Of a stretch of DNA of 64,000 nt, positions 1 to 64,000 are shown piece by piece. The notes under the pieces are model-generated. The model did no database searches. It was not told the DNA's origin and saw only the letters and a list, made by a program, of their open reading frames with translations. The first letter of the stretch is position 1, and each line of letters begins with the position of its first letter. Both the position numbers and the translations under genes were made by a program. This stretch comes from Idiomarina sp. (GTDB taxonomy: Bacteria > Pseudomonadota > Gammaproteobacteria > Enterobacterales > Alteromonadaceae). The stretch lies in the NCBI GenBank assembly GCA_020831965.1, contig JAFIFP010000001.1, positions 62,001 to 126,000 of the forward strand. Reading direction: 5' to 3'.

Positions 1-50
1 AGGGTTCGATGTAGGGGCTGAACCGCTGATTGAAGCGGGTCTTGACGCAT
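1..50 (-). CDS. Start of a leftward gene cut by the window edge (unidentified)
   Basis: An ATG at 50 reading leftward has a good ribosome-binding site (GAGGT, 5-6 bases upstream). It gives 16 residues beginning MRQDPLQSAVQ before the edge. The three-palindrome array at 93-172 lies directly upstream in the position of a promoter/operator, which favours this reading. The alternative is the end of a rightward frame finishing at the TAG at 50-52 (15 residues). Too little remains to name a product. Confidence 0.4.
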   Translation of the reverse strand, partial: MRQDPLQSAVQPLHRT

Positions 51-92
51 AGCTTACCTCAAAGTCATAACGATTCCAGTGATAAACTACAC

Positions 93-172
93 TTTTCTGC
101 GCCTAAAAACAAACATCCGAACATTTTTATGCGCATAAAAATGGGAAATTACGCACTTTTCTGCGCATAAAA
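93..172. promoter_or_regulatory. Array of three 16-bp palindromic sites at exact 32-bp steps
   Basis: Cores of the form TTTT(A/C)TGCGC(A/C)TAAAA start at 93, 125 and 157. The middle one is a perfect 20-bp palindrome (123-142), and the third has CAC/GTG flanks extending its dyad. The 32-bp period is three helical turns, so all sites face one side of the DNA. They lie upstream of the leftward start at 50 and downstream of the cyclotransferase stop at 220. I infer an operator array for the edge gene; I do not recognise the binding protein. Confidence 0.7.
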
Positions 173-219
173 GTGTGATTTACACCGAGCGGGTGCAACT
201 CGGAGTGCACCTAGAGGGG

Positions 220-795
220 CTAAACCGCTTCCCGCAACGCAATCAGCGCCTGCTCAATGGCGAATACATGGGGGTCGTTTACCTTGAGTTCACGTAGCGC
301 GGCGGCGAGCTTGAGTAAGTACTCGTCGTTCGGGCCACTGGGGCCTTCGGAATTGGCAATGTGAGCGGCTATCGCAGCTTCGCTGGCGGGGCCAAGAAAT
401 GCCTCGTTATCAGGGCCGGCCACATACACTAGGCCTTTCACTGCGCCTGCACCGTCAAGCCATTCGAACTCGGTGAAGAAGCGCAGATAGCCATTCTTCT
501 CGCGATGATCCAAATGCGCGAACACGTCGGGAGTTACTTCATAGGCCATCCCCACACAGATTTCCTCGGGAGCTTTAATTAAAGTCGCCACGCGGCCGGG
601 TTGTTCGGGGGTGCCCCGGTGATCATGGCTGCCTTGCCAGAAACGACGCGTCCAGCCATGAATTTGTGCAGGTCGGCGCTGCAGAAAGGGGAAATCCGCT
701 TTATAAATTAACGAGCCATAACCGAATAACCAGACCGAGTCTAAATGGTCGAGTGGCTGGCGCTGTTGATTTTCTAAAATGGTGTTGTGCGACAT
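220..795 (-). CDS. ChaC-like gamma-glutamylcyclotransferase
   Basis: This is a 191-residue cytosolic enzyme of the ChaC / gamma-glutamylcyclotransferase family, whose members release 5-oxoproline from gamma-glutamyl compounds, typically glutathione. The hallmark GYGSL loop is at residues 25-29, and the LDHREKNGY segment near residues 95-103 contains Glu99, which matches the catalytic acid of the family. Length fits bacterial ChaC proteins. It stands alone, 160 bp from the divergent SIMPL gene, so glutathione turnover is inferred from family only. A GGCT-like activity on other gamma-glutamyl substrates is possible. Confidence 0.85.
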   Translation of the reverse strand: MSHNTILENQQRQPLDHLDSVWLFGYGSLIYKADFPFLQRRPAQIHGWTRRFWQGSHDHRGTPEQPGRVATLIKAPEEICVGMAYEVTPDVFAHLDHREKNGYLRFFTEFEWLDGAGAVKGLVYVAGPDNEAFLGPASEAAIAAHIANSEGPSGPNDEYLLKLAAALRELKVNDPHVFAIEQALIALREAV

Positions 796-954
796 GCGGC
801 TTCCTTACTTCCGTCCGAGACGCCCATGGTAACGGCTTCCCAGAGCGGGCACAAAGTTAAAGAAACGGGAAAAGTTGTATTTTAGATTTACCTTTTGCCA
901 CGCCCTGAGGTCATAGTTGTTCATATCCCCTCATTGCCACGTTAAGGACAGATT

Positions 955-1695
955 ATGTATCGGATTATTTTCGCTGCAATAAACGCACTCGTATTGGTAT
1001 TGGGCATGTCGGCGGCTCAGGCTTCGTCGCTACCCGATTTTCCCTTTGTCACGGTCACAGGCCAAAGTGAGCGGGAAGTGACACCCGACATGGGCGTACT
1101 GAATTTTAGTGTGACCAGCTTCGACGCGGAGTCGGAAGTGGCGAGTGAACAGCTTGCGGCGACCACGCGCGAAATACTGGCAGCCCTGCGAGCCCATGAA
1201 GTACCTGATTCAGCCATTACGTCCTATGCCATCGACAAGAACATTCGGCGCGAGCGCGACAGTCAGCACCGGGAAACTCATATTATTGGGTATGAATTTT
1301 CTCGTCGGTTCGAGATTCGCTTGAGCAGCTTGGAGCGCTACGCCGAGCTTGTTACCGCGCTGATGAACATTAACCGGTTGGGCAACATTAACTCACGCTT
1401 TGATTACTCGCAGCGTGAAACGGTTGAGCTGGCGCTCATTGCAGAGGCTGCAACACAGGCAAGAACACGAGCGAACCAAATGGCCACGGGGCTCGGTGTG
1501 CAGATTGATAGTGTTTTCGCGTTCAACGACACGGGCTCGTTCACGAACTTCTTCGCGACTTTCGGCTTGCAAGGCGGCCATTACGGTGTTGACCGTATGC
1601 AAACCATGAGCTCGCGCAGCGACCAACCCCTGTTCATACCCCAAGCCATGACCATTTCCAAAACTGTGAATGTCATTTACAAGGTGAAGCCCTAG
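955..1695 (+). CDS. SIMPL (DUF541) domain periplasmic protein
   Basis: A 246-residue exported protein. It begins with a signal peptide (hydrophobic run at residues 4-20, then Ala-Gln-Ala-Ser) and continues with a SIMPL/DUF541 domain. This is recognisable from the VTVTGQSEREVTPDMG opening, the long helix of repeated Ala/Gln/Arg residues (about 165-185), and the family's final strand. Bacterial SIMPL proteins are periplasmic; the E. coli YggE member has been linked to oxidative stress, but the biochemical role is unknown. It is monocistronic and convergent with the membrane-protein gene at 1712. No catalytic motif is evident. Confidence 0.85.
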   Translation: MYRIIFAAINALVLVLGMSAAQASSLPDFPFVTVTGQSEREVTPDMGVLNFSVTSFDAESEVASEQLAATTREILAALRAHEVPDSAITSYAIDKNIRRERDSQHRETHIIGYEFSRRFEIRLSSLERYAELVTALMNINRLGNINSRFDYSQRETVELALIAEAATQARTRANQMATGLGVQIDSVFAFNDTGSFTNFFATFGLQGGHYGVDRMQTMSSRSDQPLFIPQAMTISKTVNVIYKVKP

Positions 1696-1711
1696 GAAGG
1701 GTTTGAGTGTT

Positions 1712-2149
1712 TTAGCTGCTTCTTTGTTGCGCTTCGTTTTGTCGTCTTTCTTCGTCTTGAGCAAACGAAGCGCCGGCGAAAACAATAGCAGCAAGTGCGG
1801 CAATTGCGAGCAGCCGTGGGCTAATTATGCTTTCGGTAGTGAACGCGCCAAAAATAAGCGTGCTCACAATGCTAAGTAGGAAAAAAGCGAGGAACGCACG
1901 AGTGGCGGCACGTTCGATGGCCGCTTCCCGCGAAAGCTCGGGGTTGGCAAATAGCACTTGGTATCCAGAGTAGCTGTAGGCTGCAAAACCGAGGGGCACG
2001 ATTAAGAAAACGGTATAGAGTCCCCACGGAAACGCCGCACCGAAGGGGCCAAATAAACCTACAAACGCCAAAGTGTAAGCTGCAAGGCTGCAACCCACCA
2101 GAAGCACAATGCAGATGAAAGCCACGCCTTTGTTGAGGAGGGGATTCAT
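1712..2149 (-). CDS. Unknown four-segment inner-membrane protein
   Basis: 145 residues with about four hydrophobic segments (near 8-30, 38-60, 82-105 and 110-128) and a short polar, Gln/Arg-rich cytoplasmic tail. Its ATG overlaps the stop of the 53-residue membrane protein upstream (shared ATGA, 2146-2149), so the two are almost certainly translationally coupled. I do not recognise the family. The fifth-residue region carries no lipobox-like cleavage signal that would make it an exported protein. A role in the membrane together with its small partner is inference. Confidence 0.65.
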   Translation of the reverse strand: MNPLLNKGVAFICIVLLVGCSLAAYTLAFVGLFGPFGAAFPWGLYTVFLIVPLGFAAYSYSGYQVLFANPELSREAAIERAATRAFLAFFLLSIVSTLIFGAFTTESIISPRLLAIAALAAIVFAGASFAQDEERRQNEAQQRSS

Positions 2150-2307
2150 TTGTCTTGTTCGCTGAGAGCAAAGTCAATCCAGTTCACGAGGAGCCAGGCA
2201 ATACCGAAGTACAGGGCGACTAAGTAGTGCGAGCGCTCCAAGCTCACGGTGTCGGGCATGGTGATACTGGCGAAAAAGGCGAGTCCATAAAGAACAATGC
2301 GATACAT
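2146..2307 (-). CDS. Small 53-residue membrane protein
   Basis: A short gene beginning MYRIVLYGLAFFAS and ending at a TGA overlapping the next start. A strong GGAGG ribosome-binding site lies 6 bases before the ATG. Two hydrophobic stretches (about residues 4-18 and 29-43) flank a short polar loop with charged residues. It is coupled by an ATGA overlap to the 145-residue membrane protein, forming a two-gene operon. The function is unknown. The combination of Shine-Dalgarno site, hydrophobicity and coupling is my reason for calling it real. Confidence 0.65.
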   Translation of the reverse strand: MYRIVLYGLAFFASITMPDTVSLERSHYLVALYFGIAWLLVNWIDFALSEQDK

Positions 2308-2396
2308 AACAGCCTCCAGTTGAGTGTAACAACGTTCAGCCTATGAAATAGCAGCAGTCCGCGACAGAATGTGTCGCGGATAGCTGGGTAATTCGA

Positions 2397-3044
2397 TTAT
2401 TTGTGCGCTAGCCAGATTTCTAACACGCCGTTAATCACGAACTGGACGGCGATGACAGCGAGTATGATGCCGAATACGCGGGTAATGATTTCCTTGCCGG
2501 TTTCACCGAGGTATTTCACGAGGAAATGGGAGTAAATCATGGCGAAGTAACAAGCGATCACTGTGAGTGCAATCGCCACAAAGACGACCGAAACATGCCA
2601 AATAGTAGGCGCTTCACTGGTAAGAATCATGACCGTAGCAATGGAGCCAGGGCCGCTAATGAAAGGAATGGCGAGCGGAATCACTGAGATGTCGTTCGCA
2701 ATTTTACCGTCGGGGTGTGGGTCGTCGCCGCTTACCACTTCGCCCTCGTCACGCGCTTTGTGAATCATGCGCATGGCAATACCAAAGAGGATTAAACCAC
2801 CAGCAATGCGGAAGGCTTCAAGGGTAATGCCGAACAGTTTGAAGATAACCCCACCTAACAGCGCAAAGGTCACAAAAATCCCACCTGCCACAAGAGTAGA
2901 GCGCTTGGCTGTGGTACGGATCGTCGCCTTCGAGGCGCCTGGCAGTAGCGATACGAAAATAAACGCGGTGGTAAGTGGATTCACAATGACAAACAGAGCC
3001 GCAATGGTAATTGCGAGGTACTCAAAAAAGCCGCCAAAATCCAT
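2397..3044 (-). CDS. MarC/UPF0056 family inner-membrane protein
   Basis: 215 residues with six hydrophobic segments and the MarC-family opening, where a first helix leads into NPLTTAFIFVSLLPG (residues 22-36), plus the conserved GGVIFKLFGI and FISGPGSIATVM segments. Family length is about 200-220, so the gene is complete. MarC proteins were once linked to multiple antibiotic resistance in E. coli, but that link was withdrawn and the transport role remains undefined. The gene lies alone between the small membrane operon and the HEPN gene on the same strand. Confidence 0.88.
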   Translation of the reverse strand: MDFGGFFEYLAITIAALFVIVNPLTTAFIFVSLLPGASKATIRTTAKRSTLVAGGIFVTFALLGGVIFKLFGITLEAFRIAGGLILFGIAMRMIHKARDEGEVVSGDDPHPDGKIANDISVIPLAIPFISGPGSIATVMILTSEAPTIWHVSVVFVAIALTVIACYFAMIYSHFLVKYLGETGKEIITRVFGIILAVIAVQFVINGVLEIWLAHK

Positions 3045-3090
3045 GTCAGTTCCTTTTTAACCTCAGAGCACTAAGCATAGCATGTGCGAG

Positions 3091-3753
3091 TTAGTCTTCT
3101 GCGGCGAAGTAGGTGGCTTCTCCCCAAGTTTCGGTGCCATGTTCCATCATGTAGCGCAGGATCACCGGCACAATGTGCCCTAGCAGTTGGGTTGCGTCTT
3201 TAAGCTGTTGACGGTTCCAGCTGCCGTTCCAGGTGGCGCCACCGTGCATTAGCTGATTCCGCAAGGTATACAAACGGCTAAGGATAATTTGTAGGGACGT
3301 GCATACGTCTTGCTGAGCAAGCGCATGATTACTTCGAGTTTTGGACGCCTCGAACGACGCCTTCCAGCTGTCGTCTTTCACTTCTTGATTGGTGCAATCC
3401 CAGAAGGGTTGGTACACATAGTGGTTATTCATGAGTGAACGAATGACATTCGGATATTGCTGCCAAATAATCTGGTATAGCTGCTTGTCTTGGTCATACC
3501 CGATAATGCGGTCTAAAAAGGCGCGGAAAGCTTCCCGTTCGGTAATGCGTTCCTCATGCACATGCTGGTTGGTGTAGGCCGAATTAAAGGCAATCCATAA
3601 AAATATAAACTCCGCGTCATGGTCTTCACGGGCGCGCTCTTGCTCTGCCCGATGGAGCCAGCTCAGTGCGCGATGAATGCGTAAACTAATCCCCTGGCTC
3701 CACTGCTCGCGATGTTCACGTTGATATGCTTTTAGCGTTTCATGGTGAGTCAT
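3091..3753 (-). CDS. HEPN-like domain protein
   Basis: A 220-residue soluble, mostly helical protein. Near the C-terminus it has R165-N-Q-L-M-H170, fitting the RX4-6H signature of HEPN domains, within the usual context of a helix with Leu-Tyr-x-Leu-Arg-Asn and a following Gly-Gly. Many HEPN proteins are RNases in toxin-antitoxin, abortive-infection or CRISPR systems; others are only nucleotide or RNA binders. It has no antitoxin-sized partner beside it. It is divergent from the two unknown genes and WYL regulator at 3904-6088, an arrangement seen in defence loci. The function is unproven. Confidence 0.6.
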   Translation of the reverse strand: MTHHETLKAYQREHREQWSQGISLRIHRALSWLHRAEQERAREDHDAEFIFLWIAFNSAYTNQHVHEERITEREAFRAFLDRIIGYDQDKQLYQIIWQQYPNVIRSLMNNHYVYQPFWDCTNQEVKDDSWKASFEASKTRSNHALAQQDVCTSLQIILSRLYTLRNQLMHGGATWNGSWNRQQLKDATQLLGHIVPVILRYMMEHGTETWGEATYFAAED

Positions 3754-3903
3754 TTGGCAATCCTTGTATCGTGCTGCATGAACTTGATGCTACGCCTTTT
3801 TCTGCTGAAATAACAAGCACTCGCCGCTGTGCGACGTACTTTGTCGTGGTGTGAGCTTACTGTTTTATCTTCATTGCTCTTCAACAAATCTTCGGAGCAT
3901 TTC

Positions 3904-4389
3904 ATGCCTCATTCGCACACAACTCAATCGAATTTAAGTCAGTTGAACTTGAGCCAGTACACGTCTGACCGATTGGTGGCGGAACTGAAGGTGTTACAAA
4001 CACTGCCCTACCAGAACTGGTTGTCCATGTTGGGCAGAAGTAAGGTTTTTGAGGCCATTCATGCGGAGTTGGATCGCCGAAACTATAACGGACCGCGCCC
4101 CGGCCGACAGTTACGTCGGCTGACAGCAGAACGGCTAGCTGAGGCACTCTACGTGGTGGATCCCATGAATACCTCCTGCAAGGAGAATGACTGCCCTGAC
4201 GAGTACGCGCGAATTGCTCGGCAGGTCATGGCCCAGGTTTATGGAGATGACCCCTTTCATCTGGTACTCGCCGACGTGTTGAGCCGCAACTTCGGATTCG
4301 CTGAGAGGGAGCTTCCCGATTTGCAGGCCGTCATTGATCACCTAGCGGATGTGCGCGTTTCAAGTCGAGTGTCGGAAAGCACAGGGTAG
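3904..4389 (+). CDS. Unknown soluble protein, 161 residues
   Basis: I place the start at the ATG at 3904 (MPHSHTTQSNLSQ) because a GGAG ribosome-binding site precedes it at a usable distance. The frame stays open upstream to 3829 without a site. The product is helical and charged, with a conserved-looking RPGRQLRRLTAERLAEAL segment around residues 62-80 and two Cys residues close together around 95-100. No signal peptide or membrane segment is visible. It is followed 31 bp later by a second unknown gene and then a WYL regulator. I do not recognise the family. Confidence 0.6.
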   Translation: MPHSHTTQSNLSQLNLSQYTSDRLVAELKVLQTLPYQNWLSMLGRSKVFEAIHAELDRRNYNGPRPGRQLRRLTAERLAEALYVVDPMNTSCKENDCPDEYARIARQVMAQVYGDDPFHLVLADVLSRNFGFAERELPDLQAVIDHLADVRVSSRVSESTG

Positions 4390-4420
4390 AGAAAAGGAAT
4401 CAGATTAGAAGGAGTTTTAC

Positions 4421-4963
4421 ATGACAAAAACTATTGTGAGCACTGAAGTAATTGCGCTGTTGGCCCACGCATACAGAGCGAAGTATTTCCCGGAAGAATT
4501 TGATCATGCCTACGATTCAGCTTGGGATAGAGCTGAGCGTAAGCAGGGACAGTCGCCTATGACGGCGGACTATTTAAGCCGTGTGAATGCGCGGCGTGAA
4601 GCTTTAGGTGCAACACCGCTCGGAGAAAATGGCTTACCCATTGACGATAGCAGTGGGCGCATAGCAAAGAATTGGGCACAGGGACGTGCCTACCTTACTG
4701 AGATGACCTTGAGCGAAGTGGTGTACGAAGCGCTGCTTGAAGGCAACCCGTTAGCGCTGGATTGTGAGGACGAAACGGTACGCTTGCGCTATCAGGAAAC
4801 TGTGCCGTTGATTTTGGAAAGGCTTGCTTTGGGCGGCAGCTTTGAACGCAATCTTGGACCGGCATTAGCAAAGGTGTTTGGTGGGCGAGCACTGAAGCGA
4901 ATTTCGGTGCGGGGCGCAGCCGCAGCGTATCGGCAGCGCTTGATTCAAACGTCAGGTTTGTAA
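4421..4963 (+). CDS. Unknown soluble protein, 180 residues
   Basis: It begins at an ATG with a clear AGAAGGAG ribosome-binding site. The product is acidic and helical, with no signal peptide, membrane segment or motif I can name. The central part (about residues 40-85) contains a dense polar stretch and a WAQGRAYLTEM sequence. It is probably co-transcribed with the gene at 3904 (31-bp gap). The 117-bp gap to the WYL gene downstream holds a repeat array, so the regulator may sit in its own transcription unit. Confidence 0.6.
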   Translation: MTKTIVSTEVIALLAHAYRAKYFPEEFDHAYDSAWDRAERKQGQSPMTADYLSRVNARREALGATPLGENGLPIDDSSGRIAKNWAQGRAYLTEMTLSEVVYEALLEGNPLALDCEDETVRLRYQETVPLILERLALGGSFERNLGPALAKVFGGRALKRISVRGAAAAYRQRLIQTSGL

Positions 4964-4998
4964 ACTAGCGTGGTAATGGATTACTGGGTAATCTAAGC

Positions 4999-5053
4999 TA
5001 AGTTTGCGTAACGTTGGCAGAACGTTTGCGTAACGTTGGCATAACGTTGGCAT
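4999..5053. repeat. 11-bp tandem AACGTT array upstream of the WYL gene
   Basis: Four units of the form AACGTT(G/T)GC(A/G)(T/G) start at 5010, 5021, 5032 and 5043, exactly 11 bp apart, preceded by a degenerate fifth unit at 4999-5009 (9 of 11 matches to its neighbour). AACGTT is itself palindromic. The array ends 27 bp before the WYL-domain regulator start at 5081. The roughly one-turn period suggests cooperative binding of a protein to one helix face, plausibly the regulator itself. It could also be a slippage-prone microsatellite-like repeat. Confidence 0.75.
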
Positions 5054-5080
5054 AAAAAGCTGAAGCAAAAAGGGAATTGT

Positions 5081-6088
5081 ATGTCTTCGAAAGTACGAGA
5101 CACGTTAAGCCGGCAGTGGGAGATTTTAAAGTTGCTGCCGTCGCGAGGGCCAGGGCTCACGAAACGTCAGGTGTGTGACATTTTGCGCTCCAATGGTTTT
5201 GACGTGAGTGAGCGCACCGTGGAACGTGACTTGAATGACCTCCTTCTACAGTTCCCACTGGTTCGTAACGACAAAAGTATTCCCTATGGTTGGTACTGGG
5301 CAAAGCATGCGGTTATTCATATTCCGGGTGTTTCTGCTGCAGAAGCCTTGTCTTTGTGTATGGTGGAGCAGGCGGTGCAGAATTTACTGCCCTCGTCTGT
5401 GATGGAAGTGATGCAAGCGCGTTTTACGCAAGCGCAGCAGAAATTAAATAGCCTCACCCAATCCTCGAGTCTGCAAGGTTGGCAGCACAAAGTGGCCAAC
5501 GTGCAGCCAACACTCGAGCAATTAAGACCTGTCATTGATCCCCAGATTCTTGAAACCCTGCAAAATGCGCTACTGCATGATGAACAGCTGCAAGTGACGT
5601 ATCGCGCGTTGAACGGTCAGCAAACGAAAAGTTATGTGTTAAATCCATTTGGCATAGTTCAGCGCGGTGTAGTGACCTATGTAGTGGGGTGTGTTGAGCC
5701 CTATAGTGATGCGCATTTGTTTGCAGTGCATCGACTACTGGCCGCTGAGCGAACGGCCGATCCAGTACGCAGGCCGGATGGGTTTTCGTTACAGAACTAC
5801 ATTGAAGAAGGTGGGTTGCAGTTCAGTGCCGGTGCCTTAATTCAGCTCGAAGCTATTATTCGTGGACCGGTGGTGCAAATTCTTCAAGAAAGTCCATTGA
5901 GCCAAGACCAAGAGCTTAAGGAAGAAAAGAACGAATGGCAGGTGAAAGCAACGGTTCTTGACTCTTGGCAACTGCGTTGGTGGATACTCTCGCAAGGTGA
6001 AAACGTGCAGATATTGGCACCTGACTGCCTACGTAATAATATCGCCACCACCCTGAAAGCAGCGCTGGCGCAATATCAAGACCACTGA
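5081..6088 (+). CDS. WYL-domain transcriptional regulator
   Basis: 335 residues, with an N-terminal winged helix-turn-helix (about 10-70, including LTKRQVCDILRSNGFDVSER as the DNA-reading part), then a WYL domain at about 158-225 and a C-terminal WCX-like extension. This is the usual YafY/DeoR-like WYL layout and length. WYL domains are thought to sense nucleic acids or other ligands, and such regulators often control DNA-damage or defence genes. The AACGTT array lies directly upstream and may be its own operator. It is downstream of two unknown genes and a divergent HEPN gene. Confidence 0.85.
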   Translation: MSSKVRDTLSRQWEILKLLPSRGPGLTKRQVCDILRSNGFDVSERTVERDLNDLLLQFPLVRNDKSIPYGWYWAKHAVIHIPGVSAAEALSLCMVEQAVQNLLPSSVMEVMQARFTQAQQKLNSLTQSSSLQGWQHKVANVQPTLEQLRPVIDPQILETLQNALLHDEQLQVTYRALNGQQTKSYVLNPFGIVQRGVVTYVVGCVEPYSDAHLFAVHRLLAAERTADPVRRPDGFSLQNYIEEGGLQFSAGALIQLEAIIRGPVVQILQESPLSQDQELKEEKNEWQVKATVLDSWQLRWWILSQGENVQILAPDCLRNNIATTLKAALAQYQDH

Positions 6089-6102
6089 TTTCTCAAACAA
6101 AA

Positions 6103-6320
6103 ACTGAGGGTCAAAATTGAGGGTCAAAATTGAGGGTCAGATGAACAATTTGGCCTTCTAAAAGAGGTAACCAACTGAATTTCCTAGCTTTAAATTTTAA
6201 GGGTCAGAACAACTTTTCATGATTTACCTAGGGCAATTGACTATTTCATAATTTATTCAACGGGTTAAGGGCTTCATTTTTTTCATCTGACCCTCATTTA
6301 GGTTAATCTGACTCTAAGTT
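6103..6320. repeat. Dispersed GGGTCAGA repeat, copy 1
   Basis: A noncoding stretch filling the gap between the WYL gene and the lipoprotein gene. It holds three tandem TTGAGGGTCAAAA-like units (about 6103-6143), the last continuing into GGGTCAGATGAAC, then GGGTCAGAAC (about 6200), CATCTGACCC (about 6284) and a degenerate CTGACTC (about 6308). The order of motifs and inverted orientation match copies at 13478 and 22704. No transposase is nearby. It resembles REP-type palindromic elements mobilised by REP-associated tyrosine transposases, by analogy only. Confidence 0.7.
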
Positions 6321-6346
6321 TTGGGAAAGCGGTATAGAGAGTGGTG

Positions 6347-7735
6347 ATGCGTCGATTGAGTGTTCTGTTTGTGAGTGTGGTTTCAGCTTGGGTTCTTGCC
6401 GGGTGTTTGCCTGCGCTGGAGGAGTCGGTGGTCGAAGACACTTCTGATGCTGTGGTGGTGCGTGGAAATGAAGCGCACACGCTCTATGTGGCGGCGGAAT
6501 ATACGGAAGACACCTTTCGGCTGCATTATCGCTTAGAAGTGGATAACCCGAGTTGGTATCACCAGTATTGGCTCTATCAGGACGGGGAATGGACGCGCAT
6601 GGGGTCTGGTGCGGCGGGGCCTGATGCGCATGGATTATACGAAGACCGTATCAGCATGATGCTCGATGACGGTTCCGTGGAAGGCTTCAGCCGTTATGGT
6701 GGCTGGATGTTGGTACATCCGGGCATGCGTTCGCTAGACTCTGCGGTTGGTGCGGAGCAAGTGCGAAACCATCCTATTCTTGGTTTGGAAATGGGACGTT
6801 CCGACGTACGCAAATATATTCCGCAGTCACGCACTGTCGAGCGCTATACGGACCGTGCGCCGTGGGATGCAGTAAAACCCACAGACGCGCTAGAGCAGAT
6901 GCGTGACGATGGCGAGTTTCTTGATTTGTGGCAATGGCGCGCACATCGGTCGCACCCGGTGGGCTATGCCGATAACGGTTATGTACTGCACTACCGTTTG
7001 AACTCTGAAGGCCGCGGTATGTTCCGCGACAATGCCGATGATGACGGCCACGGGCCTGCCTACATGTATGATGCGAGCCAAGTAGGTAAACATTCACTCC
7101 GCTGGGGCGCCCTTTTAAATAAAGAGTACACACAAAACGATCCCTATTTTTTAAGCGAAGCTACAGCCGTTCCTTTCGATCCAAATCATGACTGGCAAGA
7201 CGGCGATGTGATTCCTTTCCGTCTACTGCAAGTGCCGGACGGCGCTCGCGGAGCCATTAGCGCTTCAGGCGGCTATGCCAACGGGCAGTGGCGGATTACT
7301 TTAGAGCGCAGTTTGGCTAGCCCGAACGCAAGAGACAGCAAGACATTGGAGCCCGGCGGAACTTATCATGTGGCTTTCGCGGTGCATCATGGGGCGGTTG
7401 GCGCGCGCCATCATCACGTGTCATTACCGCATGAGCTGACTTTGGCCACCGACTCGGAAAGCGCTCACAACGGTATTGTAGCGGTGCCTCGGCCCGATGG
7501 TTTTGCGGAAAGTGATGCAGCACTTACTTGGCATGAGGTAGGCCTGATTTATCCTGGTCAAGTGGACTGGGAATGGCTCACCAGCCGCCATCCGGGCGGC
7601 GTATTAATTCGGGCGGATTTAGATATTGGGGTGGACGACCATCACAACTATTTGCCGCTATTCCAGCGTTACATAGAGCGTCATGAACGGCGCTATCAAA
7701 CCGAGCGGGAGCATCGCAAATCTAGAGAGCGCTAA
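6347..7735 (+). CDS. Ethylbenzene-dehydrogenase-related haem-binding lipoprotein
   Basis: About 462 residues from the ATG at 6347; a GTG at 6341 is an alternative start, and both sites have weak ribosome-binding signals. A lipobox (VLAGC) follows a signal peptide, placing the product in the cell envelope. The C-terminal half contains GDVIPFRLLQVPDGARG, DSKTLEPGGTYHVAFAVHHG and ARHHHVSLP. These match the cytochrome c-552/DMSO reductase-like haem-binding domain of EB_dh proteins, which bind a b-type haem. No molybdopterin partner or cytochrome is adjacent, so an electron-transfer partner is unknown. The dispersed repeat ends about 25 bp upstream. Confidence 0.7.
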   Translation: MRRLSVLFVSVVSAWVLAGCLPALEESVVEDTSDAVVVRGNEAHTLYVAAEYTEDTFRLHYRLEVDNPSWYHQYWLYQDGEWTRMGSGAAGPDAHGLYEDRISMMLDDGSVEGFSRYGGWMLVHPGMRSLDSAVGAEQVRNHPILGLEMGRSDVRKYIPQSRTVERYTDRAPWDAVKPTDALEQMRDDGEFLDLWQWRAHRSHPVGYADNGYVLHYRLNSEGRGMFRDNADDDGHGPAYMYDASQVGKHSLRWGALLNKEYTQNDPYFLSEATAVPFDPNHDWQDGDVIPFRLLQVPDGARGAISASGGYANGQWRITLERSLASPNARDSKTLEPGGTYHVAFAVHHGAVGARHHHVSLPHELTLATDSESAHNGIVAVPRPDGFAESDAALTWHEVGLIYPGQVDWEWLTSRHPGGVLIRADLDIGVDDHHNYLPLFQRYIERHERRYQTEREHRKSRER

Positions 7736-7745
7736 CCCGTTCAGG

Positions 7746-8105
7746 TTAACGGTCGTCGAGCGTCATGTCGATTCTAACCGTCATGGGATAATCGTCGGCG
7801 TCGGTATAACGCCAGCGTCTGACTGCTCGGATAAGTTCAAGGTCAAATACGCCCTCGGGCTCGGAGCGCACCACGGTCGGGTCTTGCACTTGCCCAGCAC
7901 GGTCGACGATGAAGGCGACGATCACCATCCCTTCGATACGGTCTCTTACCGCTTCTGGTGGATAGCGCGGCTCCACACGCACAAGCAATTGTGGTTCTTC
8001 TGGTTGCTCAGGCTCGAGTGCGCTGCTGGCATGGGTTGTCGCTGGATAAAATGCCACGAGGGTCAGAACGGCCATCCCGCCGAGAATACTTAATACATTA
8101 CGCAT
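7746..8105 (-). CDS. Short TonB C-terminal-domain protein
   Basis: I start this at the ATG at 8105, which has an AAGGAG ribosome-binding site; the frame runs further upstream without one. The 119-residue product has a signal-peptide-like N-terminus (hydrophobic to about residue 24, then Ser-Ala-Leu-Glu), a short Pro/Glu-rich spacer, and a TonB C-terminal domain (VRVEPRYPPEAVRDRIEG, then VRRWRY). It lacks the long proline-rich periplasm-spanning region and ExbBD neighbours of a true TonB. It is more likely a small envelope protein with a TonB fold. Confidence 0.75.
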   Translation of the reverse strand: MRNVLSILGGMAVLTLVAFYPATTHASSALEPEQPEEPQLLVRVEPRYPPEAVRDRIEGMVIVAFIVDRAGQVQDPTVVRSEPEGVFDLELIRAVRRWRYTDADDYPMTVRIDMTLDDR

Positions 8106-8277
8106 CAGTGTTTGCTCCTTGCTAAACAGACTCTTCAGTATAGCAGTTGGGTCCCTTCTCACTCCGGCACAGAGCTGTTGGCAGTAATCATGACAAATAC
8201 ACATCTGTACACAATCTTTTCGTTCGGGAAAAACTACAAGAGCTACACTTAACCACAGCATCCTGACTGTTTTGGGA

Positions 8278-8307
8278 AAGCATTGTAGGCAAAAGCATTG
8301 TAGGCAA
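8278..8307. repeat. Exact 15-bp tandem duplication
   Basis: AAGCATTGTAGGCAA occurs twice in direct succession (8278-8292 and 8293-8307), just before the ribosome-binding AAGGAG of the phospholipase gene. It probably arose by a recent slippage event in the leader. Confidence 0.85.
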
Positions 8308-8320
8308 GGAGTACGCGAGC

Positions 8321-9292
8321 GTGTTGTACAGGATGAAGGAAGTGCGCGGTGCGCGATGGGTGAGTAGGTTGCTATTAGTCGGAGTGCTGTTTGCTGGCGT
8401 AGGTGTGCCGGTGGCGGCTGTGGCGAATCAAAGCGACGCAGATGAAGAGCCCGATGCGGTGCCCGTTGGGGAGTTTTTGAGCCGGTTTTGGGAATTGGAG
8501 GCTGAGCATAAACGTGGCTTATACGAAATGCGAACTTTCCATCCGAATTATCTATTGCCCTATCACTATACCTCGAGTGTGAATCGTCAACCGACTAGCC
8601 CGACCCGAGGGCCAAGTGAGTTAAACGAGACCTTTCGCGATGAAGAAGTAAAAATCCAACTCTCGTTGCGCACTAAGGTGTTGGAAGATTTTCTATTACC
8701 GAATGCGGATGTGTGGCTGGCTTATACACAGCGCTCTTTGTGGCAAGCGTGGAACCATGAAGACTCCGCGCCATTTCGAAGTACCGACCATCGGCCCGAA
8801 ATCTTCTACGTGATTCCATTGCCCGAGCGACTGGACCCCATTCCTGGGCCCGTGCGTTTGCAAATGATCCGAGTGGGTGTTGCGCATGAGTCGAATGGGC
8901 AAACTGAACCCAAGTCGCGAAGCTGGAATTATTGGACTATCGGTGGCGCGCTGCAAGTGTCGCAGGTCATTGTGGAGAGCACTTACAAGATACGAATTCC
9001 TGAGGGCGGTGATGACGACGACAACCCTGATCTGGTGAACTTCAAAGGGAATTTGGACACCCGGGTGAGTGGCTTGCTCGGCGTGACGGCGGTCAGTATG
9101 ACCCGCAGCTCCCACAACTTGTCGGTGCAACGCGGTTCATGGCAAATGGATATTACGCACCCGATTCGTCGCAGCATGCCGGAAGGCGCGCGCTATCACT
9201 TGCAGATTTTCTCGGGCTATGGAGAAACCATGTTGGATTACAACCATCGGCAGAATCGCATTGGGATTGGTTTCGTGTTGTTGAATATTTAA
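8321..9292 (+). CDS. pldA: Outer-membrane phospholipase A (OMPLA)
   Basis: 323 residues from a GTG with an AAGGAG site; an ATG lies 12 bases later. The signal peptide ends near residue 36. The mature part is a phospholipase A1 beta-barrel with His189 and Ser191 in the HESNGQ motif and Asn203 twelve residues on, the same spacing as the E. coli catalytic triad His142-Ser144-Asn156. OMPLA hydrolyses phospholipids that reach the outer leaflet of the outer membrane, acting as a calcium-dependent dimer. It is convergent with the sirtuin gene, with stop codons adjacent. Confidence 0.9.
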   Translation: MLYRMKEVRGARWVSRLLLVGVLFAGVGVPVAAVANQSDADEEPDAVPVGEFLSRFWELEAEHKRGLYEMRTFHPNYLLPYHYTSSVNRQPTSPTRGPSELNETFRDEEVKIQLSLRTKVLEDFLLPNADVWLAYTQRSLWQAWNHEDSAPFRSTDHRPEIFYVIPLPERLDPIPGPVRLQMIRVGVAHESNGQTEPKSRSWNYWTIGGALQVSQVIVESTYKIRIPEGGDDDDNPDLVNFKGNLDTRVSGLLGVTAVSMTRSSHNLSVQRGSWQMDITHPIRRSMPEGARYHLQIFSGYGETMLDYNHRQNRIGIGFVLLNI

Positions 9293-9979
9293 CTACGCGA
9301 GCTGCTTGAGCTCGTGCATGAGTTTGGGCAATTCCACACTAGCGGGTCCTTGGCGGTAATCGAAGCCGCTCGGGACAGCGTCGATGTCCTGAGTGACCAA
9401 ATAGCACTGGGCGTCCGGTCGCGGACAATCTACAAGGCTTGCAAACGGATAAACCGTGAGCGATGTGCCAACCACCAACACAATATCTGCTGCTGCCACT
9501 AACTCGACGGCTTCGTCCATGTGATTAATATATTCGCCAAACCAGACCACGTGAGGGCGCAGTTGTGCGCCTTCTGGACACTGGTCACCGAGTTGAATGT
9601 CCTGGCCTTTGAGATCAAAAAGTTCCCCGGAAACAGAGCTGCGCGCTTGCGTAATGAGGCCGTGAACATGAATGACTTGGCTTGAACCGGCACGTTCGTG
9701 CAAGTCGTCCACATTTTGTGTGACTATGGTGACGTCGAAGTCTTCTTCGGCTGCGGCGAGGGCTTGATGAGCCAGGTTCGGAAGCGCTTTGAGTACCTCT
9801 TGACGCCGGAAGTTATAGAAGTCGAGTACCAGTTTCGGGTTCTTATGAAAGGCTTCAGGGGTGGCGACTTCGTAGACTGAGTAGTTGTCCCACAAGCCGC
9901 CATTGTCACGGAAGGTGGCCAGTCCGCTCTCGGCACTGACACCCGCGCCGCTGAGCACCACCATAGATTTCCGTGCCAT
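9293..9979 (-). CDS. Sirtuin-type NAD-dependent protein deacylase
   Basis: 228 residues with the Rossmann opening GAGVSAESGLATFRDNGG (residues 11-28), the QNVDDLHERAG motif, catalytic His106 in HVHG, and the GTSLTVYP segment. Tyr55 and Arg58 form the Y-x-x-R pair typical of class III (SIRT5/CobB-like) enzymes that remove succinyl or malonyl groups from lysine. Oddly, the small domain has a single Cys (134) instead of the four that bind zinc, so the zinc site is lost or replaced. It is 10 bp downstream of the cytochrome b561 gene and possibly co-transcribed with it. Confidence 0.85.
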   Translation of the reverse strand: MARKSMVVLSGAGVSAESGLATFRDNGGLWDNYSVYEVATPEAFHKNPKLVLDFYNFRRQEVLKALPNLAHQALAAAEEDFDVTIVTQNVDDLHERAGSSQVIHVHGLITQARSSVSGELFDLKGQDIQLGDQCPEGAQLRPHVVWFGEYINHMDEAVELVAAADIVLVVGTSLTVYPFASLVDCPRPDAQCYLVTQDIDAVPSGFDYRQGPASVELPKLMHELKQLA

Positions 9980-9989
9980 GCCTAAACCC

Positions 9990-10535
9990 CTATTCCTTGC
10001 CTGTCATACTGTTTAACACACCGTCACGTTTCACCCAGCCATGATGTAAAGCCGCGCCAATGTGCACCAAAATCAGCAAGATAAAGCCAAGCGCGATGAG
10101 TCCGTGCAATTCTCGCAGAATGCCGTAGAGCGGCAGGCTGATAGGCAGCAGGGCGGGTAATACAAACAAGTCAAAGAAAACAATAGGCCGACCGGCAGCA
10201 TTCTGCATGAGATAGCCGGTAATGGGCATGGCGAACATGGCGGCATACAGCAAAATATGCGAAACGCGCGCGATGCGTTGTTGCCATGCTGGAACCGATG
10301 CCGGTAGCGCTGGTGCAGGGTTGCGTAAGCGAATGACGAGACGAATCACGACACCAATGAGTGCAATGACACCAAATGATTTATGCAGGCCGAGCAGGGT
10401 TAAATGCCAAGGCGCGAGGCTTTGCACCATGCTCAGGCCAGCAAAGAGGAGTGATAGCAGTAAGAAGGCCATGGCCCAATGCATAATGCGCGCGGCGCGA
10501 GTGTAATGCGTCGAGGTTGCGAGTGACTGGCTCAT
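9990..10535 (-). CDS. Cytochrome b561 family protein
   Basis: 181 residues with four membrane helices and the family pattern of haem-ligand histidines: HWAMAF (residue 19 region), a His in the GLHKSF helix, one in HILLYA and one in HIGAALHH. These proteins carry b-haem electrons across the inner membrane, often from quinol to a periplasmic acceptor. Its start overlaps the stop of the catalase-like peroxidase gene by 4 bp, so the pair is coupled. I infer that it feeds or anchors electron supply to that peroxidase. The sirtuin gene follows after 10 bp. Confidence 0.88.
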   Translation of the reverse strand: MSQSLATSTHYTRAARIMHWAMAFLLLSLLFAGLSMVQSLAPWHLTLLGLHKSFGVIALIGVVIRLVIRLRNPAPALPASVPAWQQRIARVSHILLYAAMFAMPITGYLMQNAAGRPIVFFDLFVLPALLPISLPLYGILRELHGLIALGFILLILVHIGAALHHGWVKRDGVLNSMTGKE

Positions 10536-11605
10536 GGTTGCGCCTCCGTCCGTTGATTAAAGGCATTTTCCCGCGCACGGCGGCGATAAGATTCGGCATA
10601 GGCGGCTGACCGGGCACGTAAGATCTGATCCTGAGTGGCCGCCATACCCTTCGGAAGAATCAGAGGGTCAAAATTCAGAGCATCACAATTGCGGCCCGCT
10701 TCATTGGAGGCCATGTATGCTTCATGAATGATGAGGGTGCCAGCGCTGACCTGCTGATGACCTTCTCCCCAAAGGAGAGTGGGATCGGCAGGGTCGTCGT
10801 CGGCATTGGCAAGCGTGAAATTGAAATTGAACTCCACTGGCCCATGCTCAAGACGCGCCATAAATTCATGAATCAGTACGTCTGGGTTATCGGTGTCTAG
10901 CGCCGCTGGGTCACTGGTGGCTGAGTCAACGGGTACCGCCGCCCAACGCACAGCTTGGCGATTACCGTTGGCGTCGATTAAGTAAAAGGCATTGATACTG
11001 TGATAGCGCTCGGTGGCGAAGCTGCCAGTGGGTGAGTATGAAGCCTGCCAGGTGAGGAATGCTTGTGTTTCGGGATGCTCAGCAAAAAAGGCGCCAATGC
11101 GGGCTGGGTCGCGTTCGCCTGTTTCTGGGTCTGGCGAGAGCGCAACAATTTGTTTATGGAAATCCGCAGGGGTTCGCACCGGCATGACTGGTGGTGTGTT
11201 CATCGCCGTTTGCCAACGCGTGCTGCCAGAACCAAAGCTCAGTGCCAGACTACGAACAGGAGCGGCAAGATCGGGAGCCGTGGGGTTGTTCCCAGCGGTG
11301 GAAATACGCCCGAGGAACGGAGTTGCCCCATTTTGGAATATGCCTGCTGAACTGAACGATGAAAGCTCACCGTTGGCGACAAACTCACCGGCAACACAGA
11401 AACCTTTTGCGTGTGCACGGCGAAAGCCGAGATGCGGTGAAGCGCCTTGTTGCAAGTCGACAAAGTCTTGCGCGGTAACGGGTTGTTGACCGAGGCCATT
11501 TGCAATCGCGAAAAACAGCGCGCCGAGTCCGCCGACCACAACAGTAATTCCGGCGTAGCGGAGCGCGAGAGGGGAGTCTTTGAGTAATGCCATGGAACCA
11601 ACCAC
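10532..11605 (-). CDS. Exported catalase-like haem peroxidase
   Basis: About 357 residues; an internal ATG at 11593 (MALLKDSP) is an equally good start. A hydrophobic N-terminal segment (about 15-38) anchors or exports the protein. The body belongs to the short catalase-related peroxidases (SrpA-like): the distal His in RRAHAKG, a VRSLALSF region and the terminal DQILRARSAAYAESYRRR segment with a Tyr that fits the proximal haem ligand. These reduce peroxides or organic hydroperoxides rather than dismutating peroxide efficiently. It is paired with cytochrome b561, suggesting a quinol-fed periplasmic peroxidase. Confidence 0.85.
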   Translation of the reverse strand: MVGSMALLKDSPLALRYAGITVVVGGLGALFFAIANGLGQQPVTAQDFVDLQQGASPHLGFRRAHAKGFCVAGEFVANGELSSFSSAGIFQNGATPFLGRISTAGNNPTAPDLAAPVRSLALSFGSGSTRWQTAMNTPPVMPVRTPADFHKQIVALSPDPETGERDPARIGAFFAEHPETQAFLTWQASYSPTGSFATERYHSINAFYLIDANGNRQAVRWAAVPVDSATSDPAALDTDNPDVLIHEFMARLEHGPVEFNFNFTLANADDDPADPTLLWGEGHQQVSAGTLIIHEAYMASNEAGRNCDALNFDPLILPKGMAATQDQILRARSAAYAESYRRRARENAFNQRTEAQP

Positions 11606-11673
11606 TCAGTTGAATGAAATAGATTGGTTCAGTATATGGGATTTTTGTGCCAAGCGATCAGATGGCGGGCGTT

Positions 11674-11889
11674 TTAAGATTTCTGATATTGAAATACGTC
11701 TTCTAGGGCGCAATGAAACTGTTGGGCAATACGAAACGCAGTTTCAAGCGAAGGCGAATAACGGCGCTGTTCGATGGCAGCGATGGTTTGTCGCGTTACG
11801 CCAACGGCTTCGCCGAGTTCGCCTTGTGTCATGCCCTTTGCTTCGCGCAGTTCGCGCACACTGTTTGTAATAGGTAGTTGTTTACTCAC
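11674..11889 (-). CDS. Small XRE-family regulator
   Basis: 71 residues, almost entirely a Cro/CI helix-turn-helix: residues 10-65 with MTQGELGEAVGVTRQTIAAI as the HTH and a PSLETAFRIAQ tail. It is of the compact, single-domain kind often paired with small membrane proteins. It lies 49 bp downstream of the membrane-protein gene at 11939 on the same strand. I infer that it is in one operon with that gene and binds the two 20-bp palindromes at 12399-12460, giving autoregulation. What signal it answers is unknown. Confidence 0.85.
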   Translation of the reverse strand: MSKQLPITNSVRELREAKGMTQGELGEAVGVTRQTIAAIEQRRYSPSLETAFRIAQQFHCALEDVFQYQKS

Positions 11890-11938
11890 CTGATCTCCTT
11901 TGCAGCCTAGTTACTGACTTGAGGTTGCACTGAGAAAT

Positions 11939-12358
11939 TTAAATGCCGCGGCGATAATAGAAGATTCTGCTCAGGTATTCACCCACTTGGCTCGCGATAA
12001 GTGCAGCAAAGACCATATAGAACAACAGGTTTGCTTGCTCGTAGAAGAGGAAGTGACCCAGAGCAGTAACCGCACCGATACCGAGAATCAGACCCGAAAT
12101 ATGACCGGCACGTTCATCGATAATGCGGTCCCGCTCGTCACGAGGCGCGTTGGCGTCTTTGGGAAAGATGATGCTGAGCACAATGTGACTGATCACCGTC
12201 CAAATGATAAGCGTGATGGTGAAGCTTAAGAGGCTACCAAAGTTTGGCGCTATGATTTCACCTGGCGGTGATAACTGCCAGATTCTGAAGAAGTAGAAGC
12301 CAGCGATTATTACTAATACATGGAGCATGACCCAGGCAGAGATTTCGCGGAATGACAT
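11939..12358 (-). CDS. Unknown four-segment membrane protein partnered with XRE regulator
   Basis: I start this at the ATG at 12358 (MSFREISAWVM), which has an AAGGA site 7 bases upstream. The open frame extends to 12460 but through palindromic operators. The 139-residue product has four hydrophobic helices and a charged central loop (PKDANAPRDERDRIIDERAGH). It resembles small membrane proteins commonly encoded with YozG-like XRE regulators (DUF2178-like); this assignment is tentative. It is first in a two-gene operon with the XRE regulator. Confidence 0.7.
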   Translation of the reverse strand: MSFREISAWVMLHVLVIIAGFYFFRIWQLSPPGEIIAPNFGSLLSFTITLIIWTVISHIVLSIIFPKDANAPRDERDRIIDERAGHISGLILGIGAVTALGHFLFYEQANLLFYMVFAALIASQVGEYLSRIFYYRRGI

Positions 12359-12398
12359 GAGAGTATCCTTCTGTGTTGGAAATACTATTTTGCAGTGG

Positions 12399-12460
12399 AT
12401 GTTAATAATATTTAACATCAGGATATATGAGTTTTCACCTATGTCAAATATTTTTAACAT
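12399..12460. promoter_or_regulatory. Twin 20-bp palindromic operators
   Basis: ATGTTAA-N6-TTAACAT at 12399-12418 (with an extra G/C pair outside) is a perfect inverted repeat. ATGTCAA-N6-TTAACAT at 12441-12460 differs at one base. Centres are 42 bp apart, four helical turns. They lie just upstream of the membrane-protein/XRE operon, so the small XRE protein is the obvious candidate to bind them. Confidence 0.7.
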
Positions 12461-12490
12461 GGGTGTGTTTTGTAAGAGGCTATTTCGTAT

Positions 12491-13369
12491 TTAGCGAAGG
12501 CGCTCGTTGATAGACGACTCGAGGCTTTCGAGACGCAGCCAGAAGGCGCGAACGGTCATAGTACGAGGGAAGTCACGGCGATGAATAATGAGGTCTTGGC
12601 GTTTACTCAGTACCGGAGCCCAAGGGTTTGGCTTTAATTCAACGCGGCGAATTTGCGCGTAAGGAATGCGGAAGGTCCAGATCGGAAAAGTGATTTCCAA
12701 GCAATCAGGTTTTACTTCTGCTTTTGTCGGCATGCGGACATAGAAGTAAGTTTTCAGGATAAATACAAGTAACAGGAAGTAGAGAATGTTGCTGTCGCCT
12801 ATCCACTCTCTCGCTCTGGCAAAGTCGTGGATTCCAAGGAGGTAAACGAAGCCAGGTAGGATGAAGAACAATGAAACAAAGGTGATAAGGCCATAAAAGA
12901 AGTCGCGGCCGTAAGTGACGTCACCGTAAAAGGTTAATTGTTCCGCGTCTTCATGATTGAGTTTTACGCGACGTGTAACAACGGTTTTCAGTGCTTCGGC
13001 GTCGTGGAGCCAGCGCGGGATAGTAAATATGACTTGGCCTTCTTTATTCAGTAACAGCAGATGCTTTTCTTGGCGTTTCACTTCGATGTGATAAACATCG
13101 TCCCAGCGAGCACGCTGCGCTTCTTTATCGTTTCTGGTTAACCAAATGGCGTCTCGGTCATAGGCGATCACCGTATTAGACATGCGCCAATGAATAAACC
13201 AGAGGGACCCGAGCACGACGGGGGAGAGGAACAAAGCAAGTTGAGAGAATGGCACGACTTGAAGTAGGTCGGAAAGGAATAACGAAACCATCGCCCAAAT
13301 TAAAATAACGCCCAGAATAGTACTGGTCGTCATGCGTCCAAAATGCAATTGCTGTGCTTCCGCTTTCAT
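12491..13369 (-). CDS. Membrane protein with PH-like domains
   Basis: 292 residues. Two hydrophobic helices near residues 14-60 precede a beta-rich stretch (about 70-140; VIAYDRDAIWLTRNDKEA, then RARWDDVYHIEV) that looks like a bacterial PH (bPH) domain. A second pair of helices (about 155-205) precedes a second beta-rich tail with a similar YAQIRRVELKPNPW turn. I infer two PH-like halves on one membrane protein. The biochemical role of such proteins is mostly unknown. It appears monocistronic. Confidence 0.55.
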   Translation of the reverse strand: MKAEAQQLHFGRMTTSTILGVILIWAMVSLFLSDLLQVVPFSQLALFLSPVVLGSLWFIHWRMSNTVIAYDRDAIWLTRNDKEAQRARWDDVYHIEVKRQEKHLLLLNKEGQVIFTIPRWLHDAEALKTVVTRRVKLNHEDAEQLTFYGDVTYGRDFFYGLITFVSLFFILPGFVYLLGIHDFARAREWIGDSNILYFLLLVFILKTYFYVRMPTKAEVKPDCLEITFPIWTFRIPYAQIRRVELKPNPWAPVLSKRQDLIIHRRDFPRTMTVRAFWLRLESLESSINERLR

Positions 13370-13477
13370 GCGCCCGCGCCTCTCTCAATCTCCACCGACT
13401 TAATTTATGCGAATGTTAACCACTTGTAAATAAATTCAACCCCACCCCTCCATCCCTTCCGCAATACCCCCCTTTTA

Positions 13478-13671
13478 AATTGGGGTCAGATGAACTTCTC
13501 AGGCCCATTCGTCGGCTAAGTGATTGCTTAATTGAGACTCTCTTTTTTGGGGTCAGACCCTAAAATCGGGTGCATAGTGTTTAGTGACAATAATATCTCG
13601 ACTTTTTAGATAGTTACGGATACATAATTGAGGGTCTGACCCCAATATTTGTTGTTCTGACCCTAATTTTA
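13478..13671. repeat. Dispersed GGGTCAGA repeat, copy 2
   Basis: This fills most of a 313-bp gene-free gap. Elements in order are TTGGGGTCAGATGAAC (about 13480), TTGGGGTCAGACCC (about 13547), GGGTCTGACCCCAA (about 13632) and GTTCTGACCC (about 13654). The inner pair and outer pair are inverted, so the whole can fold as nested hairpins. It stops 12 bp before the start of the outer-membrane protein gene at 13683. I see nothing else in this gap. Confidence 0.75.
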
Positions 13672-13682
13672 GAGAGTGATGT

Positions 13683-14306
13683 ATGAAGAAGATGCTGAGT
13701 GCATTGATGGTTGTTGCTGCGGGTTCTTTGGTTTCAGGGCTGGCTTCTGCGAATCAAATTACCTATGACCACGTGGGTGTGAGTTATGTGAGCTATGGCT
13801 CTGGTTCCGAGAGCTTAACGGGAGCGCGGCTTGATTTCAGCCGTCGGGTGCATGAACAGTTCTATTTAACCGGAAGCTGGACTCGGGTTTCCGATAGCTT
13901 TTCCGAGTTTCAATCAACGGTGCAGTTTAACGTGAAAGTCGAAGGCAACGAGCTTCTATTTGGCGGTGGTTTCCGCGGAGCTTTACAGGACAACATGGAC
14001 TGGTTTGTCGAAGGTGGGTTAGCGCACATTGCCATTAAAGCGAGTGTTAATTCATCATGGTTCGGCAATGAGAGCTTCAACGACGACGAATCAGGAGTAT
14101 TCCTTAGTACTGGGTTGAATTCCCGGCTAGCGCCAGGCGTGGAAGGTCGAGTATTTGTTAAGCGCTTGCAAATCAGCGGCGAAAGCGAAAATGAAATCGG
14201 AGTGCTCGGGCGTTTTCGCGTAATGCATAACCTCCACCTCACCGCCGGTCTTTCGCGGATATCAAGCGACAACTTTCTCCGCGCGGGCATAAGCTACGCG
14301 TTCTAA
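13683..14306 (+). CDS. Small outer-membrane beta-barrel protein
   Basis: 207 residues with a clean signal peptide (MKKMLSALMVVAAGS to the cleavage after Ala-Ser-Ala). The mature part alternates hydrophobic and polar residues and ends with Phe, as expected for BAM-assembled barrels of about eight strands. It resembles OmpW/opacity-like porins only in architecture; I cannot assign a family. Its start codon lies immediately after a copy of the dispersed repeat, so its ribosome-binding region (AGAGAG) is part of, or next to, the repeat. Confidence 0.75.
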   Translation: MKKMLSALMVVAAGSLVSGLASANQITYDHVGVSYVSYGSGSESLTGARLDFSRRVHEQFYLTGSWTRVSDSFSEFQSTVQFNVKVEGNELLFGGGFRGALQDNMDWFVEGGLAHIAIKASVNSSWFGNESFNDDESGVFLSTGLNSRLAPGVEGRVFVKRLQISGESENEIGVLGRFRVMHNLHLTAGLSRISSDNFLRAGISYAF

Positions 14307-14329
14307 ACTCCTCTTATCTATCAATCGCT

Positions 14330-14372
14330 TGAGCAGTTCTAGGCCTTAGCGCTGCTCAGGTGTTTATTTTTT
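14330..14372 (+). terminator. Possible terminator after the barrel gene
   Basis: TGAGCAG (14330-14336) pairs with CTGCTCA (14352-14358), with a 15-base loop, and is followed by a T-rich run ending near 14372. The loop is long, so efficiency is uncertain. Confidence 0.45.
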
Positions 14373-14415
14373 GGCCGTTATTGGTCGCATTTATTGGGTA
14401 AAACTCAAGATATAT

Positions 14416-14443
14416 TTGACTTTCATGGGAATTAGCGTAACCT
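14416..14443 (+). promoter_or_regulatory. Promoter of the cold-shock gene
   Basis: TTGACT (14416-14421) and TAACCT (14438-14443) are separated by 16 bases. Transcription from here would give a leader of about 140 nucleotides (to 14590) before the cold-shock ATG, the length range of cspA-type leaders that fold differently at low temperature. I do not see the E. coli cold-box sequence itself. Confidence 0.5.
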
Positions 14444-14590
14444 AGACCTCGGTTAGAAAATATTAGTTAGTCCTACACTTCGCAGAGTTATTCGTAATTA
14501 CCTCCGTTTTGTTGCATTTACAACCTATTATTTCCTCGCCAAAGAATGCCTCGCAAAGGCGAATTTTATATATTTTTTAGGATGTTAATT

Positions 14591-14800
14591 ATGTCTACTA
14601 CTGTTACTGGTACTGTTAAATGGTTCAATGAGTCTAAAGGCTTTGGTTTCATCGAGCGTGAAGGCGGTCCTGACGTGTTTGCACACTTCAGCGCTATCAC
14701 TGGCTCTGGATTCAAAACTTTGGCTGAAGGCCAAGCAGTTCAGTTCACCATTACTCAGGGCGCTAAAGGCCCACAAGCTGAGAACATTGTACCGGTCTAA
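14591..14800 (+). CDS. Cold-shock protein, CspA family
   Basis: 69 residues from the ATG at 14591 ([12 protein letters not shown]); the frame open upstream is leader. It is a single cold-shock OB-fold with RNP1 (GFGFIE) and RNP2 (VFAHFSAI), which bind single-stranded RNA or DNA. Family length is 65-75. It acts as an RNA chaperone, and with this long AT-rich leader it is probably cold-induced, though constitutive members exist. It is monocistronic, closed by a strong terminator at 14850. Confidence 0.93.
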
Positions 14801-14849
14801 ATGACTGACGGCCTAATCCGCCGACAATGAAAAGCAACTGATTCCGAAC

Positions 14850-14873
14850 GGGGCCTATATGGCCCCCTTTTTT
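14850..14873 (+). terminator. Rho-independent terminator of the cold-shock gene
   Basis: GGGGCC pairs with GGCCCC around a five-base loop (14850-14866) and is followed by a C and six T residues. Confidence 0.9.
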
Positions 14874-14934
14874 ATGGCAAAATATAAAGTAAGTAGACCT
14901 TTAGTAGGTCACAACGCCAAGTAGGAATACACAG

Positions 14935-16305
14935 ATGAGTCCGTCGTTTCGCTTTGGCCCGTGGGTTTTTCACAGCCACGACGGCCAACTGCAACATACG
15001 AATGGTTGGGAACACACGCTCGAGCCACGCTTGGCTCGCTTACTTATGCTTTTCTGCGAAAACCCCGATCGCCTCTTAACTAAAGACCAGATTGTCGATG
15101 CTGTTTGGGCTCCCCGCATTGTAACCGATGACAGTTTGGTGGTGGCAGTTAGTCAGCTACGCAAAATCCTTCGCGAGCAAGATGACGATAACTACATCAA
15201 GACTCGCTCCGGCCGCGGTTACGTCTGGCTTCCTGAGACCATCGAAATTCCATCGAACCAGTCATCAACGCGCAATAACAAACTCATTGCTAGCCTAGTG
15301 GCGATTACCCTTGTCGTTGTGTTTATCCTGATGATGGCATTGCCGCAGCAATCAAACACTTCCATTAGTTCAGAGCAAACGGATCCGGACACCGCGATTC
15401 AACACTTTCGTGATGTACTAGACATTGGCCCTGACGCGGATGCGTATCTAGGTCTTGCACATGCCAAACTTGCTCGCATTGATGAAAATGAGATTCCGCG
15501 ACACGCGGAGGAGTTGCTGGCGCTGCTTGAACGAGCACTCGAACTTAATCCGAACCTGGTCGACGCGCAACGCCTGAAGGGGATGTTACAGTTCTATGGT
15601 CATTGGGATTTTGCAGCGGCATACCAAACGCTGGTTGAAGTTTATGACAGCGGTAAACGCACGCCTCGTTTCTTAATTCAGTATTCAGAAGTTATGTTGG
15701 CACTTGGTGAATTTGATCGCGTGGTCGAGGCGATAGGCTCACTTCGTACGCTGCACCCCGAGTATTTTTCCACTCCTACCATCGCTTGGCTTTACCTTAT
15801 CGTGGGAGACAACGCTTCCGCACAACGGGAGATTGATCGCATTCTACGGAGTGATCCGCCGAACTTCGGTTCTCATCTTTCAGCGCAGCACATTGCTTAT
15901 GCTCAACATGATTTTAAAGTTGCTTTCAAACACCTCTCTGCCTTAATGGCGCTCGACGGAATGCCGCAGTCGACCTTACGCGAATTCCAACGGATCTTTG
16001 AGAATGAGGGCATGGTTGGGGTGCATACGGCACTCTTGGCTAACCCACGTTCACCTCGGCTAGGTCACTATGCTCCTCCGCTATCTTTGGCTAGGCACGC
16101 TATCGGTGCCGATCGACTGGATCTGGCGGTTGAACATTTGCAGCAGGCTTTTGACCAACGCCAGTTTAGTGTGCTCTGGATCTTAGTTGATCCCTTCTAT
16201 GAACCACTGTACCAACATCCCGGGTTCCTGCGGTTGAAAGAGGAATTCCAAGAGACAACGGGTTGGCCACAGGAACAGGCCAGGCCGCTTTTAGAAAATA
16301 TTTAG
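14935..16305 (+). CDS. Membrane-anchored CadC-like winged-helix regulator with TPR-like domain
   Basis: 456 residues from an ATG with an AGGAA site. An OmpR/PhoB-type winged helix occupies residues 1-100 (LTKDQIVDAVW, then the TRSGRGYVWLP wing). It is followed by one membrane helix (117-136) and a periplasmic C-terminal part with TPR-like helices (about 145-350). This is the ToxR/CadC plan, in which a membrane protein binds DNA directly without a kinase. The sensed signal is unknown. It precedes the PQQ-propeller and hydrolase genes by 88 bp and could control them; that is inference. Confidence 0.88.
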   Translation: MSPSFRFGPWVFHSHDGQLQHTNGWEHTLEPRLARLLMLFCENPDRLLTKDQIVDAVWAPRIVTDDSLVVAVSQLRKILREQDDDNYIKTRSGRGYVWLPETIEIPSNQSSTRNNKLIASLVAITLVVVFILMMALPQQSNTSISSEQTDPDTAIQHFRDVLDIGPDADAYLGLAHAKLARIDENEIPRHAEELLALLERALELNPNLVDAQRLKGMLQFYGHWDFAAAYQTLVEVYDSGKRTPRFLIQYSEVMLALGEFDRVVEAIGSLRTLHPEYFSTPTIAWLYLIVGDNASAQREIDRILRSDPPNFGSHLSAQHIAYAQHDFKVAFKHLSALMALDGMPQSTLREFQRIFENEGMVGVHTALLANPRSPRLGHYAPPLSLARHAIGADRLDLAVEHLQQAFDQRQFSVLWILVDPFYEPLYQHPGFLRLKEEFQETTGWPQEQARPLLENI

Positions 16306-16393
16306 GTTTTTTTCATCAGTTTTTAAGGACTAGTAGAACGCCCGCATCGACACTTGTCTCATCGAATCTATGCTTCAATGAGGACTTTATCGA

Positions 16394-17707
16394 ATGCGTT
16401 TACTTTGGCTTATCTGTTTAATTATTCTAGAAATCTTATTTGGCTCTACCGCCGAAGGTGCATCCTGGAGAACTTTCAAAGGGGATGAGAGCCGTAATGT
16501 GCAAGTCCCACTCAATTTCCCTAGCACTCTCACCTTGCAGCAATCACAGTTGCGAGTGCCGAGCACGGTTACGGCGTCGCCCATTCTGAGTGACGAAGTT
16601 CTGTTTGTAGCCTCAGACTCGGGGGTTCTCTATGCCTTTGACATGAAAACGCGCACATTAAAGTGGGCGTTTGATAGTGGAGGGAGCATAAGATCAACGC
16701 CTGCATTGACCGATAACTCAGTCTATTTTTTAAGTTCGAGTGGCTATTTTTTTGCGCTCAACAAAAGTAATGGAGTGTTGAAATGGCAGTTCAAGACTGG
16801 TGGCGAGCATCGCTTTGCAGCCTACGGATATTTGGGCGTCGACCACCATAAACCTGTAGAAGATCCTTGGGACTTGTTGCAGTCCTCGCCCTTGATTGTG
16901 GACGACCGAGTGATTTTCGGTAGTAGCGACCGCCACCTCTATGCACTCAACCGTGAGTCAGGTAAACGCCTGTGGGCATATCAAACTGGTGGTGAAGTAC
17001 ACAGTTCTCCAGCGCTGGCGGGTGATTTGGTTATTGTTGGTTCATGGGACGGGAAAGTCTACGCAGTAAATCATAGCTCTGGCGAGCCCGCGTGGTCTTT
17101 TGCAACCCAAGTGGAGCAGCAGTACAGCGTTTGGCGCGGGATTAAAGCGAGCCCCACTGTCTTTGAGGATATGGTGTATATCGGTAGTCGCGATGGCTTC
17201 CTCTATGCACTAGAAGCGGGCACTGGCAATCAAGTTTGGCAATACGACATGGCTCGCTCATGGGTAGTGCCGACCGTTGTCGTAGATCAGGAGCAGGTAT
17301 ATCTCGGTTCTTCGGACACGGGCTTGATGCTTGCCGTAAACCGATTGACCGGTGAAGAGATTTGGCGGCATCGGGTGGGCGCGTGGATGTATAGCTCACC
17401 TTTGCTGTTCAATGATGTGGTAATCAGTGCTTCTATGTTGGGTCATGTTGTTGCGCTATCGAAGGTGGACGGACGAGTTATCTGGCAGGATAACTTGGGG
17501 CCTCTGATTGCCGACAACTTCGCGATTCTAAATGAGCAACAAGAGCTAAATGGCAGAATGGGTAATGGCACCTGGCAAGACGGATTACAGGGCATGATGG
17601 CCCGTGTATTGGCGAGCGGTGGTTTTATGGGTTCACCGATTTGGGATTCGGGGCGCCTGATTTATGTGAGTACCGCAGGAGATATTTATGTTTGGCAAGC
17701 GAACTAG
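16394..17707 (+). CDS. Exported PQQ-like beta-propeller protein
   Basis: 437 residues with a signal peptide (cleavage near Glu-Gly-Ala). The protein is then a series of propeller blades with repeated signatures of the kind G-x-x-Y-A-L-x-x-x-x-G-x-x-x-W (for example around residues 78-95, 115-135, 180-200 and 225-245). BamB and quinoprotein dehydrogenases share this fold. No BamB operon is nearby and there is no dehydrogenase active-site motif that I can point to, so a scaffold or binding role is more likely. It overlaps the next gene by 20 bp, so the two are co-expressed. Confidence 0.8.
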   Translation: MRLLWLICLIILEILFGSTAEGASWRTFKGDESRNVQVPLNFPSTLTLQQSQLRVPSTVTASPILSDEVLFVASDSGVLYAFDMKTRTLKWAFDSGGSIRSTPALTDNSVYFLSSSGYFFALNKSNGVLKWQFKTGGEHRFAAYGYLGVDHHKPVEDPWDLLQSSPLIVDDRVIFGSSDRHLYALNRESGKRLWAYQTGGEVHSSPALAGDLVIVGSWDGKVYAVNHSSGEPAWSFATQVEQQYSVWRGIKASPTVFEDMVYIGSRDGFLYALEAGTGNQVWQYDMARSWVVPTVVVDQEQVYLGSSDTGLMLAVNRLTGEEIWRHRVGAWMYSSPLLFNDVVISASMLGHVVALSKVDGRVIWQDNLGPLIADNFAILNEQQELNGRMGNGTWQDGLQGMMARVLASGGFMGSPIWDSGRLIYVSTAGDIYVWQAN

Positions 17708-18662
17708 TTTACTGCTACTCGTTGCTTTTGTAGGGGCTGTGCTGTCGGTACAGGCATTCGCAAGTGAGAATCAAGGCGCATACGACCGAATCACATTGTC
17801 TGCTATGAGCGAAGGCATTGCTTTAGATGTCAGGGTACTTAAGCCAGACGGATTCGAAGGCCCACGGCCCACTTTAGTCTTTGTTGTGGGTTCAGGTAAG
17901 GGCTCAACGGTGGCTAATTACAGTCGATTCACTGAGTTCTTCCTCGAAGCTGGGTTAGCAGAGCTTGGTTTTGCGTTGGTCTACTTTGACAAGCGGGGCT
18001 TAGAAGGGTCCGAAGGCGTTTGGTACACCGCAGATTTCGAAATTCGAGCGCAAGACACAAAGAATGTTGCGCTTGCGGTTCGTGAACTTGACGTTGTTGA
18101 TTCGGACCGGCTGGTCGTTGTGGGTCATAGCCAAGGGGGCTGGATAACTCAGATGGTCTTGGCGGATTACCCGGAGGTTTTTGCTGGCGGAGTCAGCATG
18201 GCAGGTCCTACTTTTGGCGTGCGGCGTCAATTAGTTAACGATTATATGAGTCAATATCAATGCCAGAACGGATTGGATGAAGCTGAATCACTGCAACGCG
18301 CTTCACGACGTGTGCAGCGAGAATTATGGTTGGTGCGCGTGGTTGGCTGGTGGGGTAATCTTCGGCAATTGAATGTGATTCGAGACTTTGAGGCCGCGCC
18401 GTATTTGCAACGTATTGAGCAGCCTTTGTTCCTTATGTTCGGGGAGCATGATCCGCTCGTGAGCTCTTCATGGAGCTTGAATGCTCTTGATAACCTATTC
18501 GGTGGGCAGATTCCCGACCACATTGAGTATTATGTGGGCGTCGGTCAAGGACATACTTTTCGCGAGGCGCCGGTGTGTTTCGACGGAAATTGGAGTGAAA
18601 GGCCTTATTCGGATGCGACTCGGCAGGCCTTAGTGAGGTGGCTGGCGCGCTTTGCAGACTGA
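17688..18662 (+). CDS. Exported alpha/beta hydrolase
   Basis: 324 residues from an ATG inside the end of the propeller gene, with an AGGAG site. A signal peptide (residues 1-26) is followed by an alpha/beta-hydrolase fold: nucleophile Ser148 in GHSQGG, acid in GEHDPLV and His in GQGHTF. The pattern fits dienelactone hydrolase or prolyl-peptidase-like esterases. Cotranscription with a PQQ-type propeller protein suggests the two act together in the periplasm; the substrate is unknown. Confidence 0.82.
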   Translation: MFGKRTSLLLLVAFVGAVLSVQAFASENQGAYDRITLSAMSEGIALDVRVLKPDGFEGPRPTLVFVVGSGKGSTVANYSRFTEFFLEAGLAELGFALVYFDKRGLEGSEGVWYTADFEIRAQDTKNVALAVRELDVVDSDRLVVVGHSQGGWITQMVLADYPEVFAGGVSMAGPTFGVRRQLVNDYMSQYQCQNGLDEAESLQRASRRVQRELWLVRVVGWWGNLRQLNVIRDFEAAPYLQRIEQPLFLMFGEHDPLVSSSWSLNALDNLFGGQIPDHIEYYVGVGQGHTFREAPVCFDGNWSERPYSDATRQALVRWLARFAD

Positions 18663-18771
18663 TGACCTGAAGTGAATGAAATTAAATGACTTCTCAACAG
18701 GTTAAAATGGAAGTCCGACCCAAAGGGCTTTAGGATAGAGGTTTACCTGAGTCGGGATGAGATTCTAAACC

Positions 18772-21207
18772 ATGTTACGAGCTTCGCTTTTCTATTCTGT
18801 GTTCGCTGCCCTGATGTTGTCGTTGCTCCTGAGCGCCCCCGCGTCTGCAGAGACGGCACCTACTCTTCCCGCTGAAGCTTACTCGGAACTTCAACAGTTG
18901 CAGCGTCAATTAGCAGAGCTGCGGCAGAACCGATCCGATCTCGAATCCCAATATGAAGTCTTGTCTGGTAGCCAGCTTTTACACCGTGTATTGCAAGAGC
19001 AGCGCGCGTCTTTGCCGCGTTTCGAGCGGCGCGATTACAACGATCAGCTAGCCGAACTGCGACTGGAACTTTTCTACGTGCAGCGTGCTTTGCGTGTGGC
19101 TGATACTGCTGAAACCCTTGCGCAACTTGAAGTTCGTGAAGCCGAGTTACAACAGAGTATTGGTGTGTTAGTGGAGTTCACACAGTTGCAGAAGGAACTG
19201 TCGAGCGAGGTACGCGCTTTTAGCGAACAGTTGGATGAATATCTATTCTGGACCCCGAGCAATCCCCCTATGTCGGCGAAGTGGTGGCTGGCAGTACCAC
19301 GGCAATTATCTGAGCAGTTTCAACGCGTGCAAGCAGCGGCAGTAACCATGGTGCGTCAGGCCGACTTGCGGCCTTCATGGACTGCAATAGTACTCGCGCT
19401 CTTGTTGATCATAGTGATGTGGCAACGTCCCAAGTTACGCCGCAAAATGGAAGCAAACGACAAGGCTGTTGCTTGCGATGCGGTTTTGGCCTCGCCGTGG
19501 GTGATTGTGCAATCTTTGATGAAGATGGCCGTTTATGTTTTGCCGGTGTCGTTGACCCTTTTGCTTCTGGGCCAGTTTTTGGGGACGAATGCCAGTATTG
19601 AGCATTTGCAGCCGGGCGCGGTGTTTACAGCTCTGGCTTTTGCCATGTTTATGTTGAGCTTCCTGAGAAAAATGTTGCAGCGCAATGGTTTTGCTGAGGT
19701 TTACTTTCAATGGCCAGAAGAAACTTGCTCACTGCTGCGACAATTTATAGTTCGCCTCGCAATTGTGCTGCTACCACTGACCTTTATCTTGGCATTTGCG
19801 GCGCAGCAAACGAGTTATTATGCGGTGGATGTGATTGGCCCCATCGCACTGCTATTTGCTGGGCTTTACCTTTTCGTGTTGGTGGTGTCATTGTTTCGCC
19901 GCCTGCCTAATGTGGACGATTCCGTATTTATGCATCGATTTGTGGGTGGCGTTATTTTGCTGCTGCCCATTAGTTTGGTGTGGATGGTATCCACGGGTTA
20001 TTACTTTACGGCGCTCAAACTGAGTGGGTACTATCTAGCAACCTTTTACGTTATGAGCATTTGGGTGATCTGTGAAGTGAGTGTGCGCCGGGGTGTGCAA
20101 CTTTCGAGTGCTCGTTTGCGGGCAGCGCGAGAAGAGCGATTGGCGAACGCAGAGCCCGTGGACGTTGATCGGGGCGAAGCCCCGCCCACGCCTGAAGAAG
20201 ATGACCTAGATATTGATTTGGTCGAGCAGCAGTCGCTGCGACTTGGTCGCTTCTTTTTACTGGTCGCTTTCAGTTTCGTACTTTATTCCGTGTGGTCTGA
20301 TGCACTTATTACGCTGCATTACTTGGACAGCCAGTTTATTTGGCAGACCGAGCAGGGTACATCTTATATCCCTATTAGTTTTGGCGCGCTCCTGAGTGCA
20401 ATTTCCATTGTCGTGATTAGTGTGGTGTTGGTGCGTAACTTGCCGGGGTTGTTAGAAGTAACGGTGCTATCGCGCTTGAAGTTGGAAATGGGTACAGCCT
20501 ATGCCGTTACCTCCTTGTTGAATTATGTGCTGGTGAGTGTGGCAGTCATTAGCGTATTGGCGAGCCTTGGCGTGAAGTGGGATCAGCTGCAATGGCTCGC
20601 TGCGGGTTTGACGGTTGGCTTGGGTTTTGGTTTACAGGAAATCTTCGGGAACTTTATTAGTGGTTTGATTTTGTTCTTCGAGCGCCCGGTGCGTGTGGGT
20701 GACATTGTGACTTTGGATAATCTGTCGGGCCGCGTGAGCAAGATCAAGATCCGCGCAACTGTGATTACCGACTTCGACCGTCGCGATATTATTGTACCGA
20801 ACCGCCACTTTATTACCGGCCAGTTTGTGAATTGGTCGTTGAGTAATACCGTTACGCGGATTACGGTGCGGGTTGGTGTGGCTTATGGCTCTGACCTGGA
20901 TAAAACTCGGGAAATCTTGCTCGATATTGCTGAAAAAGAGCCCCGTGTTTTGGATGACCCAGCACCGCAGGTATTGTTCCTGACCTTTGGTGAAAGTACC
21001 TTAGATCATGAATTGCGCGTGCATGTGGGTGGGTTGTCGGATAGAAACCCGAGTATTGACGCCATGAACCGTGAAATCGACCGCCGCTTCAAAGAAGCTG
21101 GAATTGAAATTGCCTTTAATCAAATTGACGTGCATTTCCGCAACCACTTAGGGGTGGAAAAGCTGGTCGAGTCGTCGGATAAAACAATAAATAAAGAAGG
21201 AACTTAA
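18772..21207 (+). CDS. MscS-family mechanosensitive channel (large, MscK/MscM-like)
   Basis: 811 residues. After a signal peptide (to about 27) comes a periplasmic coiled-coil domain (about 35-170), then around ten hydrophobic segments. The conserved MscS pore and beta domain follows at about 600-790: LAAGLTVGLGFGLQEIFGNF pore helix, then PVRVGDIV and IIVPNRHFI. It is shorter than E. coli MscK or YjeP (about 1100), so part of the N-terminal region is reduced. Such channels release solutes on osmotic downshock. The small membrane gene 3 bp downstream is in the same transcript. Confidence 0.9.
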   Translation: MLRASLFYSVFAALMLSLLLSAPASAETAPTLPAEAYSELQQLQRQLAELRQNRSDLESQYEVLSGSQLLHRVLQEQRASLPRFERRDYNDQLAELRLELFYVQRALRVADTAETLAQLEVREAELQQSIGVLVEFTQLQKELSSEVRAFSEQLDEYLFWTPSNPPMSAKWWLAVPRQLSEQFQRVQAAAVTMVRQADLRPSWTAIVLALLLIIVMWQRPKLRRKMEANDKAVACDAVLASPWVIVQSLMKMAVYVLPVSLTLLLLGQFLGTNASIEHLQPGAVFTALAFAMFMLSFLRKMLQRNGFAEVYFQWPEETCSLLRQFIVRLAIVLLPLTFILAFAAQQTSYYAVDVIGPIALLFAGLYLFVLVVSLFRRLPNVDDSVFMHRFVGGVILLLPISLVWMVSTGYYFTALKLSGYYLATFYVMSIWVICEVSVRRGVQLSSARLRAAREERLANAEPVDVDRGEAPPTPEEDDLDIDLVEQQSLRLGRFFLLVAFSFVLYSVWSDALITLHYLDSQFIWQTEQGTSYIPISFGALLSAISIVVISVVLVRNLPGLLEVTVLSRLKLEMGTAYAVTSLLNYVLVSVAVISVLASLGVKWDQLQWLAAGLTVGLGFGLQEIFGNFISGLILFFERPVRVGDIVTLDNLSGRVSKIKIRATVITDFDRRDIIVPNRHFITGQFVNWSLSNTVTRITVRVGVAYGSDLDKTREILLDIAEKEPRVLDDPAPQVLFLTFGESTLDHELRVHVGGLSDRNPSIDAMNREIDRRFKEAGIEIAFNQIDVHFRNHLGVEKLVESSDKTINKEGT

Positions 21208-21210
21208 ACA

Positions 21211-21522
21211 ATGAAATACAAGATTCAGTACATTTGTCCACATCAGGCGGGCAAGGTGCTTGCCCTGATTATGCTTTTGATTACCTTGCCCTTTGTGCTT
21301 CTTGCAGCTTTTACGAAAGTACTCGGTTTAATGTCCGGCGGGATGCAACTCGCCATGCCTACGCTCTTGATCATTGCGCCATTGCTTTATGTCGTCGCCG
21401 GTTACTTAATGGGCGTGTTTTTTAGTTGGATTTACAACCTGACTATCAAGTTGACCGGCGGGTTTGAGTTGGTTTTGCAAGAAGTGCCAGAGGTCGTTCA
21501 GGAGCCAGAAAGCGTGCTTTGA
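21211..21522 (+). CDS. Small unknown membrane protein after the MscS gene
   Basis: 103 residues with an AAGGA site and a start 3 bp after the MscS stop. Two long hydrophobic segments (about 15-38 and 45-75) precede a short acidic C-terminus rich in Val, Glu and Pro. The shape resembles short DUF3566-like membrane proteins, but I would not assign it. It is co-transcribed with the channel and is ended by the terminator at 21577. Confidence 0.7.
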   Translation: MKYKIQYICPHQAGKVLALIMLLITLPFVLLAAFTKVLGLMSGGMQLAMPTLLIIAPLLYVVAGYLMGVFFSWIYNLTIKLTGGFELVLQEVPEVVQEPESVL

Positions 21523-21576
21523 TATGTACTTTGAGTAGTTCCGTGAGAAATGCTTTGAGAAGTACTTTGAAAAAAG

Positions 21577-21603
21577 AAAGGCGACTTTATAAGTCGCCTT
21601 TTT
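21577..21603. terminator. Bidirectional terminator
   Basis: AAAGGCGACTT (21577-21587) pairs perfectly with AAGTCGCCTTT (21591-21601) around a three-base loop, with A-rich sequence on the left and T-rich on the right. It serves the rightward channel operon and the leftward prohibitin operon. Confidence 0.9.
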
Positions 21604-21627
21604 AACGCTTGTGTGTCGAACTGAAAA

Positions 21628-22488
21628 TTATTTATTCGCTTCGATAAACGGTACTGTCGAGTTCGGCAGCATGGTGGTGGGTAATTTACCGTCCCAAGTT
21701 TCTGCTTTAACGAGCTCAACCAGCAATGGATTGTTCGCCAAGGCTGCAGCACGCTCGCGAATAGCTTCGGCTTCCGCGTTACCGCGCATCCGAATACTGT
21801 CGGCCTCCGCACGCGCTTGCGCACGCACCCGATCCGCTTCTGCTTCAGCACGAGTCCGCACAATATCGGCTTCAACGCGCTCACGCTCGAGGTTTTGACG
21901 CTCGCGCTCAACCGCAACTTCTGCCAACATCCGCTGCTCAACACTCTCTTCATAGGCCGCACTGAAAGACACGTCTTCCACTTGCACCCCAAGAATAATC
22001 ACAGGTCCAGTGACTGACTGCTGTACCGCTTGCGCCATCTCCGCATTCAAGCGTCCACGTTCACGAATTGAGGTAGCCGCGTTAAACTGGCCAAGCACAG
22101 TCTTTGCTTCTTCTAGAACAATTCGAGTTACTTGACGGTCGATCAGTGCTTGGCGCGTGCCAAAGTTCCGATATACTTCGTCGACGCGGCTGCTGTCGAT
22201 TTGATAACGAACTGAGAGGTTCATGACCGCGGGCTGCTGGTCGTTACTGTAAGCTTCCATGTTCCGATAGAGTTCAACTTGCTCTTGCACAGAGATTTTG
22301 CGAACGCTGTCGACTAATGGAATCTTAAAGTGAAGACCTGGATCGGCCACATTAATGAGGCTTCCGTAGCGAATGACCACACCGCGCTCACCTTCATCGA
22401 CGGTATAGAAACTGCCTACCGCTAGAAGAAAAATAAATATGCCAGCGATGGCACTCCCTGCAACCTTAAATCCATTTTTTGATGACAT
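21628..22488 (-). CDS. Prohibitin/SPFH-family membrane protein
   Basis: 286 residues. An N-terminal membrane helix (about 10-30) is followed by an SPFH domain (GERGVVIRYGSLINVADPGLHFKIP) and a long coiled-coil with repeated Arg-Ala-Glu-Ala motifs (about 185-240). Bacterial prohibitin-like and HflC-like proteins form membrane scaffolds and often regulate FtsH-type proteases. No hflK/hflC partner is next to it, but a 37-residue membrane protein gene ends 2 bp upstream. Its ribosome-binding site (GGGAG) lies inside the end of that small gene. Confidence 0.88.
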   Translation of the reverse strand: MSSKNGFKVAGSAIAGIFIFLLAVGSFYTVDEGERGVVIRYGSLINVADPGLHFKIPLVDSVRKISVQEQVELYRNMEAYSNDQQPAVMNLSVRYQIDSSRVDEVYRNFGTRQALIDRQVTRIVLEEAKTVLGQFNAATSIRERGRLNAEMAQAVQQSVTGPVIILGVQVEDVSFSAAYEESVEQRMLAEVAVERERQNLERERVEADIVRTRAEAEADRVRAQARAEADSIRMRGNAEAEAIRERAAALANNPLLVELVKAETWDGKLPTTMLPNSTVPFIEANK

Positions 22489-22490
22489 AC

Positions 22491-22604
22491 TTAGTCTCCC
22501 TTCTTCCCATTACGTTTTTCAATAATTTCGTAGGCTTTAATTGAGCCTAAAATGCATAAAAATAGGACTACAAAAAGTCCAATAATTGATAAGCCAAACC
22601 CCAT
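22491..22604 (-). CDS. 37-residue membrane protein upstream of prohibitin
   Basis: The frame starts at ATG 22604 with a GGGGAG site 7 bases upstream and encodes MGFGLSIIGLF, a single hydrophobic helix (about residues 4-22), then a basic/charged tail ending in KKGD. It ends 2 bp before the prohibitin start, so the two are co-transcribed. I recognise no family. The context suggests a small partner of the SPFH scaffold, as seen for other small membrane proteins. Confidence 0.6.
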   Translation of the reverse strand: MGFGLSIIGLFVVLFLCILGSIKAYEIIEKRNGKKGD

Positions 22605-22703
22605 CGTTTTTCTCCCCTAAAAAAACAGCAAATATCTTACCCCAATTTCACCACCCCGCCACATTTTCAACCCCTCTAATTGTCACAAGGTGTAACCCCC
22701 AGA

Positions 22704-22896
22704 TTGGGGTCAGATGAACAAATTAGGCACCTTTTTTAAGTATGTGCATGAAAGTATTGATAAAAATATTTGAGGGTCAGAACAAATTAACAATTAAAAG
22801 TGAGCGATATCGCCAAACTGCTCGTAATTTCAATGTGTTACGAGTCATAATTTGTTCATCTGACCCTTAAATAAGAGGGTCTGACCCCAAACTGAG
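22704..22896. repeat. Dispersed GGGTCAGA repeat, copy 3
   Basis: The region contains a perfect 19-bp inverted repeat: 22707-22725 pairs with 22848-22866, reading GGGTCAGATGAACAAATTA. Two further motifs are GAGGGTCAGAACAAATTA (about 22772) and GGGTCTGACCCCAA (about 22877). Layout matches copies 1 and 2. It ends next to the ribosome-binding GAGGAGG of the gene at 22906. It accounts for most of the 301-bp gap; I see nothing else in it. Confidence 0.8.
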
Positions 22897-22905
22897 GAGG
22901 GGCGG

Positions 22906-23673
22906 TTGGAGCGTGATTTTTTTCGGAATGGTCCGAATCATCGGGGTGGGCGGGATGTGTCTTTTCGCGACATCGTGAATCAGTTCAATTTTTACCATGT
23001 GAAAGTGGGGCGTTGGGTTACGGCTGAAGAAGAGCAGCGTAGTGCTAATTTGTTTTTTGATGCACTGTGCGACCTTCAAGTTTTGCTTAGTGTGCCGCCT
23101 GTGGTGATCTCCATGCATGGTGCCGTGGCCTTAAGCTTTGGCACTGGCGGTCGTCTGGGGGCAAGTGCTCACTATCAACCTACTGGCCGAATACTTGCGC
23201 TTGCCAAGAATGCTGGTGGTGGTAGCCTGGCGCATGAATGGTTTCACGCCTTCGATCATTATATTGCGCCGAAACTTTTCCCCGACACGGAAAATCCGAT
23301 GCTATTTGCCAGCCGCTTATGGCTCCAACGCGACACTTTTCACATGCACCCACTCAATCAGCGTCTGCACCTAGCCTATCGGGCTGTCTTTCTCTCGCCC
23401 GACGGTCAAGATCCGAATGATTATGTGCGCCACTGCCAGGCCTACGACAAGCAGACGGGGCATTTGTATTACAGTCTGCCCGAGGAACTTGCGGCCCGAG
23501 CTTTTGAACAAGGACTCCAGCGACAAAAATTAAAGAATCATTTCTTAGTTTCCGGCACGCTAAAGAGCGATGCCGCGCAAGCGGGTCTCTATCCAGATGC
23601 TAAACTGAGCCATACAATTAACGAAGCGTGGTTATCATACTTTTCGGCGTTAGGAGATGCTTTAGAGCGCTAA
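22906..23673 (+). CDS. CLCA_X-like putative metalloprotease
   Basis: 255 residues from a TTG at 22906, supported by the GAGGAGGGG site just upstream. It has H110-E111-W-F-H114 followed by AFDHY. This is a zinc-protease HExxH motif in the setting of the bacterial CLCA_X family. There is no signal peptide, so a cytosolic place or non-classical export is likely. The family function is undefined. The gene is linked only to a small DUF1653 gene 48 bp downstream, and the dispersed repeat abuts its start. Confidence 0.75.
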   Translation: MERDFFRNGPNHRGGRDVSFRDIVNQFNFYHVKVGRWVTAEEEQRSANLFFDALCDLQVLLSVPPVVISMHGAVALSFGTGGRLGASAHYQPTGRILALAKNAGGGSLAHEWFHAFDHYIAPKLFPDTENPMLFASRLWLQRDTFHMHPLNQRLHLAYRAVFLSPDGQDPNDYVRHCQAYDKQTGHLYYSLPEELAARAFEQGLQRQKLKNHFLVSGTLKSDAAQAGLYPDAKLSHTINEAWLSYFSALGDALER

Positions 23674-23721
23674 CGCTAAGCTGGCCACGGTTGATTCACA
23701 CACGCAGGAAACCAATAGTAA

Positions 23722-23958
23722 ATGCCCACGAAATCAGCGCCCACCTTGTTGCCGGGGATTTATACCCACTACAAGGGAAATGACTATGAAGTGATCGACC
23801 TAGTCCGCCATTCGGAAACCGATGAATGGTTTGTTCTCTATCGACCTCTTTACGGTGACGGCGGGTTATGGATTCGCCCCTACGCTATGTTTACTGAGCA
23901 AGTAACCTTGGACAACCGCGCGGTGCCGAGATTCAAACTGCGCCAAGAGCGTGGGTGA
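23722..23958 (+). CDS. DUF1653 family protein
   Basis: 78 residues with the DUF1653 signature: PGIYTHYKGNDYEVI, a middle DEWFVLYRPLYG, and WIRPYAMF. Family members are 60-80 residues, mostly beta, of unknown function. An AGGAA precedes the ATG. It may share a transcript with the gene at 22906. Confidence 0.85.
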   Translation: MPTKSAPTLLPGIYTHYKGNDYEVIDLVRHSETDEWFVLYRPLYGDGGLWIRPYAMFTEQVTLDNRAVPRFKLRQERG

Positions 23959-24049
23959 GAGACCGAATAAACATGCCATAGATCATAGGGTAAAGCGCAT
24001 CGAATGAGACTATAGTTTCTGTATAGTTGCTAAGTGTAAGAGGTTCACG

Positions 24050-24814
24050 GTGTTGCAAAGGATATTCAAAATTGCCTTGTTTCCCTTGATGCTTGCCGTA
24101 AGTGCTTTGACCCTAGCGACTCTGACCCCTGCAACTGCACATGACTCCGGAACGCTGAACTTCTATACCGAAGATTATCCTCCATTTAGTTTCGCCACAC
24201 CCGACCACGTCGACGGTGTGAATACCGAACTGCTACGCGGCATTCTTTCTGAAGCAGGTTATCAGGCCGAGTTCATGGTGGTGCCTTGGGGGCGCGCGCA
24301 ACGCTTTGCACAAACAGACCCGAAAGCTTGTTTTTACTCGGCGGTACGCTCCCCCGAGCGGGAGTCACTGTATCAATGGGTAGGTCCGCTTAGTTCCGAG
24401 CGGATTCATCTTTTTTCGCTAAATCCTGAGCATCCGGTGTATGAGAGTTTTGCGACGGTAAAAAATTACGTGGTAGGCGGGCAAACCGCTGACGCATATA
24501 CCGACTACATTGAAGCCCAAGGTGTGACCGTGTCGCGCGTTGCTGAGGTGGAAGTGAGTTTGCAAATGCTTAGCACGGGTAGGCTAGATTTGTGGTTGTC
24601 CGGTGAAATTGCAGGGCATTATATGGCGGCTCAACGTGGCCTAACGCTTTATCCTGTCGCCTCCAGTACCACCTCGTTTGATTTGTGGCTGGCCTGCCAT
24701 GTAGACATGCCTGAGACGGTCATATCTATGCTCAACTTAGGAGTTCGTCAGAAACAAGATACCGGAGCGTACGCTGAAATTCTCTCGCGCTTTATGCGTT
24801 CCGCTGGGGACTAA
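24050..24814 (+). CDS. Periplasmic solute-binding protein, family 3 type
   Basis: 254 residues from a GTG (24050). The signal peptide is cleaved near residue 30. The mature protein opens with LNFYTEDYPPFSFATPDHVDGVN, typical of amino-acid-type (SBP_bac_3) binding proteins, followed by the PWGRAQRF and DLWLSGEIAG segments. No ABC permease or ATPase genes are adjacent, so it may be an orphan sensor or a binding protein for a transporter elsewhere. It overlaps the end of the convergent lipoprotein gene by 4 bp. Confidence 0.85.
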   Translation: MLQRIFKIALFPLMLAVSALTLATLTPATAHDSGTLNFYTEDYPPFSFATPDHVDGVNTELLRGILSEAGYQAEFMVVPWGRAQRFAQTDPKACFYSAVRSPERESLYQWVGPLSSERIHLFSLNPEHPVYESFATVKNYVVGGQTADAYTDYIEAQGVTVSRVAEVEVSLQMLSTGRLDLWLSGEIAGHYMAAQRGLTLYPVASSTTSFDLWLACHVDMPETVISMLNLGVRQKQDTGAYAEILSRFMRSAGD

Positions 24815-25443
24815 CGCACAGTCCCAATGCGCGGAGCATCGCATCGAAGTTCTCCTCTAGTAACGCGATCAACCTCGATTGTGCGACGAATGCCTCTAAA
24901 ATATTCATTTGTTGTCGCGATCATGCGGCTACACTGTTGAGCTCTTTGCTGTGCATCACCGAGCGAGCGGCAGATACCCACTGTTTGCCCATCAAAATAC
25001 GCGGCTCCCGTTACATGGCTATTGCTACGCCCACTGCTTGTTTTTTCGATAACTGAGAATTCAATCGGGTAGTCGCGCAGTAGTTCGAACGCGACGGGTT
25101 CAGCCTCGCGCCAACTGGAGCGGAGATAGCCTTCGGCGGGTTCAATGACGCATTGGATAATGTCGCCCCGACGCGCATCGGCCCGGCGTTGTTGATACTC
25201 GGCACGAGCGCGTGCCTCTTCCTCCCGCTTAGCTTGCTCGATTCGAGCACGACGGTCGGCAGCAGCTTCGTCCAACTCGGCTTGGCGTGCCCGTGCTTCT
25301 AGCTGTTGTTCTGGTGATAGGCGTTCCCATTCTGCGTCAGACATGCCCAATGGATTACTGCTGCAGGCACTCAAACCTATACCGCAAAGTATGATGAAGG
25401 TAGCACGGAGTGTTCGCAGTCCCTGTGAGATATTAAGCGCCAT
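24811..25443 (-). CDS. Unknown lipoprotein with coiled coil
   Basis: 210 residues. A lipobox (LSAC) follows a signal peptide, placing it in the envelope. Residues about 40-95 are an Ala/Glu/Arg-rich coiled coil, then a small C-terminal domain with several Cys residues and a conserved-looking GDIIQCVIEPAEGYLRSSW. I do not recognise the family. It has its own promoter region in the 167-bp divergent gap with the hydrolase at 25611. Confidence 0.6.
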   Translation of the reverse strand: MALNISQGLRTLRATFIILCGIGLSACSSNPLGMSDAEWERLSPEQQLEARARQAELDEAAADRRARIEQAKREEEARARAEYQQRRADARRGDIIQCVIEPAEGYLRSSWREAEPVAFELLRDYPIEFSVIEKTSSGRSNSHVTGAAYFDGQTVGICRSLGDAQQRAQQCSRMIATTNEYFRGIRRTIEVDRVTRGELRCDAPRIGTVR

Positions 25444-25610
25444 ATCGCATCCCTAACCAATGAAGTTTTGTACAGATATAGATTGAGCTCGCTGGAAAGG
25501 CAATAGATTAAATCTTTCCAGAGGCACGAGAAGCACTCTCAAGCCCGCCAAGGTAATCCGAAACCCGTAAATTCCGGTACTTAATACATCACACTCACTT
25601 TGACGGACTT

Positions 25611-26486
25611 ATGCGTATCCTTTCTTTTGTTGTTCTGACCCTCATTCTGGCGCTGGCTCTTGCGGCGTGTCAGCCTACGCGTGTCTTAAATACGGTTACG
25701 CCGTCAGGCAGTTATGACCGCGTGAAAGACATCGCTTATGGTGCGGACGCTCGGCAGAAGTTTGATTTATATTTACCGACTAGCACGGATCAGCGCCCAG
25801 CTGTGGTGGTGTTTGTTTACGGTGGCGCTTGGGATCAGGGCTCAAAAGATCAATTCGAGTTTGTGGGGCAGGCGTTCGCGCGGCTTGGCTACACCACAGT
25901 GATTCCTAACTACCGCCTTTACCCAGACGTAGAATTTCCAGCGTTTATCGACGACGTTGCCAGCGCAATCTCGGCTTTTCCTGAACATTTGCACGAAGAC
26001 TGTCCATCGGGTCGAGAGATTATTCTGGTCGGCCATTCTGCCGGCGCCCATACGGCAGCGTTGTTGCTCGCAGACACTCAATACTTTGAGCGTCATCGCG
26101 TGAACCCGAGTCATATCAAAGCCTTCATTGGTATGTCTGGCCCCTATGATTTGCCGTTGGAGCATGAACGCGTAAAAGAGAAGTTCTCTCAGGTTGAGGG
26201 CGATGAGGCAAACCCGGTGGCACTAGCCCATGGCGACATGCCTGTGACGCTGCTCATTCATGGCGAGTCAGACACCATTGCAAAACCGGAACACTCCGAA
26301 AAGTTTCAGGCTCGTTTGGAAGCGCTGGGTGTACAAGTGACCAGCCATTACTACCGTCGTACACGGCATGCGGATGTGGTGGCTAGTTTGGCCTCCCCCT
26401 TGCGCTTTTGGACTCCTGCCTACGATGATATTCAGACCTTTCTAGTGCAAGAAGGCTTTGCGAGTCAGCGGTGTGAGCCGCTATAG
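25611..26486 (+). CDS. Lipoprotein alpha/beta hydrolase (carboxylesterase-like)
   Basis: 291 residues. The lipobox (LAAC, Cys20) directs it to the envelope. The hydrolase body has a YGGAWDQG oxyanion loop near residue 70 and nucleophile Ser143 in GHSAGAH. Its acid and base lie in the C-terminal HGESDTI and RHADV segments. It resembles the BD-FAE / hormone-sensitive-type esterases. Substrate unknown. The end overlaps the frame of the small lipoprotein gene that starts at 26494, 8 bases later. Confidence 0.82.
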   Translation: MRILSFVVLTLILALALAACQPTRVLNTVTPSGSYDRVKDIAYGADARQKFDLYLPTSTDQRPAVVVFVYGGAWDQGSKDQFEFVGQAFARLGYTTVIPNYRLYPDVEFPAFIDDVASAISAFPEHLHEDCPSGREIILVGHSAGAHTAALLLADTQYFERHRVNPSHIKAFIGMSGPYDLPLEHERVKEKFSQVEGDEANPVALAHGDMPVTLLIHGESDTIAKPEHSEKFQARLEALGVQVTSHYYRRTRHADVVASLASPLRFWTPAYDDIQTFLVQEGFASQRCEPL

Positions 26487-26493
26487 TGAGGGA

Positions 26494-26832
26494 ATGAAAA
26501 CAAAACTTTATATCCCCATTGTATTGCTCAGTGCCAGCCTAAGTGCGTGCGTTGAAGCGCCGCGTGACGTGCCCTTGCAAGTGTTGGTACAAGAAGCAGC
26601 CACCCTCGATGGCCGTATGGTGCGAACGAACGGTAACCTCCGCGTCTACGAGGACCCTCGTCATTACTGGATCGAGGACGACAACTTTCATCGTATTGCG
26701 GTGATGCCCGAGCATGTGGTGTCGGAATTTGTGGGGCAGCAGATTGAAGTGACTGGCCGGTTCCGCGCAAGCGCAGAGTCCGGCCGAGAAATACAGGTGC
26801 ATGAAGCGGTGCCCTACGGCAGTGAGCCTTAA
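26494..26832 (+). CDS. Small OB-fold-like lipoprotein
   Basis: I choose the ATG at 26494 (MKTKLYIP); the frame open further left is inside the hydrolase gene. The 112-residue product has a lipobox (LSAC) and a short beta-rich body with VRTNGNLRVY, HYWIEDDNF and QIEVTGRFR, of the sort found in OB-fold nucleic-acid-binding-like lipoproteins. It follows the hydrolase by 7 bp and is convergent with the gene at 26829, with a 4-bp overlap. Confidence 0.6.
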   Translation: MKTKLYIPIVLLSASLSACVEAPRDVPLQVLVQEAATLDGRMVRTNGNLRVYEDPRHYWIEDDNFHRIAVMPEHVVSEFVGQQIEVTGRFRASAESGREIQVHEAVPYGSEP

Positions 26833-27284
26833 GAAGAACTCGCTCGTCGTGTCACATGCCAAGAACGCGCCTGCCAGCGGTCTGCTGAGCCCTCTGGCAG
26901 ATGCAACACCGCCGTAATGTAGAACTGTTCTACCGAATTATCGCTTCGATTCAAAGCTGTCATGCGTAAGTGAGCAATCACATGATCCCGACTCAAATAG
27001 TCGTACTCTAAGTCGTGCGCCTGATACCACACGGGGGCCGTTTCTTCGGTATAGGTCGCGGTACCACTCATACCGGACATTAATACGGCTTTATCAAAAC
27101 GCGTACCATTGGAGCTCGTGTACGTGAGTTGTTCCGACCAGAACTGATCATGGCCTTGGGCATCGTTCAAGCTGGCAGCCGTCAAGAATCGACTGACTGC
27201 TTGATAAATCTCGTCTTCACCTGCCACCGCCGGAACTGAAAGAGTTAAGCCCAGCAGAAGCACACCAATCAATTTAAATTTCAT
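26829..27284 (-). CDS. Exported NTF2-like (SnoaL-fold) protein
   Basis: 151 residues: signal peptide with cleavage after AVA (residue 21), then an alpha+beta body with an early helix (EIYQAVSRFLTAASLNDA), a central strand-rich part and the FYITAVLHL strand. This fits the NTF2/DUF4440-like cone fold. No catalytic residues can be named. It lies 23 bp downstream of the M24 peptidase gene on the same strand, so the two are likely in one operon. Confidence 0.6.
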   Translation of the reverse strand: MKFKLIGVLLLGLTLSVPAVAGEDEIYQAVSRFLTAASLNDAQGHDQFWSEQLTYTSSNGTRFDKAVLMSGMSGTATYTEETAPVWYQAHDLEYDYLSRDHVIAHLRMTALNRSDNSVEQFYITAVLHLPEGSADRWQARSWHVTRRASSS

Positions 27285-27307
27285 AAGAGATCCTTAGGTA
27301 TTGGGAG

Positions 27308-28690
27308 CTAGCGCACCAAATGCCATTGGGTTTGACGCCCAGCCAAATAAATCACGCGACGCCCATCAAACACGGCGCTCTGTTCAAGTTTGATCTGCAG
27401 TAGCTGACCATCCCACTCGGGCAACGGATGTTTAATATAGCCTTCAATTGCGTGGGCCGTATTGGGATACAATGGCCAGTCGCCTTGCACTGCGGTTTCT
27501 CCCTGATTGTCCCACATCCCAATAGTCGGGCCGGGTGCATGACCATAGAAGCCAATCGGGTGCGTGTACGTGCTGCTAAAAATTCCCTGCGCTTGTGCTT
27601 CGCGACGGGTCGCTGCCAAGATTTCATTCCCGGTTCGGCCCGTCACAAAGTTGTCAGTCAGAATATCTTGCCAGCGATTGCCAATCAGTAACGCGTCTTT
27701 AAAGCCTTGTGGAATATCCTCTTCGTCGGCTTGTAACACATAGGCCATTTCTTGCGTGTCGGTACATAGTTTGAGATAGCAGATACCCACGTCGGTATGC
27801 AGAATGTCGCCGCGTTGAATCACTCCTGAAGCGCCACAGAAGGGGTTTTCTTCAGTACATTCCAGACCTGCGCGTTGGAAGGTCACATAAGGCATAAACC
27901 AAATTGGCAGCTGCAGTTCTTTGAAACGCTCACGTAAATACCAGGCTACATCGTCGGTGGTGGTAATGCCGGGGGTAATCACTTTGGAGCTGAAGCCTTC
28001 CGCAATTACGCCGCGAGCAATCCCAACAATGTGAGGATAGACTTCAAGCTCTGCGGCCGTGCGTGTCTCGGTCCAACGCACCACTAAGTCCTCTGCCGAC
28101 ACCAAACGTTCTTGATAGGTCTCAGGCAGCACTTCCAGCAACCGCGTATGGAGCGCGCTGCTTAAACCATCAGCGGCGGACCAATCACGTGAACGGTTAA
28201 TCCCAATGCGTTGTGGGTTCAGTTCGACAATAAGCTCGCCAAGGGCCTGCCATTGTTCGTCTAGATCGCGGCCTGACCATGCCGACTCATAAGGCGCACC
28301 AAAGGGATAGGTGTTGACTGTCATGCGGCGCACTGAACCGTCTTCTTGACGATGAAACACCAACATTGTGGTGCGGCGTGCTGCAAAAGTTGGTTGCGGT
28401 ACGAGCGTGAAATAGACCGGGTCTTCGGCTTTTTCGCGGTTCAGGACTAACCACATGTCGAGATCGGTTTCTGCCATCAGTGCCGGCAATAAATTATCGA
28501 GCCGATCTGTGAGCATATCGTTCTCAGGAGCAATGCGGGCACGTGGCGGCAGAATGGCGAATTGCGCCGCAGATTCGATGACCCGACCTTGAGTCGGTTG
28601 ATAAGGCTCGCTATTGGCAGGTGAGCAGGCGGTGCCTAACGTTAATAACGTGAGCGCGCCAAATAGATACTGTGCTTGCTTGAATCCCAT
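27308..28690 (-). CDS. Lipoprotein M24-family (Xaa-Pro type) metallopeptidase
   Basis: 460 residues with a lipobox (TAC, Cys22) and an M24 'pita-bread' catalytic half. The metal ligands appear in order: Asp in ILHTDVGI, Asp in the CTDTQEM segment, His in THPIGFYGH, Glu in HAIEGYI and Glu in IKLEQSAVF. The family cleaves amino acids before proline and needs two Mn or Co ions. An envelope-anchored member suggests peptide scavenging or peptidoglycan/peptide maturation outside the cytosol. It is upstream of the NTF2-like gene. Confidence 0.85.
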   Translation of the reverse strand: MGFKQAQYLFGALTLLTLGTACSPANSEPYQPTQGRVIESAAQFAILPPRARIAPENDMLTDRLDNLLPALMAETDLDMWLVLNREKAEDPVYFTLVPQPTFAARRTTMLVFHRQEDGSVRRMTVNTYPFGAPYESAWSGRDLDEQWQALGELIVELNPQRIGINRSRDWSAADGLSSALHTRLLEVLPETYQERLVSAEDLVVRWTETRTAAELEVYPHIVGIARGVIAEGFSSKVITPGITTTDDVAWYLRERFKELQLPIWFMPYVTFQRAGLECTEENPFCGASGVIQRGDILHTDVGICYLKLCTDTQEMAYVLQADEEDIPQGFKDALLIGNRWQDILTDNFVTGRTGNEILAATRREAQAQGIFSSTYTHPIGFYGHAPGPTIGMWDNQGETAVQGDWPLYPNTAHAIEGYIKHPLPEWDGQLLQIKLEQSAVFDGRRVIYLAGRQTQWHLVR

Positions 28691-28798
28691 GTGAGTTCCC
28701 TTTTTTATAGGTTATTTTTCTTTGTACATCACAGACTTGAGCCTATCACAAATTTGGCAATTCAGGACCTTGAGAAATGCAAGTCAAAATAAGGCCTT

Positions 28799-28883
28799 TT
28801 GTCGACAATCTGCTTGTTTGTCACCTTGAAAGTGCGTCACTAAGGCATTAAAATGACGCCTCATTTGATTTGTGTCGACAATC
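28799..28883. promoter_or_regulatory. Pair of TGTCGACA operators before the propionate regulator
   Basis: TTGTCGACAATC at 28799-28810 and TGTCGACAATC at 28873-28883 share an 11-base core 73 bp apart (about seven helical turns). TGTCGACA is a perfect palindrome. They bracket the promoter of the GntR-type regulator and prp operon. The second touches the regulator start, which is compatible with autorepression by the FCD regulator. Confidence 0.6.
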
Positions 28884-28886
28884 ATC

Positions 28887-29567
28887 ATGGTTCAGAGTCC
28901 AGTTCTGCGTTCTCCGGTAACAGCGTCTGACCGCCTTTTGCTTGAAATCCAACGTGCAATTGTTGAAGGCGACATTCCTGCCGGCAGCAAAATTAGTGAA
29001 CCCGAGCTTGCTCGGCGTTTTCAGGTAAGCCGTGCGCCATTACGCGAGGCTTTGGCCCGACTAGAGCGCTGCCACTTGATTGAGCGTTTGCCTAATGTGG
29101 GTGCGCGCGTCGTGACCTTGTCCGTAGCAGGATTATTGTCCTTGTATCAATTGCGGGAAGAACTCGAAGGGTTGGCATGTCGTCTCGCAGCAGCCCACAT
29201 GGATGACCAGGAAATTGATGAGCTCAAACAGTTACTCGAAAAGCACTTGTCGACACAGCGGGTGCGTGATGGCGAAAGTTACTACCAAGAAGAAGGTGAC
29301 TTGGACTTTCATTACCGCGTCATTTTGGGAAGCAAAAATAGTTATTTAATCAATATCTTGTGTGACGAGTTGTACTTTTTGGTGCGCATGTATCGCGTGC
29401 AGCTCGGTATGAACGGGCCCCGGGTTTCCCGTGCGTTCGACGAACATAAGGCTATTCTTAATGCCATTGCTAATCGTGATGGCGAACTCGCAGACTTATT
29501 GATGCGCCGACATATCAGTGCGTCACGTCACAATATTGAATTACAACTGAAACAGATGGGGACATAA
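28887..29567 (+). CDS. GntR/FCD-type transcriptional regulator of the propionate operon
   Basis: About 226 residues from the ATG at 28887; a GTG at 28872 in the same frame is possible, but the TGTCGACA operator lies over it. The N-terminal winged helix (about 15-75; [22 protein letters not shown]) is of the GntR type, and the C-terminal domain has FCD features ([29 protein letters not shown]). FCD domains bind carboxylic acids, often with a metal. prpB begins 1 bp after its stop, so it is the first gene of the operon and probably senses a methylcitrate-cycle intermediate. Confidence 0.88.
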
Positions 29568-29568
29568 C

Positions 29569-30450
29569 ATGACTCAAGTGAAGAGTGCAGGCGCGAACTT
29601 ACGTGCAGCTATTGCTGCGGAAAAGCCGCTGCAGATCGTCGGGACCATTAACGCCTATACCGCCATGATGGCTGAACGCGTGGGCCACAAGGCGTTGTAT
29701 TTGTCGGGTGCGGGCGTGGCGAATGCGTCGTTCGGTTTGCCTGACTTGGGTATGACCTCATTGAATGACGTGTGTGAAGACATTCGCCGTATTACTGGCG
29801 CTACTGAACTACCCTTATTAGTGGACGCAGACACGGGCTGGGGCGGTGCATTTAATATTGCGCGCACCGTGAAAGAAATGACTCGCGCTGGCGCGGCAGG
29901 CTTTCATATTGAAGACCAAGTCGCACAAAAGCGCTGTGGACACCGTCCAAACAAAGAGATTGTGAGCCAAGGCGAGATGGTTGATCGCGTGAAGGCCGCC
30001 GTTGATGCGCGCCCAGACGATCAGTTCTTGATTATGGCCCGTACCGACGCGCTGCAGCAGGAAGGTTTAGAAGCTGCAATTACGCGGGCGCAAGCTTGCG
30101 TGGAAGCGGGTGCAGACGCGATTTTCGCCGAAGCCGTGCATACGCTTGAGCAGTACAAAGCATTCACAGACGCATTGAATGTGCCGGTACTGGCGAACAT
30201 TACCGAGTTTGGTGCGACGCCTTTATTCAATAAAGACGAGCTTGCTGGCGTTGGCGTGGAGATGGTGCTGTACCCATTGAGCGCATTCCGTGCAATGAAC
30301 AAAGCCGCATTAAATGTGTATGAAAACATTCTTGCGAAAGGTGATCAGAAGGATGTAATTGAGACCATGCAGACCCGTTCAGAGCTGTATGACTTCCTTA
30401 ATTACCACACCTTTGAAGACAAGCTAGACCAATTGTTTAGCAAAAAATAA
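29569..30450 (+). CDS. prpB: 2-methylisocitrate lyase
   Basis: 293 residues. It cleaves 2-methylisocitrate to pyruvate and succinate, the last step of the propionate-degrading methylcitrate cycle. The isocitrate-lyase-superfamily motif K-R-C123-G-H contains the catalytic Cys, and the [15 protein letters not shown] segment includes Mg-binding acids. Length is family-typical. A short spacer from the regulator and following prpC, acnD and prpF fix the assignment. Confidence 0.95.
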
Positions 30451-30488
30451 TTCCGATTTAACAACAGATTATTTACAAGGAGCAGATC

Positions 30489-31616
30489 ATGGCAGAAGCA
30501 AAATCATTGGGTGGCGCAGGTTTGCGCGGACAGGTAGCAGGTCAAACAGCATTGTGTACCGTTGGGCAAAGTGGCTCAGGTTTGACTTATTATGGCTACG
30601 ACATTAAAGAACTGGCTGAGAAAGTAAGCTTTGAAGAAGTCGCCTATTTATTGGCGAATGGTGAATTACCTAAGCGTGATGAACTGGCTGAATATAAGGC
30701 GCGTTTGAAGTCTTTGCGCGGATTACCACAGTCACTGAAAGACGTATTGGAGCGGATTCCAGCAGAAGCGCACCCAATGGACGTAATGCGTACAGCATGC
30801 TCAATGCTCGGTAACCTCGAGCCAGAATTGAGCTTCGCAGATGCGAACGACCATATTGAGCGTATGCTGGCTATTTTCCCAAGTGCGTTGCTCTATTGGT
30901 ATCGCTTCAGCCACGATGGCGAGCGGATTGAAACGCAAACGGATGACGATTCGATTGGCGCGCATTTCCTGCACTTATTGCATGGTAAGAAGCCATCGCA
31001 GTTGCACACTGAAGTGATGAACACGTCATTGATTCTGTATGCAGAGCATGAATTCAACGCCTCAACCTTTACAGCGCGCGTATGTGCATCAACGCTGTCT
31101 GACATCCATTCTTGTGTCACTGGTGCGATTGGTTCGCTGCGTGGACCTTTGCACGGCGGTGCAAACGAAGCGGCAATGGAACTGATCGAGAACCTCGAAT
31201 CAGCCGATCATGCCGAGCAAACTTTGTTGGGTATGCTCGAGCGCAAAGAGAAAATCATGGGCTTCGGTCACGCCATTTATCGTGAGTCTGATCCGCGTAA
31301 CAACGTGATCAAAGCGTGGTCTGAGAAATTGGCAAACGAATTTGGCGACACGCGTTTGTATGACGTGTCTGTGCGTTGTGAAGAAGTGATGTGGCGCGAG
31401 AAGAAGTTGTTCCCAAATGCGGATTTCTTCCATGCGTCGGCATATCACTTCATGGGCATCCCTACGAAGCTGTTTACGCCAATTTTCGTGATGTCTCGTG
31501 TCACCGGTTGGACCGCGCACGTGAAAGAACAGCGTGCGAATAACCGCATCATTCGTCCAAGCGCGGACTATACCGGTCCTGCACCGCGTTCAGTACCAGC
31601 GATCGACGAGCGTTAA
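30489..31616 (+). CDS. prpC: 2-methylcitrate synthase
   Basis: 375 residues of the citrate-synthase fold. It condenses propionyl-CoA with oxaloacetate. Motifs include GPLHGGANEAAMEL and GFGHAIYRESDPRNNVIKAW, giving the catalytic His pair, and an Asp in the DFFHASAYHFMGIP region. A strong AAGGAG site precedes the ATG. Context with prpB, acnD and prpF makes this prpC rather than a gltA-type citrate synthase. Confidence 0.95.
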   Translation: MAEAKSLGGAGLRGQVAGQTALCTVGQSGSGLTYYGYDIKELAEKVSFEEVAYLLANGELPKRDELAEYKARLKSLRGLPQSLKDVLERIPAEAHPMDVMRTACSMLGNLEPELSFADANDHIERMLAIFPSALLYWYRFSHDGERIETQTDDDSIGAHFLHLLHGKKPSQLHTEVMNTSLILYAEHEFNASTFTARVCASTLSDIHSCVTGAIGSLRGPLHGGANEAAMELIENLESADHAEQTLLGMLERKEKIMGFGHAIYRESDPRNNVIKAWSEKLANEFGDTRLYDVSVRCEEVMWREKKLFPNADFFHASAYHFMGIPTKLFTPIFVMSRVTGWTAHVKEQRANNRIIRPSADYTGPAPRSVPAIDER

Positions 31617-31617
31617 T

Positions 31618-34206
31618 ATGAATAAAAACTATAGAAAAGCCTTACCGGGCACCAATCTGATGTACTTCGACACCCGTCAGGCAGTCGAAGACATTCAGCC
31701 GGGTGCCTATGACAAACTGCCCTACACCTCGCGGGTGTTGGCAGAGAACTTGGTTCGTCGGTGTGATCCGGCGACCTTGACGGAGTCTTTGCGACAGATC
31801 ATCGAGCGCAAGCGCGATTTAGACTTCCCGTGGTTCCCTGCACGCGTAGTGTGTCACGACATTCTCGGCCAAACCGCGTTAGTGGACTTGGCTGGCTTGC
31901 GTGACGCTATTGCCGAGAAAGGCGGTGACCCAGCGAAGGTGAATCCGGTTGTACCTACACAGTTGATTGTCGACCATTCGTTGGCTGTGGAGCATGCGGG
32001 CTTCGAAAAAGACGCGTTTGAGAAGAACCGTGCGATTGAAGATCGTCGTAATGACGACCGTTTCCACTTTATTAACTGGACCAAAACTGCCTTTAAAAAC
32101 GTGGACGTGATTCCACCGGGCAACGGCATTATGCACCAGATCAATCTGGAGAAAATGTCGCCAGTGGTGCAGGTGAGTGACGGTGTCGCATTCGTAGATA
32201 CCTGTGTAGGAACCGATAGCCACACGCCAATGGTTGACGCCTTAGGTGTAATTTCAGTGGGTGTGGGTGGCTTGGAAGCGGAAAGCGTCATGCTTGGGCG
32301 TGCGTCTTATATGCGCCTACCAGATATTATCGGTGTTGAGCTGAAAGGCCGTTTGCAGCCGGGCATTACCAGTACTGACTTAGTCTTGGCCATTACCGAG
32401 TTCTTGCGGAAAGAACGTGTTGTAGGTGCTTACCTTGAATTCTTCGGCGAAGGTGCCGATGCGTTAACTGTGGGTGACCGAGCAACTATTTCGAACATGA
32501 CGCCCGAATATGGTGCGACTGCCGCAATGTTCTACATTGACGGCCAAACCATCGACTACTTGAAGCTGACAGGGCGCGACGATGAACAAGTCGCCTTGGT
32601 TGAAACCTTCGCAAAAGAGACCGGTTTATGGGCCGATGGCCTGAAAACTGCCGACTATGAACGGGTTTTAACTTTTGATATGAGCAAAGTGACGCGGAGC
32701 CTGGCAGGTCCGTCGAACCCTCATGCGCTGCTGCCTTCATCAGAATTGGCGAGTCGTGGTATTGCGAAGCACTATGAGCAAGAAGACGGTGTAATGCCAG
32801 ATGGTGCGGTGATTATTGCTGCGATTACCAGCTGTACCAACACTAGCAACCCGCGCAACATGGTTGCGGCAGGCTTGATTGCTCGCAATGCGAACCGCTT
32901 GGGTTTAACCCGTAAGCCATGGGTGAAGAGCTCGCTGGCGCCGGGTTCGAAGACGGTCACCATGTACTTAGAAGAAGCAGGCTTAATGCCAGAACTGGAG
33001 TCTTTGGGCTTTGGTTTGGTGGCCTACGCTTGTACCACTTGTAATGGTATGAGCGGCGCACTGGATCCGAAGATTCAGCAAGAAGTGATTGAGCGTGATC
33101 TCTATGCGACAGCAGTCTTGTCTGGTAACCGGAACTTCGATGGACGAATTCATCCCTACGCAAAGCAAGCCTTCTTGGCGTCACCGCCACTGGTAGTGGC
33201 TTATGCTATTGCTGGATCGATTCGCTTTGATATTGAAAAAGATCCGTTGGGGCATGACGCGGACGGTAATCCGGTGACCTTGAAAGACATTTGGCCAAGT
33301 GATGAAGAGATCGACGCCATTGTGAAGGCGTCGGTGAAGCCGGAGCAATTCCGTAAGGTCTATGACCCGATGTTCAATTTGTCGGTGGACTACGGTGATT
33401 CGGTGAGTCCACTGTATGACTGGCGCCCACAGAGCACCTACATTCGCCGCCCGCCCTATTGGGAAGGTGCATTGGCGGGTGAACGGTCGCTGAAAGGCAT
33501 GCGTCCGCTGGCGGTGTTGGGTGACAACATTACAACCGACCACTTATCGCCTTCGAACGCCATTATGGCGGACAGTGCGGCGGGCGAATACCTCGCGAAA
33601 ATGGGTGTTCCGGAAGAAGACTTTAACTCGTATGCGACCCACCGTGGTGACCATTTGACCGCACAACGGGCAACCTTTGCGAACCCGAAACTGCTGAATG
33701 AAATGGTGACTGACGCAGAAGGGAACGTGCGCCAAGGTTCGTTTGCGCGCGTTGAGCCGGAAGGTGCAGTGACGCGTATGTGGGAAGCTATTGAAACCTA
33801 CATGGAGCGTAAGCAACCACTGATCATTATTGCGGGCGCTGACTACGGTCAGGGAAGTTCTCGTGATTGGGCGGCCAAAGGTGTTCGTCTTGCTGGTGTT
33901 GAGGCAATTGCTGCCGAAGGCTTTGAGCGAATTCACCGGACCAACTTGATTGGTATGGGTGTGCTGCCGTTGGAGTTCCAACCCGGCACTACGCGTAAAA
34001 CACTGAAGATTGATGGCACGGAAACCTATGACGTACAAGGCGAACCGCAGCCTGGCGCAACACTGACCTTAGTGATTCGCCGGCAGGATGGCAGTGCGAC
34101 TGAAGTGCCAGTGAAGTGTCGTCTGGATACCGCCGAAGAGCTGAATATCTATGAAGCGGGTGGTGTCTTACAGCGGTTTGCGAAGGACTTCTTGGAGAAC
34201 TCATGA
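31618..34206 (+). CDS. acnD: Fe/S-dependent 2-methylisocitrate dehydratase
   Basis: 862 residues from the ATG at 31618 (MNKNYRKALPGT), 1 bp after the prpC stop; the frame open upstream lies inside prpC. It is an aconitase homologue with 4Fe-4S ligands in SCTNTSNP and C-T-T-C-NGMSG. It dehydrates 2-methylcitrate to 2-methyl-cis-aconitate or a related isomer. It is the AcnD kind, which replaces PrpD and works with PrpF. prpF overlaps its stop by 4 bp. All motifs are intact. Confidence 0.95.
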   Translation: MNKNYRKALPGTNLMYFDTRQAVEDIQPGAYDKLPYTSRVLAENLVRRCDPATLTESLRQIIERKRDLDFPWFPARVVCHDILGQTALVDLAGLRDAIAEKGGDPAKVNPVVPTQLIVDHSLAVEHAGFEKDAFEKNRAIEDRRNDDRFHFINWTKTAFKNVDVIPPGNGIMHQINLEKMSPVVQVSDGVAFVDTCVGTDSHTPMVDALGVISVGVGGLEAESVMLGRASYMRLPDIIGVELKGRLQPGITSTDLVLAITEFLRKERVVGAYLEFFGEGADALTVGDRATISNMTPEYGATAAMFYIDGQTIDYLKLTGRDDEQVALVETFAKETGLWADGLKTADYERVLTFDMSKVTRSLAGPSNPHALLPSSELASRGIAKHYEQEDGVMPDGAVIIAAITSCTNTSNPRNMVAAGLIARNANRLGLTRKPWVKSSLAPGSKTVTMYLEEAGLMPELESLGFGLVAYACTTCNGMSGALDPKIQQEVIERDLYATAVLSGNRNFDGRIHPYAKQAFLASPPLVVAYAIAGSIRFDIEKDPLGHDADGNPVTLKDIWPSDEEIDAIVKASVKPEQFRKVYDPMFNLSVDYGDSVSPLYDWRPQSTYIRRPPYWEGALAGERSLKGMRPLAVLGDNITTDHLSPSNAIMADSAAGEYLAKMGVPEEDFNSYATHRGDHLTAQRATFANPKLLNEMVTDAEGNVRQGSFARVEPEGAVTRMWEAIETYMERKQPLIIIAGADYGQGSSRDWAAKGVRLAGVEAIAAEGFERIHRTNLIGMGVLPLEFQPGTTRKTLKIDGTETYDVQGEPQPGATLTLVIRRQDGSATEVPVKCRLDTAEELNIYEAGGVLQRFAKDFLENS

Positions 34207-35378
34207 GTCACAAGCCACAACTAAAAGTACCGGCCACCTATATGCGTGGCGGTACTTCTAAAGGTGTTTTCTTTCGCTTAGATGACCTTCCTGCGGCGGC
34301 TCAACAACCTGGGCCAGCGCGAGACGCGTTGTTATTACGAGTGATAGGAAGCCCTGATCCTTATGGAAAACATACCGATGGCATGGGTGGCGCGACCTCG
34401 AGTACCAGTAAGACGGTGATCGTGTCGAAAAGTAGTCGTCCAGACCACGACGTGGATTATCTGTTTGGCCAAGTGGCGATTGATAAACCCTTCGTGGATT
34501 GGAGCGGGAACTGTGGCAACTTGTCCTCCGCTGTTGGTTCGTTCGCGATCGCCAGCGGTTATGTGGATAACGTGCCGGAGAACGGTATGGCAACCGTCCG
34601 CATTTGGCAGGCCAATATTGAGAAGACCATTATTGCCCATGTGCCGATGACCCATGGTGAAGTGCAAGAAACCGGTGACTTTGAGTTGGACGGCGTGACC
34701 TTCCCTGCTGCAGAAGTGCAGTTGGAGTTCATGGACCCAGCTGCCGACGATGGTGAAGGTGGCGGTGCCATGTTCCCTACCGGAAATCTCGTTGATACCT
34801 TGGATGTGCCGGGGATAGGTCGCTTTCCAGCGACTCTAATCAATGCCGGTATTCCGACGATCTTCGTCAATGCGGCGGATATTGGGTATCAGGGCACGGA
34901 GTTACAGGGTGATATTAATGAAGATCCAGCGGCACTTGCACGATTTGAAACTATTCGTGCTTTTGGTGCGGTGAAAATGGGTCTCATTAAAGACGTGAGT
35001 GAAGCGGCTAGCCGCCAACACACGCCGAAAATTGCCTTTGTTGCACCGCCAGCGGATTACGTGTCATCGAGTGGTAAGGCGATTGCAGCGACGGATATCG
35101 ACGTGCTCGTGCGAGCACTCTCTATGGGTAAGTTGCACCATGCCATGATGGGCACAGCAGCCGTAGCCATTGGTACTGCCGCAGCGATCCCTGGCACCTT
35201 GGTGAACGCAGCTGCAGGTGGTGGTGATCGTACTGCTGTCAATTTTGGCCACCCTTCTGGCACCTTACGCGTCGGTGCAGAAGCACACGAAGCGCAAGGT
35301 CAGTGGACTGTGACTAAGGCGATTATGAGCCGCAGCGCACGGGTACTGATGGAAGGCTGGGTTCGCGTTCCCATCTAA
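34203..35378 (+). CDS. prpF: 2-methylaconitate cis-trans isomerase PrpF
   Basis: 391 residues of the PrpF/DAP-epimerase-like fold: opening VPATYMRGGTSKGVFFRLDDLP, then SPDPYGKHTDGMGG and the DWSGNCGNLSSAVG substrate loop. It isomerises the AcnD product so that aconitase can finish the step to 2-methylisocitrate. It is translationally coupled to acnD by a 4-bp overlap and is the last gene of the operon. No prpE (propionyl-CoA synthetase) follows, so activation of propionate must be encoded elsewhere. Confidence 0.95.
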   Translation: MSHKPQLKVPATYMRGGTSKGVFFRLDDLPAAAQQPGPARDALLLRVIGSPDPYGKHTDGMGGATSSTSKTVIVSKSSRPDHDVDYLFGQVAIDKPFVDWSGNCGNLSSAVGSFAIASGYVDNVPENGMATVRIWQANIEKTIIAHVPMTHGEVQETGDFELDGVTFPAAEVQLEFMDPAADDGEGGGAMFPTGNLVDTLDVPGIGRFPATLINAGIPTIFVNAADIGYQGTELQGDINEDPAALARFETIRAFGAVKMGLIKDVSEAASRQHTPKIAFVAPPADYVSSSGKAIAATDIDVLVRALSMGKLHHAMMGTAAVAIGTAAAIPGTLVNAAAGGGDRTAVNFGHPSGTLRVGAEAHEAQGQWTVTKAIMSRSARVLMEGWVRVPI

Positions 35379-35399
35379 AACTCGCCTAGAGTCGAATAA

Positions 35400-36653
35400 T
35401 CAGGTCACCGCGTTGCGCGTCTGCCAGCGCGGGTCCTGATGTTCTTTTGCTGCTAACACTTCCCCAATAGTTTCCACTGTCTGCCACACTTCTTCATAAG
35501 TGTTATAAAGTGGTGCAAACCCAATCCGCAATACGTTTGGCGCACGAAAATCAGCAATAATGCCGCGCTCAATCAGTGCCTGACAGATCCCGTAAGCGTC
35601 GTCGTGAGCAAACGAAAGCTGGCTGCCCCGATGCTCTGCTGCGCGCGGTGAAATTAGTCGAAGCTGTTCCTCAAGTTCAAGTAACCCTAAGCCCAGCAAG
35701 AAGTACTCACTCAATCCGAGAGACTTTTCGCGTAGTACTCGAATATCCACATCTTGAAATGCGTCCAGCGCTGCGTCCACTGCGGCAAGAGAAATAATAG
35801 GTGGTGTTCCAGTGAGTAACTGGCTTATACCTTCGGCTCCCTCATAGTGAGGACTGAAGTCGAAGGGTTGCGCATGGCCTAGCCAGCCGAACAGCGGTTG
35901 CTGAAACTGTTGCTGATGACGCTTGGCCACATAAACAAAGGCTGGCGCGCCGGGTCCCCCGTTGAGGTATTTGTAGGTACAGCCCACAGCAAAGTCCACA
36001 GCCCAAGCCTCAAGATGAACAGGCACAGCACCTGCACTATGGGCTAAGTCAACAATGACCAACGCACCGTGAGCGTGTGCTTTGGCGACTAACTCAGGAA
36101 TGCTAATACGACGACCGGTGCGGAAGTTAACTTCAGTCACTAACACAATCCCAGTGTCATCATTAATCTCTTCGAGCAATGCGGACTCTTCCACTAAGTC
36201 GAGGCGACAGGCGTGTTGACCGATTAGGTGTGACAACCCTTGAACCATATACAGATCCGTTGGGAAGTTGTCTTGGGTGGAAAGTACCTGCCTTTTACCC
36301 CGAACCATCGGGAGCGCTCCAGCGAGTAGCTTAAATAAGTTAATGGAAATGGAGTCACAGCATAGAACTTGTCCTGGAGATGCGCCGATTAAACGTCCGA
36401 TACGATTCCCGACTCGCTTGGGCAGATCTATCCATTGGTGTGCGTTCCAGCTGGTGATTAAATCTTCTCCCCATTGTTGCGCGGTGACTTCTGCTATTCG
36501 CTGGCGTACTGCATGGCTAAGTGGACCGAGCGAATTGCCATCAAAGTAAATGCGATCTTTGGGTAAGGAAAAACGAGCGCGAGCGAATGCGATTGGGTCG
36601 GCAGCATCACGACGCTGGGCCTCTGTGAGACACCACTTCTTAGCGACGGTCAT
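35400..36653 (-). CDS. kynU: Kynureninase
   Basis: 417 residues of the PLP aminotransferase fold. It cleaves kynurenine to anthranilate and alanine (and hydroxykynurenine likewise). The PLP-binding Lys sits in the GCTYKYLNGGPGAPAF segment, and the family opening with FDGNSLGPL is present. It overlaps the exported hydrolase gene (36650) by 4 bp, giving a two-gene operon that points to tryptophan/kynurenine catabolism. No tryptophan dioxygenase is in the window. It converges on prpF with 21 bp between. Confidence 0.95.
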   Translation of the reverse strand: MTVAKKWCLTEAQRRDAADPIAFARARFSLPKDRIYFDGNSLGPLSHAVRQRIAEVTAQQWGEDLITSWNAHQWIDLPKRVGNRIGRLIGASPGQVLCCDSISINLFKLLAGALPMVRGKRQVLSTQDNFPTDLYMVQGLSHLIGQHACRLDLVEESALLEEINDDTGIVLVTEVNFRTGRRISIPELVAKAHAHGALVIVDLAHSAGAVPVHLEAWAVDFAVGCTYKYLNGGPGAPAFVYVAKRHQQQFQQPLFGWLGHAQPFDFSPHYEGAEGISQLLTGTPPIISLAAVDAALDAFQDVDIRVLREKSLGLSEYFLLGLGLLELEEQLRLISPRAAEHRGSQLSFAHDDAYGICQALIERGIIADFRAPNVLRIGFAPLYNTYEEVWQTVETIGEVLAAKEHQDPRWQTRNAVT

Positions 36654-37522
36654 AACATCAGTTCCTGCTTCAGTAATTGAAAAAGTTCTTGTCCTGTTGG
36701 AGTGGAGGGATGAATCATATCGAAATGACCAGCCCTTTCAATCAGACGCTGATTAGCCCCCGGAAGTTCAGCTTGTTCGGGACGTACAATGAAATCTGAT
36801 TCACCTTGAAAGAGTGTGATTTGTGGATGCAGCGATTGTCCTCGTGGATTCATGCTACGAATCGCCTCGCGGTCATGACCCGCCATGGCTTGTAAACGCG
36901 CGGCGGCTTGTTCACAGCCGCTTTCACCAGCGGCATAGCGCGCTAAATCGGTAATTGCGGCTAGGCCAATGACATGGCGAACCCGCTCTTCCTCGTGGCG
37001 TGTTGCGAGCAAAGCCAAGTGGCCTCCCGCTGAATGGCCAGCAACCACAACTCGTTCGGTATCAATTGCCGGGTGATCAAGAGCAAACAAGGTCTCGAGT
37101 GCTTGTTGTACGTCTTCCAAACTGCCCGGCCAACCGCCCCCTTCATCATCAAGACGGCGATATTCGATATTCCATGCCGCGAATCCGGCTTCAGTGAGGG
37201 CGGTCATTAGGCCATGGGTGTGACCCACATTAAAACTATTCAACCAACAGCCACCGTGAATAAAGACCACGACTGGTGCTCGATGTTCTACCTCAGACTC
37301 GGTGTACTGTAGGGGCAGCCAAAGTTCAGCGAATTGGGGTTCGGCACTGCCATAGGTGATACGTTGATCAGGCTCACGAGTTGGCAAGTCGAGCACGTCT
37401 TGGAAAGACACACTGACTTGCGCATGGGCAGCCGGCCCACTAACAACAGCAGTAAAGGCAATAAAGAGAACGGCACTACAAAATGACAAGATAGATGAGC
37501 TTAAGGCAAGGATAGGACGCAA
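36650..37522 (-). CDS. Exported alpha/beta hydrolase, formamidase-like
   Basis: 290 residues. A signal peptide (about 1-34, ending HAQ) is followed by an alpha/beta hydrolase with HGGCW (89-93), nucleophile Ser164 in GHSAGGH, and acid/base near the C-terminus (GESDFI and HFDMIH). The HGGxW loop resembles arylformamidases that hydrolyse N-formylkynurenine. Coupling to kynU makes that role attractive. But an exported formamidase would need its substrate in the periplasm, so a different ester or amide is possible. Confidence 0.75.
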   Translation of the reverse strand: MRPILALSSSILSFCSAVLFIAFTAVVSGPAAHAQVSVSFQDVLDLPTREPDQRITYGSAEPQFAELWLPLQYTESEVEHRAPVVVFIHGGCWLNSFNVGHTHGLMTALTEAGFAAWNIEYRRLDDEGGGWPGSLEDVQQALETLFALDHPAIDTERVVVAGHSAGGHLALLATRHEEERVRHVIGLAAITDLARYAAGESGCEQAAARLQAMAGHDREAIRSMNPRGQSLHPQITLFQGESDFIVRPEQAELPGANQRLIERAGHFDMIHPSTPTGQELFQLLKQELML

Positions 37523-37726
37523 CTCGGACTCCTAGTACAACGGTAATGAAGCATGACTCAATCAGCGAGCGAGACTGCAAAAAAGTAGCTCGCAGTGAGT
37601 AAACGATTAACTCGAGGGATTTTATCCACGGGCTATACAAGATTATGATAATAAGGGGGTGGATGTATATATGAGAGAGTGCTGGCGGAGTGCCTGAAGT
37701 CGTGTCAGCATAAGGATATTCACACT

Positions 37727-38977
37727 ATGGGACAGAATAGCATGAAAGCCCCTCTACTACGCGTTTATATGACTCTGTTTAATTCGGTGGTCGCTGTGCT
37801 GCCATTCCGTTGGCCGCAATGCTATGAAGGTGTTGGCTCAACTGCTCTGCTGTTGCAGCACATTGTTCAGGCGGAGCACCAACGCGTATTGTTAGTGACA
37901 GACAATCAACTTGTGCAGCTGGGTTTGGTTGCGCCGATTCAATCTGAGTTGCAGCGTTTAGGTGCGGTTGTTGAAATCTATGACGCTGTGTTGCCCGACC
38001 CAGATATTGCGCAAATTGAAGCTGGCGTTGCACATGCGCAGAGATTGAACGCTGAGGCGATCCTTGCTGTCGGAGGCGGCTCGGTGATTGATGCCGCTAA
38101 GGTCATCGGGGCTCGCTGTAAGAGCACGAAGTCGGTGCAGGCGATGGCGGGAATGTTTAAGGTATGGCGTGGTATGTTGCCGCTGTTTGTCTTGCCCACC
38201 ACGGCAGGTACCGGGTCGGAAACCACCATCGCGGCTGTCGTTTCTGAACCCGAATTACAACGTAAGTTTGCCATTATGGATTTGCATTTAATGCCGACTG
38301 CTACCGCGCTTGACCCGGAGCTGATGATTGGTTTACCGCCAGCGGTGACTGCGGCGACCGGGATGGATGCACTGACTCATGCAATCGAGAGTTACCTGTC
38401 TCGAAACGCATTTGCGGATACCCGCGAGAAGTCGCTTGAGGCAACACGCTTAATCGCCATGTATTTGGAGCGAGCCTATCAAGATGGTACAGACTTAGAG
38501 GCGCGGGCGGGACTTGCCAAGGCGTCTCATCTTGCCGGGCAAGCCTTTACCAAAGCCGGTGTAGGCTATGTGCATGCGATTGCACATCAACTTGGCGCGC
38601 GCTATCACTTACCCCATGGGTTGGCGAATGCCATGGTGATGCCATATGTACTTGCGGATGCATTGCGTGAAAGTGCTCAGCAGCTCGCTCAATTAGCCAG
38701 AGCGGCGGGTTTAGCGTCGACTGAAAGCAACGCTCAATCGAGTGAAGGTGATATTGCTCTGGCTATGCGCTTCATTGAGAAAATCCGGCTGATGAATGAG
38801 TCTTTTGGGATTCCTAGCAAGGTGAGTGCGTTACAGGAAAAAGATGTTCCAGCAATTGCTACCGCAGCGCGCGCCGAAGCGCGATTCACTTATGCGGTGC
38901 CTAAGTATTGGAGCCAAGCCGAAGCAGAGCAAGTAGTGCGGCAGTTGTTACCGGTCAATGCAGCGGAGATTACTTGA
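37727..38977 (+). CDS. Iron-containing alcohol dehydrogenase
   Basis: I use the ATG at 37727 with AAGGA upstream; an alternative GTG is at 37679 and a further ATG is at 37742. The product is about 416 residues of the type III Fe-ADH family: GGGSVIDAAK for NAD binding, TAGTGSE, then metal ligands in DALTHAIE, YVHAIAHQLG and YHLPHG. Substrates range from alcohols to aldehydes. It overlaps the PfkB gene on the other strand by 8 bp. Role unassigned. Confidence 0.88.
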   Translation: MGQNSMKAPLLRVYMTLFNSVVAVLPFRWPQCYEGVGSTALLLQHIVQAEHQRVLLVTDNQLVQLGLVAPIQSELQRLGAVVEIYDAVLPDPDIAQIEAGVAHAQRLNAEAILAVGGGSVIDAAKVIGARCKSTKSVQAMAGMFKVWRGMLPLFVLPTTAGTGSETTIAAVVSEPELQRKFAIMDLHLMPTATALDPELMIGLPPAVTAATGMDALTHAIESYLSRNAFADTREKSLEATRLIAMYLERAYQDGTDLEARAGLAKASHLAGQAFTKAGVGYVHAIAHQLGARYHLPHGLANAMVMPYVLADALRESAQQLAQLARAAGLASTESNAQSSEGDIALAMRFIEKIRLMNESFGIPSKVSALQEKDVPAIATAARAEARFTYAVPKYWSQAEAEQVVRQLLPVNAAEIT

Positions 38978-39935
38978 GTTCCTGTACTTCTATTTCCTTA
39001 ACCATACGTTCGAGCCACTCGAGGTCATCGAGTTGATTGCCTTCAAGTTGTACCGTAACAGATGCCGCCGCAACACCATAGCGAGTGGCTTCAATCAGGG
39101 GGGTGCCTAAGTTCAGTTGGTGTGCCAAGGCTGAGACAAAACTATCTCCTGCACCCACATGGCTCACAATATGGACTTGGGGCGCTGCGAAGAACACGCG
39201 TTGGCCTGGGTGATCAGTGTGATCGCGGCTGACTAGCACGGCACCACCTCGATTTAATGTGACAATTAGTACTTCTACAGCGCCACGTTCAACGAGCTCA
39301 ACCATTTGTTGGCAGAGAGTTTCCACATCGTCGTCTTCGTTGTAACCCAGTGATGAAAACTCTTTACGGTTTAGTTTGGCGAGATAAGCTCCACAAAACA
39401 GTGTCTCTGAGAGCGCTTTGCCGGAGGTGTCGAGTATTACCTTGGTGCCTCGTTCATGAACTTGGCTCACCACATCATTGTAAAAAGAACTCGGTACCGT
39501 GTCGGGAATACTGCCGCTTAATACTAGGAAGCTCGGCTGTGGTTCGATGTTTAGCAGGGCTTGTTGGCAGGCTTGCCACTCTTGCTGGCTGAGCACGGGG
39601 CCGCGAAAGACAAAGTGGTGCATGACTTTGTTTTTGCGTTCAGTAATCGCAAAATTTTGACGCGTTTCCTCTTGTATTGGGACTGCCAGATAAGGCGTGT
39701 GGTCTCGATCAAGGAGCTTCTTCAATAGCTCACCATTGACACCCCCGATAGGAAAAACTGCGGTCGCTTTGGTACCCATGCGTTGGAGATTACGAGCCAC
39801 GTTGATCCCACCGCCACCGGGGGCGATAGAAGAGCGGTCACAGCGACTTTTGCTGTCATCAAAGATCTCATCAGTGACGCCAAACACATCAATTGCAGGA
39901 TTCATGGTGAAGGTGACTACAGGCGTACTCGACAT
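38970..39935 (-). CDS. PfkB-family sugar kinase (1-phosphofructokinase-like)
   Basis: 321 residues with the family's GGGGINVARNL motif near residue 40 and GAGDSFVSAL near 260 (catalytic Asp), plus an N-terminal NPAIDVFG. It phosphorylates a sugar phosphate, most like fructose-1-phosphate or tagatose-6-phosphate kinases. No PTS or aldolase genes flank it. A GGAG site is 6 bases upstream of the ATG. Confidence 0.85.
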   Translation of the reverse strand: MSSTPVVTFTMNPAIDVFGVTDEIFDDSKSRCDRSSIAPGGGGINVARNLQRMGTKATAVFPIGGVNGELLKKLLDRDHTPYLAVPIQEETRQNFAITERKNKVMHHFVFRGPVLSQQEWQACQQALLNIEPQPSFLVLSGSIPDTVPSSFYNDVVSQVHERGTKVILDTSGKALSETLFCGAYLAKLNRKEFSSLGYNEDDDVETLCQQMVELVERGAVEVLIVTLNRGGAVLVSRDHTDHPGQRVFFAAPQVHIVSHVGAGDSFVSALAHQLNLGTPLIEATRYGVAAASVTVQLEGNQLDDLEWLERMVKEIEVQELK

Positions 39936-40005
39936 ACAGGCTCCGGTGGACGTTGTTCAGTAAGCATAACGGGTTTTCAATTACTTGCCGTTAACTACTG
40001 TGTGA

Positions 40006-40983
40006 TTAGCGTAAAAACTCCAAAACAGGCTGAATAGAGAGCTCTGGATTTTCCTCATGGGGGACGTGCCCGAGTGTGTCAAAGATCACTAATTGACTAT
40101 GGTTTATGGCTTCGGCATAACGATGCGCATTCGCTACGGGAATTAAACGGTCATGGGCGCCCCAGAGAATCAGAGTGGGCTGTGTCAGCGTTGCTAAACG
40201 GTCAGATTCGTCGCTGACTGAAGCTTGGGCGAAACGTTGCAGTAGAGCTGTACGATTCCCCTCGCGACGGGTCATGGCTTCATATAAATCAATTAGTTCA
40301 TCGGTCGCGTCAGTTGGGTTGGCGTAGACATTCTCGAGGCTAGCGCGCACCACATGGCGAGGCAGTAATGAACGAGTCACGTGGCGTATGAGTGGCATCT
40401 GCGCTAATCGGAAGCCCAGCGGAACATGCTCTGCTTCGATAGGGAAACCACCACTGGCGTTGAGCAGAATTAAGCGAGTAACTCGGTCTGGATAGTTGAG
40501 AGCGGTCGTCCAAGCAATTCGTCCACCGAATGAATTTCCTCCGAGGATAAAGTGTTCCAGCTCAAGTGCATTTGCTACGGCCATGACGAAATCAACATAG
40601 CGTTCCACATGGTAGTCGCCGAAAGGTTCAGGGCCGGTTAAGCCAAAACCGGGCATGTCCACGCGGATGACACGGCGCTGGGGCGTTAAATAAGGCATCC
40701 ATCCCTCCCACGTATGCAGGCTAGCAGAGGTGCCATGGAGTAACAGGATCGGTTCAGGGTCGTCGCGATCGCCTTGGTCGCGTATGTGCACTTGCATGCC
40801 CTCAATAGCCATAAATTGTGAAGGCATGGGGGCATAGGCTGCTTTGAGCTCGGCGACAGGAATATCTGGCGCATACCAGCGGAGCCAGAGTCCGCTCAAT
40901 ACTAAGCCAGTCACGATCACACTCAACCAGAATACGCGCGTCACAAGGCCGAAACGATGAGTGCGCTTGAGTTTCTGGTGCAT
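40006..40983 (-). CDS. Membrane-anchored alpha/beta hydrolase
   Basis: 325 residues. A single N-terminal membrane helix (about 14-35) anchors an alpha/beta hydrolase facing the periplasm: HGTSASLHTW oxyanion loop, nucleophile Ser151 in GNSFGG, acid in GAHDRL and base His in LGHVPHEE. Motif pattern resembles haloalkane-dehalogenase or epoxide-hydrolase relatives, but the substrate is unknown. It is 9 bp downstream of the thioesterase-like gene on the same strand. Confidence 0.82.
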   Translation of the reverse strand: MHQKLKRTHRFGLVTRVFWLSVIVTGLVLSGLWLRWYAPDIPVAELKAAYAPMPSQFMAIEGMQVHIRDQGDRDDPEPILLLHGTSASLHTWEGWMPYLTPQRRVIRVDMPGFGLTGPEPFGDYHVERYVDFVMAVANALELEHFILGGNSFGGRIAWTTALNYPDRVTRLILLNASGGFPIEAEHVPLGFRLAQMPLIRHVTRSLLPRHVVRASLENVYANPTDATDELIDLYEAMTRREGNRTALLQRFAQASVSDESDRLATLTQPTLILWGAHDRLIPVANAHRYAEAINHSQLVIFDTLGHVPHEENPELSIQPVLEFLR

Positions 40984-40992
40984 GCTGCGGTC

Positions 40993-41469
40993 CTATTTCC
41001 GTTTGACGTACAAGGTCTTATGAATTTTTGCCACAATGTCGCCCTGACTGTCCAACACATCAACGTCCCACGCGGGTAATACTTTCTCACCCGCATCCGC
41101 TTGCGCCTTAATCTTCGCAAACTGTTCAGGAGTGATTACGAAGTCGGCAGCCACTGTACCTTTACCGGGCTTAATAAACTTAATGCTCGCCGCTTTATCC
41201 CACACAATATAGTCATGTCCGAGCTGGCGCATGAGCAACAGCATGTAGAGGGGATCGGTCATACTGTAGAGCGAGCCACCGAAGTGGGTACCCACATAAT
41301 TGCTGTTGTACCAGGTTTGACGCATTTCCACGCGTGCTGAAGAAAAGTCATCGGCCATCCGGGTAATTTTGATGCCCGCACCACGATAGGGGCGATACCA
41401 GTTCAGTAATAACCTAAGGCCTTGTGCACTGTTGATCCAGCGCCGGAGATATTTACGCATTGGGTTCAC
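40993..41469 (-). CDS. DUF4442 (hotdog-fold thioesterase-like) protein
   Basis: 158 residues with a hotdog-type core: GTHFGGSLYSMTDPLYMLLL and WDKAASIKFIKPGKGTVAADF. This is typical of DUF4442 / YiiD-C-like acyl thioesterase relatives. It starts at an ATG downstream of the RNase J-like gene and is followed 9 bp later by the membrane hydrolase. Its substrate is likely an acyl-CoA or related thioester; this is inference. Confidence 0.78.
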   Translation of the reverse strand: MNPMRKYLRRWINSAQGLRLLLNWYRPYRGAGIKITRMADDFSSARVEMRQTWYNSNYVGTHFGGSLYSMTDPLYMLLLMRQLGHDYIVWDKAASIKFIKPGKGTVAADFVITPEQFAKIKAQADAGEKVLPAWDVDVLDSQGDIVAKIHKTLYVKRK

Positions 41470-41508
41470 TCATGTGTGTTATTCGTTGTCATTCTGCGGT
41501 GAAACAAT

Positions 41509-42861
41509 TCAGGCCTGCAATGGAATTCGTCCAGCATGCACAGCATTTTTCATTACCTCTGGCACTGGGGCAATCACGAAGATATCACCGTTGAGCCCTA
41601 AGAGCTGGGTGGATACTCCAGCTTCTTCTGCAAGCTCTGCGTGTTTCGCTAGGTGCTCTGGTTCACCATGGGTAGGAATCGCAATTTGTGGTTGTACCCA
41701 GCTGTAGAGTTGGCGTAACTCGTCTTGGCAGGGATGGCCACTGGCATGAATTGGACGTTCGGTTTCATGCGCTTGAATCACTTCAAACTTGCGTGCCTTC
41801 AGGGCGGCAACAAGACGTTCAATCGCGAGCTCGTTTCCCGGGATGATCATCGAACTGAAAATAATGCGGTCACCTGCACTGAGTTGTAAGTCACGAAATC
41901 CGTCGTTAGCGATACGACTCAGAGCGGCTCGCGGTTCGCCCTGACTGCCTGTGGCAACGGCTAACACCTCAGACGGCGGGAGATAGCCCACATGACGCTG
42001 ATCAGCAATAGGGATATCTTCCGGCCAGAAGCCAGTGGTACGAGCGATACTGACCATATTCTGCAAAGAGCGACCAATTAAAGTGAGGTAGCGACCCGTT
42101 TCTTGGGCAATTCGACCAATGGTAATTAAGCGCGCGATATTGCTGCTAAAGCAGCTGATCACCACACGCCCGGGGGCACTGTCGACAAGTTGCAAGAGTC
42201 CGGCGTATACAGCGCTTTCGGACACCGACACACCCGGTCGAAGTGCATTCGTGGAGTCACAGACCATGGCGGTAATGTTCTGCTTCGCCATGCGCTCAAA
42301 GGGGCGGCTATGGAAACCTTTCCCGGTAATCGGTGCTCGATCAATCTTCCAGTCTGCTGTGTGGAAAATACTGCCTGCATCGGTGCGAATAATAAGCCCA
42401 TGGGGCTCTGGAATCGAATGTGTTGTGGCGAGCCACTGCACTTCAAAAGGGCCGATATGTTGCGTGTCGCCAGTAGTCACTTCGATGATAGGTACTTTGC
42501 CGTCTAAGCCCATTTGCGCCAACTTACGGCGCAGTACTTCAGCGGTAAACGAGGTGGTGTAGACCGGGCATTTAAAGCGGGGCCAAAGGTAGGGCAATGC
42601 GCCCAAATGGTCTTCATGGGCGTGGGTAATTACAATACCGGCAAGGCGCTCCGGTTGCTGAGAAATAAAGCGCGGGTCGGCTGAGACAATATCAAATAGG
42701 TCTTTACCGCCGGGGACTATAGGTTCTTGAAATGTTACCCCGCAATCCACCATCAGCCATTCGCCGCAGTGCCCGAATAAATTCAGATTCATGCCGATTT
42801 CACCTGTTCCACCCAAGGGCAGAAACCAGAGATCGTCGGGGCCGGGAATTGGATGTGAGAT
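41509..42861 (-). CDS. RNase J-like metallo-beta-lactamase nuclease, non-standard start
   Basis: A metallo-beta-lactamase/beta-CASP protein of about 450 residues, with GGTGEIGMN, HAHEDH and a GSQGEPRAAL motif of RNase J relatives. From a TTG at 42816 it is 435 residues, but no ribosome-binding site fits that start. A strong GAAGGAG (42868-42874) sits 6 bases before an ATC at 42861-42859 in the same frame. The extra 15 residues include PDDLWFLPLGG, which continues naturally into the family opening. I therefore prefer a start at the ATC. There is no ATG, GTG or TTG between the upstream stop and 42816. Confidence 0.82.
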   Translation of the reverse strand: MSHPIPGPDDLWFLPLGGTGEIGMNLNLFGHCGEWLMVDCGVTFQEPIVPGGKDLFDIVSADPRFISQQPERLAGIVITHAHEDHLGALPYLWPRFKCPVYTTSFTAEVLRRKLAQMGLDGKVPIIEVTTGDTQHIGPFEVQWLATTHSIPEPHGLIIRTDAGSIFHTADWKIDRAPITGKGFHSRPFERMAKQNITAMVCDSTNALRPGVSVSESAVYAGLLQLVDSAPGRVVISCFSSNIARLITIGRIAQETGRYLTLIGRSLQNMVSIARTTGFWPEDIPIADQRHVGYLPPSEVLAVATGSQGEPRAALSRIANDGFRDLQLSAGDRIIFSSMIIPGNELAIERLVAALKARKFEVIQAHETERPIHASGHPCQDELRQLYSWVQPQIAIPTHGEPEHLAKHAELAEEAGVSTQLLGLNGDIFVIAPVPEVMKNAVHAGRIPLQA

Positions 42862-43058
42862 AGTGAACTCCTTCGTACAACAGTTCCTGTATTACGCCAA
42901 GAATACCGCTTTAGTTTCCCCAAGGTGGATCTTTATGGCCGCGTTTCTTGTGTTCGCTTGATGAACTCAAATCACTCGCAATAATAGCACGAAGCAAAAC
43001 TTGAAATATCCATAACTTGAGCCAAGCTGTTATCATGATTTTTCAATTATTATATTGA

Positions 43059-43507
43059 ATTTTAAAGAATTTTAGGGGTTTTGGCAGTGCTGTTTATTCT
43101 GTCTGGTGCGCCGGAGCCCTTTATGTGCCTGTGATTCTAGCGGGTGCTGGGCGCCATGGAAATGCCTTTCTGCGCCACCTGCGGGCATCGATTCGATGGC
43201 GCGCTTCGTCTACACCCACATTGCCTCACCTGCTGCCATCATCAGTATTACGGCGGGTAGTATCGTGTTTTGGCTGAATCAGAGTGCGGATTTTTGGCTG
43301 CTTGTGAAATTGACTTTGGTCACTGTAATGGCTTGTATTCAAGCGGCGATGGGATTGCTAATTATTCGTGTCGAACGTGAGCAATATGCCCGCGTCCGGT
43401 TCTGGAGCCGCCTGATGTTGGTGGTGCTGGTGTTTGTGATTACCGCCATACTTTGGATTGTGTTGGCAAAACCAGCTATTCCGGAGGTGTTGCCATGGGT
43501 GTTGTGA
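43059..43507 (+). pseudogene. CopD-like membrane protein, frameshifted and without start codon
   Basis: A frame beginning near 43059 reads VWCAGALYVPVILAG and RHGNAFLRHLRASIR. The frame from 43198 (MARFVYTHIASPAAIISITA) continues the same CopD/HemJ-like protein with three further helices to the stop at 43507. They are in different frames: the junction near 43192-43198 would be repaired by one added base (CGATGG to CGAATGG). The first frame also has no ATG, GTG or TTG. I read this as a decayed copy or a sequence error. Membership in the oxidase cluster is by position. Confidence 0.6.
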
Positions 43508-43521
43508 CTCACGAAGAGTAT

Positions 43522-44001
43522 TTAGGGCCGCACATCGCGCTGCGTCGCTTCTTGGATATCCACCCCAACGCCATACTCGTAGACCAGTTGTGCACCAAGG
43601 AAACCTGTTACTTTGATCAACAAGACGGTCAGCACAGACATGTACAGCCCCCAGGGCCAAATATTTGCCGCCGCGTCATGCCAGCGCAACAGAAAATTAA
43701 AAGCAGCCAGCGACAGCAACATCACAGCCAAAAGACCATGAGCCCAGGCGGTTACCAATTTGCGAATACGCGCAACGGTAAACAAGTCAACGGACCCGGC
43801 GAGCCCCGAGAGGCCACCAAAAAGTACTCCCACTGCTGCCAGCCAGAAACTAGCCCGTGCCCAGAATGGGTCAGCGGTGAACAGATAAGCCAGATCAGAT
43901 GCCAGCAGCATAATCAGCGCCGCAATTGGAAAGTGAATCAATGCGGGGTGGAGCGGGTGGCCCATAATAGCGGCGCGGCTTTCTATTTTGGCCGTTGGCA
44001 T
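43522..44001 (-). CDS. DUF2231 membrane protein
   Basis: I start at the ATG at 44001 (MPTAKIESRAAIMGHPLHPALIHFP), the conserved opening of DUF2231; a GAGGAG is about 11 bases upstream. The frame continues to 44166 only within the oppositely oriented subunit II gene. The 159-residue product has four membrane helices and the HPLHPALIHFP motif. These proteins often neighbour haem-copper oxidases. It diverges from subunit II, whose start is 35 bp away. Confidence 0.8.
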   Translation of the reverse strand: MPTAKIESRAAIMGHPLHPALIHFPIAALIMLLASDLAYLFTADPFWARASFWLAAVGVLFGGLSGLAGSVDLFTVARIRKLVTAWAHGLLAVMLLSLAAFNFLLRWHDAAANIWPWGLYMSVLTVLLIKVTGFLGAQLVYEYGVGVDIQEATQRDVRP

Positions 44002-44035
44002 AGTGCGAAACACTCCTCGGTGTGGAGAACAAACA

Positions 44036-44746
44036 ATGCTTAAGAGACTAGCAAACTCACTGGTGGTTGCCAGCTCTTTATTCTTGACGGCTTGCAGTGG
44101 GCCCATGTCGACACTGGATCCCGCGGGGCCTTCTGCCCGGATGGTGAGCGGATTGTGGTGGGGCATGTTTGTGGTGGGTACGCTTGTGTTGGTCGGCGTA
44201 GTCTGGCTTTGGTGGCATGCGATGCAGCGGGACGGTCAGAGTACCGCCGACGAACAACTCCAAGAAAAACAAAATCGCTGGGTGATCTGGGGAGGCATTG
44301 CACTTCCGACTGCGGCGATTACTGTGTTGCTGGCGTTCGGCATTCCTGCGGGCCATCGCATGTTGCCCTGGCCTGCGGGCAATGTGATGGAAGTCCATGT
44401 GGAAGCGCGCCAATGGTACTGGCAAGTGCACTATCCAGAGCATGATATTGAGCTGCTAAATGAGATTTACATCCCCGTGAATACTCCTATCGATTTTCAT
44501 CTGACCAGCCAAGATGTTATTCACTCATTTTGGGTACCGCGCTTAGGCGGCAAGCTCGATATGATCCCAGGCCGCACCAATGTGCTTCGTCTTGAAGCTG
44601 ATGCGCCAGGAACCTATCAAGGGCAATGTGCGGAGTTCTGCGGACGTGCTCATGCCTTTATGAAGTTTGAGGTTATTGCCCTCAGTGCCGAGGACTTTGC
44701 TGCGTGGCAGCAAGAACATGAAGAGGAGCCGAAGGATGAGCGCTGA
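44036..44746 (+). CDS. coxB: Cytochrome c oxidase subunit II (lipoprotein)
   Basis: 236 residues from the ATG at 44036 (MLKRLANSLV). A lipobox (LTAC) gives a lipid-anchored N-terminus. Two membrane helices follow and then the periplasmic CuA domain, with ligands in QCAEFCGRAHAFM and DVIHSFWVPR. It ends soon after the CuA domain (EEEPKDER), with no fused cytochrome c, so it needs a separate electron donor. The fused subunit I+III gene overlaps its stop. Confidence 0.93.
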   Translation: MLKRLANSLVVASSLFLTACSGPMSTLDPAGPSARMVSGLWWGMFVVGTLVLVGVVWLWWHAMQRDGQSTADEQLQEKQNRWVIWGGIALPTAAITVLLAFGIPAGHRMLPWPAGNVMEVHVEARQWYWQVHYPEHDIELLNEIYIPVNTPIDFHLTSQDVIHSFWVPRLGGKLDMIPGRTNVLRLEADAPGTYQGQCAEFCGRAHAFMKFEVIALSAEDFAAWQQEHEEEPKDER

Positions 44747-47231
44747 TCAACTCACTGCACGTATGCATGCCATTTGGGCGAATTTACCGGGCTGGGGACA
44801 ACTTGCCGCAGTAAATCACACCTCTATTGGTAAACGTTTCATGGTGACCGGCGCGGTGTTCTTCGTAATTGGTGGTGTGCTGGCAATGCTGTTGCGCACC
44901 CAACTCGCCTTGCCGATGCAAACCATTATTGATGCTGACGCCTACAACCAGCTATTCACCATGCATGGCACTGTGATGATGTTCCTGTTCGCGATTCCTA
45001 TCTTGGAGGGATTGGCGCTCTACATGATCCCTAAGTTGATTGGTGCGCGCGATTTAGTATTTCCTCGGATTAGCTCTTTGGGATATTACAGCTACCTGTT
45101 CGGCGGCATTATCTTAATGTCGAGCTTATTCCTCGGCGTGGCGCCGGATTCAGGCTGGTTTATGTATACCCCACTGAGTAGTGCGGAATTCTCACCGGGG
45201 CCTGGATCCGATTTTTGGCTACTCGGGATTACCTTCGTTGAAATTTCCGCCATGGCGGCAGGCGTGGAACTAACGGTCTCGATTCTGAAATCGCGAGCCC
45301 CGGGCATGACGCTGACCAAGATGCCCATCTTCTGTTGGTACATTCTAGCGATGGCGCTGATGATTGTGTTTGGCTTCCCACCACTGATTCTGGCCTCGAT
45401 TCTTTTGGAGCTTGAACGTGCGGTTGGCATGCCGTTTTTTGCCGTGGCAGGTGGTGGTGACCCGATACTATGGCAACACTTGTTTTGGTTGTTTGGACAC
45501 CCTGAGGTGTACATTATCTTTTTGCCTGCGGCAGCGGTGATTTCCACCGTTATTCCGGTATTTGCGGGTCGTCCAATTATTGGTTATCGCTGGTTAGTGT
45601 TAGCGATTATTTTGACTGCGTTTATCAGTTTCGGGTTGTGGGTGCACCACATGTTTACCGTGGGGATCCCCCAACTGGCGCAGGCCTTCTTCTCCATTGC
45701 GAGCATGATGGTGGCCATTCCAACCGCAATTCAGGTGTTTGTATGGGTGGCGACGCTTTGGCATGGTCGGGTCACTTATAACTTGCCCATGTTGTGGGTT
45801 TTCGGATTCCTGATGGTGTTTGTCTGCGGTGGCTTGACCGGCGTGATGCTCGCTCTTGTACCCTTTAACTGGCAGGTACATGACACACACTTTGTGGTTG
45901 CTCATCTGCACTATGTCCTCATTGGCGGTATGCTTTATCCGTTAATTGCAGGAATCTACTATTGGTTGCCACACTTCTCGGGACGCATGCCATCTTTGCG
46001 CATGGGACTCTGGGGATTTTGGCTGACATTCATTGGGATGAATGCGACCTTCTTGCTAATGCACTTAACCGGCCTGTTAGGTATGCCTCGGCGCATCTTC
46101 ACTTATAGTGGCGACATGGGTTGGAGTTGGCTGAACTTACTGTCTTCGGTTGGTGGCTTTGTGATGGCTTTCGGCTTGGGGCTGGTCATTCTAGACATCA
46201 TTTTGCACTTCCGTTTCGGCGAGAAAGCAAAGCCCAATCCTTGGCAAGCGGATACGCTTGAGTGGGCGACAGGCACGCCACCGACGCCCTATAATTTCGC
46301 GAGTATTCCCGATATAGATACGCGTCACCCCCTGTGGGAAAAACCCGAACTGATGACCAGCATTCCTGCGGGCGAACACCGGTTGGCGACTATTGAACAT
46401 GGGCGTCGCGAGATCCTTGGTACGTCAGCAATCACAGGCAAGTTACAAGCCATTTATCATTTGCCGACCAACTCCTACTTACCTCTGCTGGCGGCGCTAA
46501 GTTTAGCCGTGGTGTGTATTGGCTTGTTGATTCGGGTGTATCCGATGGCACTTGTTGGGTTGCTTGTCGCGGCTTTCTTTTTGTTCCGCTGGAGTTGGGA
46601 AAACGGTTCTCATCCTGCCATGGCGCCGCCTACGCCTGACGAAGATCCGAGTTTACCCTTACATTCACGTACCACAGACGGTCCTGGCCGCTGGGGGATG
46701 ATTGTCACCTTGATGGCAGATGGTGCGCTGTATTTGGCGCTCATTTTCGGTTGGCTCTATTTGTGGACGGTGTCACCCGAATGGCAAATGCCGGGCGAGT
46801 CGTTACTGTCAGTACCTGTTTTATTGGTCAGCGGGGTCCTTGTGACGGTAGCGACGCTATTGTTTCATCGCCTCACTGCCGCATTGAATCAAGGGCAAGC
46901 CCACGGACTACAGATGAAGCTGTGGCTTGTGACCTTCGTCGGGTTCGTGCATTTAGCACTCTTGATTACCGCGTTAGTGCAAGCACCGCTCGCCATCACT
47001 GAAAGTGCACACGACGCAGTGTTGTTCTTCGTGGTGATTTATTTGCTCTTCCATAGCCTGTTAGTGACTGTGGTGACGGCACTGCAAGCGCTTCGAGTGA
47101 AGTATGGCTATGTAAGCGCTCGCTATCCTTATGAGCCCAATGTTGTCAGGCCTTTGTGGTCTTATACCCTCGGTATTTATTGGTGTAGCGTCGCGACCTT
47201 TATTTTCTTACCTATGGTGTGGGGGGCGTAA
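44736..47231 (+). CDS. Cytochrome c oxidase subunits I and III, fused
   Basis: 831 residues from the ATG at 44736, overlapping the end of subunit II by 11 bp. Residues 1 to about 530 are subunit I: haem-a His in TMHGTVMM, CuB site in FGHPEVYI with the following HH, and the VVAHLHY haem ligands. The rest (about 570-831) is subunit III with about seven helices. Fused I+III proteins occur in bacterial caa3/ba-type oxidases. The enzyme reduces O2 to water while pumping protons. Motifs are intact. Confidence 0.92.
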   Translation: MSADQLTARMHAIWANLPGWGQLAAVNHTSIGKRFMVTGAVFFVIGGVLAMLLRTQLALPMQTIIDADAYNQLFTMHGTVMMFLFAIPILEGLALYMIPKLIGARDLVFPRISSLGYYSYLFGGIILMSSLFLGVAPDSGWFMYTPLSSAEFSPGPGSDFWLLGITFVEISAMAAGVELTVSILKSRAPGMTLTKMPIFCWYILAMALMIVFGFPPLILASILLELERAVGMPFFAVAGGGDPILWQHLFWLFGHPEVYIIFLPAAAVISTVIPVFAGRPIIGYRWLVLAIILTAFISFGLWVHHMFTVGIPQLAQAFFSIASMMVAIPTAIQVFVWVATLWHGRVTYNLPMLWVFGFLMVFVCGGLTGVMLALVPFNWQVHDTHFVVAHLHYVLIGGMLYPLIAGIYYWLPHFSGRMPSLRMGLWGFWLTFIGMNATFLLMHLTGLLGMPRRIFTYSGDMGWSWLNLLSSVGGFVMAFGLGLVILDIILHFRFGEKAKPNPWQADTLEWATGTPPTPYNFASIPDIDTRHPLWEKPELMTSIPAGEHRLATIEHGRREILGTSAITGKLQAIYHLPTNSYLPLLAALSLAVVCIGLLIRVYPMALVGLLVAAFFLFRWSWENGSHPAMAPPTPDEDPSLPLHSRTTDGPGRWGMIVTLMADGALYLALIFGWLYLWTVSPEWQMPGESLLSVPVLLVSGVLVTVATLLFHRLTAALNQGQAHGLQMKLWLVTFVGFVHLALLITALVQAPLAITESAHDAVLFFVVIYLLFHSLLVTVVTALQALRVKYGYVSARYPYEPNVVRPLWSYTLGIYWCSVATFIFLPMVWGA

Positions 47232-47569
47232 TGACACGAAGTCATTGGATGGTGCATTTGGTCGGCGGCCTGACCTTGTGGTGCCTGTGGTTTGTATTGC
47301 TCTACGGTGGCTTGGGCATTATGTGCTCAGTTGCTTCACCGCCGCTAGCTGCAGGTCAGTGGACTTGGATTAATGGCGTATTGTTGATATTGACCCTGGC
47401 CTTTACGGTGCTATTGGTCACGCTGGCGCGTTGGTGTTGGTATCGACAGGAAACGGAACCGAGTGAGCTGCAAGTTTATGTGCGTTTAAGTTCAGCGCTA
47501 TATGGCATGAGTGCCTTTGCGGTGTTGGCCGTTGGCTTACCCGTCGGAGTGTTGCCCCCTTGCGCTTAA
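47231..47569 (+). CDS. Small membrane protein of the oxidase cluster
   Basis: 112 residues, ATG overlapping the stop of the fused oxidase gene (TAATG). Three hydrophobic segments (about 8-28, 40-62, 85-106), ending in a short LPPCA tail. I recognise no family; position and size suggest a subunit IV-like or assembly component. The next gene (CtaG) overlaps its end. Confidence 0.65.
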   Translation: MTRSHWMVHLVGGLTLWCLWFVLLYGGLGIMCSVASPPLAAGQWTWINGVLLILTLAFTVLLVTLARWCWYRQETEPSELQVYVRLSSALYGMSAFAVLAVGLPVGVLPPCA

Positions 47570-48372
47570 TGGTTGTTGCTGGCGGGTTGTTACTGTTGTT
47601 CGGCTTTGCCCCAGTGGCGGAGGCTCATAACCCCATTACGAGTGAGGGTGAGGAGCGCATTGCCTCGGGTATCGCGGCGCTAGGACTCATTGTTATTTGG
47701 GCGCTATACGCCATAGGTGCTCGCCGAACTCCAATTGCTGGTTGGCGTATGTGGCTATTTCATGGCACCGCTGTACTCAGTTTCTTCAACTTGCTGGGCC
47801 CCTTGGATGATTGGGCGGAAACCAGCGCATCGGCTCATATGACGCAGCACATGTTAATGATGGTGGTGATTGGGCCCTTGTTTGTACTCGCGCGGCCACT
47901 TCCACAATTACTTGTGGTGGGTGCAACGTGGGTGCGAAGTATGTGGCGAAAATCATTCAAGATCACGCAATACCCGATGATTTGCGCTTATCTCCATGGT
48001 TTTATGATTTGGTTTTGGCATGTGCCGGCGTTCTATATGTTGGCGGTTGAAAATCCTTGGGTGCATATCTTTGAGCATGCATGTTTCCTAGTCACAGCAG
48101 TATGGTTTTGGTGGAGTTGCCTCTATGCAGCGCGTGACAAAGCACCTTTCGCCTTTTTAGCGCTCTTGTTTACCTTAATGCATACGGGCTTTCTGGGAGC
48201 CTTGCTCACCTTCGCGGCAGAGCCGTTGTATGGTGAAGCACGTGATCTGCAAGATCAGCAGTTAGCCGGATTGCTGATGTGGGTACTCGGTGGTATTCCC
48301 TACATCGCTGCGTCCATATGGGCGGGTGTGCGGTGGTATCGGCAACTCGACAGAAATATTCTGTCGGATTAA
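47560..48372 (+). CDS. CtaG-type cytochrome c oxidase assembly protein
   Basis: 270 residues of the caa3_CtaG type (seven membrane helices) with a short signal/leader region and AHNPITSEGEE. The conserved core contains the MTQHMLMMVVIGPLFVLARPL and FMIWFWHVP segments. Its start is a TTG at 47560 or the ATG at 47569, both overlapping the previous stop region. It helps assemble copper into the oxidase; it is the caa3 type and not the Cox11 type. Confidence 0.85.
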   Translation: MRLMVVAGGLLLLFGFAPVAEAHNPITSEGEERIASGIAALGLIVIWALYAIGARRTPIAGWRMWLFHGTAVLSFFNLLGPLDDWAETSASAHMTQHMLMMVVIGPLFVLARPLPQLLVVGATWVRSMWRKSFKITQYPMICAYLHGFMIWFWHVPAFYMLAVENPWVHIFEHACFLVTAVWFWWSCLYAARDKAPFAFLALLFTLMHTGFLGALLTFAAEPLYGEARDLQDQQLAGLLMWVLGGIPYIAASIWAGVRWYRQLDRNILSD

Positions 48373-48431
48373 TACATTTAGTTGAGTTCTAGCGTATACC
48401 TAATGGTCACTGAAACAGAGCGAAAATTCTT

Positions 48432-48920
48432 ATGAGTTATGCAAAGAAATGGCAGGTCTTAGGTTTAGTTGTGGCCTTAGTGTTGGTGTACGTGACCGCT
48501 GCCCTCGGCGGATTAGGCTCGATGAATGCACAAGTGTTCTATCGTGATCTCACTTTGCCAAGTTGGGCGCCTCCGGGCTGGCTCTTCGGCCCGGTGTGGA
48601 CACTCTTGTACACCATGATGGGGGTTGCGGCTTGGTTGGTCTGGCGCACGCCAACGACTGGTACGAAGCCGGCGCTGATCCTATTTGTGGCTCATCTGGC
48701 TGTGAATGCGTTGTGGAGCTGGCTTTTCTTCGCTTGGTACCTAGGAGCTGTGTCCTTTCTTTGGATTGTGTTGCTCTGGGGGATGATCGTTGCGTTGATT
48801 CGACTGTTCTGGCCGCTGAATCGGTTAGCGTCACTTCTTCTTATTCCCTATTTAGCCTGGGTGAGCTTTGCTTCGGTCCTCAACTTCACCATTTGGCAGC
48901 TAAATCCGGGGGTGCTGTAG
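48432..48920 (+). CDS. tspO: TspO/MBR family membrane protein
   Basis: 162 residues with five helices and the family's hallmark WAPPGWLFGPVWTLLY (residues about 39-54) and AVNALWSWLFF segments. TspO proteins bind porphyrins and are implicated in tetrapyrrole and redox regulation. Its position after the oxidase cluster is consistent with haem handling. A 59-bp gap separates it from CtaG. Confidence 0.9.
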   Translation: MSYAKKWQVLGLVVALVLVYVTAALGGLGSMNAQVFYRDLTLPSWAPPGWLFGPVWTLLYTMMGVAAWLVWRTPTTGTKPALILFVAHLAVNALWSWLFFAWYLGAVSFLWIVLLWGMIVALIRLFWPLNRLASLLLIPYLAWVSFASVLNFTIWQLNPGVL

Positions 48921-49019
48921 GGCACTTCTGCCTAGTGTGTGAGTCTGCGTAACAGGCGAGTACCCCCAAATGTCAAAATTCGGTAACATAAGCCCCTATT
49001 TGAGTGATTGGGCGAGGCG

Positions 49020-51029
49020 ATGATGGCATTTGGGTTTCGGTTGGGGTTGTTGTGTTGGGTTGTGATGGGGGCGGCGGCCTGTGCGCCACAACCACAGGAA
49101 TCAAGCACCCTTGAGTATCCGTTCGAGCTCACTATTGCTCACATTAACGACACTCATTCTGCATTTGACCCCGTCCGCGCAAGCTTCCAAGCTGATGACA
49201 CCCAGGTATATAACGAATTTGGTGGACACCCGCGACTGCACTCACGGATTGAGTATTATCGCGAACACGCCCGCACTCATAATGACAGCTTATTGTTTTT
49301 GCATGGCGGAGACGCTTGGCAAGGCACTGCCTATTTCGTGTTAAACGAAGGGCGTATGAACGCCGATATTCTAAGCCAAATGGGTTTGGACGCCATGGCG
49401 CTCGGCAACCATGAATTTGACCTGACGAATTCTCATCTGAATGAATTCCTCGATCGCGTGAATTTCCCGGTACTTGCGGCCAATATTGACGCCAGTCAGG
49501 ACGCGGATTTAGCCGATCAAGCGAATTTGCGCCCTTATGTTTTGTACGCCTTTGACGGATATGAAAAGACCCGCCTAAATGCACTAGATGACTTACCAGC
49601 AAACCAACATGTGGTGGGTATTTTTGGGCTCGCGCTGGAAGATATGCCGAATATTTCCCCAAATACGGGCGACGTGCAATTTTTCGATATGGTGAGTTCA
49701 GCCCAGCGAACGGTAGACTTGTTCCATGAGCATGGGGTGCGCAATATCATTGCGGTCACCCATATTGGCAACGCCCTTGATCTCTATGTTGCTCGACGCG
49801 TGAACGGTATTGATCTCATTGTTGGTGGTCATTCTCACACCTTACTCGGTGATTTTCGTAACCTGGCATTGGGTAACAATGGCGAATACGCCCAGCAGGT
49901 GACCAATCCCGATGGCGTAAGCCAGACTTGCGTTGTCCAGGCGGGTGAATACGCCCAAGCCATGGGAAGAGTGCGCGTGCAATTCAATGAGCAAGGGCGG
50001 TTATTGAGCTGTGCCGGCGGCAATACATTGTTGAGTAACGACGCGTTCTATCACCGGGCGCACCGCATGCCAGAAGTCCGCTTTAACGACGATGAAACCC
50101 AGCAGGTGTTGGAATTTATTGAAGCACAACCGAACATTGCTGTAGTTGCGGAAGCGCAAGCTATGCGTGCGCATATTGATACTGTGTACAAACCTGAGCT
50201 AGAAGCAGCCTATGGTGAGCTGCTGGGATTTGCGCCAGAGCAGGTTATGCACGTGCGTCGCCCTGGAGACGATGGCTCGGATAAACATGGCTCGCACCTA
50301 GCGCCGATTCTTGCGCAAGCACAACTGCAATTCGCGCGCCGCGATGATGTAGTGCAAGTGACCGGCAGGCAACCGGATTTTGCACTTATTAATGCGGGAG
50401 GCATTCGCACGTCGTTACCCGAGGGTGAGCTAAGAGAGGGACATATCTCCCTTGAAATGTTGCCCTTTAGTGCGTCGCTGAGTGTGGTTGGATTAACCGG
50501 CGCGCAGGTACGACAACTGATTCAGGAGACAGTGAGTTCCACACTACCCGAAGGTGCCCACGCGGGGCGCTTCCCTTATGGCGGTGGGTTGCGGTTTGTA
50601 TTTACCGAAACAGCTGCTTATGAGCGGGGCGAGGTGACGGTGCTGGAAGTGAATCGCGGAACATTACTCGCACCTGATTGGCAGTCACTTGAGGACGATC
50701 GGGTCTATCAGGTGGTCATCAATAATTATAGCGCGACGGGCAATGACGGTTGGACGGTGTTGTATGACGCACAGCGAGAGACCAGTGATCGAGTGGATGT
50801 GGTGCTTGTTGATGGCAAGCCCCGGGCCTTTCCGGTGGAGCGTGTTGTGCGCACAGGCGAAGGCGGTTTGCAGGTGATCTACAGTGAACGCCCGGACTGC
50901 GCTGAAGAGCATGTTGCGTGTAATACCGATGCCGTGTCGGTTATTGAGTACTTCCGTACCAGTGATCAGGGGCTCTTGCCATTGCCTTATCCAGTGGTTA
51001 CGCTCGAGCGAGTGCATCCAATAGAATAA
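49020..51029 (+). CDS. Lipoprotein 5'-nucleotidase/metallophosphatase (UshA-like)
   Basis: About 669 residues from an ATG at 49020 (or the ATG immediately after). Lipobox AAAC follows the signal peptide. The N-terminal metallophosphoesterase domain has AHINDTHS, GDAWQGT, GNHEFD, THIG and GGHSH, the two-metal site. The C-terminal nucleotidase domain includes NAGGIRTSLPEGEL, FSASLSVVGLTG and NDGWTVL (substrate base stacking). Such enzymes hydrolyse extracellular nucleotides and sugar nucleotides. The MFS transporter gene follows after 23 bp and may import the products. Confidence 0.9.
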   Translation: MMAFGFRLGLLCWVVMGAAACAPQPQESSTLEYPFELTIAHINDTHSAFDPVRASFQADDTQVYNEFGGHPRLHSRIEYYREHARTHNDSLLFLHGGDAWQGTAYFVLNEGRMNADILSQMGLDAMALGNHEFDLTNSHLNEFLDRVNFPVLAANIDASQDADLADQANLRPYVLYAFDGYEKTRLNALDDLPANQHVVGIFGLALEDMPNISPNTGDVQFFDMVSSAQRTVDLFHEHGVRNIIAVTHIGNALDLYVARRVNGIDLIVGGHSHTLLGDFRNLALGNNGEYAQQVTNPDGVSQTCVVQAGEYAQAMGRVRVQFNEQGRLLSCAGGNTLLSNDAFYHRAHRMPEVRFNDDETQQVLEFIEAQPNIAVVAEAQAMRAHIDTVYKPELEAAYGELLGFAPEQVMHVRRPGDDGSDKHGSHLAPILAQAQLQFARRDDVVQVTGRQPDFALINAGGIRTSLPEGELREGHISLEMLPFSASLSVVGLTGAQVRQLIQETVSSTLPEGAHAGRFPYGGGLRFVFTETAAYERGEVTVLEVNRGTLLAPDWQSLEDDRVYQVVINNYSATGNDGWTVLYDAQRETSDRVDVVLVDGKPRAFPVERVVRTGEGGLQVIYSERPDCAEEHVACNTDAVSVIEYFRTSDQGLLPLPYPVVTLERVHPIE

Positions 51030-51052
51030 TTCTAATAATAAAGAGAGTTCTC

Positions 51053-52402
51053 ATGAGCGTTCAGGATCAGGCCATGCCATCGCCAATGATGCGTTGGGCC
51101 GTATTGCTGTTTGTTAGCCTCGCGATGTTTGGCAACTACTATGTCTATGATTCGCTCTGGCCCGTCGTGGACTTATTGCGCACCGAGCTTGATTTTACCT
51201 ATCAGCAAATCGGTTGGTTGTCCTCCGCTTACAACGCGGCTGCAGTGCTTATGTTGCTGGTGGGTGGGTATATCATCGACCGTTTCGGAACCAAGAAAGC
51301 GCTCACCGTATTTGCGATTGTATGTTTGTTTGCTGCTGCGCTCACGGCCGCATTTCCCTATTTTGAGACCATTCTCGCCGGGCGCATTCTGCTCGGTATT
51401 GGCGCCGAACCACTGATTGTCGCGGCTACGACTACGCTGGCGAAATGGTTTAAGGGGCGCGAGCTGAGTTTTGCCTTTGGTCTTAATCTCTCTATTTCGC
51501 GCCTCGGCTCAGCGTCGGCGGATTGGTCTACGTCTGTCGCCAGCCCCTTGTATGCAAACTGGCAAGATCCGCTCTGGTTGGCCACGGCCGTTGCTGGCAT
51601 TTCAGTGACCGCAGCCATGCTGTACTGGGTATTAGAGCGTCGTGTCGAGCAGCGCATGCCACTCGCGCCCGTGCAGCACGACGAGCGTATCGACTTTAAA
51701 AGCCTCTACAAATTTAGCTCTTCCTATTGGTATATCGTGGCGCTCTGTGTGGTCTTTTATGCCACGATCTTTCCATTCCGTAGCTTCGCCATTGATTACT
51801 TCCAGCAAGCCCATGGTCTGACTCGCGAAGCGGCTGGGCTGCTCAGCAGCATGTTGCCTGTGGCTGCGATTGTGGCAACGCCGCTATTCGGTCTCTGGGT
51901 AGATCGCGTCGGGCGGCGGTCATTGTTTATGGCCGTCGGCTCCTTAATTATGTTGCCACTGTTCTTGATGGTGACCTACCTCCCCCCAGGTCCGCTGGTG
52001 TGGATTGGCTTGCCACTTATCGGTTTTGAACAGGTTCCCTTGACGCTCTTTCTGGTGATGCTGATGCTGGGAGGGGTCTTTTCTTTGATACCTGCGGTCA
52101 TGTGGCCCTCGGTTGCATATATCGTGAGTGAGCGACGCTTGGGATCAGCCTACGCCATGATGACACTCTGTCAGCAACTCGGTTGGATGGTGGTGCCGAT
52201 GATCGTTGGTTATCTTAATGATGCCAATCTGGCGGGGCCCGACAACCCAGCAGGTTATGCGCCGAGCATGTGGTTCTACACCGGGTTCGCTCTGCTAGGG
52301 TTATTTTTCTCTTACAAACTGTGGCAATCGGAACGTGGTCCGGGTGGTCATGGCTTAGAGCACATCACCACCCGCACGGGTGTGCAAAAGGAAAGTAGTT
52401 AG
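51053..52402 (+). CDS. Major facilitator superfamily transporter
   Basis: 449 residues with twelve hydrophobic helices and the intracellular-loop motif GYIIDRFGTKKAL (residues about 75-87), plus a second G-x-x-x-D-R-x-G-R-R copy (WVDRVGRRS). It most resembles the sugar-phosphate/anion or nucleoside-type MFS proteins by overall pattern, but the substrate is not clear. It follows the nucleotidase gene by 23 bp and overlaps the end of the HAAS gene by 4 bp. Confidence 0.85.
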   Translation: MSVQDQAMPSPMMRWAVLLFVSLAMFGNYYVYDSLWPVVDLLRTELDFTYQQIGWLSSAYNAAAVLMLLVGGYIIDRFGTKKALTVFAIVCLFAAALTAAFPYFETILAGRILLGIGAEPLIVAATTTLAKWFKGRELSFAFGLNLSISRLGSASADWSTSVASPLYANWQDPLWLATAVAGISVTAAMLYWVLERRVEQRMPLAPVQHDERIDFKSLYKFSSSYWYIVALCVVFYATIFPFRSFAIDYFQQAHGLTREAAGLLSSMLPVAAIVATPLFGLWVDRVGRRSLFMAVGSLIMLPLFLMVTYLPPGPLVWIGLPLIGFEQVPLTLFLVMLMLGGVFSLIPAVMWPSVAYIVSERRLGSAYAMMTLCQQLGWMVVPMIVGYLNDANLAGPDNPAGYAPSMWFYTGFALLGLFFSYKLWQSERGPGGHGLEHITTRTGVQKESS

Positions 52403-53373
52403 GCCGTCTGTTCGCTGGACGCAAACTTGCGTTCCAGCTCCGCGATGAGCCGATCGCCGTTATGCATTTCGCCATTAATGGTCAACCGGGCTTTATGCAG
52501 GTTGGCCGCGTCGTCTTCCCACACAATAAGATATTGTTGCCCTAAAGCACCGTAGAAGAAGCTTTTCCATGGGGACTGGCGCTTAAAATCGCGGACTCGT
52601 GCAAGGTTGATGTGGCGCTGGCCAAAAATGCCGTGATGAGTGAGTGACGAGCCGCTCATGTGGTATTGCTCGAAGGCCACTCGCGAAGCCAGCGTCATGG
52701 AGAGCGCGAAGAAAGCCAAGATGCCATTGACGATCATGGATTCATTGGCGGTCATAAAGCCAATACCGACAAAGGACAGCAAGCAGGCGATGCCGATGGA
52801 ACCCATCACAAAGAACAGGAATACTGCGGCGATTTTACTCCAGCGCCCAGAGTAAACTCGCAGCTCTTCGTCGGAATTTACGTTTTCTGGTACGGTCGGC
52901 CGCGCTTGGGCAAACCCGAAGGTAAACCACCAGCTCATGAGGGCACCATAGAACAGAAAATTGAACAGCGTCACTGTTGCTAATGTACCTAAAGTATCTC
53001 GAGTAAAGCCTTGGTTGAGTACTTGCATGAGCAGCATCAAGCCAGCGAAGAGTCCGCCAAAGGAAGCGAGCATTTTAAAATAGAGTTTTGTGCGTTCTGA
53101 GCGCTGTAGACTGGCATGCTCTTCTACCGCCCCGAAGCTCTTCACTGCTTCTTGGCTGGCAATGTCTGCCGCCATACCTTGCTCAATCAGACGATCGCGA
53201 TGCTCAAGTAGGTGATCTCGCACTTCTTCGAGTGTCAGCATGCGCACACATTTTGCACCGAGCAGTGCAGCATCGAGTGCTTGTAAGTAACGATCAATAT
53301 GAGCGTCTTCGGTTTGAACTGCACTGGGGAAACCCGGAGATGGTATCCGTGTAACATAGCTAAGTCTCATCAT
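52399..53373 (-). CDS. HAAS-domain membrane protein of a PadR operon
   Basis: 324 residues. The N-terminus (about 20-90) has the HAAS (permease prefix) look: short helices with HLLEHRDRLIEQGMAADIASQEAVKSFG. It is followed by six or so hydrophobic segments. It has a beta-rich tail with FKRQSPWKSFFYGALG resembling a PH-like part. It starts right after the PadR-family regulator gene (adjacent, same strand), the common pairing for membrane-stress modules. Function unknown. Confidence 0.75.
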   Translation of the reverse strand: MMRLSYVTRIPSPGFPSAVQTEDAHIDRYLQALDAALLGAKCVRMLTLEEVRDHLLEHRDRLIEQGMAADIASQEAVKSFGAVEEHASLQRSERTKLYFKMLASFGGLFAGLMLLMQVLNQGFTRDTLGTLATVTLFNFLFYGALMSWWFTFGFAQARPTVPENVNSDEELRVYSGRWSKIAAVFLFFVMGSIGIACLLSFVGIGFMTANESMIVNGILAFFALSMTLASRVAFEQYHMSGSSLTHHGIFGQRHINLARVRDFKRQSPWKSFFYGALGQQYLIVWEDDAANLHKARLTINGEMHNGDRLIAELERKFASSEQTA

Positions 53374-53724
53374 CTATTCCTCTTCTTTAAGTATCGTGCG
53401 CTCAAGCAAACTCGATACTTTGCGCCATTCTTCAATTCGCCCACGCAAAAAAGCTAAGCCTTCAGGTGTGACTTGGTAGTATTTTCTCGGTGTACCGCGA
53501 TCGCCTGGTTGTCGAAACGAGGTTAATAAGCCCCGTCGCTCCAGTCGATGCAGCAAAGGGTAGAGCGTGGCTTCTTTCACCACATCAGCGTCGTCACCTA
53601 GTTGAACCTGCAGGGCTTCGCGAATGCCAAAGCCATAATTTGCTTTGGGTGTCAGCACATTCAGGACCAAGGTATCGAGCAACCCTTTGAGAATCTGTTC
53701 GTTGTCTTGGTTTGATTTACTCAT
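53374..53724 (-). CDS. PadR-family transcriptional regulator
   Basis: 116 residues from the ATG at 53724 (MSKSNQDNEQILKG); the frame runs on upstream to 53964 but through an operator and with no site. It is a PadR winged helix (LLDTLVLNVLTPKANYGFGIREALQ, VVKEATLYPLLHRLERRGLL) with the PGDRGTPRKYYQVT wing. It is followed immediately by the HAAS gene, with which it forms an operon. The perfect dyad at 53748 lies just upstream and is probably its autoregulatory site. Confidence 0.88.
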   Translation of the reverse strand: MSKSNQDNEQILKGLLDTLVLNVLTPKANYGFGIREALQVQLGDDADVVKEATLYPLLHRLERRGLLTSFRQPGDRGTPRKYYQVTPEGLAFLRGRIEEWRKVSSLLERTILKEEE

Positions 53725-53747
53725 GCTTTTAACCTTACTACATAAAG

Positions 53748-53762
53748 CTTTACGTCGTAAAG
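53748..53762. promoter_or_regulatory. Perfect inverted repeat upstream of padR gene
   Basis: CTTTAC-GTC-GTAAAG, 6-3-6, located 24 bp upstream of the PadR start. PadR-family proteins usually repress their own genes through such dyads. Nothing in this gap (53725-54152) looks coding. The rest holds a promoter and a structured leader. Confidence 0.65.
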
Positions 53763-53824
53763 TTAAATTTCGCTTTGCTATACTATTGAAGTTGTTAACT
53801 TTTGTGAGAATCGGGGTTTGCAAG

Positions 53825-53852
53825 TTGACTTTGTAGTCTAAATCCGTAAGAT
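53825..53852 (+). promoter_or_regulatory. Sigma70-like promoter pointing to the gene at 54153
   Basis: TTGACT (53825-53830) and TAAGAT (53847-53852) are separated by 16 bases. A transcript from here starts near 53860, where GCTTAC-ATGT-GTAAGC (53860-53875) forms a hairpin. The leader to 54153 would be about 290 nucleotides. Confidence 0.5.
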
Positions 53853-54008
53853 GCGCGACGCTTACATGTGTAAGCACAACCATAGAGAAATCGATGAACA
53901 TTAACGCAAGCCATGCGGAACCTCCGAGTTGTCGCTTAGCTAAAAACTGTAAATTGGTGCGCAACGCTTAGCGCCTGCTGTTCTCCCTGTCTCGTTTCCT
54001 TTTCTGAA

Positions 54009-54050
54009 ACAGTGACTCAGCAAACGCACAAGCGTCGACGCTGAGAAACT
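54009..54050 (+). other. Predicted RNA hairpin in the long leader
   Basis: CTCAGC (54016-54021) pairs with GCTGAG (54040-54045), and the flanking CAGT/ACTG extends the stem past a two-base internal loop. The palindrome AGCGTCGACGCT (54031-54042) overlaps and competes for the same bases. I infer leader structure, and a small RNA is possible. No known riboswitch consensus is recognised. Confidence 0.35.
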
Positions 54051-54152
54051 GACCGATACATACTATTTGTCTTTTGGCCTGTTAGGGGCTCGGCATACCT
54101 GTATCTATGTTCCTCTTGTCTTTTGCCACCGGTTTCAAGAAGGAACTGAACC

Positions 54153-54833
54153 ATGTGGTTAAAAAAATATACTCCGCGTATGTCCTATGCGCTCGGCTTT
54201 ACTGCGGCTGTAAGCATGACCTCCCTCGCCCATGCGAATGGTGGGCACTTTCTCGTTGATGAGGCCACCATCACGCCTATTGGCGAGTGCGCTCTTGATA
54301 CGTGGATCGCTCACTCTGATAGCACCTCCGTTTTAACACTCATGCCCATGTGTGCTGTGCAGTCGGGTTGGGAGCTTGCACTTCCAGCTGAATTGAACCT
54401 CAGCGATGGCAAATTTGATCTGATCGGCTTTGAAGCGAAGCGGATGTTGTCGGAGAGTTTTCTGGACGGCGCATTAGCGTTATCGATGGGGACCGCCTAC
54501 AACAACACTGATGATTCGCTTGATGTTGTTTTTGTGAATATTCCTTACACCCGCACTATTGCTGGTTTCGGAGATCTGCACATTAACCTGGGTGCCGAGT
54601 ACGCCTATTCAGACCGTCAAATCGACCCGACTTGGGGGGTGGCTTCGACCCACGCCATTTCTGACTCTCAAGATTTGATTCTTGAAGTTGCAGGATTGGG
54701 CCAAGATCGACCTACTGCGGCGCTTGGTTTGCGCAGCGCAACGCGAGGAGGCTGGGAAGTAGACGTTAGCTTTGCTCGTGACTTTGAAACTCGTGCCAAC
54801 ATCGCCACACTCGGCGTCAATGTCGCATTTTAA
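54153..54833 (+). CDS. Unknown exported, probably outer-membrane protein
   Basis: 226 residues: signal peptide (to about residue 28, Ala-His-Ala), then a beta-rich body with alternating residues and an aromatic C-terminus ending in VAF. An AAGGA site precedes the ATG. Two Cys (about 47 and 64) could form a disulphide. It precedes mgtE by 12 bp, so the two are co-transcribed from a long leader. A porin-like or outer-membrane role is inferred from sequence texture only. Confidence 0.55.
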   Translation: MWLKKYTPRMSYALGFTAAVSMTSLAHANGGHFLVDEATITPIGECALDTWIAHSDSTSVLTLMPMCAVQSGWELALPAELNLSDGKFDLIGFEAKRMLSESFLDGALALSMGTAYNNTDDSLDVVFVNIPYTRTIAGFGDLHINLGAEYAYSDRQIDPTWGVASTHAISDSQDLILEVAGLGQDRPTAALGLRSATRGGWEVDVSFARDFETRANIATLGVNVAF

Positions 54834-54845
54834 GGAGAAATTGCT

Positions 54846-56201
54846 ATGTCTATGATTGATTTGAAAGTGGCTATCGAAATGCAGCTGATTAGCTCTGAGC
54901 CGAGCGAGTGGTTAGACGTGGTGCGAACTAATCAGGCAGTCGATATTGCCGAAGAGCTGACCGCTTACGCACCGCAGCAAATTGCGGAGCTGTTGACGAA
55001 ACTTCCGGAAGCAGAGTTTGCTCAGCTATTCGGTTACTTTGAAGCGCCCTTGCAAGACGAAATTCTCAAATGTCTTAAGCAAGATGAGCAGTTGGTTCTG
55101 TTTAAGGCACTTGCTCGCGATGAGCGTGTCGACGTGTATCAACGGTTGAGTGAAGGTGAACAGAAAGAACTGTTGCCAAAGCTCGCGAAGAAAGAGCGTG
55201 AAGATATCCTGAAGTTAGCGGCCTATGAAGAGGGTACCGCAGGTGCCTTGGCAACTTCTGCTTATGTGTCTATTCCCGCCACCTTGACGGTGGGGCAGGC
55301 GCTCTCTTTCGTCCGGCAAAATGCCGAGACGATGGAAACTATTTATCAGGTATTTGTGGTCGATGATTTACATCGCCTGATTGGCACTTGCTCATTGCGC
55401 CGGTTGCTTACGAGTGATGACAAAACGCCAGTGACAGAAGTGATGCGGACTGACGTTGTCACGGTAAAAGCAGAAGAACCACAGCAGGCAGCAGCCGATG
55501 TGATTCGTCGCTATGACTTGATTGCGGTGCCTGTGACCAATGGTGGCGATAAGCTTATCGGGATTGTCACGGTCGATGACGCGATGGATGTGGACGAAGA
55601 AGAGGCCACAGAAGACTTCCATAAAGGGGGTGGTACGCTCGCGTTAAAAGATCTCTCGATCAAAGATGCAAGCACCTTCACAATGTATCGCAAGCGGGTG
55701 TTCTGGCTCGTGTTGTTGGTCTTCGGGAACATCTTCTCGGGTGCTGGAATCGCGTACTTTGAGGACACTATTCTTGCATATGTGGCTCTCGTCTTCTTCT
55801 TACCACTGTTGGTTGATAGTGGCGGTAACGCCGGCGCTCAAGCTTCAACCTTGATGGTGCGGGCACTCGCAACCGGTGACGTGGTGATGAAAGACTGGAT
55901 GAAGATGCTGAGTCGAGAAGTCGGTGTTGCGGTGCTCTTGGGTGTCACTATGGCAGTGGCTGTATCGTCTATTGGCTTCTTCCGTGGCGGTGCGGACATC
56001 GCGTTGGTTGTTTCTTTGTCGATGGTAGTGATTGTGGTGGCAGGTAGCTTGATTGGTATGAGTTTGCCATTCTTGTTGTCGCGCATGAAGCTCGACCCAG
56101 CAACGGCAAGTGCGCCATTAATCACTTCGATTGCTGATGCGGTGGGTGTGTTGTTGTACTTCAGCATTGCAGTCACAATTCTGGGTTCACCTACTGCGTA
56201 G
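54846..56201 (+). CDS. mgtE: MgtE-family magnesium channel
   Basis: 451 residues with an AAGGAG site. The N-terminal superhelical domain (1-125) and a CBS pair (about 135-255; VYQVFVVDDLHRLIGTCS, ITVDDAMDVDEEEATEDFHK) regulate the pore. Five membrane helices follow at 280-450, including LVDSGGNAGAQASTLMVRA. MgtE is a Mg2+-gated Mg2+ channel. Complete and family-typical. No Mg-sensing leader is obvious. Confidence 0.93.
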   Translation: MSMIDLKVAIEMQLISSEPSEWLDVVRTNQAVDIAEELTAYAPQQIAELLTKLPEAEFAQLFGYFEAPLQDEILKCLKQDEQLVLFKALARDERVDVYQRLSEGEQKELLPKLAKKEREDILKLAAYEEGTAGALATSAYVSIPATLTVGQALSFVRQNAETMETIYQVFVVDDLHRLIGTCSLRRLLTSDDKTPVTEVMRTDVVTVKAEEPQQAAADVIRRYDLIAVPVTNGGDKLIGIVTVDDAMDVDEEEATEDFHKGGGTLALKDLSIKDASTFTMYRKRVFWLVLLVFGNIFSGAGIAYFEDTILAYVALVFFLPLLVDSGGNAGAQASTLMVRALATGDVVMKDWMKMLSREVGVAVLLGVTMAVAVSSIGFFRGGADIALVVSLSMVVIVVAGSLIGMSLPFLLSRMKLDPATASAPLITSIADAVGVLLYFSIAVTILGSPTA

Positions 56202-56235
56202 AGTGAGTCTGGGCTTGCAGAAGCTGCAAAATAAG

Positions 56236-56261
56236 AAGGCCTTCCCCATGGAAGGCCTTTT
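56236..56261. terminator. Bidirectional terminator between mgtE and the FecR gene
   Basis: AAGGCCTTCC (56236-56245) pairs perfectly with GGAAGGCCTT (56250-56259) around a four-base loop, with T residues on the right and A-rich sequence on the left. Confidence 0.9.
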
Positions 56262-56281
56262 CTATAAATGGGAACGACGCC

Positions 56282-59200
56282 TTAGTCGCGGATAAAGATA
56301 CCGATACCGCGCAGCAGTTCTTCGTTCTCCATTAACCAGCCTTCAATGATCGCTGCCATGGCATCCGCATTGGGTCCTGCAAACACACCTGTTAGTGCGC
56401 CGCCGCCGAGTGCACCAGTGCCCTCTAAGTCGATGGTGTAGTTATAAAATAGCTCCATGAGATCTGCACCATTGGCAAAGAGACTCGAGCCGTCTAGGAA
56501 GTTGATGAGCAAGTCGAAGTTGTTGTCATCAAAGTTAACGGTGAGGAAGCCATCGTCGAACCCAAGGAAAGTCTCTGAAGTTGAGTTGAATATTCCATAG
56601 CCATCAGCATCAAGCGAGTAACTCAAGGAGCTATGGGTTTGACCCAAAGTGTCAAACTCAGCCTGAGTAGTGACGCGTTCAACCATCAGGAAGTGATAGT
56701 CACTTGAGTTATCAAGTTCTTCGATGGGAGCGCCTGAACCTGGGTAGTAGGTCATAGTGTAAGACCCTGCTTCCCAGTAACCCCAGTTGATCGCGCTGCC
56801 GCCTTGGCCATGGTCGATCATGTAGGAACCCAAGCCATTCAATAAATCGAAGGGTTCGCCGTTGTAGGTGACCGTGTACATGGAGTCACTATGTGCTGCT
56901 AATTGTGGGAAGCCAAAATCAGGGAAGTCTTCCGAGAAGAAATAAAACACTGTGTCGTCTTGACCATAAGTGAAGATGGGTCCCCAATTTAGGGCGTTGT
57001 TACGCCCCATGACGAGCAGTGTATCCGCATCCCAGAGCTCAGACAGTAGCATTTCTTCTACATCAAGCCCGAAGTCAGGCGTTTCGAAGTCACAGTTGCC
57101 GTCAAGGGAGCAGCGAATGAAATAGTAGAGTCCATATCCTTGAGCCAACTCCTCGTCATCCCACAGACTGACAAATAAACCGCCTAGGATGGCCTGGAAG
57201 AAAGTTTCAATGTCACCTTCTTCGTTACCCACCAGGCTACCGTAGAAGCGAGCAAAATCCAGAATGCTCTCCGGCTCGGTGGCCGTTAGATCGATATAAC
57301 CTCTCAGCAGAGCAAGCAATGAATCCACACCGAAGAGCCCGCCCAGATAACCCTCATAGTCGTATGAAAGATTAATAATGACTTCTTCTGACGTACTCTC
57401 AGCCAATGGATCCAAAATAATGAAGCTCTGAGGAAGTAAGAAAAAGCTCGCTCCATTATTCATGAACATACCTGGACCACCACCAAGCTGGAAGATAAGC
57501 TCCTGCTCATAATTATTCCGCAACACATTGCCAGCGGATATCCAATCGAAGAGCGATGTGGCGGTGAGGTAAGGCATGTAGCGGGTATTGTCGAGCTCCT
57601 CGTCGAAGTAGTTCCGAATACTGTAGCTTTCTGGTCCCCAAACGCCCCAGTAGATTTGAATGTCTGAACCGGAGAAGTATTCCCCTAAGTCCAAGCCGGC
57701 TGTAAAGAGCGGTTCCATTTCACTGTAAGCAGAGAAATTGAACATACCGGTATACACATAGGTCGGTGCCTCGTAGCCATTAAACTCGGTAACAATGACG
57801 CTGCCTTCGTCGCTAAGTTGCGCAAAGTTGCGGTCTAACATGCCGCCCGTGCTTAAATTCGCGCCGGGTAATAAAGGTAGATCGCTGAAGCTACAGTTTG
57901 GATCTAAGTAACAGTGGACAAAGGCCAGTGTGCCGTAGGCCATATAACTGTCGTCACCGTCGTTGAGTAGCATGAAAATACCGGCAATCAAGCCATCGAT
58001 AAAGGAGCCTCCGATGCTATCGTTGGTGCCATTATTGATACCAGTGAATGCCCCGACGAGGCGGGCTAACTCAATGATAGGGTCATTGCCAGTTTCGGAG
58101 AGTTCGATAAAGAGGTCGTATAAATCGGCAACACTTCCGGAGCCGATTAGCTCGCGAATCAGTGCGCTTTCGTCTCCCGAGTAGCTGAAGTTCAACAGCA
58201 CCATCAGGCTATTGTCGTCGAGATCGATCTCAATACGGCTCGTCGGCAACCACTGAATCGACTCTTCGTTACCGAAAAACAGCTTGGAACCTCCCACATA
58301 GCGGAAGGACATAGTGCCCTCGTATTGGCCGAGGACGTTTTCAGCGAAACTACTTGTGCCAAAGCCGCTCGTCGCGAAAGCCCAATGGAAGGGGGGCTCT
58401 GGGCTATCTAAAGGCGTGGTTAAGTCCACATCATCGCCATCAAAGAACGAATAACTACCGCCATCCCAACTGCCCCACTGCATCATATTCCAGCGCGATG
58501 GAAGGTGAATAGCCCCAAGATTAAAGCTACTGAAGTCAAATGACTGAGCATCCGAGTCTCGGGCGACGGTAATATCGCCTTCACGAGTGAACCGGTAAGC
58601 GTCTACTGCATACGAACCATTAGAAAGACCGGTAATTCCTGTCCAACCGGTAAAGGTTGAGCCTAAGGTGTAGCCATAAGATGTGATTCCACGCTCGGCC
58701 ATGAGCTCCACTTCAGGCTGCTCAGGAGACGGTAACGCACAAGTCTCGCCCATCCAGCAGTAGAGGAAGTAGAACAAGCCATAGCCGGTGTGCACATCTG
58801 CGCCGTCTTGCAGGGCGAGGAACAGGCCAGTGAGGAGCGCATCGATGCCATCGTTCTCATTGCCGGTAAAGGTACCAAAGAGTCTGGCGAGTTCAACAAT
58901 ACGGTCACCTGCTGTGGTTTCCTCAAGCTCAATGAAGTTGTCATAGAACTCTTCAATGGTGCCCGAACCAAACAGGGTACGCAGTACAGCCATGTCTTCG
59001 GCGCTATAGCGGAAAGCGAGCTCAAGCTCGATACCGCCGGTGTCGAGATCAACAATAATCCGACTGCCGTCATCGAGCTGCACAACCTCGCTATTGCTCA
59101 TGTGAACGCCGGTGCCACCGCCAAAGCGGAAGTGCATAAAGCGACGGTCGGCATGACGTAAATCGGTGATGTCGTAGAAGCGCTCAATACTTGCAATGGA

Positions 59201-61303
59201 CATGTCGGAGAACATGTACGGGAAGTAGTGATTACTCAAGCGTTCTGCGCCTTGATCATCGACAAGAGTATATTGCCCTGGCGCCCACAGTCCCCAATCG
59301 ATCACATTTGAAGAGAAGGGGTTGTAGCTGTTCAACGCAAAGGTGCCATAAAGTTCAGGAACCGCCGCATTGGCAATGAAGGTCATTGCCTCATTTTCAG
59401 CGCGAGTCAATACAGAGGAGCCGCCAATAAAGTTCGTTTGGAAGCTATCGAGGTTCCGATCTCGCTCTAAATAACCGCTACCGGTCAACGCAATACCTGC
59501 AGGAGGAAGTTCGCTTGGCGTTGAACCGTCGGGTAGTTCACAACTATCGCCCATCCAACAATAGAGGAAGTAGAACAAGCCGTAGCCCGCATAGGTTTCT
59601 CCACCATCATTGATAGCCATGAAGAGACCCGCGAGCAGTGCATCAATGCCCGCATCTTCATTGCCCGTAAAGGAACCAAATAGGCGCGCAACTTCGAGAA
59701 TCAGCTCACTTGAGGCGGAATGCTGGAGCTCGATGAAGCCCTTATAGAACTCTTCAATAGAGCCAGATCCCAGTAATGTGCGAAGCACAGCCATATCTTC
59801 TGCGCTATAGCGATAACCCAATTCGATGGTGATTTGGCCGGTGCTCAAATCCACAAAGACGCGACTCGAGTCACTGAGCTCAATGTATTCGCCGTGACTG
59901 AAATGAACGCCCGTGCCGCCGCCGAGTCGGAATGTCATCGTACCGTCGGCACTATGATTGGCCTCGGCAATAGCTTGGAACTCCGTTGCTGTGCCAATGG
60001 TTTGGTCTGAGAACATATAGGGGAACGGGCTTGTGTTATCCCGCTCTTCCCCATCCGCGTCGATGATCACATACTGACCACCCGACCACATTCCCCAATC
60101 GATCACGTTTGAGGAATTAGGGTTAAAGTTATTTACATTGAATGAACCATAAAGCGTTGGGATTGAGTCCGTAGCAATAAAGGTCATTTCATCAGTTTCT
60201 GCGCGAGTTAAGACGTTCGCTTGACCCACGATGTTGGTTTGGAATGTGCTCAGGTCACGAATGCGCTCAAGGTAGCCGCTACCGGTTAAGCCCACACCAG
60301 GAGCCGGCAACTCAGCAGGTTCTGGTTCTGGGTCTGGGTCAGGATCGACAGGCTCTTCTTCGTCTTCTTCTTTGATTAGTTCCTCACCTTCGTCTTCACC
60401 ACGATCTTCACCTGCCTGAGGGGGCGGAGCCACAGGTTCGTTGTCGTCTTCAGGTGGAAGTGCTGGCGGAGGCGGCGGTGGTAATGCACCAGAATCTCCG
60501 TCATCTGCAAGGTCGTCCTCATCGTCGTCAGAGGTGACAGCAGGTTGGCCATTGTCAGAGCTGTCGTCATCGTCTTCATCTTCTGAAGTCGCGACCACAC
60601 CATTGTCACTACCCTCTTCGTCTTCTTCCTCTTCTTCTTCATTTTGCTGATTCATGTAGTCGAGAGCGTCTTCAGGTGCCGGCACAGGAGGTGTGTCTTC
60701 ATCTTCGACATAGAAAGTCTCGCCAGCGCCGACTAGAATCGAACCGGTGTTGTTGGTTAGCAATACGAAACCGTCTTCAACCTGCATATAAGTGCCGGGT
60801 GGTAAGTTGTTGAAATCAGCACTTTGCCCAGGTGGTACATGCACTATGGCAAGAACAGTCCCGCGAATACCCATGGTCGCAACGGGGGTTTGGAACTCTA
60901 CTTGTTCAGGTCGCGCGCGGCCGATGGCACCGGTGACAGCACGCAAACTTCCGCGAACTAACTGCGTGCGTTGTTCACTAGCGTCTGGATTGAGCTCGTC
61001 GAAATTGTAGCTTTCAATCAGAAAGGTCGAGTTTGGACGAATTGCGACTAAGCTGTTGTCGACAAAGCGGATTTGCGCACTTGAGGCAGCGCGCGTGGCA
61101 ACCACATCTTGTGGTATCAGGCGTGCACCTCGTGTCGCCGCCGCTGGAATGTTGTCGCGCACGAGTTCAACGGTGCCATGCACGAAGAGAATTTGCCCAG
61201 CAGTATTCTCTTCTTCCTCTGCTATGACTGAGGTACTGACGAGTGTTGTGGCGACGAGCGCCCAACTCAATAACTTCAGATTAGAAAACAGCTTAGAAAA
61301 CAT
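56282..61303 (-). CDS. Giant FecR-domain repeat protein, exported
   Basis: 1673 residues. Signal peptide (1-28); FecR-type domain (about 35-200; GQILFVHGTVELVRD, VATMGIRGT); acidic linker (about 215-335) rich in Glu/Asp and Pro; then five diverged modules of about 260-280 residues (near 336-602, 603-862, 862-1140, 1140-1410, 1410-1673). Modules share W-G-x-W-x-x-x-x-Y near the first third (five times), an R-x-G-G-(G/S) stretch in most, and an AR-L-F-G-x-F-T-G-N segment. Four also end in Y-x-x-Y/F-x-x-C-x-x-x-x-x-C. It starts with a GGGAG site and overlaps the barrel gene by 11 bp. There is no anti-sigma part, so it is not a FecR regulator. Adhesin or surface-binding role inferred. Confidence 0.8.
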   Translation of the reverse strand: MFSKLFSNLKLLSWALVATTLVSTSVIAEEEENTAGQILFVHGTVELVRDNIPAAATRGARLIPQDVVATRAASSAQIRFVDNSLVAIRPNSTFLIESYNFDELNPDASEQRTQLVRGSLRAVTGAIGRARPEQVEFQTPVATMGIRGTVLAIVHVPPGQSADFNNLPPGTYMQVEDGFVLLTNNTGSILVGAGETFYVEDEDTPPVPAPEDALDYMNQQNEEEEEEDEEGSDNGVVATSEDEDDDDSSDNGQPAVTSDDDEDDLADDGDSGALPPPPPPALPPEDDNEPVAPPPQAGEDRGEDEGEELIKEEDEEEPVDPDPDPEPEPAELPAPGVGLTGSGYLERIRDLSTFQTNIVGQANVLTRAETDEMTFIATDSIPTLYGSFNVNNFNPNSSNVIDWGMWSGGQYVIIDADGEERDNTSPFPYMFSDQTIGTATEFQAIAEANHSADGTMTFRLGGGTGVHFSHGEYIELSDSSRVFVDLSTGQITIELGYRYSAEDMAVLRTLLGSGSIEEFYKGFIELQHSASSELILEVARLFGSFTGNEDAGIDALLAGLFMAINDGGETYAGYGLFYFLYCWMGDSCELPDGSTPSELPPAGIALTGSGYLERDRNLDSFQTNFIGGSSVLTRAENEAMTFIANAAVPELYGTFALNSYNPFSSNVIDWGLWAPGQYTLVDDQGAERLSNHYFPYMFSDMSIASIERFYDITDLRHADRRFMHFRFGGGTGVHMSNSEVVQLDDGSRIIVDLDTGGIELELAFRYSAEDMAVLRTLFGSGTIEEFYDNFIELEETTAGDRIVELARLFGTFTGNENDGIDALLTGLFLALQDGADVHTGYGLFYFLYCWMGETCALPSPEQPEVELMAERGITSYGYTLGSTFTGWTGITGLSNGSYAVDAYRFTREGDITVARDSDAQSFDFSSFNLGAIHLPSRWNMMQWGSWDGGSYSFFDGDDVDLTTPLDSPEPPFHWAFATSGFGTSSFAENVLGQYEGTMSFRYVGGSKLFFGNEESIQWLPTSRIEIDLDDNSLMVLLNFSYSGDESALIRELIGSGSVADLYDLFIELSETGNDPIIELARLVGAFTGINNGTNDSIGGSFIDGLIAGIFMLLNDGDDSYMAYGTLAFVHCYLDPNCSFSDLPLLPGANLSTGGMLDRNFAQLSDEGSVIVTEFNGYEAPTYVYTGMFNFSAYSEMEPLFTAGLDLGEYFSGSDIQIYWGVWGPESYSIRNYFDEELDNTRYMPYLTATSLFDWISAGNVLRNNYEQELIFQLGGGPGMFMNNGASFFLLPQSFIILDPLAESTSEEVIINLSYDYEGYLGGLFGVDSLLALLRGYIDLTATEPESILDFARFYGSLVGNEEGDIETFFQAILGGLFVSLWDDEELAQGYGLYYFIRCSLDGNCDFETPDFGLDVEEMLLSELWDADTLLVMGRNNALNWGPIFTYGQDDTVFYFFSEDFPDFGFPQLAAHSDSMYTVTYNGEPFDLLNGLGSYMIDHGQGGSAINWGYWEAGSYTMTYYPGSGAPIEELDNSSDYHFLMVERVTTQAEFDTLGQTHSSLSYSLDADGYGIFNSTSETFLGFDDGFLTVNFDDNNFDLLINFLDGSSLFANGADLMELFYNYTIDLEGTGALGGGALTGVFAGPNADAMAAIIEGWLMENEELLRGIGIFIRD

Positions 61304-62657
61304 AAGTCACACTCCCTTGGACCAGCGTCTGATCGAGTTCGAAGAAGTCGATCGATGAAGTTTGTTCGCGATATTGCCCAAAGAGGCTAAAGCGCCAATG
61401 AGGGGTGGGCTGGAAAATCCATTCCAGTCGTGCTCGCAGACTGTCGTCATCACGAATTTCTGGTTGTCCCAAGTTAAATATTGAGAAGGCCGCTTGGTCA
61501 TAGCGGTGGTTCTCGTAGCCAATCATCGTTTGAATTTGGTTACGCATACCGAGCTGGAAATCTGCATGACCGGTGACAAATAACCGATCGGAGTCACCCC
61601 CTTGACGGGTTGGGTCACGCGTCACACGCTCGGCATCAAATCCTGTGCGTCCGCGCAAGCGCACAACATTATTCAGTTGGAGACGATATTCGAGATCACC
61701 ACCCCAGGAGACATAGTCATTCCGGCGGCGGTCGAAGCGGAAATCCCGGAAATGCGTATTTACGTGAAGCTCACCACGTTCACCGAGAGGCTGACGGTAA
61801 CCCAAGTTCAGTCCGGTGTGATGACGATAGCGTTCGTTATCAAGCCAGAGCTGGGCGGCCTCAAAGCCAAAGCGCAATTCCCTTTGACCACTAAAGCGAG
61901 TGCCCGCAGTCGCCATACCGTGAATAACGTGAGTATCGAAGATGCTGGCGTCGCTATTGTGATTTTTCCGGCTTTGGCCCATTAAGCTGGTTTCAAGGTA
62001 ACCGCTATCGCTGCCGAAACGTCGCCACCACATGGCTCGAGCCGTTGTATAAGTTGTATCATCGGCCTCGAGAATTGCGATGCCTTGTAGAATGGTATTG
62101 GCGAATAGGTCAAAGCTGTCTGGGTAATTGAGATAGTTGCTGTCGTAGCCAAAATCTAAACCAAACATGAAGATTTGTGGCACTTGCTGGTCGCCCGCAC
62201 GGCGCGCGGCAATGGCATCACGCAGCCGGAACATCGCTTCTTGGGCGCGTGGCGGAGGATTCAACCCTTCGAGGAAGTCTAACTGACGCTCTGCAGCGTC
62301 GAGGCGATTCAGCCGCAGGTAAACCCCGGCCAATTCAAGGCGTGCGCCCGCATGGGTGGGTTGCTGAGTAATGACTCGCTCCAATGCTAGCGAGGACTCA
62401 AAGGGGCGGTCTGCTCGGAGTGCGGCAACACCGTACCAATAATCAAACCGAACGGAGCCGGAATGCTCATTCTCGTAGCGGAGAAAGAGATCGTAGGCTT
62501 CTTGGTGACGGTTGGCCTGCAAGAGCTGCTGTCCCTGCTGTACCAGCTGGGAAACCGAAGGGGCAGTCGCTCCAGGGTTGGCTTGCGCATGGACAGAACC
62601 ACCCACAATGCATAGTGTGGCGAGTGCCGTGATCAATATCCTTTTCATCATTCGCAT
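61293..62657 (-). CDS. TPR plus outer-membrane barrel protein (Slam-like)
   Basis: 454 residues. Signal peptide (about 1-26), then a periplasmic TPR-like region (about 35-155; QLVQQGQQLLQANRHQEAYD, ARLELAGVYLRLNRLDAAERQL), then a beta-barrel from about 165 to the C-terminal Phe. This is the layout of surface lipoprotein assembly modifiers (DUF560, Slam), which move certain proteins across the outer membrane. I did not align it to a Slam, so the family call is tentative. It lies between an unknown exported protein gene and the FecR giant in one operon. Confidence 0.65.
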   Translation of the reverse strand: MRMMKRILITALATLCIVGGSVHAQANPGATAPSVSQLVQQGQQLLQANRHQEAYDLFLRYENEHSGSVRFDYWYGVAALRADRPFESSLALERVITQQPTHAGARLELAGVYLRLNRLDAAERQLDFLEGLNPPPRAQEAMFRLRDAIAARRAGDQQVPQIFMFGLDFGYDSNYLNYPDSFDLFANTILQGIAILEADDTTYTTARAMWWRRFGSDSGYLETSLMGQSRKNHNSDASIFDTHVIHGMATAGTRFSGQRELRFGFEAAQLWLDNERYRHHTGLNLGYRQPLGERGELHVNTHFRDFRFDRRRNDYVSWGGDLEYRLQLNNVVRLRGRTGFDAERVTRDPTRQGGDSDRLFVTGHADFQLGMRNQIQTMIGYENHRYDQAAFSIFNLGQPEIRDDDSLRARLEWIFQPTPHWRFSLFGQYREQTSSIDFFELDQTLVQGSVTYVF

Positions 62658-62661
62658 TATC

Positions 62662-64000
62662 TCAGTTGTGTTCCATGGTTATTAAATCTGCATGTGTACT
62701 TGGCAATACTCTGAGGTACTGTTGCGACTGCATGCCGAGTTCTTGTATCGGAATTTCGCTTAAGTCGGTGATACGCCAACTCATAAAGCGGGGTTGAATC
62801 TGCAGGAATGGCACAACAGGCTCTGTTTGCCCAATGAAAGACGAGGGACCAATGTTCATTTCAATACCATAAACAATCTCGTCCGTTAGCATTAACAGCG
62901 GTCTGATTCGTCGCTCAAGACACGGGCCTGAGTCTGGGCATGGAGCGCTTGTAACACGTTCCATACGAATCTCTGAATCGATCACTTCCCAACTGAAAGT
63001 GTCTGTTACATTGGGGCGTTTTCTAAAATCGCCGCGGCAAACGAATATGTCTGCGGGAGCACCATCACAAGTGAACTGTGGTAGGACGCCTGTACCATCG
63101 TCAAAAAATTGCCAACCAAACCAGCCAAAAGGACGCGGCTCCAACCCATCCCAAGTTTCGATGTTGGCGTTGACCGTGGCATGTAGCATAAGTCCGCTGT
63201 CTACCATTTCAATCACATCTTCCGCAGTAATAGTTGCTTCAGGAATGGCACCACCAGGATTGACTCGAGCGTGGAACTCATCGAAGCCATTCGTGTATTC
63301 CATATACATGTTTTCCATGCCCGGTGTATCGTCAAGGATAAAGTAGTCAGCCTGATTCACTAAGGTGTCGTCCGGCATACGTAGCGTGAGCCGCAGTCGT
63401 TCGTCGTCATCATGGAGTGCCCAGGTGAGCTGCCAATCTAAATTTGTGACAAAGAACGCAGCACCGAACTCTTCCAGAAGATCATCGTTCGCAAAGCTCA
63501 CTGTGCCGTCACTTTCCAAGGTCACTTGATGGGAAATGAAATATCCGAGTACGTCGGGCAAGATTAAATCGCGTGCAGTCACATCGTTGAAGGGGATGAA
63601 CTCGCTTACCTCGCTTTCAGCGTTCACTAAGCGCAAGTTGACGATAGCAACGTAGCTATAATCAGGCACAGTAAAGCTACCAAAGTCATCCGTAATGGTG
63701 AACTCGGGCACCTCCATCTGTGAAACTTCTCGGAGCATCAGGCGATCGCCATAGCGTGAAATAACCCGGAACTCTTGTAGTTGCGCGTTGACGGTGCGCT
63801 GCGTTGAATAGTTTTCGCCAAAACGCTCAATGAAATTGGCACGAATTTGCGGGTCTGCAATGTGGCGGCCTGGCGTGACCGTCAATTGGAGCGGTACGGC
63901 GATCGAATTCGTAATCTCAATGATAGAACCTTCGAGGTTCCAGTCGTAATTTGCATTGTTAAAGCGTCCACGTGTTTCAGGAGTATCGATAGCACCGGTC
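62662..64000 (-). CDS. Large unknown exported protein, cut by window edge
   Basis: The frame is open from the stop at 62662 to the last base, so the 407 residues from a TTG at 63885 are only part. Upstream residues, for example YDWNLEGSIIEITNS, continue without a break and the N-terminus is missing. The visible portion is beta-rich and acidic, with repeated W/F motifs and several Cys (about 278-325). The FecR and barrel genes follow (4-bp gap), so all are probably in one transcript. I recognise no family. Confidence 0.6.
   Translation of the reverse strand, partial: TGAIDTPETRGRFNNANYDWNLEGSIIEITNSIAVPLQLTVTPGRHIADPQIRANFIERFGENYSTQRTVNAQLQEFRVISRYGDRLMLREVSQMEVPEFTITDDFGSFTVPDYSYVAIVNLRLVNAESEVSEFIPFNDVTARDLILPDVLGYFISHQVTLESDGTVSFANDDLLEEFGAAFFVTNLDWQLTWALHDDDERLRLTLRMPDDTLVNQADYFILDDTPGMENMYMEYTNGFDEFHARVNPGGAIPEATITAEDVIEMVDSGLMLHATVNANIETWDGLEPRPFGWFGWQFFDDGTGVLPQFTCDGAPADIFVCRGDFRKRPNVTDTFSWEVIDSEIRMERVTSAPCPDSGPCLERRIRPLLMLTDEIVYGIEMNIGPSSFIGQTEPVVPFLQIQPRFMSWRITDLSEIPIQELGMQSQQYLRVLPSTHADLITMEHN

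Follow-up and report, generated by a model that had tools for sequence, protein, structure and literature searches.

A FecR-headed chain of predicted handle-barrel lobes beside a T11SS-like outer-membrane gene in Idiomarina

We analyzed a 64,000-nucleotide stretch of an Idiomarina sp. genome (hereafter, the window) and found a two-gene unit that probably works like a cargo of type XI secretion (T11SS) together with its exporter. The best reading of the larger gene product (the cargo) is a FecR-headed, unlipidated, multi-lobe T11SS-type cargo encoded beside that exporter (the partner). The features of the locus are as follows.

62662..64000, minus strand: 3' part of an 811-aa gene, lipoprotein-like by eye, with a weak Big_9 match (E 0.0063); the 5' end falls outside the window (L027 6663-9098)
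61293..62657, minus strand: partner gene, 454 aa, with a signal peptide (by eye), TPR (~35-156), and a predicted 14-strand barrel (161-454), from Pfam and a model
56282..61303, minus strand: cargo gene, 1673 aa, comprising signal peptide, FecR, acidic linker, and five predicted handle-barrel modules
61220..61303, minus strand: Sec-type signal peptide, residues 1-28 (...SVIA / EEEE), read by eye
60845..61108, minus strand: FecR domain, residues 66-153, PF04773 (E 1.8e-9)
60299..60703, minus strand: acidic Pro/Asp/Glu linker, residues 201-335, from a composition count
59513..60298, minus strand: module M1 (type a), residues 336-597, from pairwise alignment; modelled, pLDDT 91.0
59540..59560, minus strand: C-x5-C of M1, residues 582-588, from the sequence
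58712..59500, minus strand: module M2 (type a), residues 602-864, from pairwise alignment
58739..58759, minus strand: C-x5-C of M2, residues 849-855, from the sequence
57875..58702, minus strand: module M3 (type a), residues 868-1143, from pairwise alignment
57893..57913, minus strand: C-x5-C of M3, residues 1131-1137, from the sequence
57068..57868, minus strand: module M4 (type a), residues 1146-1412, from pairwise alignment
57092..57112, minus strand: C-x5-C of M4, residues 1398-1404, from the sequence
56285..57067, minus strand: module M5 (type b, C-terminal, Cys-free), residues 1413-1673, from pairwise alignment and the tree
56236..56259, minus strand: terminator-like hairpin directly 3' of the cargo gene (1 in 56100-56400 vs 0.3 expected)

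The 1673-residue reading frame that the initial annotation placed at 56282-61303 is real, with the correction that it runs on the minus strand. Its first Cys, read from the sequence, is residue 582; the protein therefore has no lipobox and is not a lipoprotein. The FecR domain named in that annotation was recovered as the PF04773 match at residues 66-153, and its description as lacking any anti-sigma part also held: Pfam gave FecR alone, the cytoplasmic anti-sigma region and inner-membrane helix ahead of FecR were absent by Pfam, and the signal peptide and ~40 residues precede the domain instead. FecR sigma regulators share PF04773 with the cargo, whereas the cargo has an N-terminal signal peptide, shows no anti-sigma part in Pfam, and carries its FecR domain in front of barrel modules. 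A PHROGs search with the cargo matched the FecR region alone (E 1.5e-5), and the NCBIfam models of Leptospira Lsa33 and LipL45 matched weakly over the same region (21.6 vs a cut-off of 420 bits and 18.4 vs 350 bits, respectively); neither of these proteins is known to have such modules. The acidic linker was likewise borne out by its composition, with 28 D, 28 E, and 25 P in 135 residues. A second match of the whole cargo in its own genome (C2, E 0.11) looks, by eye, like a Tex-type protein that binds RNA, and was taken as chance.

Behind the linker stand five modules of ~260 residues each. The W-G-x-W-x4-Y motif occurs in all five (residues 403, 670, 943, 1219, and 1507), and the falling similarity claimed for them is real, identity to M1 being 58, 34, 29, and 24 % for M2, M3, M4, and M5. 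All ten module pairs scored above 200 shuffles each (z 5.3 to 131.5), including the weakest, M4-M5 (score 83 vs a shuffle maximum of 77), and M5 is homologous to M1-M4 by HMM. Two further motifs, R-x-G-G and AR-L-F-G-x-F-T-G-N, had been ascribed to every module; their exact forms are confined to M1 and M2, with the variants FRYVGG and ARLVGAFTG in M3 and FQLGGG and ARFYGSLVGN in M4. The terminal motif, given as Y-x-x-Y/F-x-x-C, is present in M1-M4 as Y-G-x3-F-x-x-C and absent from M5. The cargo has eight Cys in all, two in each C-x5-C pair that closes M1, M2, M3, and M4; M5 has none.

A comparison of module number across strains had been proposed, and the number does differ among relatives (4, 5, 5, 6, 8): five in the window, eight in G059 of the same genus, six in Aliidiomarina celeris, four in Pseudidiomarina salinarum, and five in P. 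mangrovi, taken to be genome G026, with at least four in Idiomarina sp. UBA6142, where the gene runs off the contig. The loci of A. celeris, P. salinarum, P. mangrovi, and UBA6142 came from a partner-profile scan, in which 4 of 40 candidates were confirmed. Two deep groups, a (with M1-M4) and b (with M5), emerged from a 33-row tree of 32 modules plus the G135 domain. The three C-terminal modules of the window each have, in starred clades, a one-to-one relative among the three C-terminal modules of G059 and of A. celeris. Copy variation lies nearer the N-terminus: A. celeris has one a+b unit, G059 has two, and the window has none, and window M1 and M2 share a clade with one module each from G059 and A. 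celeris. The G135 row forms a long branch of unsure placement; a gain for G135 in an iterative HMM search (0.092 in round 0, 6.7e-27 by round 2) was probably circular and was discarded. In the window genome, the module profile found just the five cargo modules at E<=0.001. Across the order it matched 1 of 295 genomes, the window's own, a search that tells little about frequency because its sample probably left out G059 and G026. The window protein matched two of the six listed genomes of genus g1.

We modelled M1 with AlphaFold2 on a 24-module alignment (A5). The best model had a mean pLDDT of 91.0 and a pTM of 0.89; the five models reached 91.0, 90.7, 69.3, 62.7, and 62.2, of which only the first two are good. 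In a Foldseek search against the PDB, the sole match at E<=0.001 was the TbpB C-lobe 5kkx (8.0e-4), with low TM-scores (0.37/0.41) and an rmsd of 9.0. With VIA, 47 of 50 rows among the matches listed were NHBA, fHbp (with chimeras), TbpB, LbpB, PmSLP, and HpuA, counting 3hoe and LP2086, which we take to belong to the surface-cargo proteins; their Z of 7.8-10.4 is barely above the stated tool background of 7-8, and many rows repeat few proteins. The VIA fit to the TbpB C-lobe (5kkx_B) had a Z of 9.1 and an rmsd of 4.3 over 187 aligned residues spanning model 1-249. Based on this family consistency and the full-length fit to the TbpB C-lobe, the best match for the module fold, as predicted from the M1 model with its low TM-scores, is the handle-barrel lobe of Slam-type surface cargo. 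HpuA and NHBA are Slam-dependent; PmSLP is so according to the title of PDB entry 9b3e, as are TbpB, LbpB, and fHbp according to PMC12282271. The structure prediction that the initial annotation had called for thus places M1 among the lobes of TbpB, fHbp, NHBA, LbpB, HpuA, and PmSLP, and on these Foldseek and VIA matches we reject the idea that the modules have an unknown fold. The other three VIA rows were a designed transmembrane barrel (Z 9.3), a Legionella porin, and PagL (Z 8.2). The first and last would suit modules that are membrane-embedded 8-strand barrels of a multi-barrel outer-membrane protein, which we regard as highly improbable: the fit to TbpB lobes, over model 1-249, takes in the strands that precede the barrel, the composition is very acidic, and the cargo ends in -IRD with no terminal aromatic, whereas the partner ends in ...YVF with a terminal Phe.

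In sequence searches, the modules carry no family name. Pfam gave no match to them in the whole protein, to M1 at E<=10, or to M2-M5 at E<=1; NCBIfam gave none for M1 and none for M5 at E<=0.1; a PDB sequence search with the module profile returned 0 matches. Neither TbpB_B_D (PF01298) nor slam_lipo (NF041636, the NCBIfam 'Slam-dependent surface lipoprotein') matched the window protein at E<=1. Among the 24 modules, slam_lipo had one match, the C-terminal module of A. celeris, a relative of M5 (E 4.7e-5; 23.7 bits, below the cut-off of 80), and TbpB_B_D had one as well (E 0.056). A search for the module in other exported-type proteins, also suggested in the initial annotation, led to related WGRW C-terminal domains on other FecR proteins. 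The profile of these (A7; 13 rows, each the single C-terminal domain of a FecR protein, collected by means of the G135 domain) aligned with the modules in hhalign at 95.7 % (E 9e-9), against 0.05 and 0.2 % for controls with the partner profile. WGRW domains in turn aligned with haemophilin-type cargo (A9, three rows) at 41.5 % (E 2.7e-4) and with TbpB_B_D proteins at 4.8 % (E 0.0083), and slam_lipo matched 3 of the 13 WGRW domains (best E 0.0015). Direct comparison of the modules failed with both TbpB_B_D proteins (0.5 %, E 0.13) and haemophilin-type proteins (0.8 %, E 0.071). Haemophilin-type cargo matched TbpB_B_D proteins at E 1.2e-18, a value inflated because both profiles include one and the same G614 protein. 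The short C-terminal domains of FecR proteins in family f1 aligned with WGRW domains (60 %, E 8.5e-5), and their comparisons with the modules (E 0.019) and TbpB_B_D (E 0.13) were not significant, so that this mixed outcome only suggests their kinship. Given these mixed profile results, homology of the modules to T11SS cargo lobes is likely, not proven by sequence.

The partner gene lies directly upstream of the cargo gene, overlapping it by 11 bases. A Pfam TPR_19 match (E 3.5e-7) marks its N-terminal region, and a model built from five sequences (pLDDT 76.8, pTM 0.56) shows seven helices of at least 10 residues and one short helix in the TPR region, followed by 14 strands, in a barrel like the CymA and OmpG X-ray entries (Z 24-26). 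Slam outer-membrane barrels have 14 strands. The predicted structure thus has the layout of T11SS outer-membrane proteins, an N-terminal TPR region and a large outer-membrane barrel; NilB, for example, is described as a barrel joined to a periplasmic TPR domain of ~140 residues (PMC8406197). Like the T11SS/Slam/NilB proteins (PF04575, PF24575), the partner also adjoins a barrel cargo, but it differs from them in having no SlipAM (PF04575) match at E<=1, and by cut-offs (22 bits for SlipAM in Pfam) neither window gene is a strict member of its family. The sole SlipAM match in genome G000 sits elsewhere, below cut-off. A profile of three close partners (A1) reached 8 of 294 other genomes of the order at E<=1e-8, including a homologue in G023 (E 6.2e-16, model 27-304) that passes SlipAM at 29.6 bits. 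Two of eight partners scanned with Pfam pass SlipAM (L015 and L006); that of G059 stays below the cut-off (12.8 bits), as does L005, the ninth row of A2 (13.0 bits, from the genome search only). Taken together, the partner is likely a distant relative of the T11SS (Slam/DUF560/SlipAM) outer-membrane proteins.

The two genes keep company well beyond the window. Matches to the window protein, mostly over its FecR half, occurred in 51 of 196 family genomes, and WGRW hits in 16 of 369 class genomes; a nine-row partner profile found matches in all 67 of these genomes (51 FecR and 16 WGRW; 37 genera). The partner was directly upstream on the same strand at 50 of 56 FecR places in 49 of 51 genomes (gaps of -7 to 280 bases), a count that includes the window's own pair and the rows used in building the partner profile. 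It lay within 4 kb upstream of 17 of 20 WGRW places in 15 of 16 genomes, with gaps of 966-3748 bases in which, in the proteins read, a FecR stands in between; the gap of 3748 belongs to a second WGRW place behind one and the same partner. G073 and G084, FecR genomes without an adjacent partner, carry at another site a partner with a FecR-barrel gene behind it, and G091:C12 is arranged likewise. Because each of the 67 genomes was included for its FecR or WGRW hit, these counts demonstrate pairing, not its frequency. SlipAM exceeded its cut-off in 25 genes of the 67 genomes (two only with neighbouring in-frame pieces) and in none of 14 named control genomes; 20 of the 25 are adjacent partners, such that 20 of 66 adjacent partners pass and 46 do not.

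This pairing bears on whether the cargo could be an adhesin or stalk that leaves the cell by another route (outer-membrane leakage, vesicles, or other secretion systems), the partner being unrelated to it. Acidic, Lys-poor repeats (5 Lys in 1673 residues, pI 4.05) in variable copy number would fit such a protein. Nevertheless, 66 of 75 strong partner rows adjoin a FecR or WGRW hit, in genomes pre-chosen by such hits, and three of the other nine adjoin a FecR-barrel gene by reading, which covered all of the nine except G756:C106, G652:C191, G694:C179, and G518:C67. We therefore consider the adhesin or stalk very unlikely.

Next to the operon in the window genome lie divergent genes for an ECF sigma factor (Sigma70_r4_2, E 2.6e-20) and an anti-sigma-like protein (weak zf-HC2, E 0.0048), and both were also seen by eye, again divergent, beside the operons of G059 and A. 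celeris. They favour a periplasmic or envelope FecR-type sensor, in which the modules would bind in the periplasm and FecR would signal, while the TPR-barrel protein would be an operon-sharing porin or polysaccharide channel; the first Foldseek rank of the partner, the TPR-barrel cellulose channel BcsC (E 5.4e-14), points the same way. Conversely, among ORFs >=100 aa in the ~6.5 kb ahead of the pairs in P. salinarum and P. mangrovi, no sigma pair was found by eye (the UBA6142 locus, covered for ORFs from 250 aa upward, carries no weight here), Pfam shows no anti-sigma part in the FecR protein, the lobes are predicted to fold like surface cargo, and the SlipAM matches among the partners identify 20 of 66 as members of that family. 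A sensor is thus improbable, and we retain the T11SS-type cargo as the preferred reading. On the other side of the partner, the lipoprotein-like gene ends 4 bases before it, and position is its only tie to the pair.

Other gene arrangements show related parts in different combinations. In G049, behind the partner come a gene with a weak FecR match (E 0.029) and a CsgG match (E 2.8e-7) and, next, a gene for a TPR protein. The latter contains a W-G-x-W domain that resembles the WGRW domain of L008 (BLASTP E 0.004) and has no TbpB_B_D match in Pfam; from this layout, the module may occur without a fused FecR. A second partner homologue in G173 (E 2.2e-32; SlipAM 24.2 bits, over cut-off) comes after a protein of 503 aa, of which the C-terminal 117 residues match TbpB_B_D (E 6.5e-5; 23.9 bits vs a cut-off of 26), with a weak FHBP_C match (E 0.0019). 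In G158, a clear Slam (SlipAM 186.7 bits) follows a 268-aa haemophilin-type protein that matches slam_lipo at 109.9 bits (cut-off 80). Haemophilin-type soluble T11SS cargo (NF041636) resembles the window cargo, as we read it, in being exported, in its C-terminal barrel, and in the position of its gene beside a Slam-type outer-membrane protein, and a weak profile link runs through the WGRW domains and the C-terminal module of A. celeris; it differs in having a single lobe and no FecR, and the partner of the L081 example is far over the SlipAM cut-off (186.7 bits).

If the cargo is of the T11SS type, it would be exported by Sec without a lipid, the C-terminal barrel M5 (type b) would be recognised by the partner, and the chain would cross the partner barrel, its lobes folding outside. 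The outcome would be a string of four disulfide-locked lobes and a terminal one at the cell surface, and the lobes may bind a ligand (haem, metal, glycan, or surface). The initial annotation had proposed an undescribed surface-binding protein. A surface cargo does fit the predicted fold and the neighbouring gene, with location and binding as the conditional parts; 'undescribed' suits modules that Pfam does not name and the want of an open-access paper joining FecR with T11SS, and does not suit the predicted fold, which is that of known handle-barrel lobes. Accordingly, a match to a known domain of settled function extends to the fold and the probable export route and stops short of the ligand.

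A doubtful, though conceivable, elaboration is that FecR serves as a periplasmic retention plug: export would start from the C-terminal barrel, and FecR and the linker would stay in the partner pore. The LapA retention module holds giant adhesins in a type I pore; one weak NCBIfam match to LapA retention appeared in the FecR region of a relative (E 0.024), and a literature search found no paper joining 'retention module' and FecR. If true, four to eight lobes in an extendable string without a lipid would be held at the cell by the plug, and FecR-headed barrel proteins would be a main, overlooked class of T11SS cargo outside animal-associated bacteria.

Among described systems, TbpB and the predicted multi-lobe T11SS cargo of Sphingomonas and Psychrobacter share with the window tandem handle-barrel lobes and a nearby gene of T11SS type, a probable one in the window, and the predicted Sphingomonas and Psychrobacter proteins also have a low-complexity stretch near the N-terminus, as the window cargo does (PMC12282271). 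According to that source, known multi-lobe cargo has two to three lobes, is often lipidated, and was found by BLAST to known domains, whereas the window cargo has five lobes (four to eight in relatives), no lipid Cys, a FecR head, and no significant TbpB_B_D match; the paper contains no word beginning with 'Fec'. In the open-access literature, no paper joined FecR with T11SS, TXISS, SlipAM, or 'transferrin-binding protein-like', and FecR, Slam, and surface lipoprotein came together in one paper alone, on a Lysobacter operon with genes for a sigma factor, a FecR-family regulator, a TonB-dependent transporter, and TbpB-like and Slam proteins, in which FecR is a separate regulator (PMC11233812). 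Both TbpB and FecR occur in PMC2662411. Searches of the open-access T11SS literature turned up neither a FecR head nor so high a number of lobes nor so wide a pairing with FecR.

For most T11SS outer-membrane proteins a cargo is neither known nor predicted, and it has been suggested, as one possibility, that those of marine cluster 3 have cargo with below-threshold similarity (Grossman et al. 2025, PMC12282271). With its genes behind T11SS-like genes in nearly all 67 genomes, the FecR-barrel family is a candidate, concrete and open to testing, for some of this missing cargo, kinship to cluster 3 aside. The natural lobe number of 4-8 allows a test of how much cargo the pore exports. If the T11SS-type reading is true, FecR, usually read as a mark of iron signalling, would gain another role in addition, as the N-terminal domain of proteins that are exported.

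An extracytoplasmic function (ECF) sigma factor gene and an anti-sigma-like gene adjoin the pair of cargo and partner genes in divergent orientation in the window genome, in its congener G059 and in A. celeris. In genome G084, the same place beside the pair is taken by genes that read as a FecR-type anti-sigma factor and an ECF sigma factor. These neighbours possibly regulate the pair.

Sigma and anti-sigma-like genes beside the pair (coordinates within extracted loci)
L027 9302-10281 (window genome, G000:C9, past the window end): ECF sigma (by Pfam) and anti-sigma-like genes
L028 15860-16833: ECF sigma and anti-sigma-like genes (by eye), divergent to the pair
L040 8702-9699: the same two genes (by eye), divergent to the pair
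L077 132-1747 (G084): apparent FecR-type anti-sigma and ECF sigma genes

By eye, a metal-hydrolase-like gene and a GAF/HD-GYP gene adjoin the pair in Pseudidiomarina/Idiomarina loci (L029 10521-15060, L041 5391-9933, L043 7475-9825), and a CHASE2-type cyclase gene is next in line in P. mangrovi and P. salinarum.

The W-G-x-W motif also occurs without a fused FecR domain: in G049 (L078 3551-8001), the partner gene is followed by one that matches TPR, CsgG and, weakly, FecR, and then by one encoding a 460-aa TPR/W-G-x-W protein; the next gene resembles a caspase-like peptidase by eye. The linkers between FecR and barrel in L005 (1447-3183) and L008 (1435-3525) are long simple repeats of SDE- and VEPTL/VDPTL-type units, likely variable in length. 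The partner homologue in G004 (C16:72129-73406) may be broken or misassembled because one in-frame TGA is reported in it.

In four loci, the FecR-barrel gene is followed by a large gene that, judged by eye, is lipoprotein-like and contains Ig/cadherin-like repeats.

Lipoprotein-like genes with Ig/cadherin-like repeats (by eye)
L076 4936-7500
L077 4891-7500
L079 1-2475
L006 2-1294

In the window, an 811-aa lipoprotein-like gene (weak Big_9) lies on the partner's other side. A lipoprotein-like gene is a possible third component beside partner and cargo.
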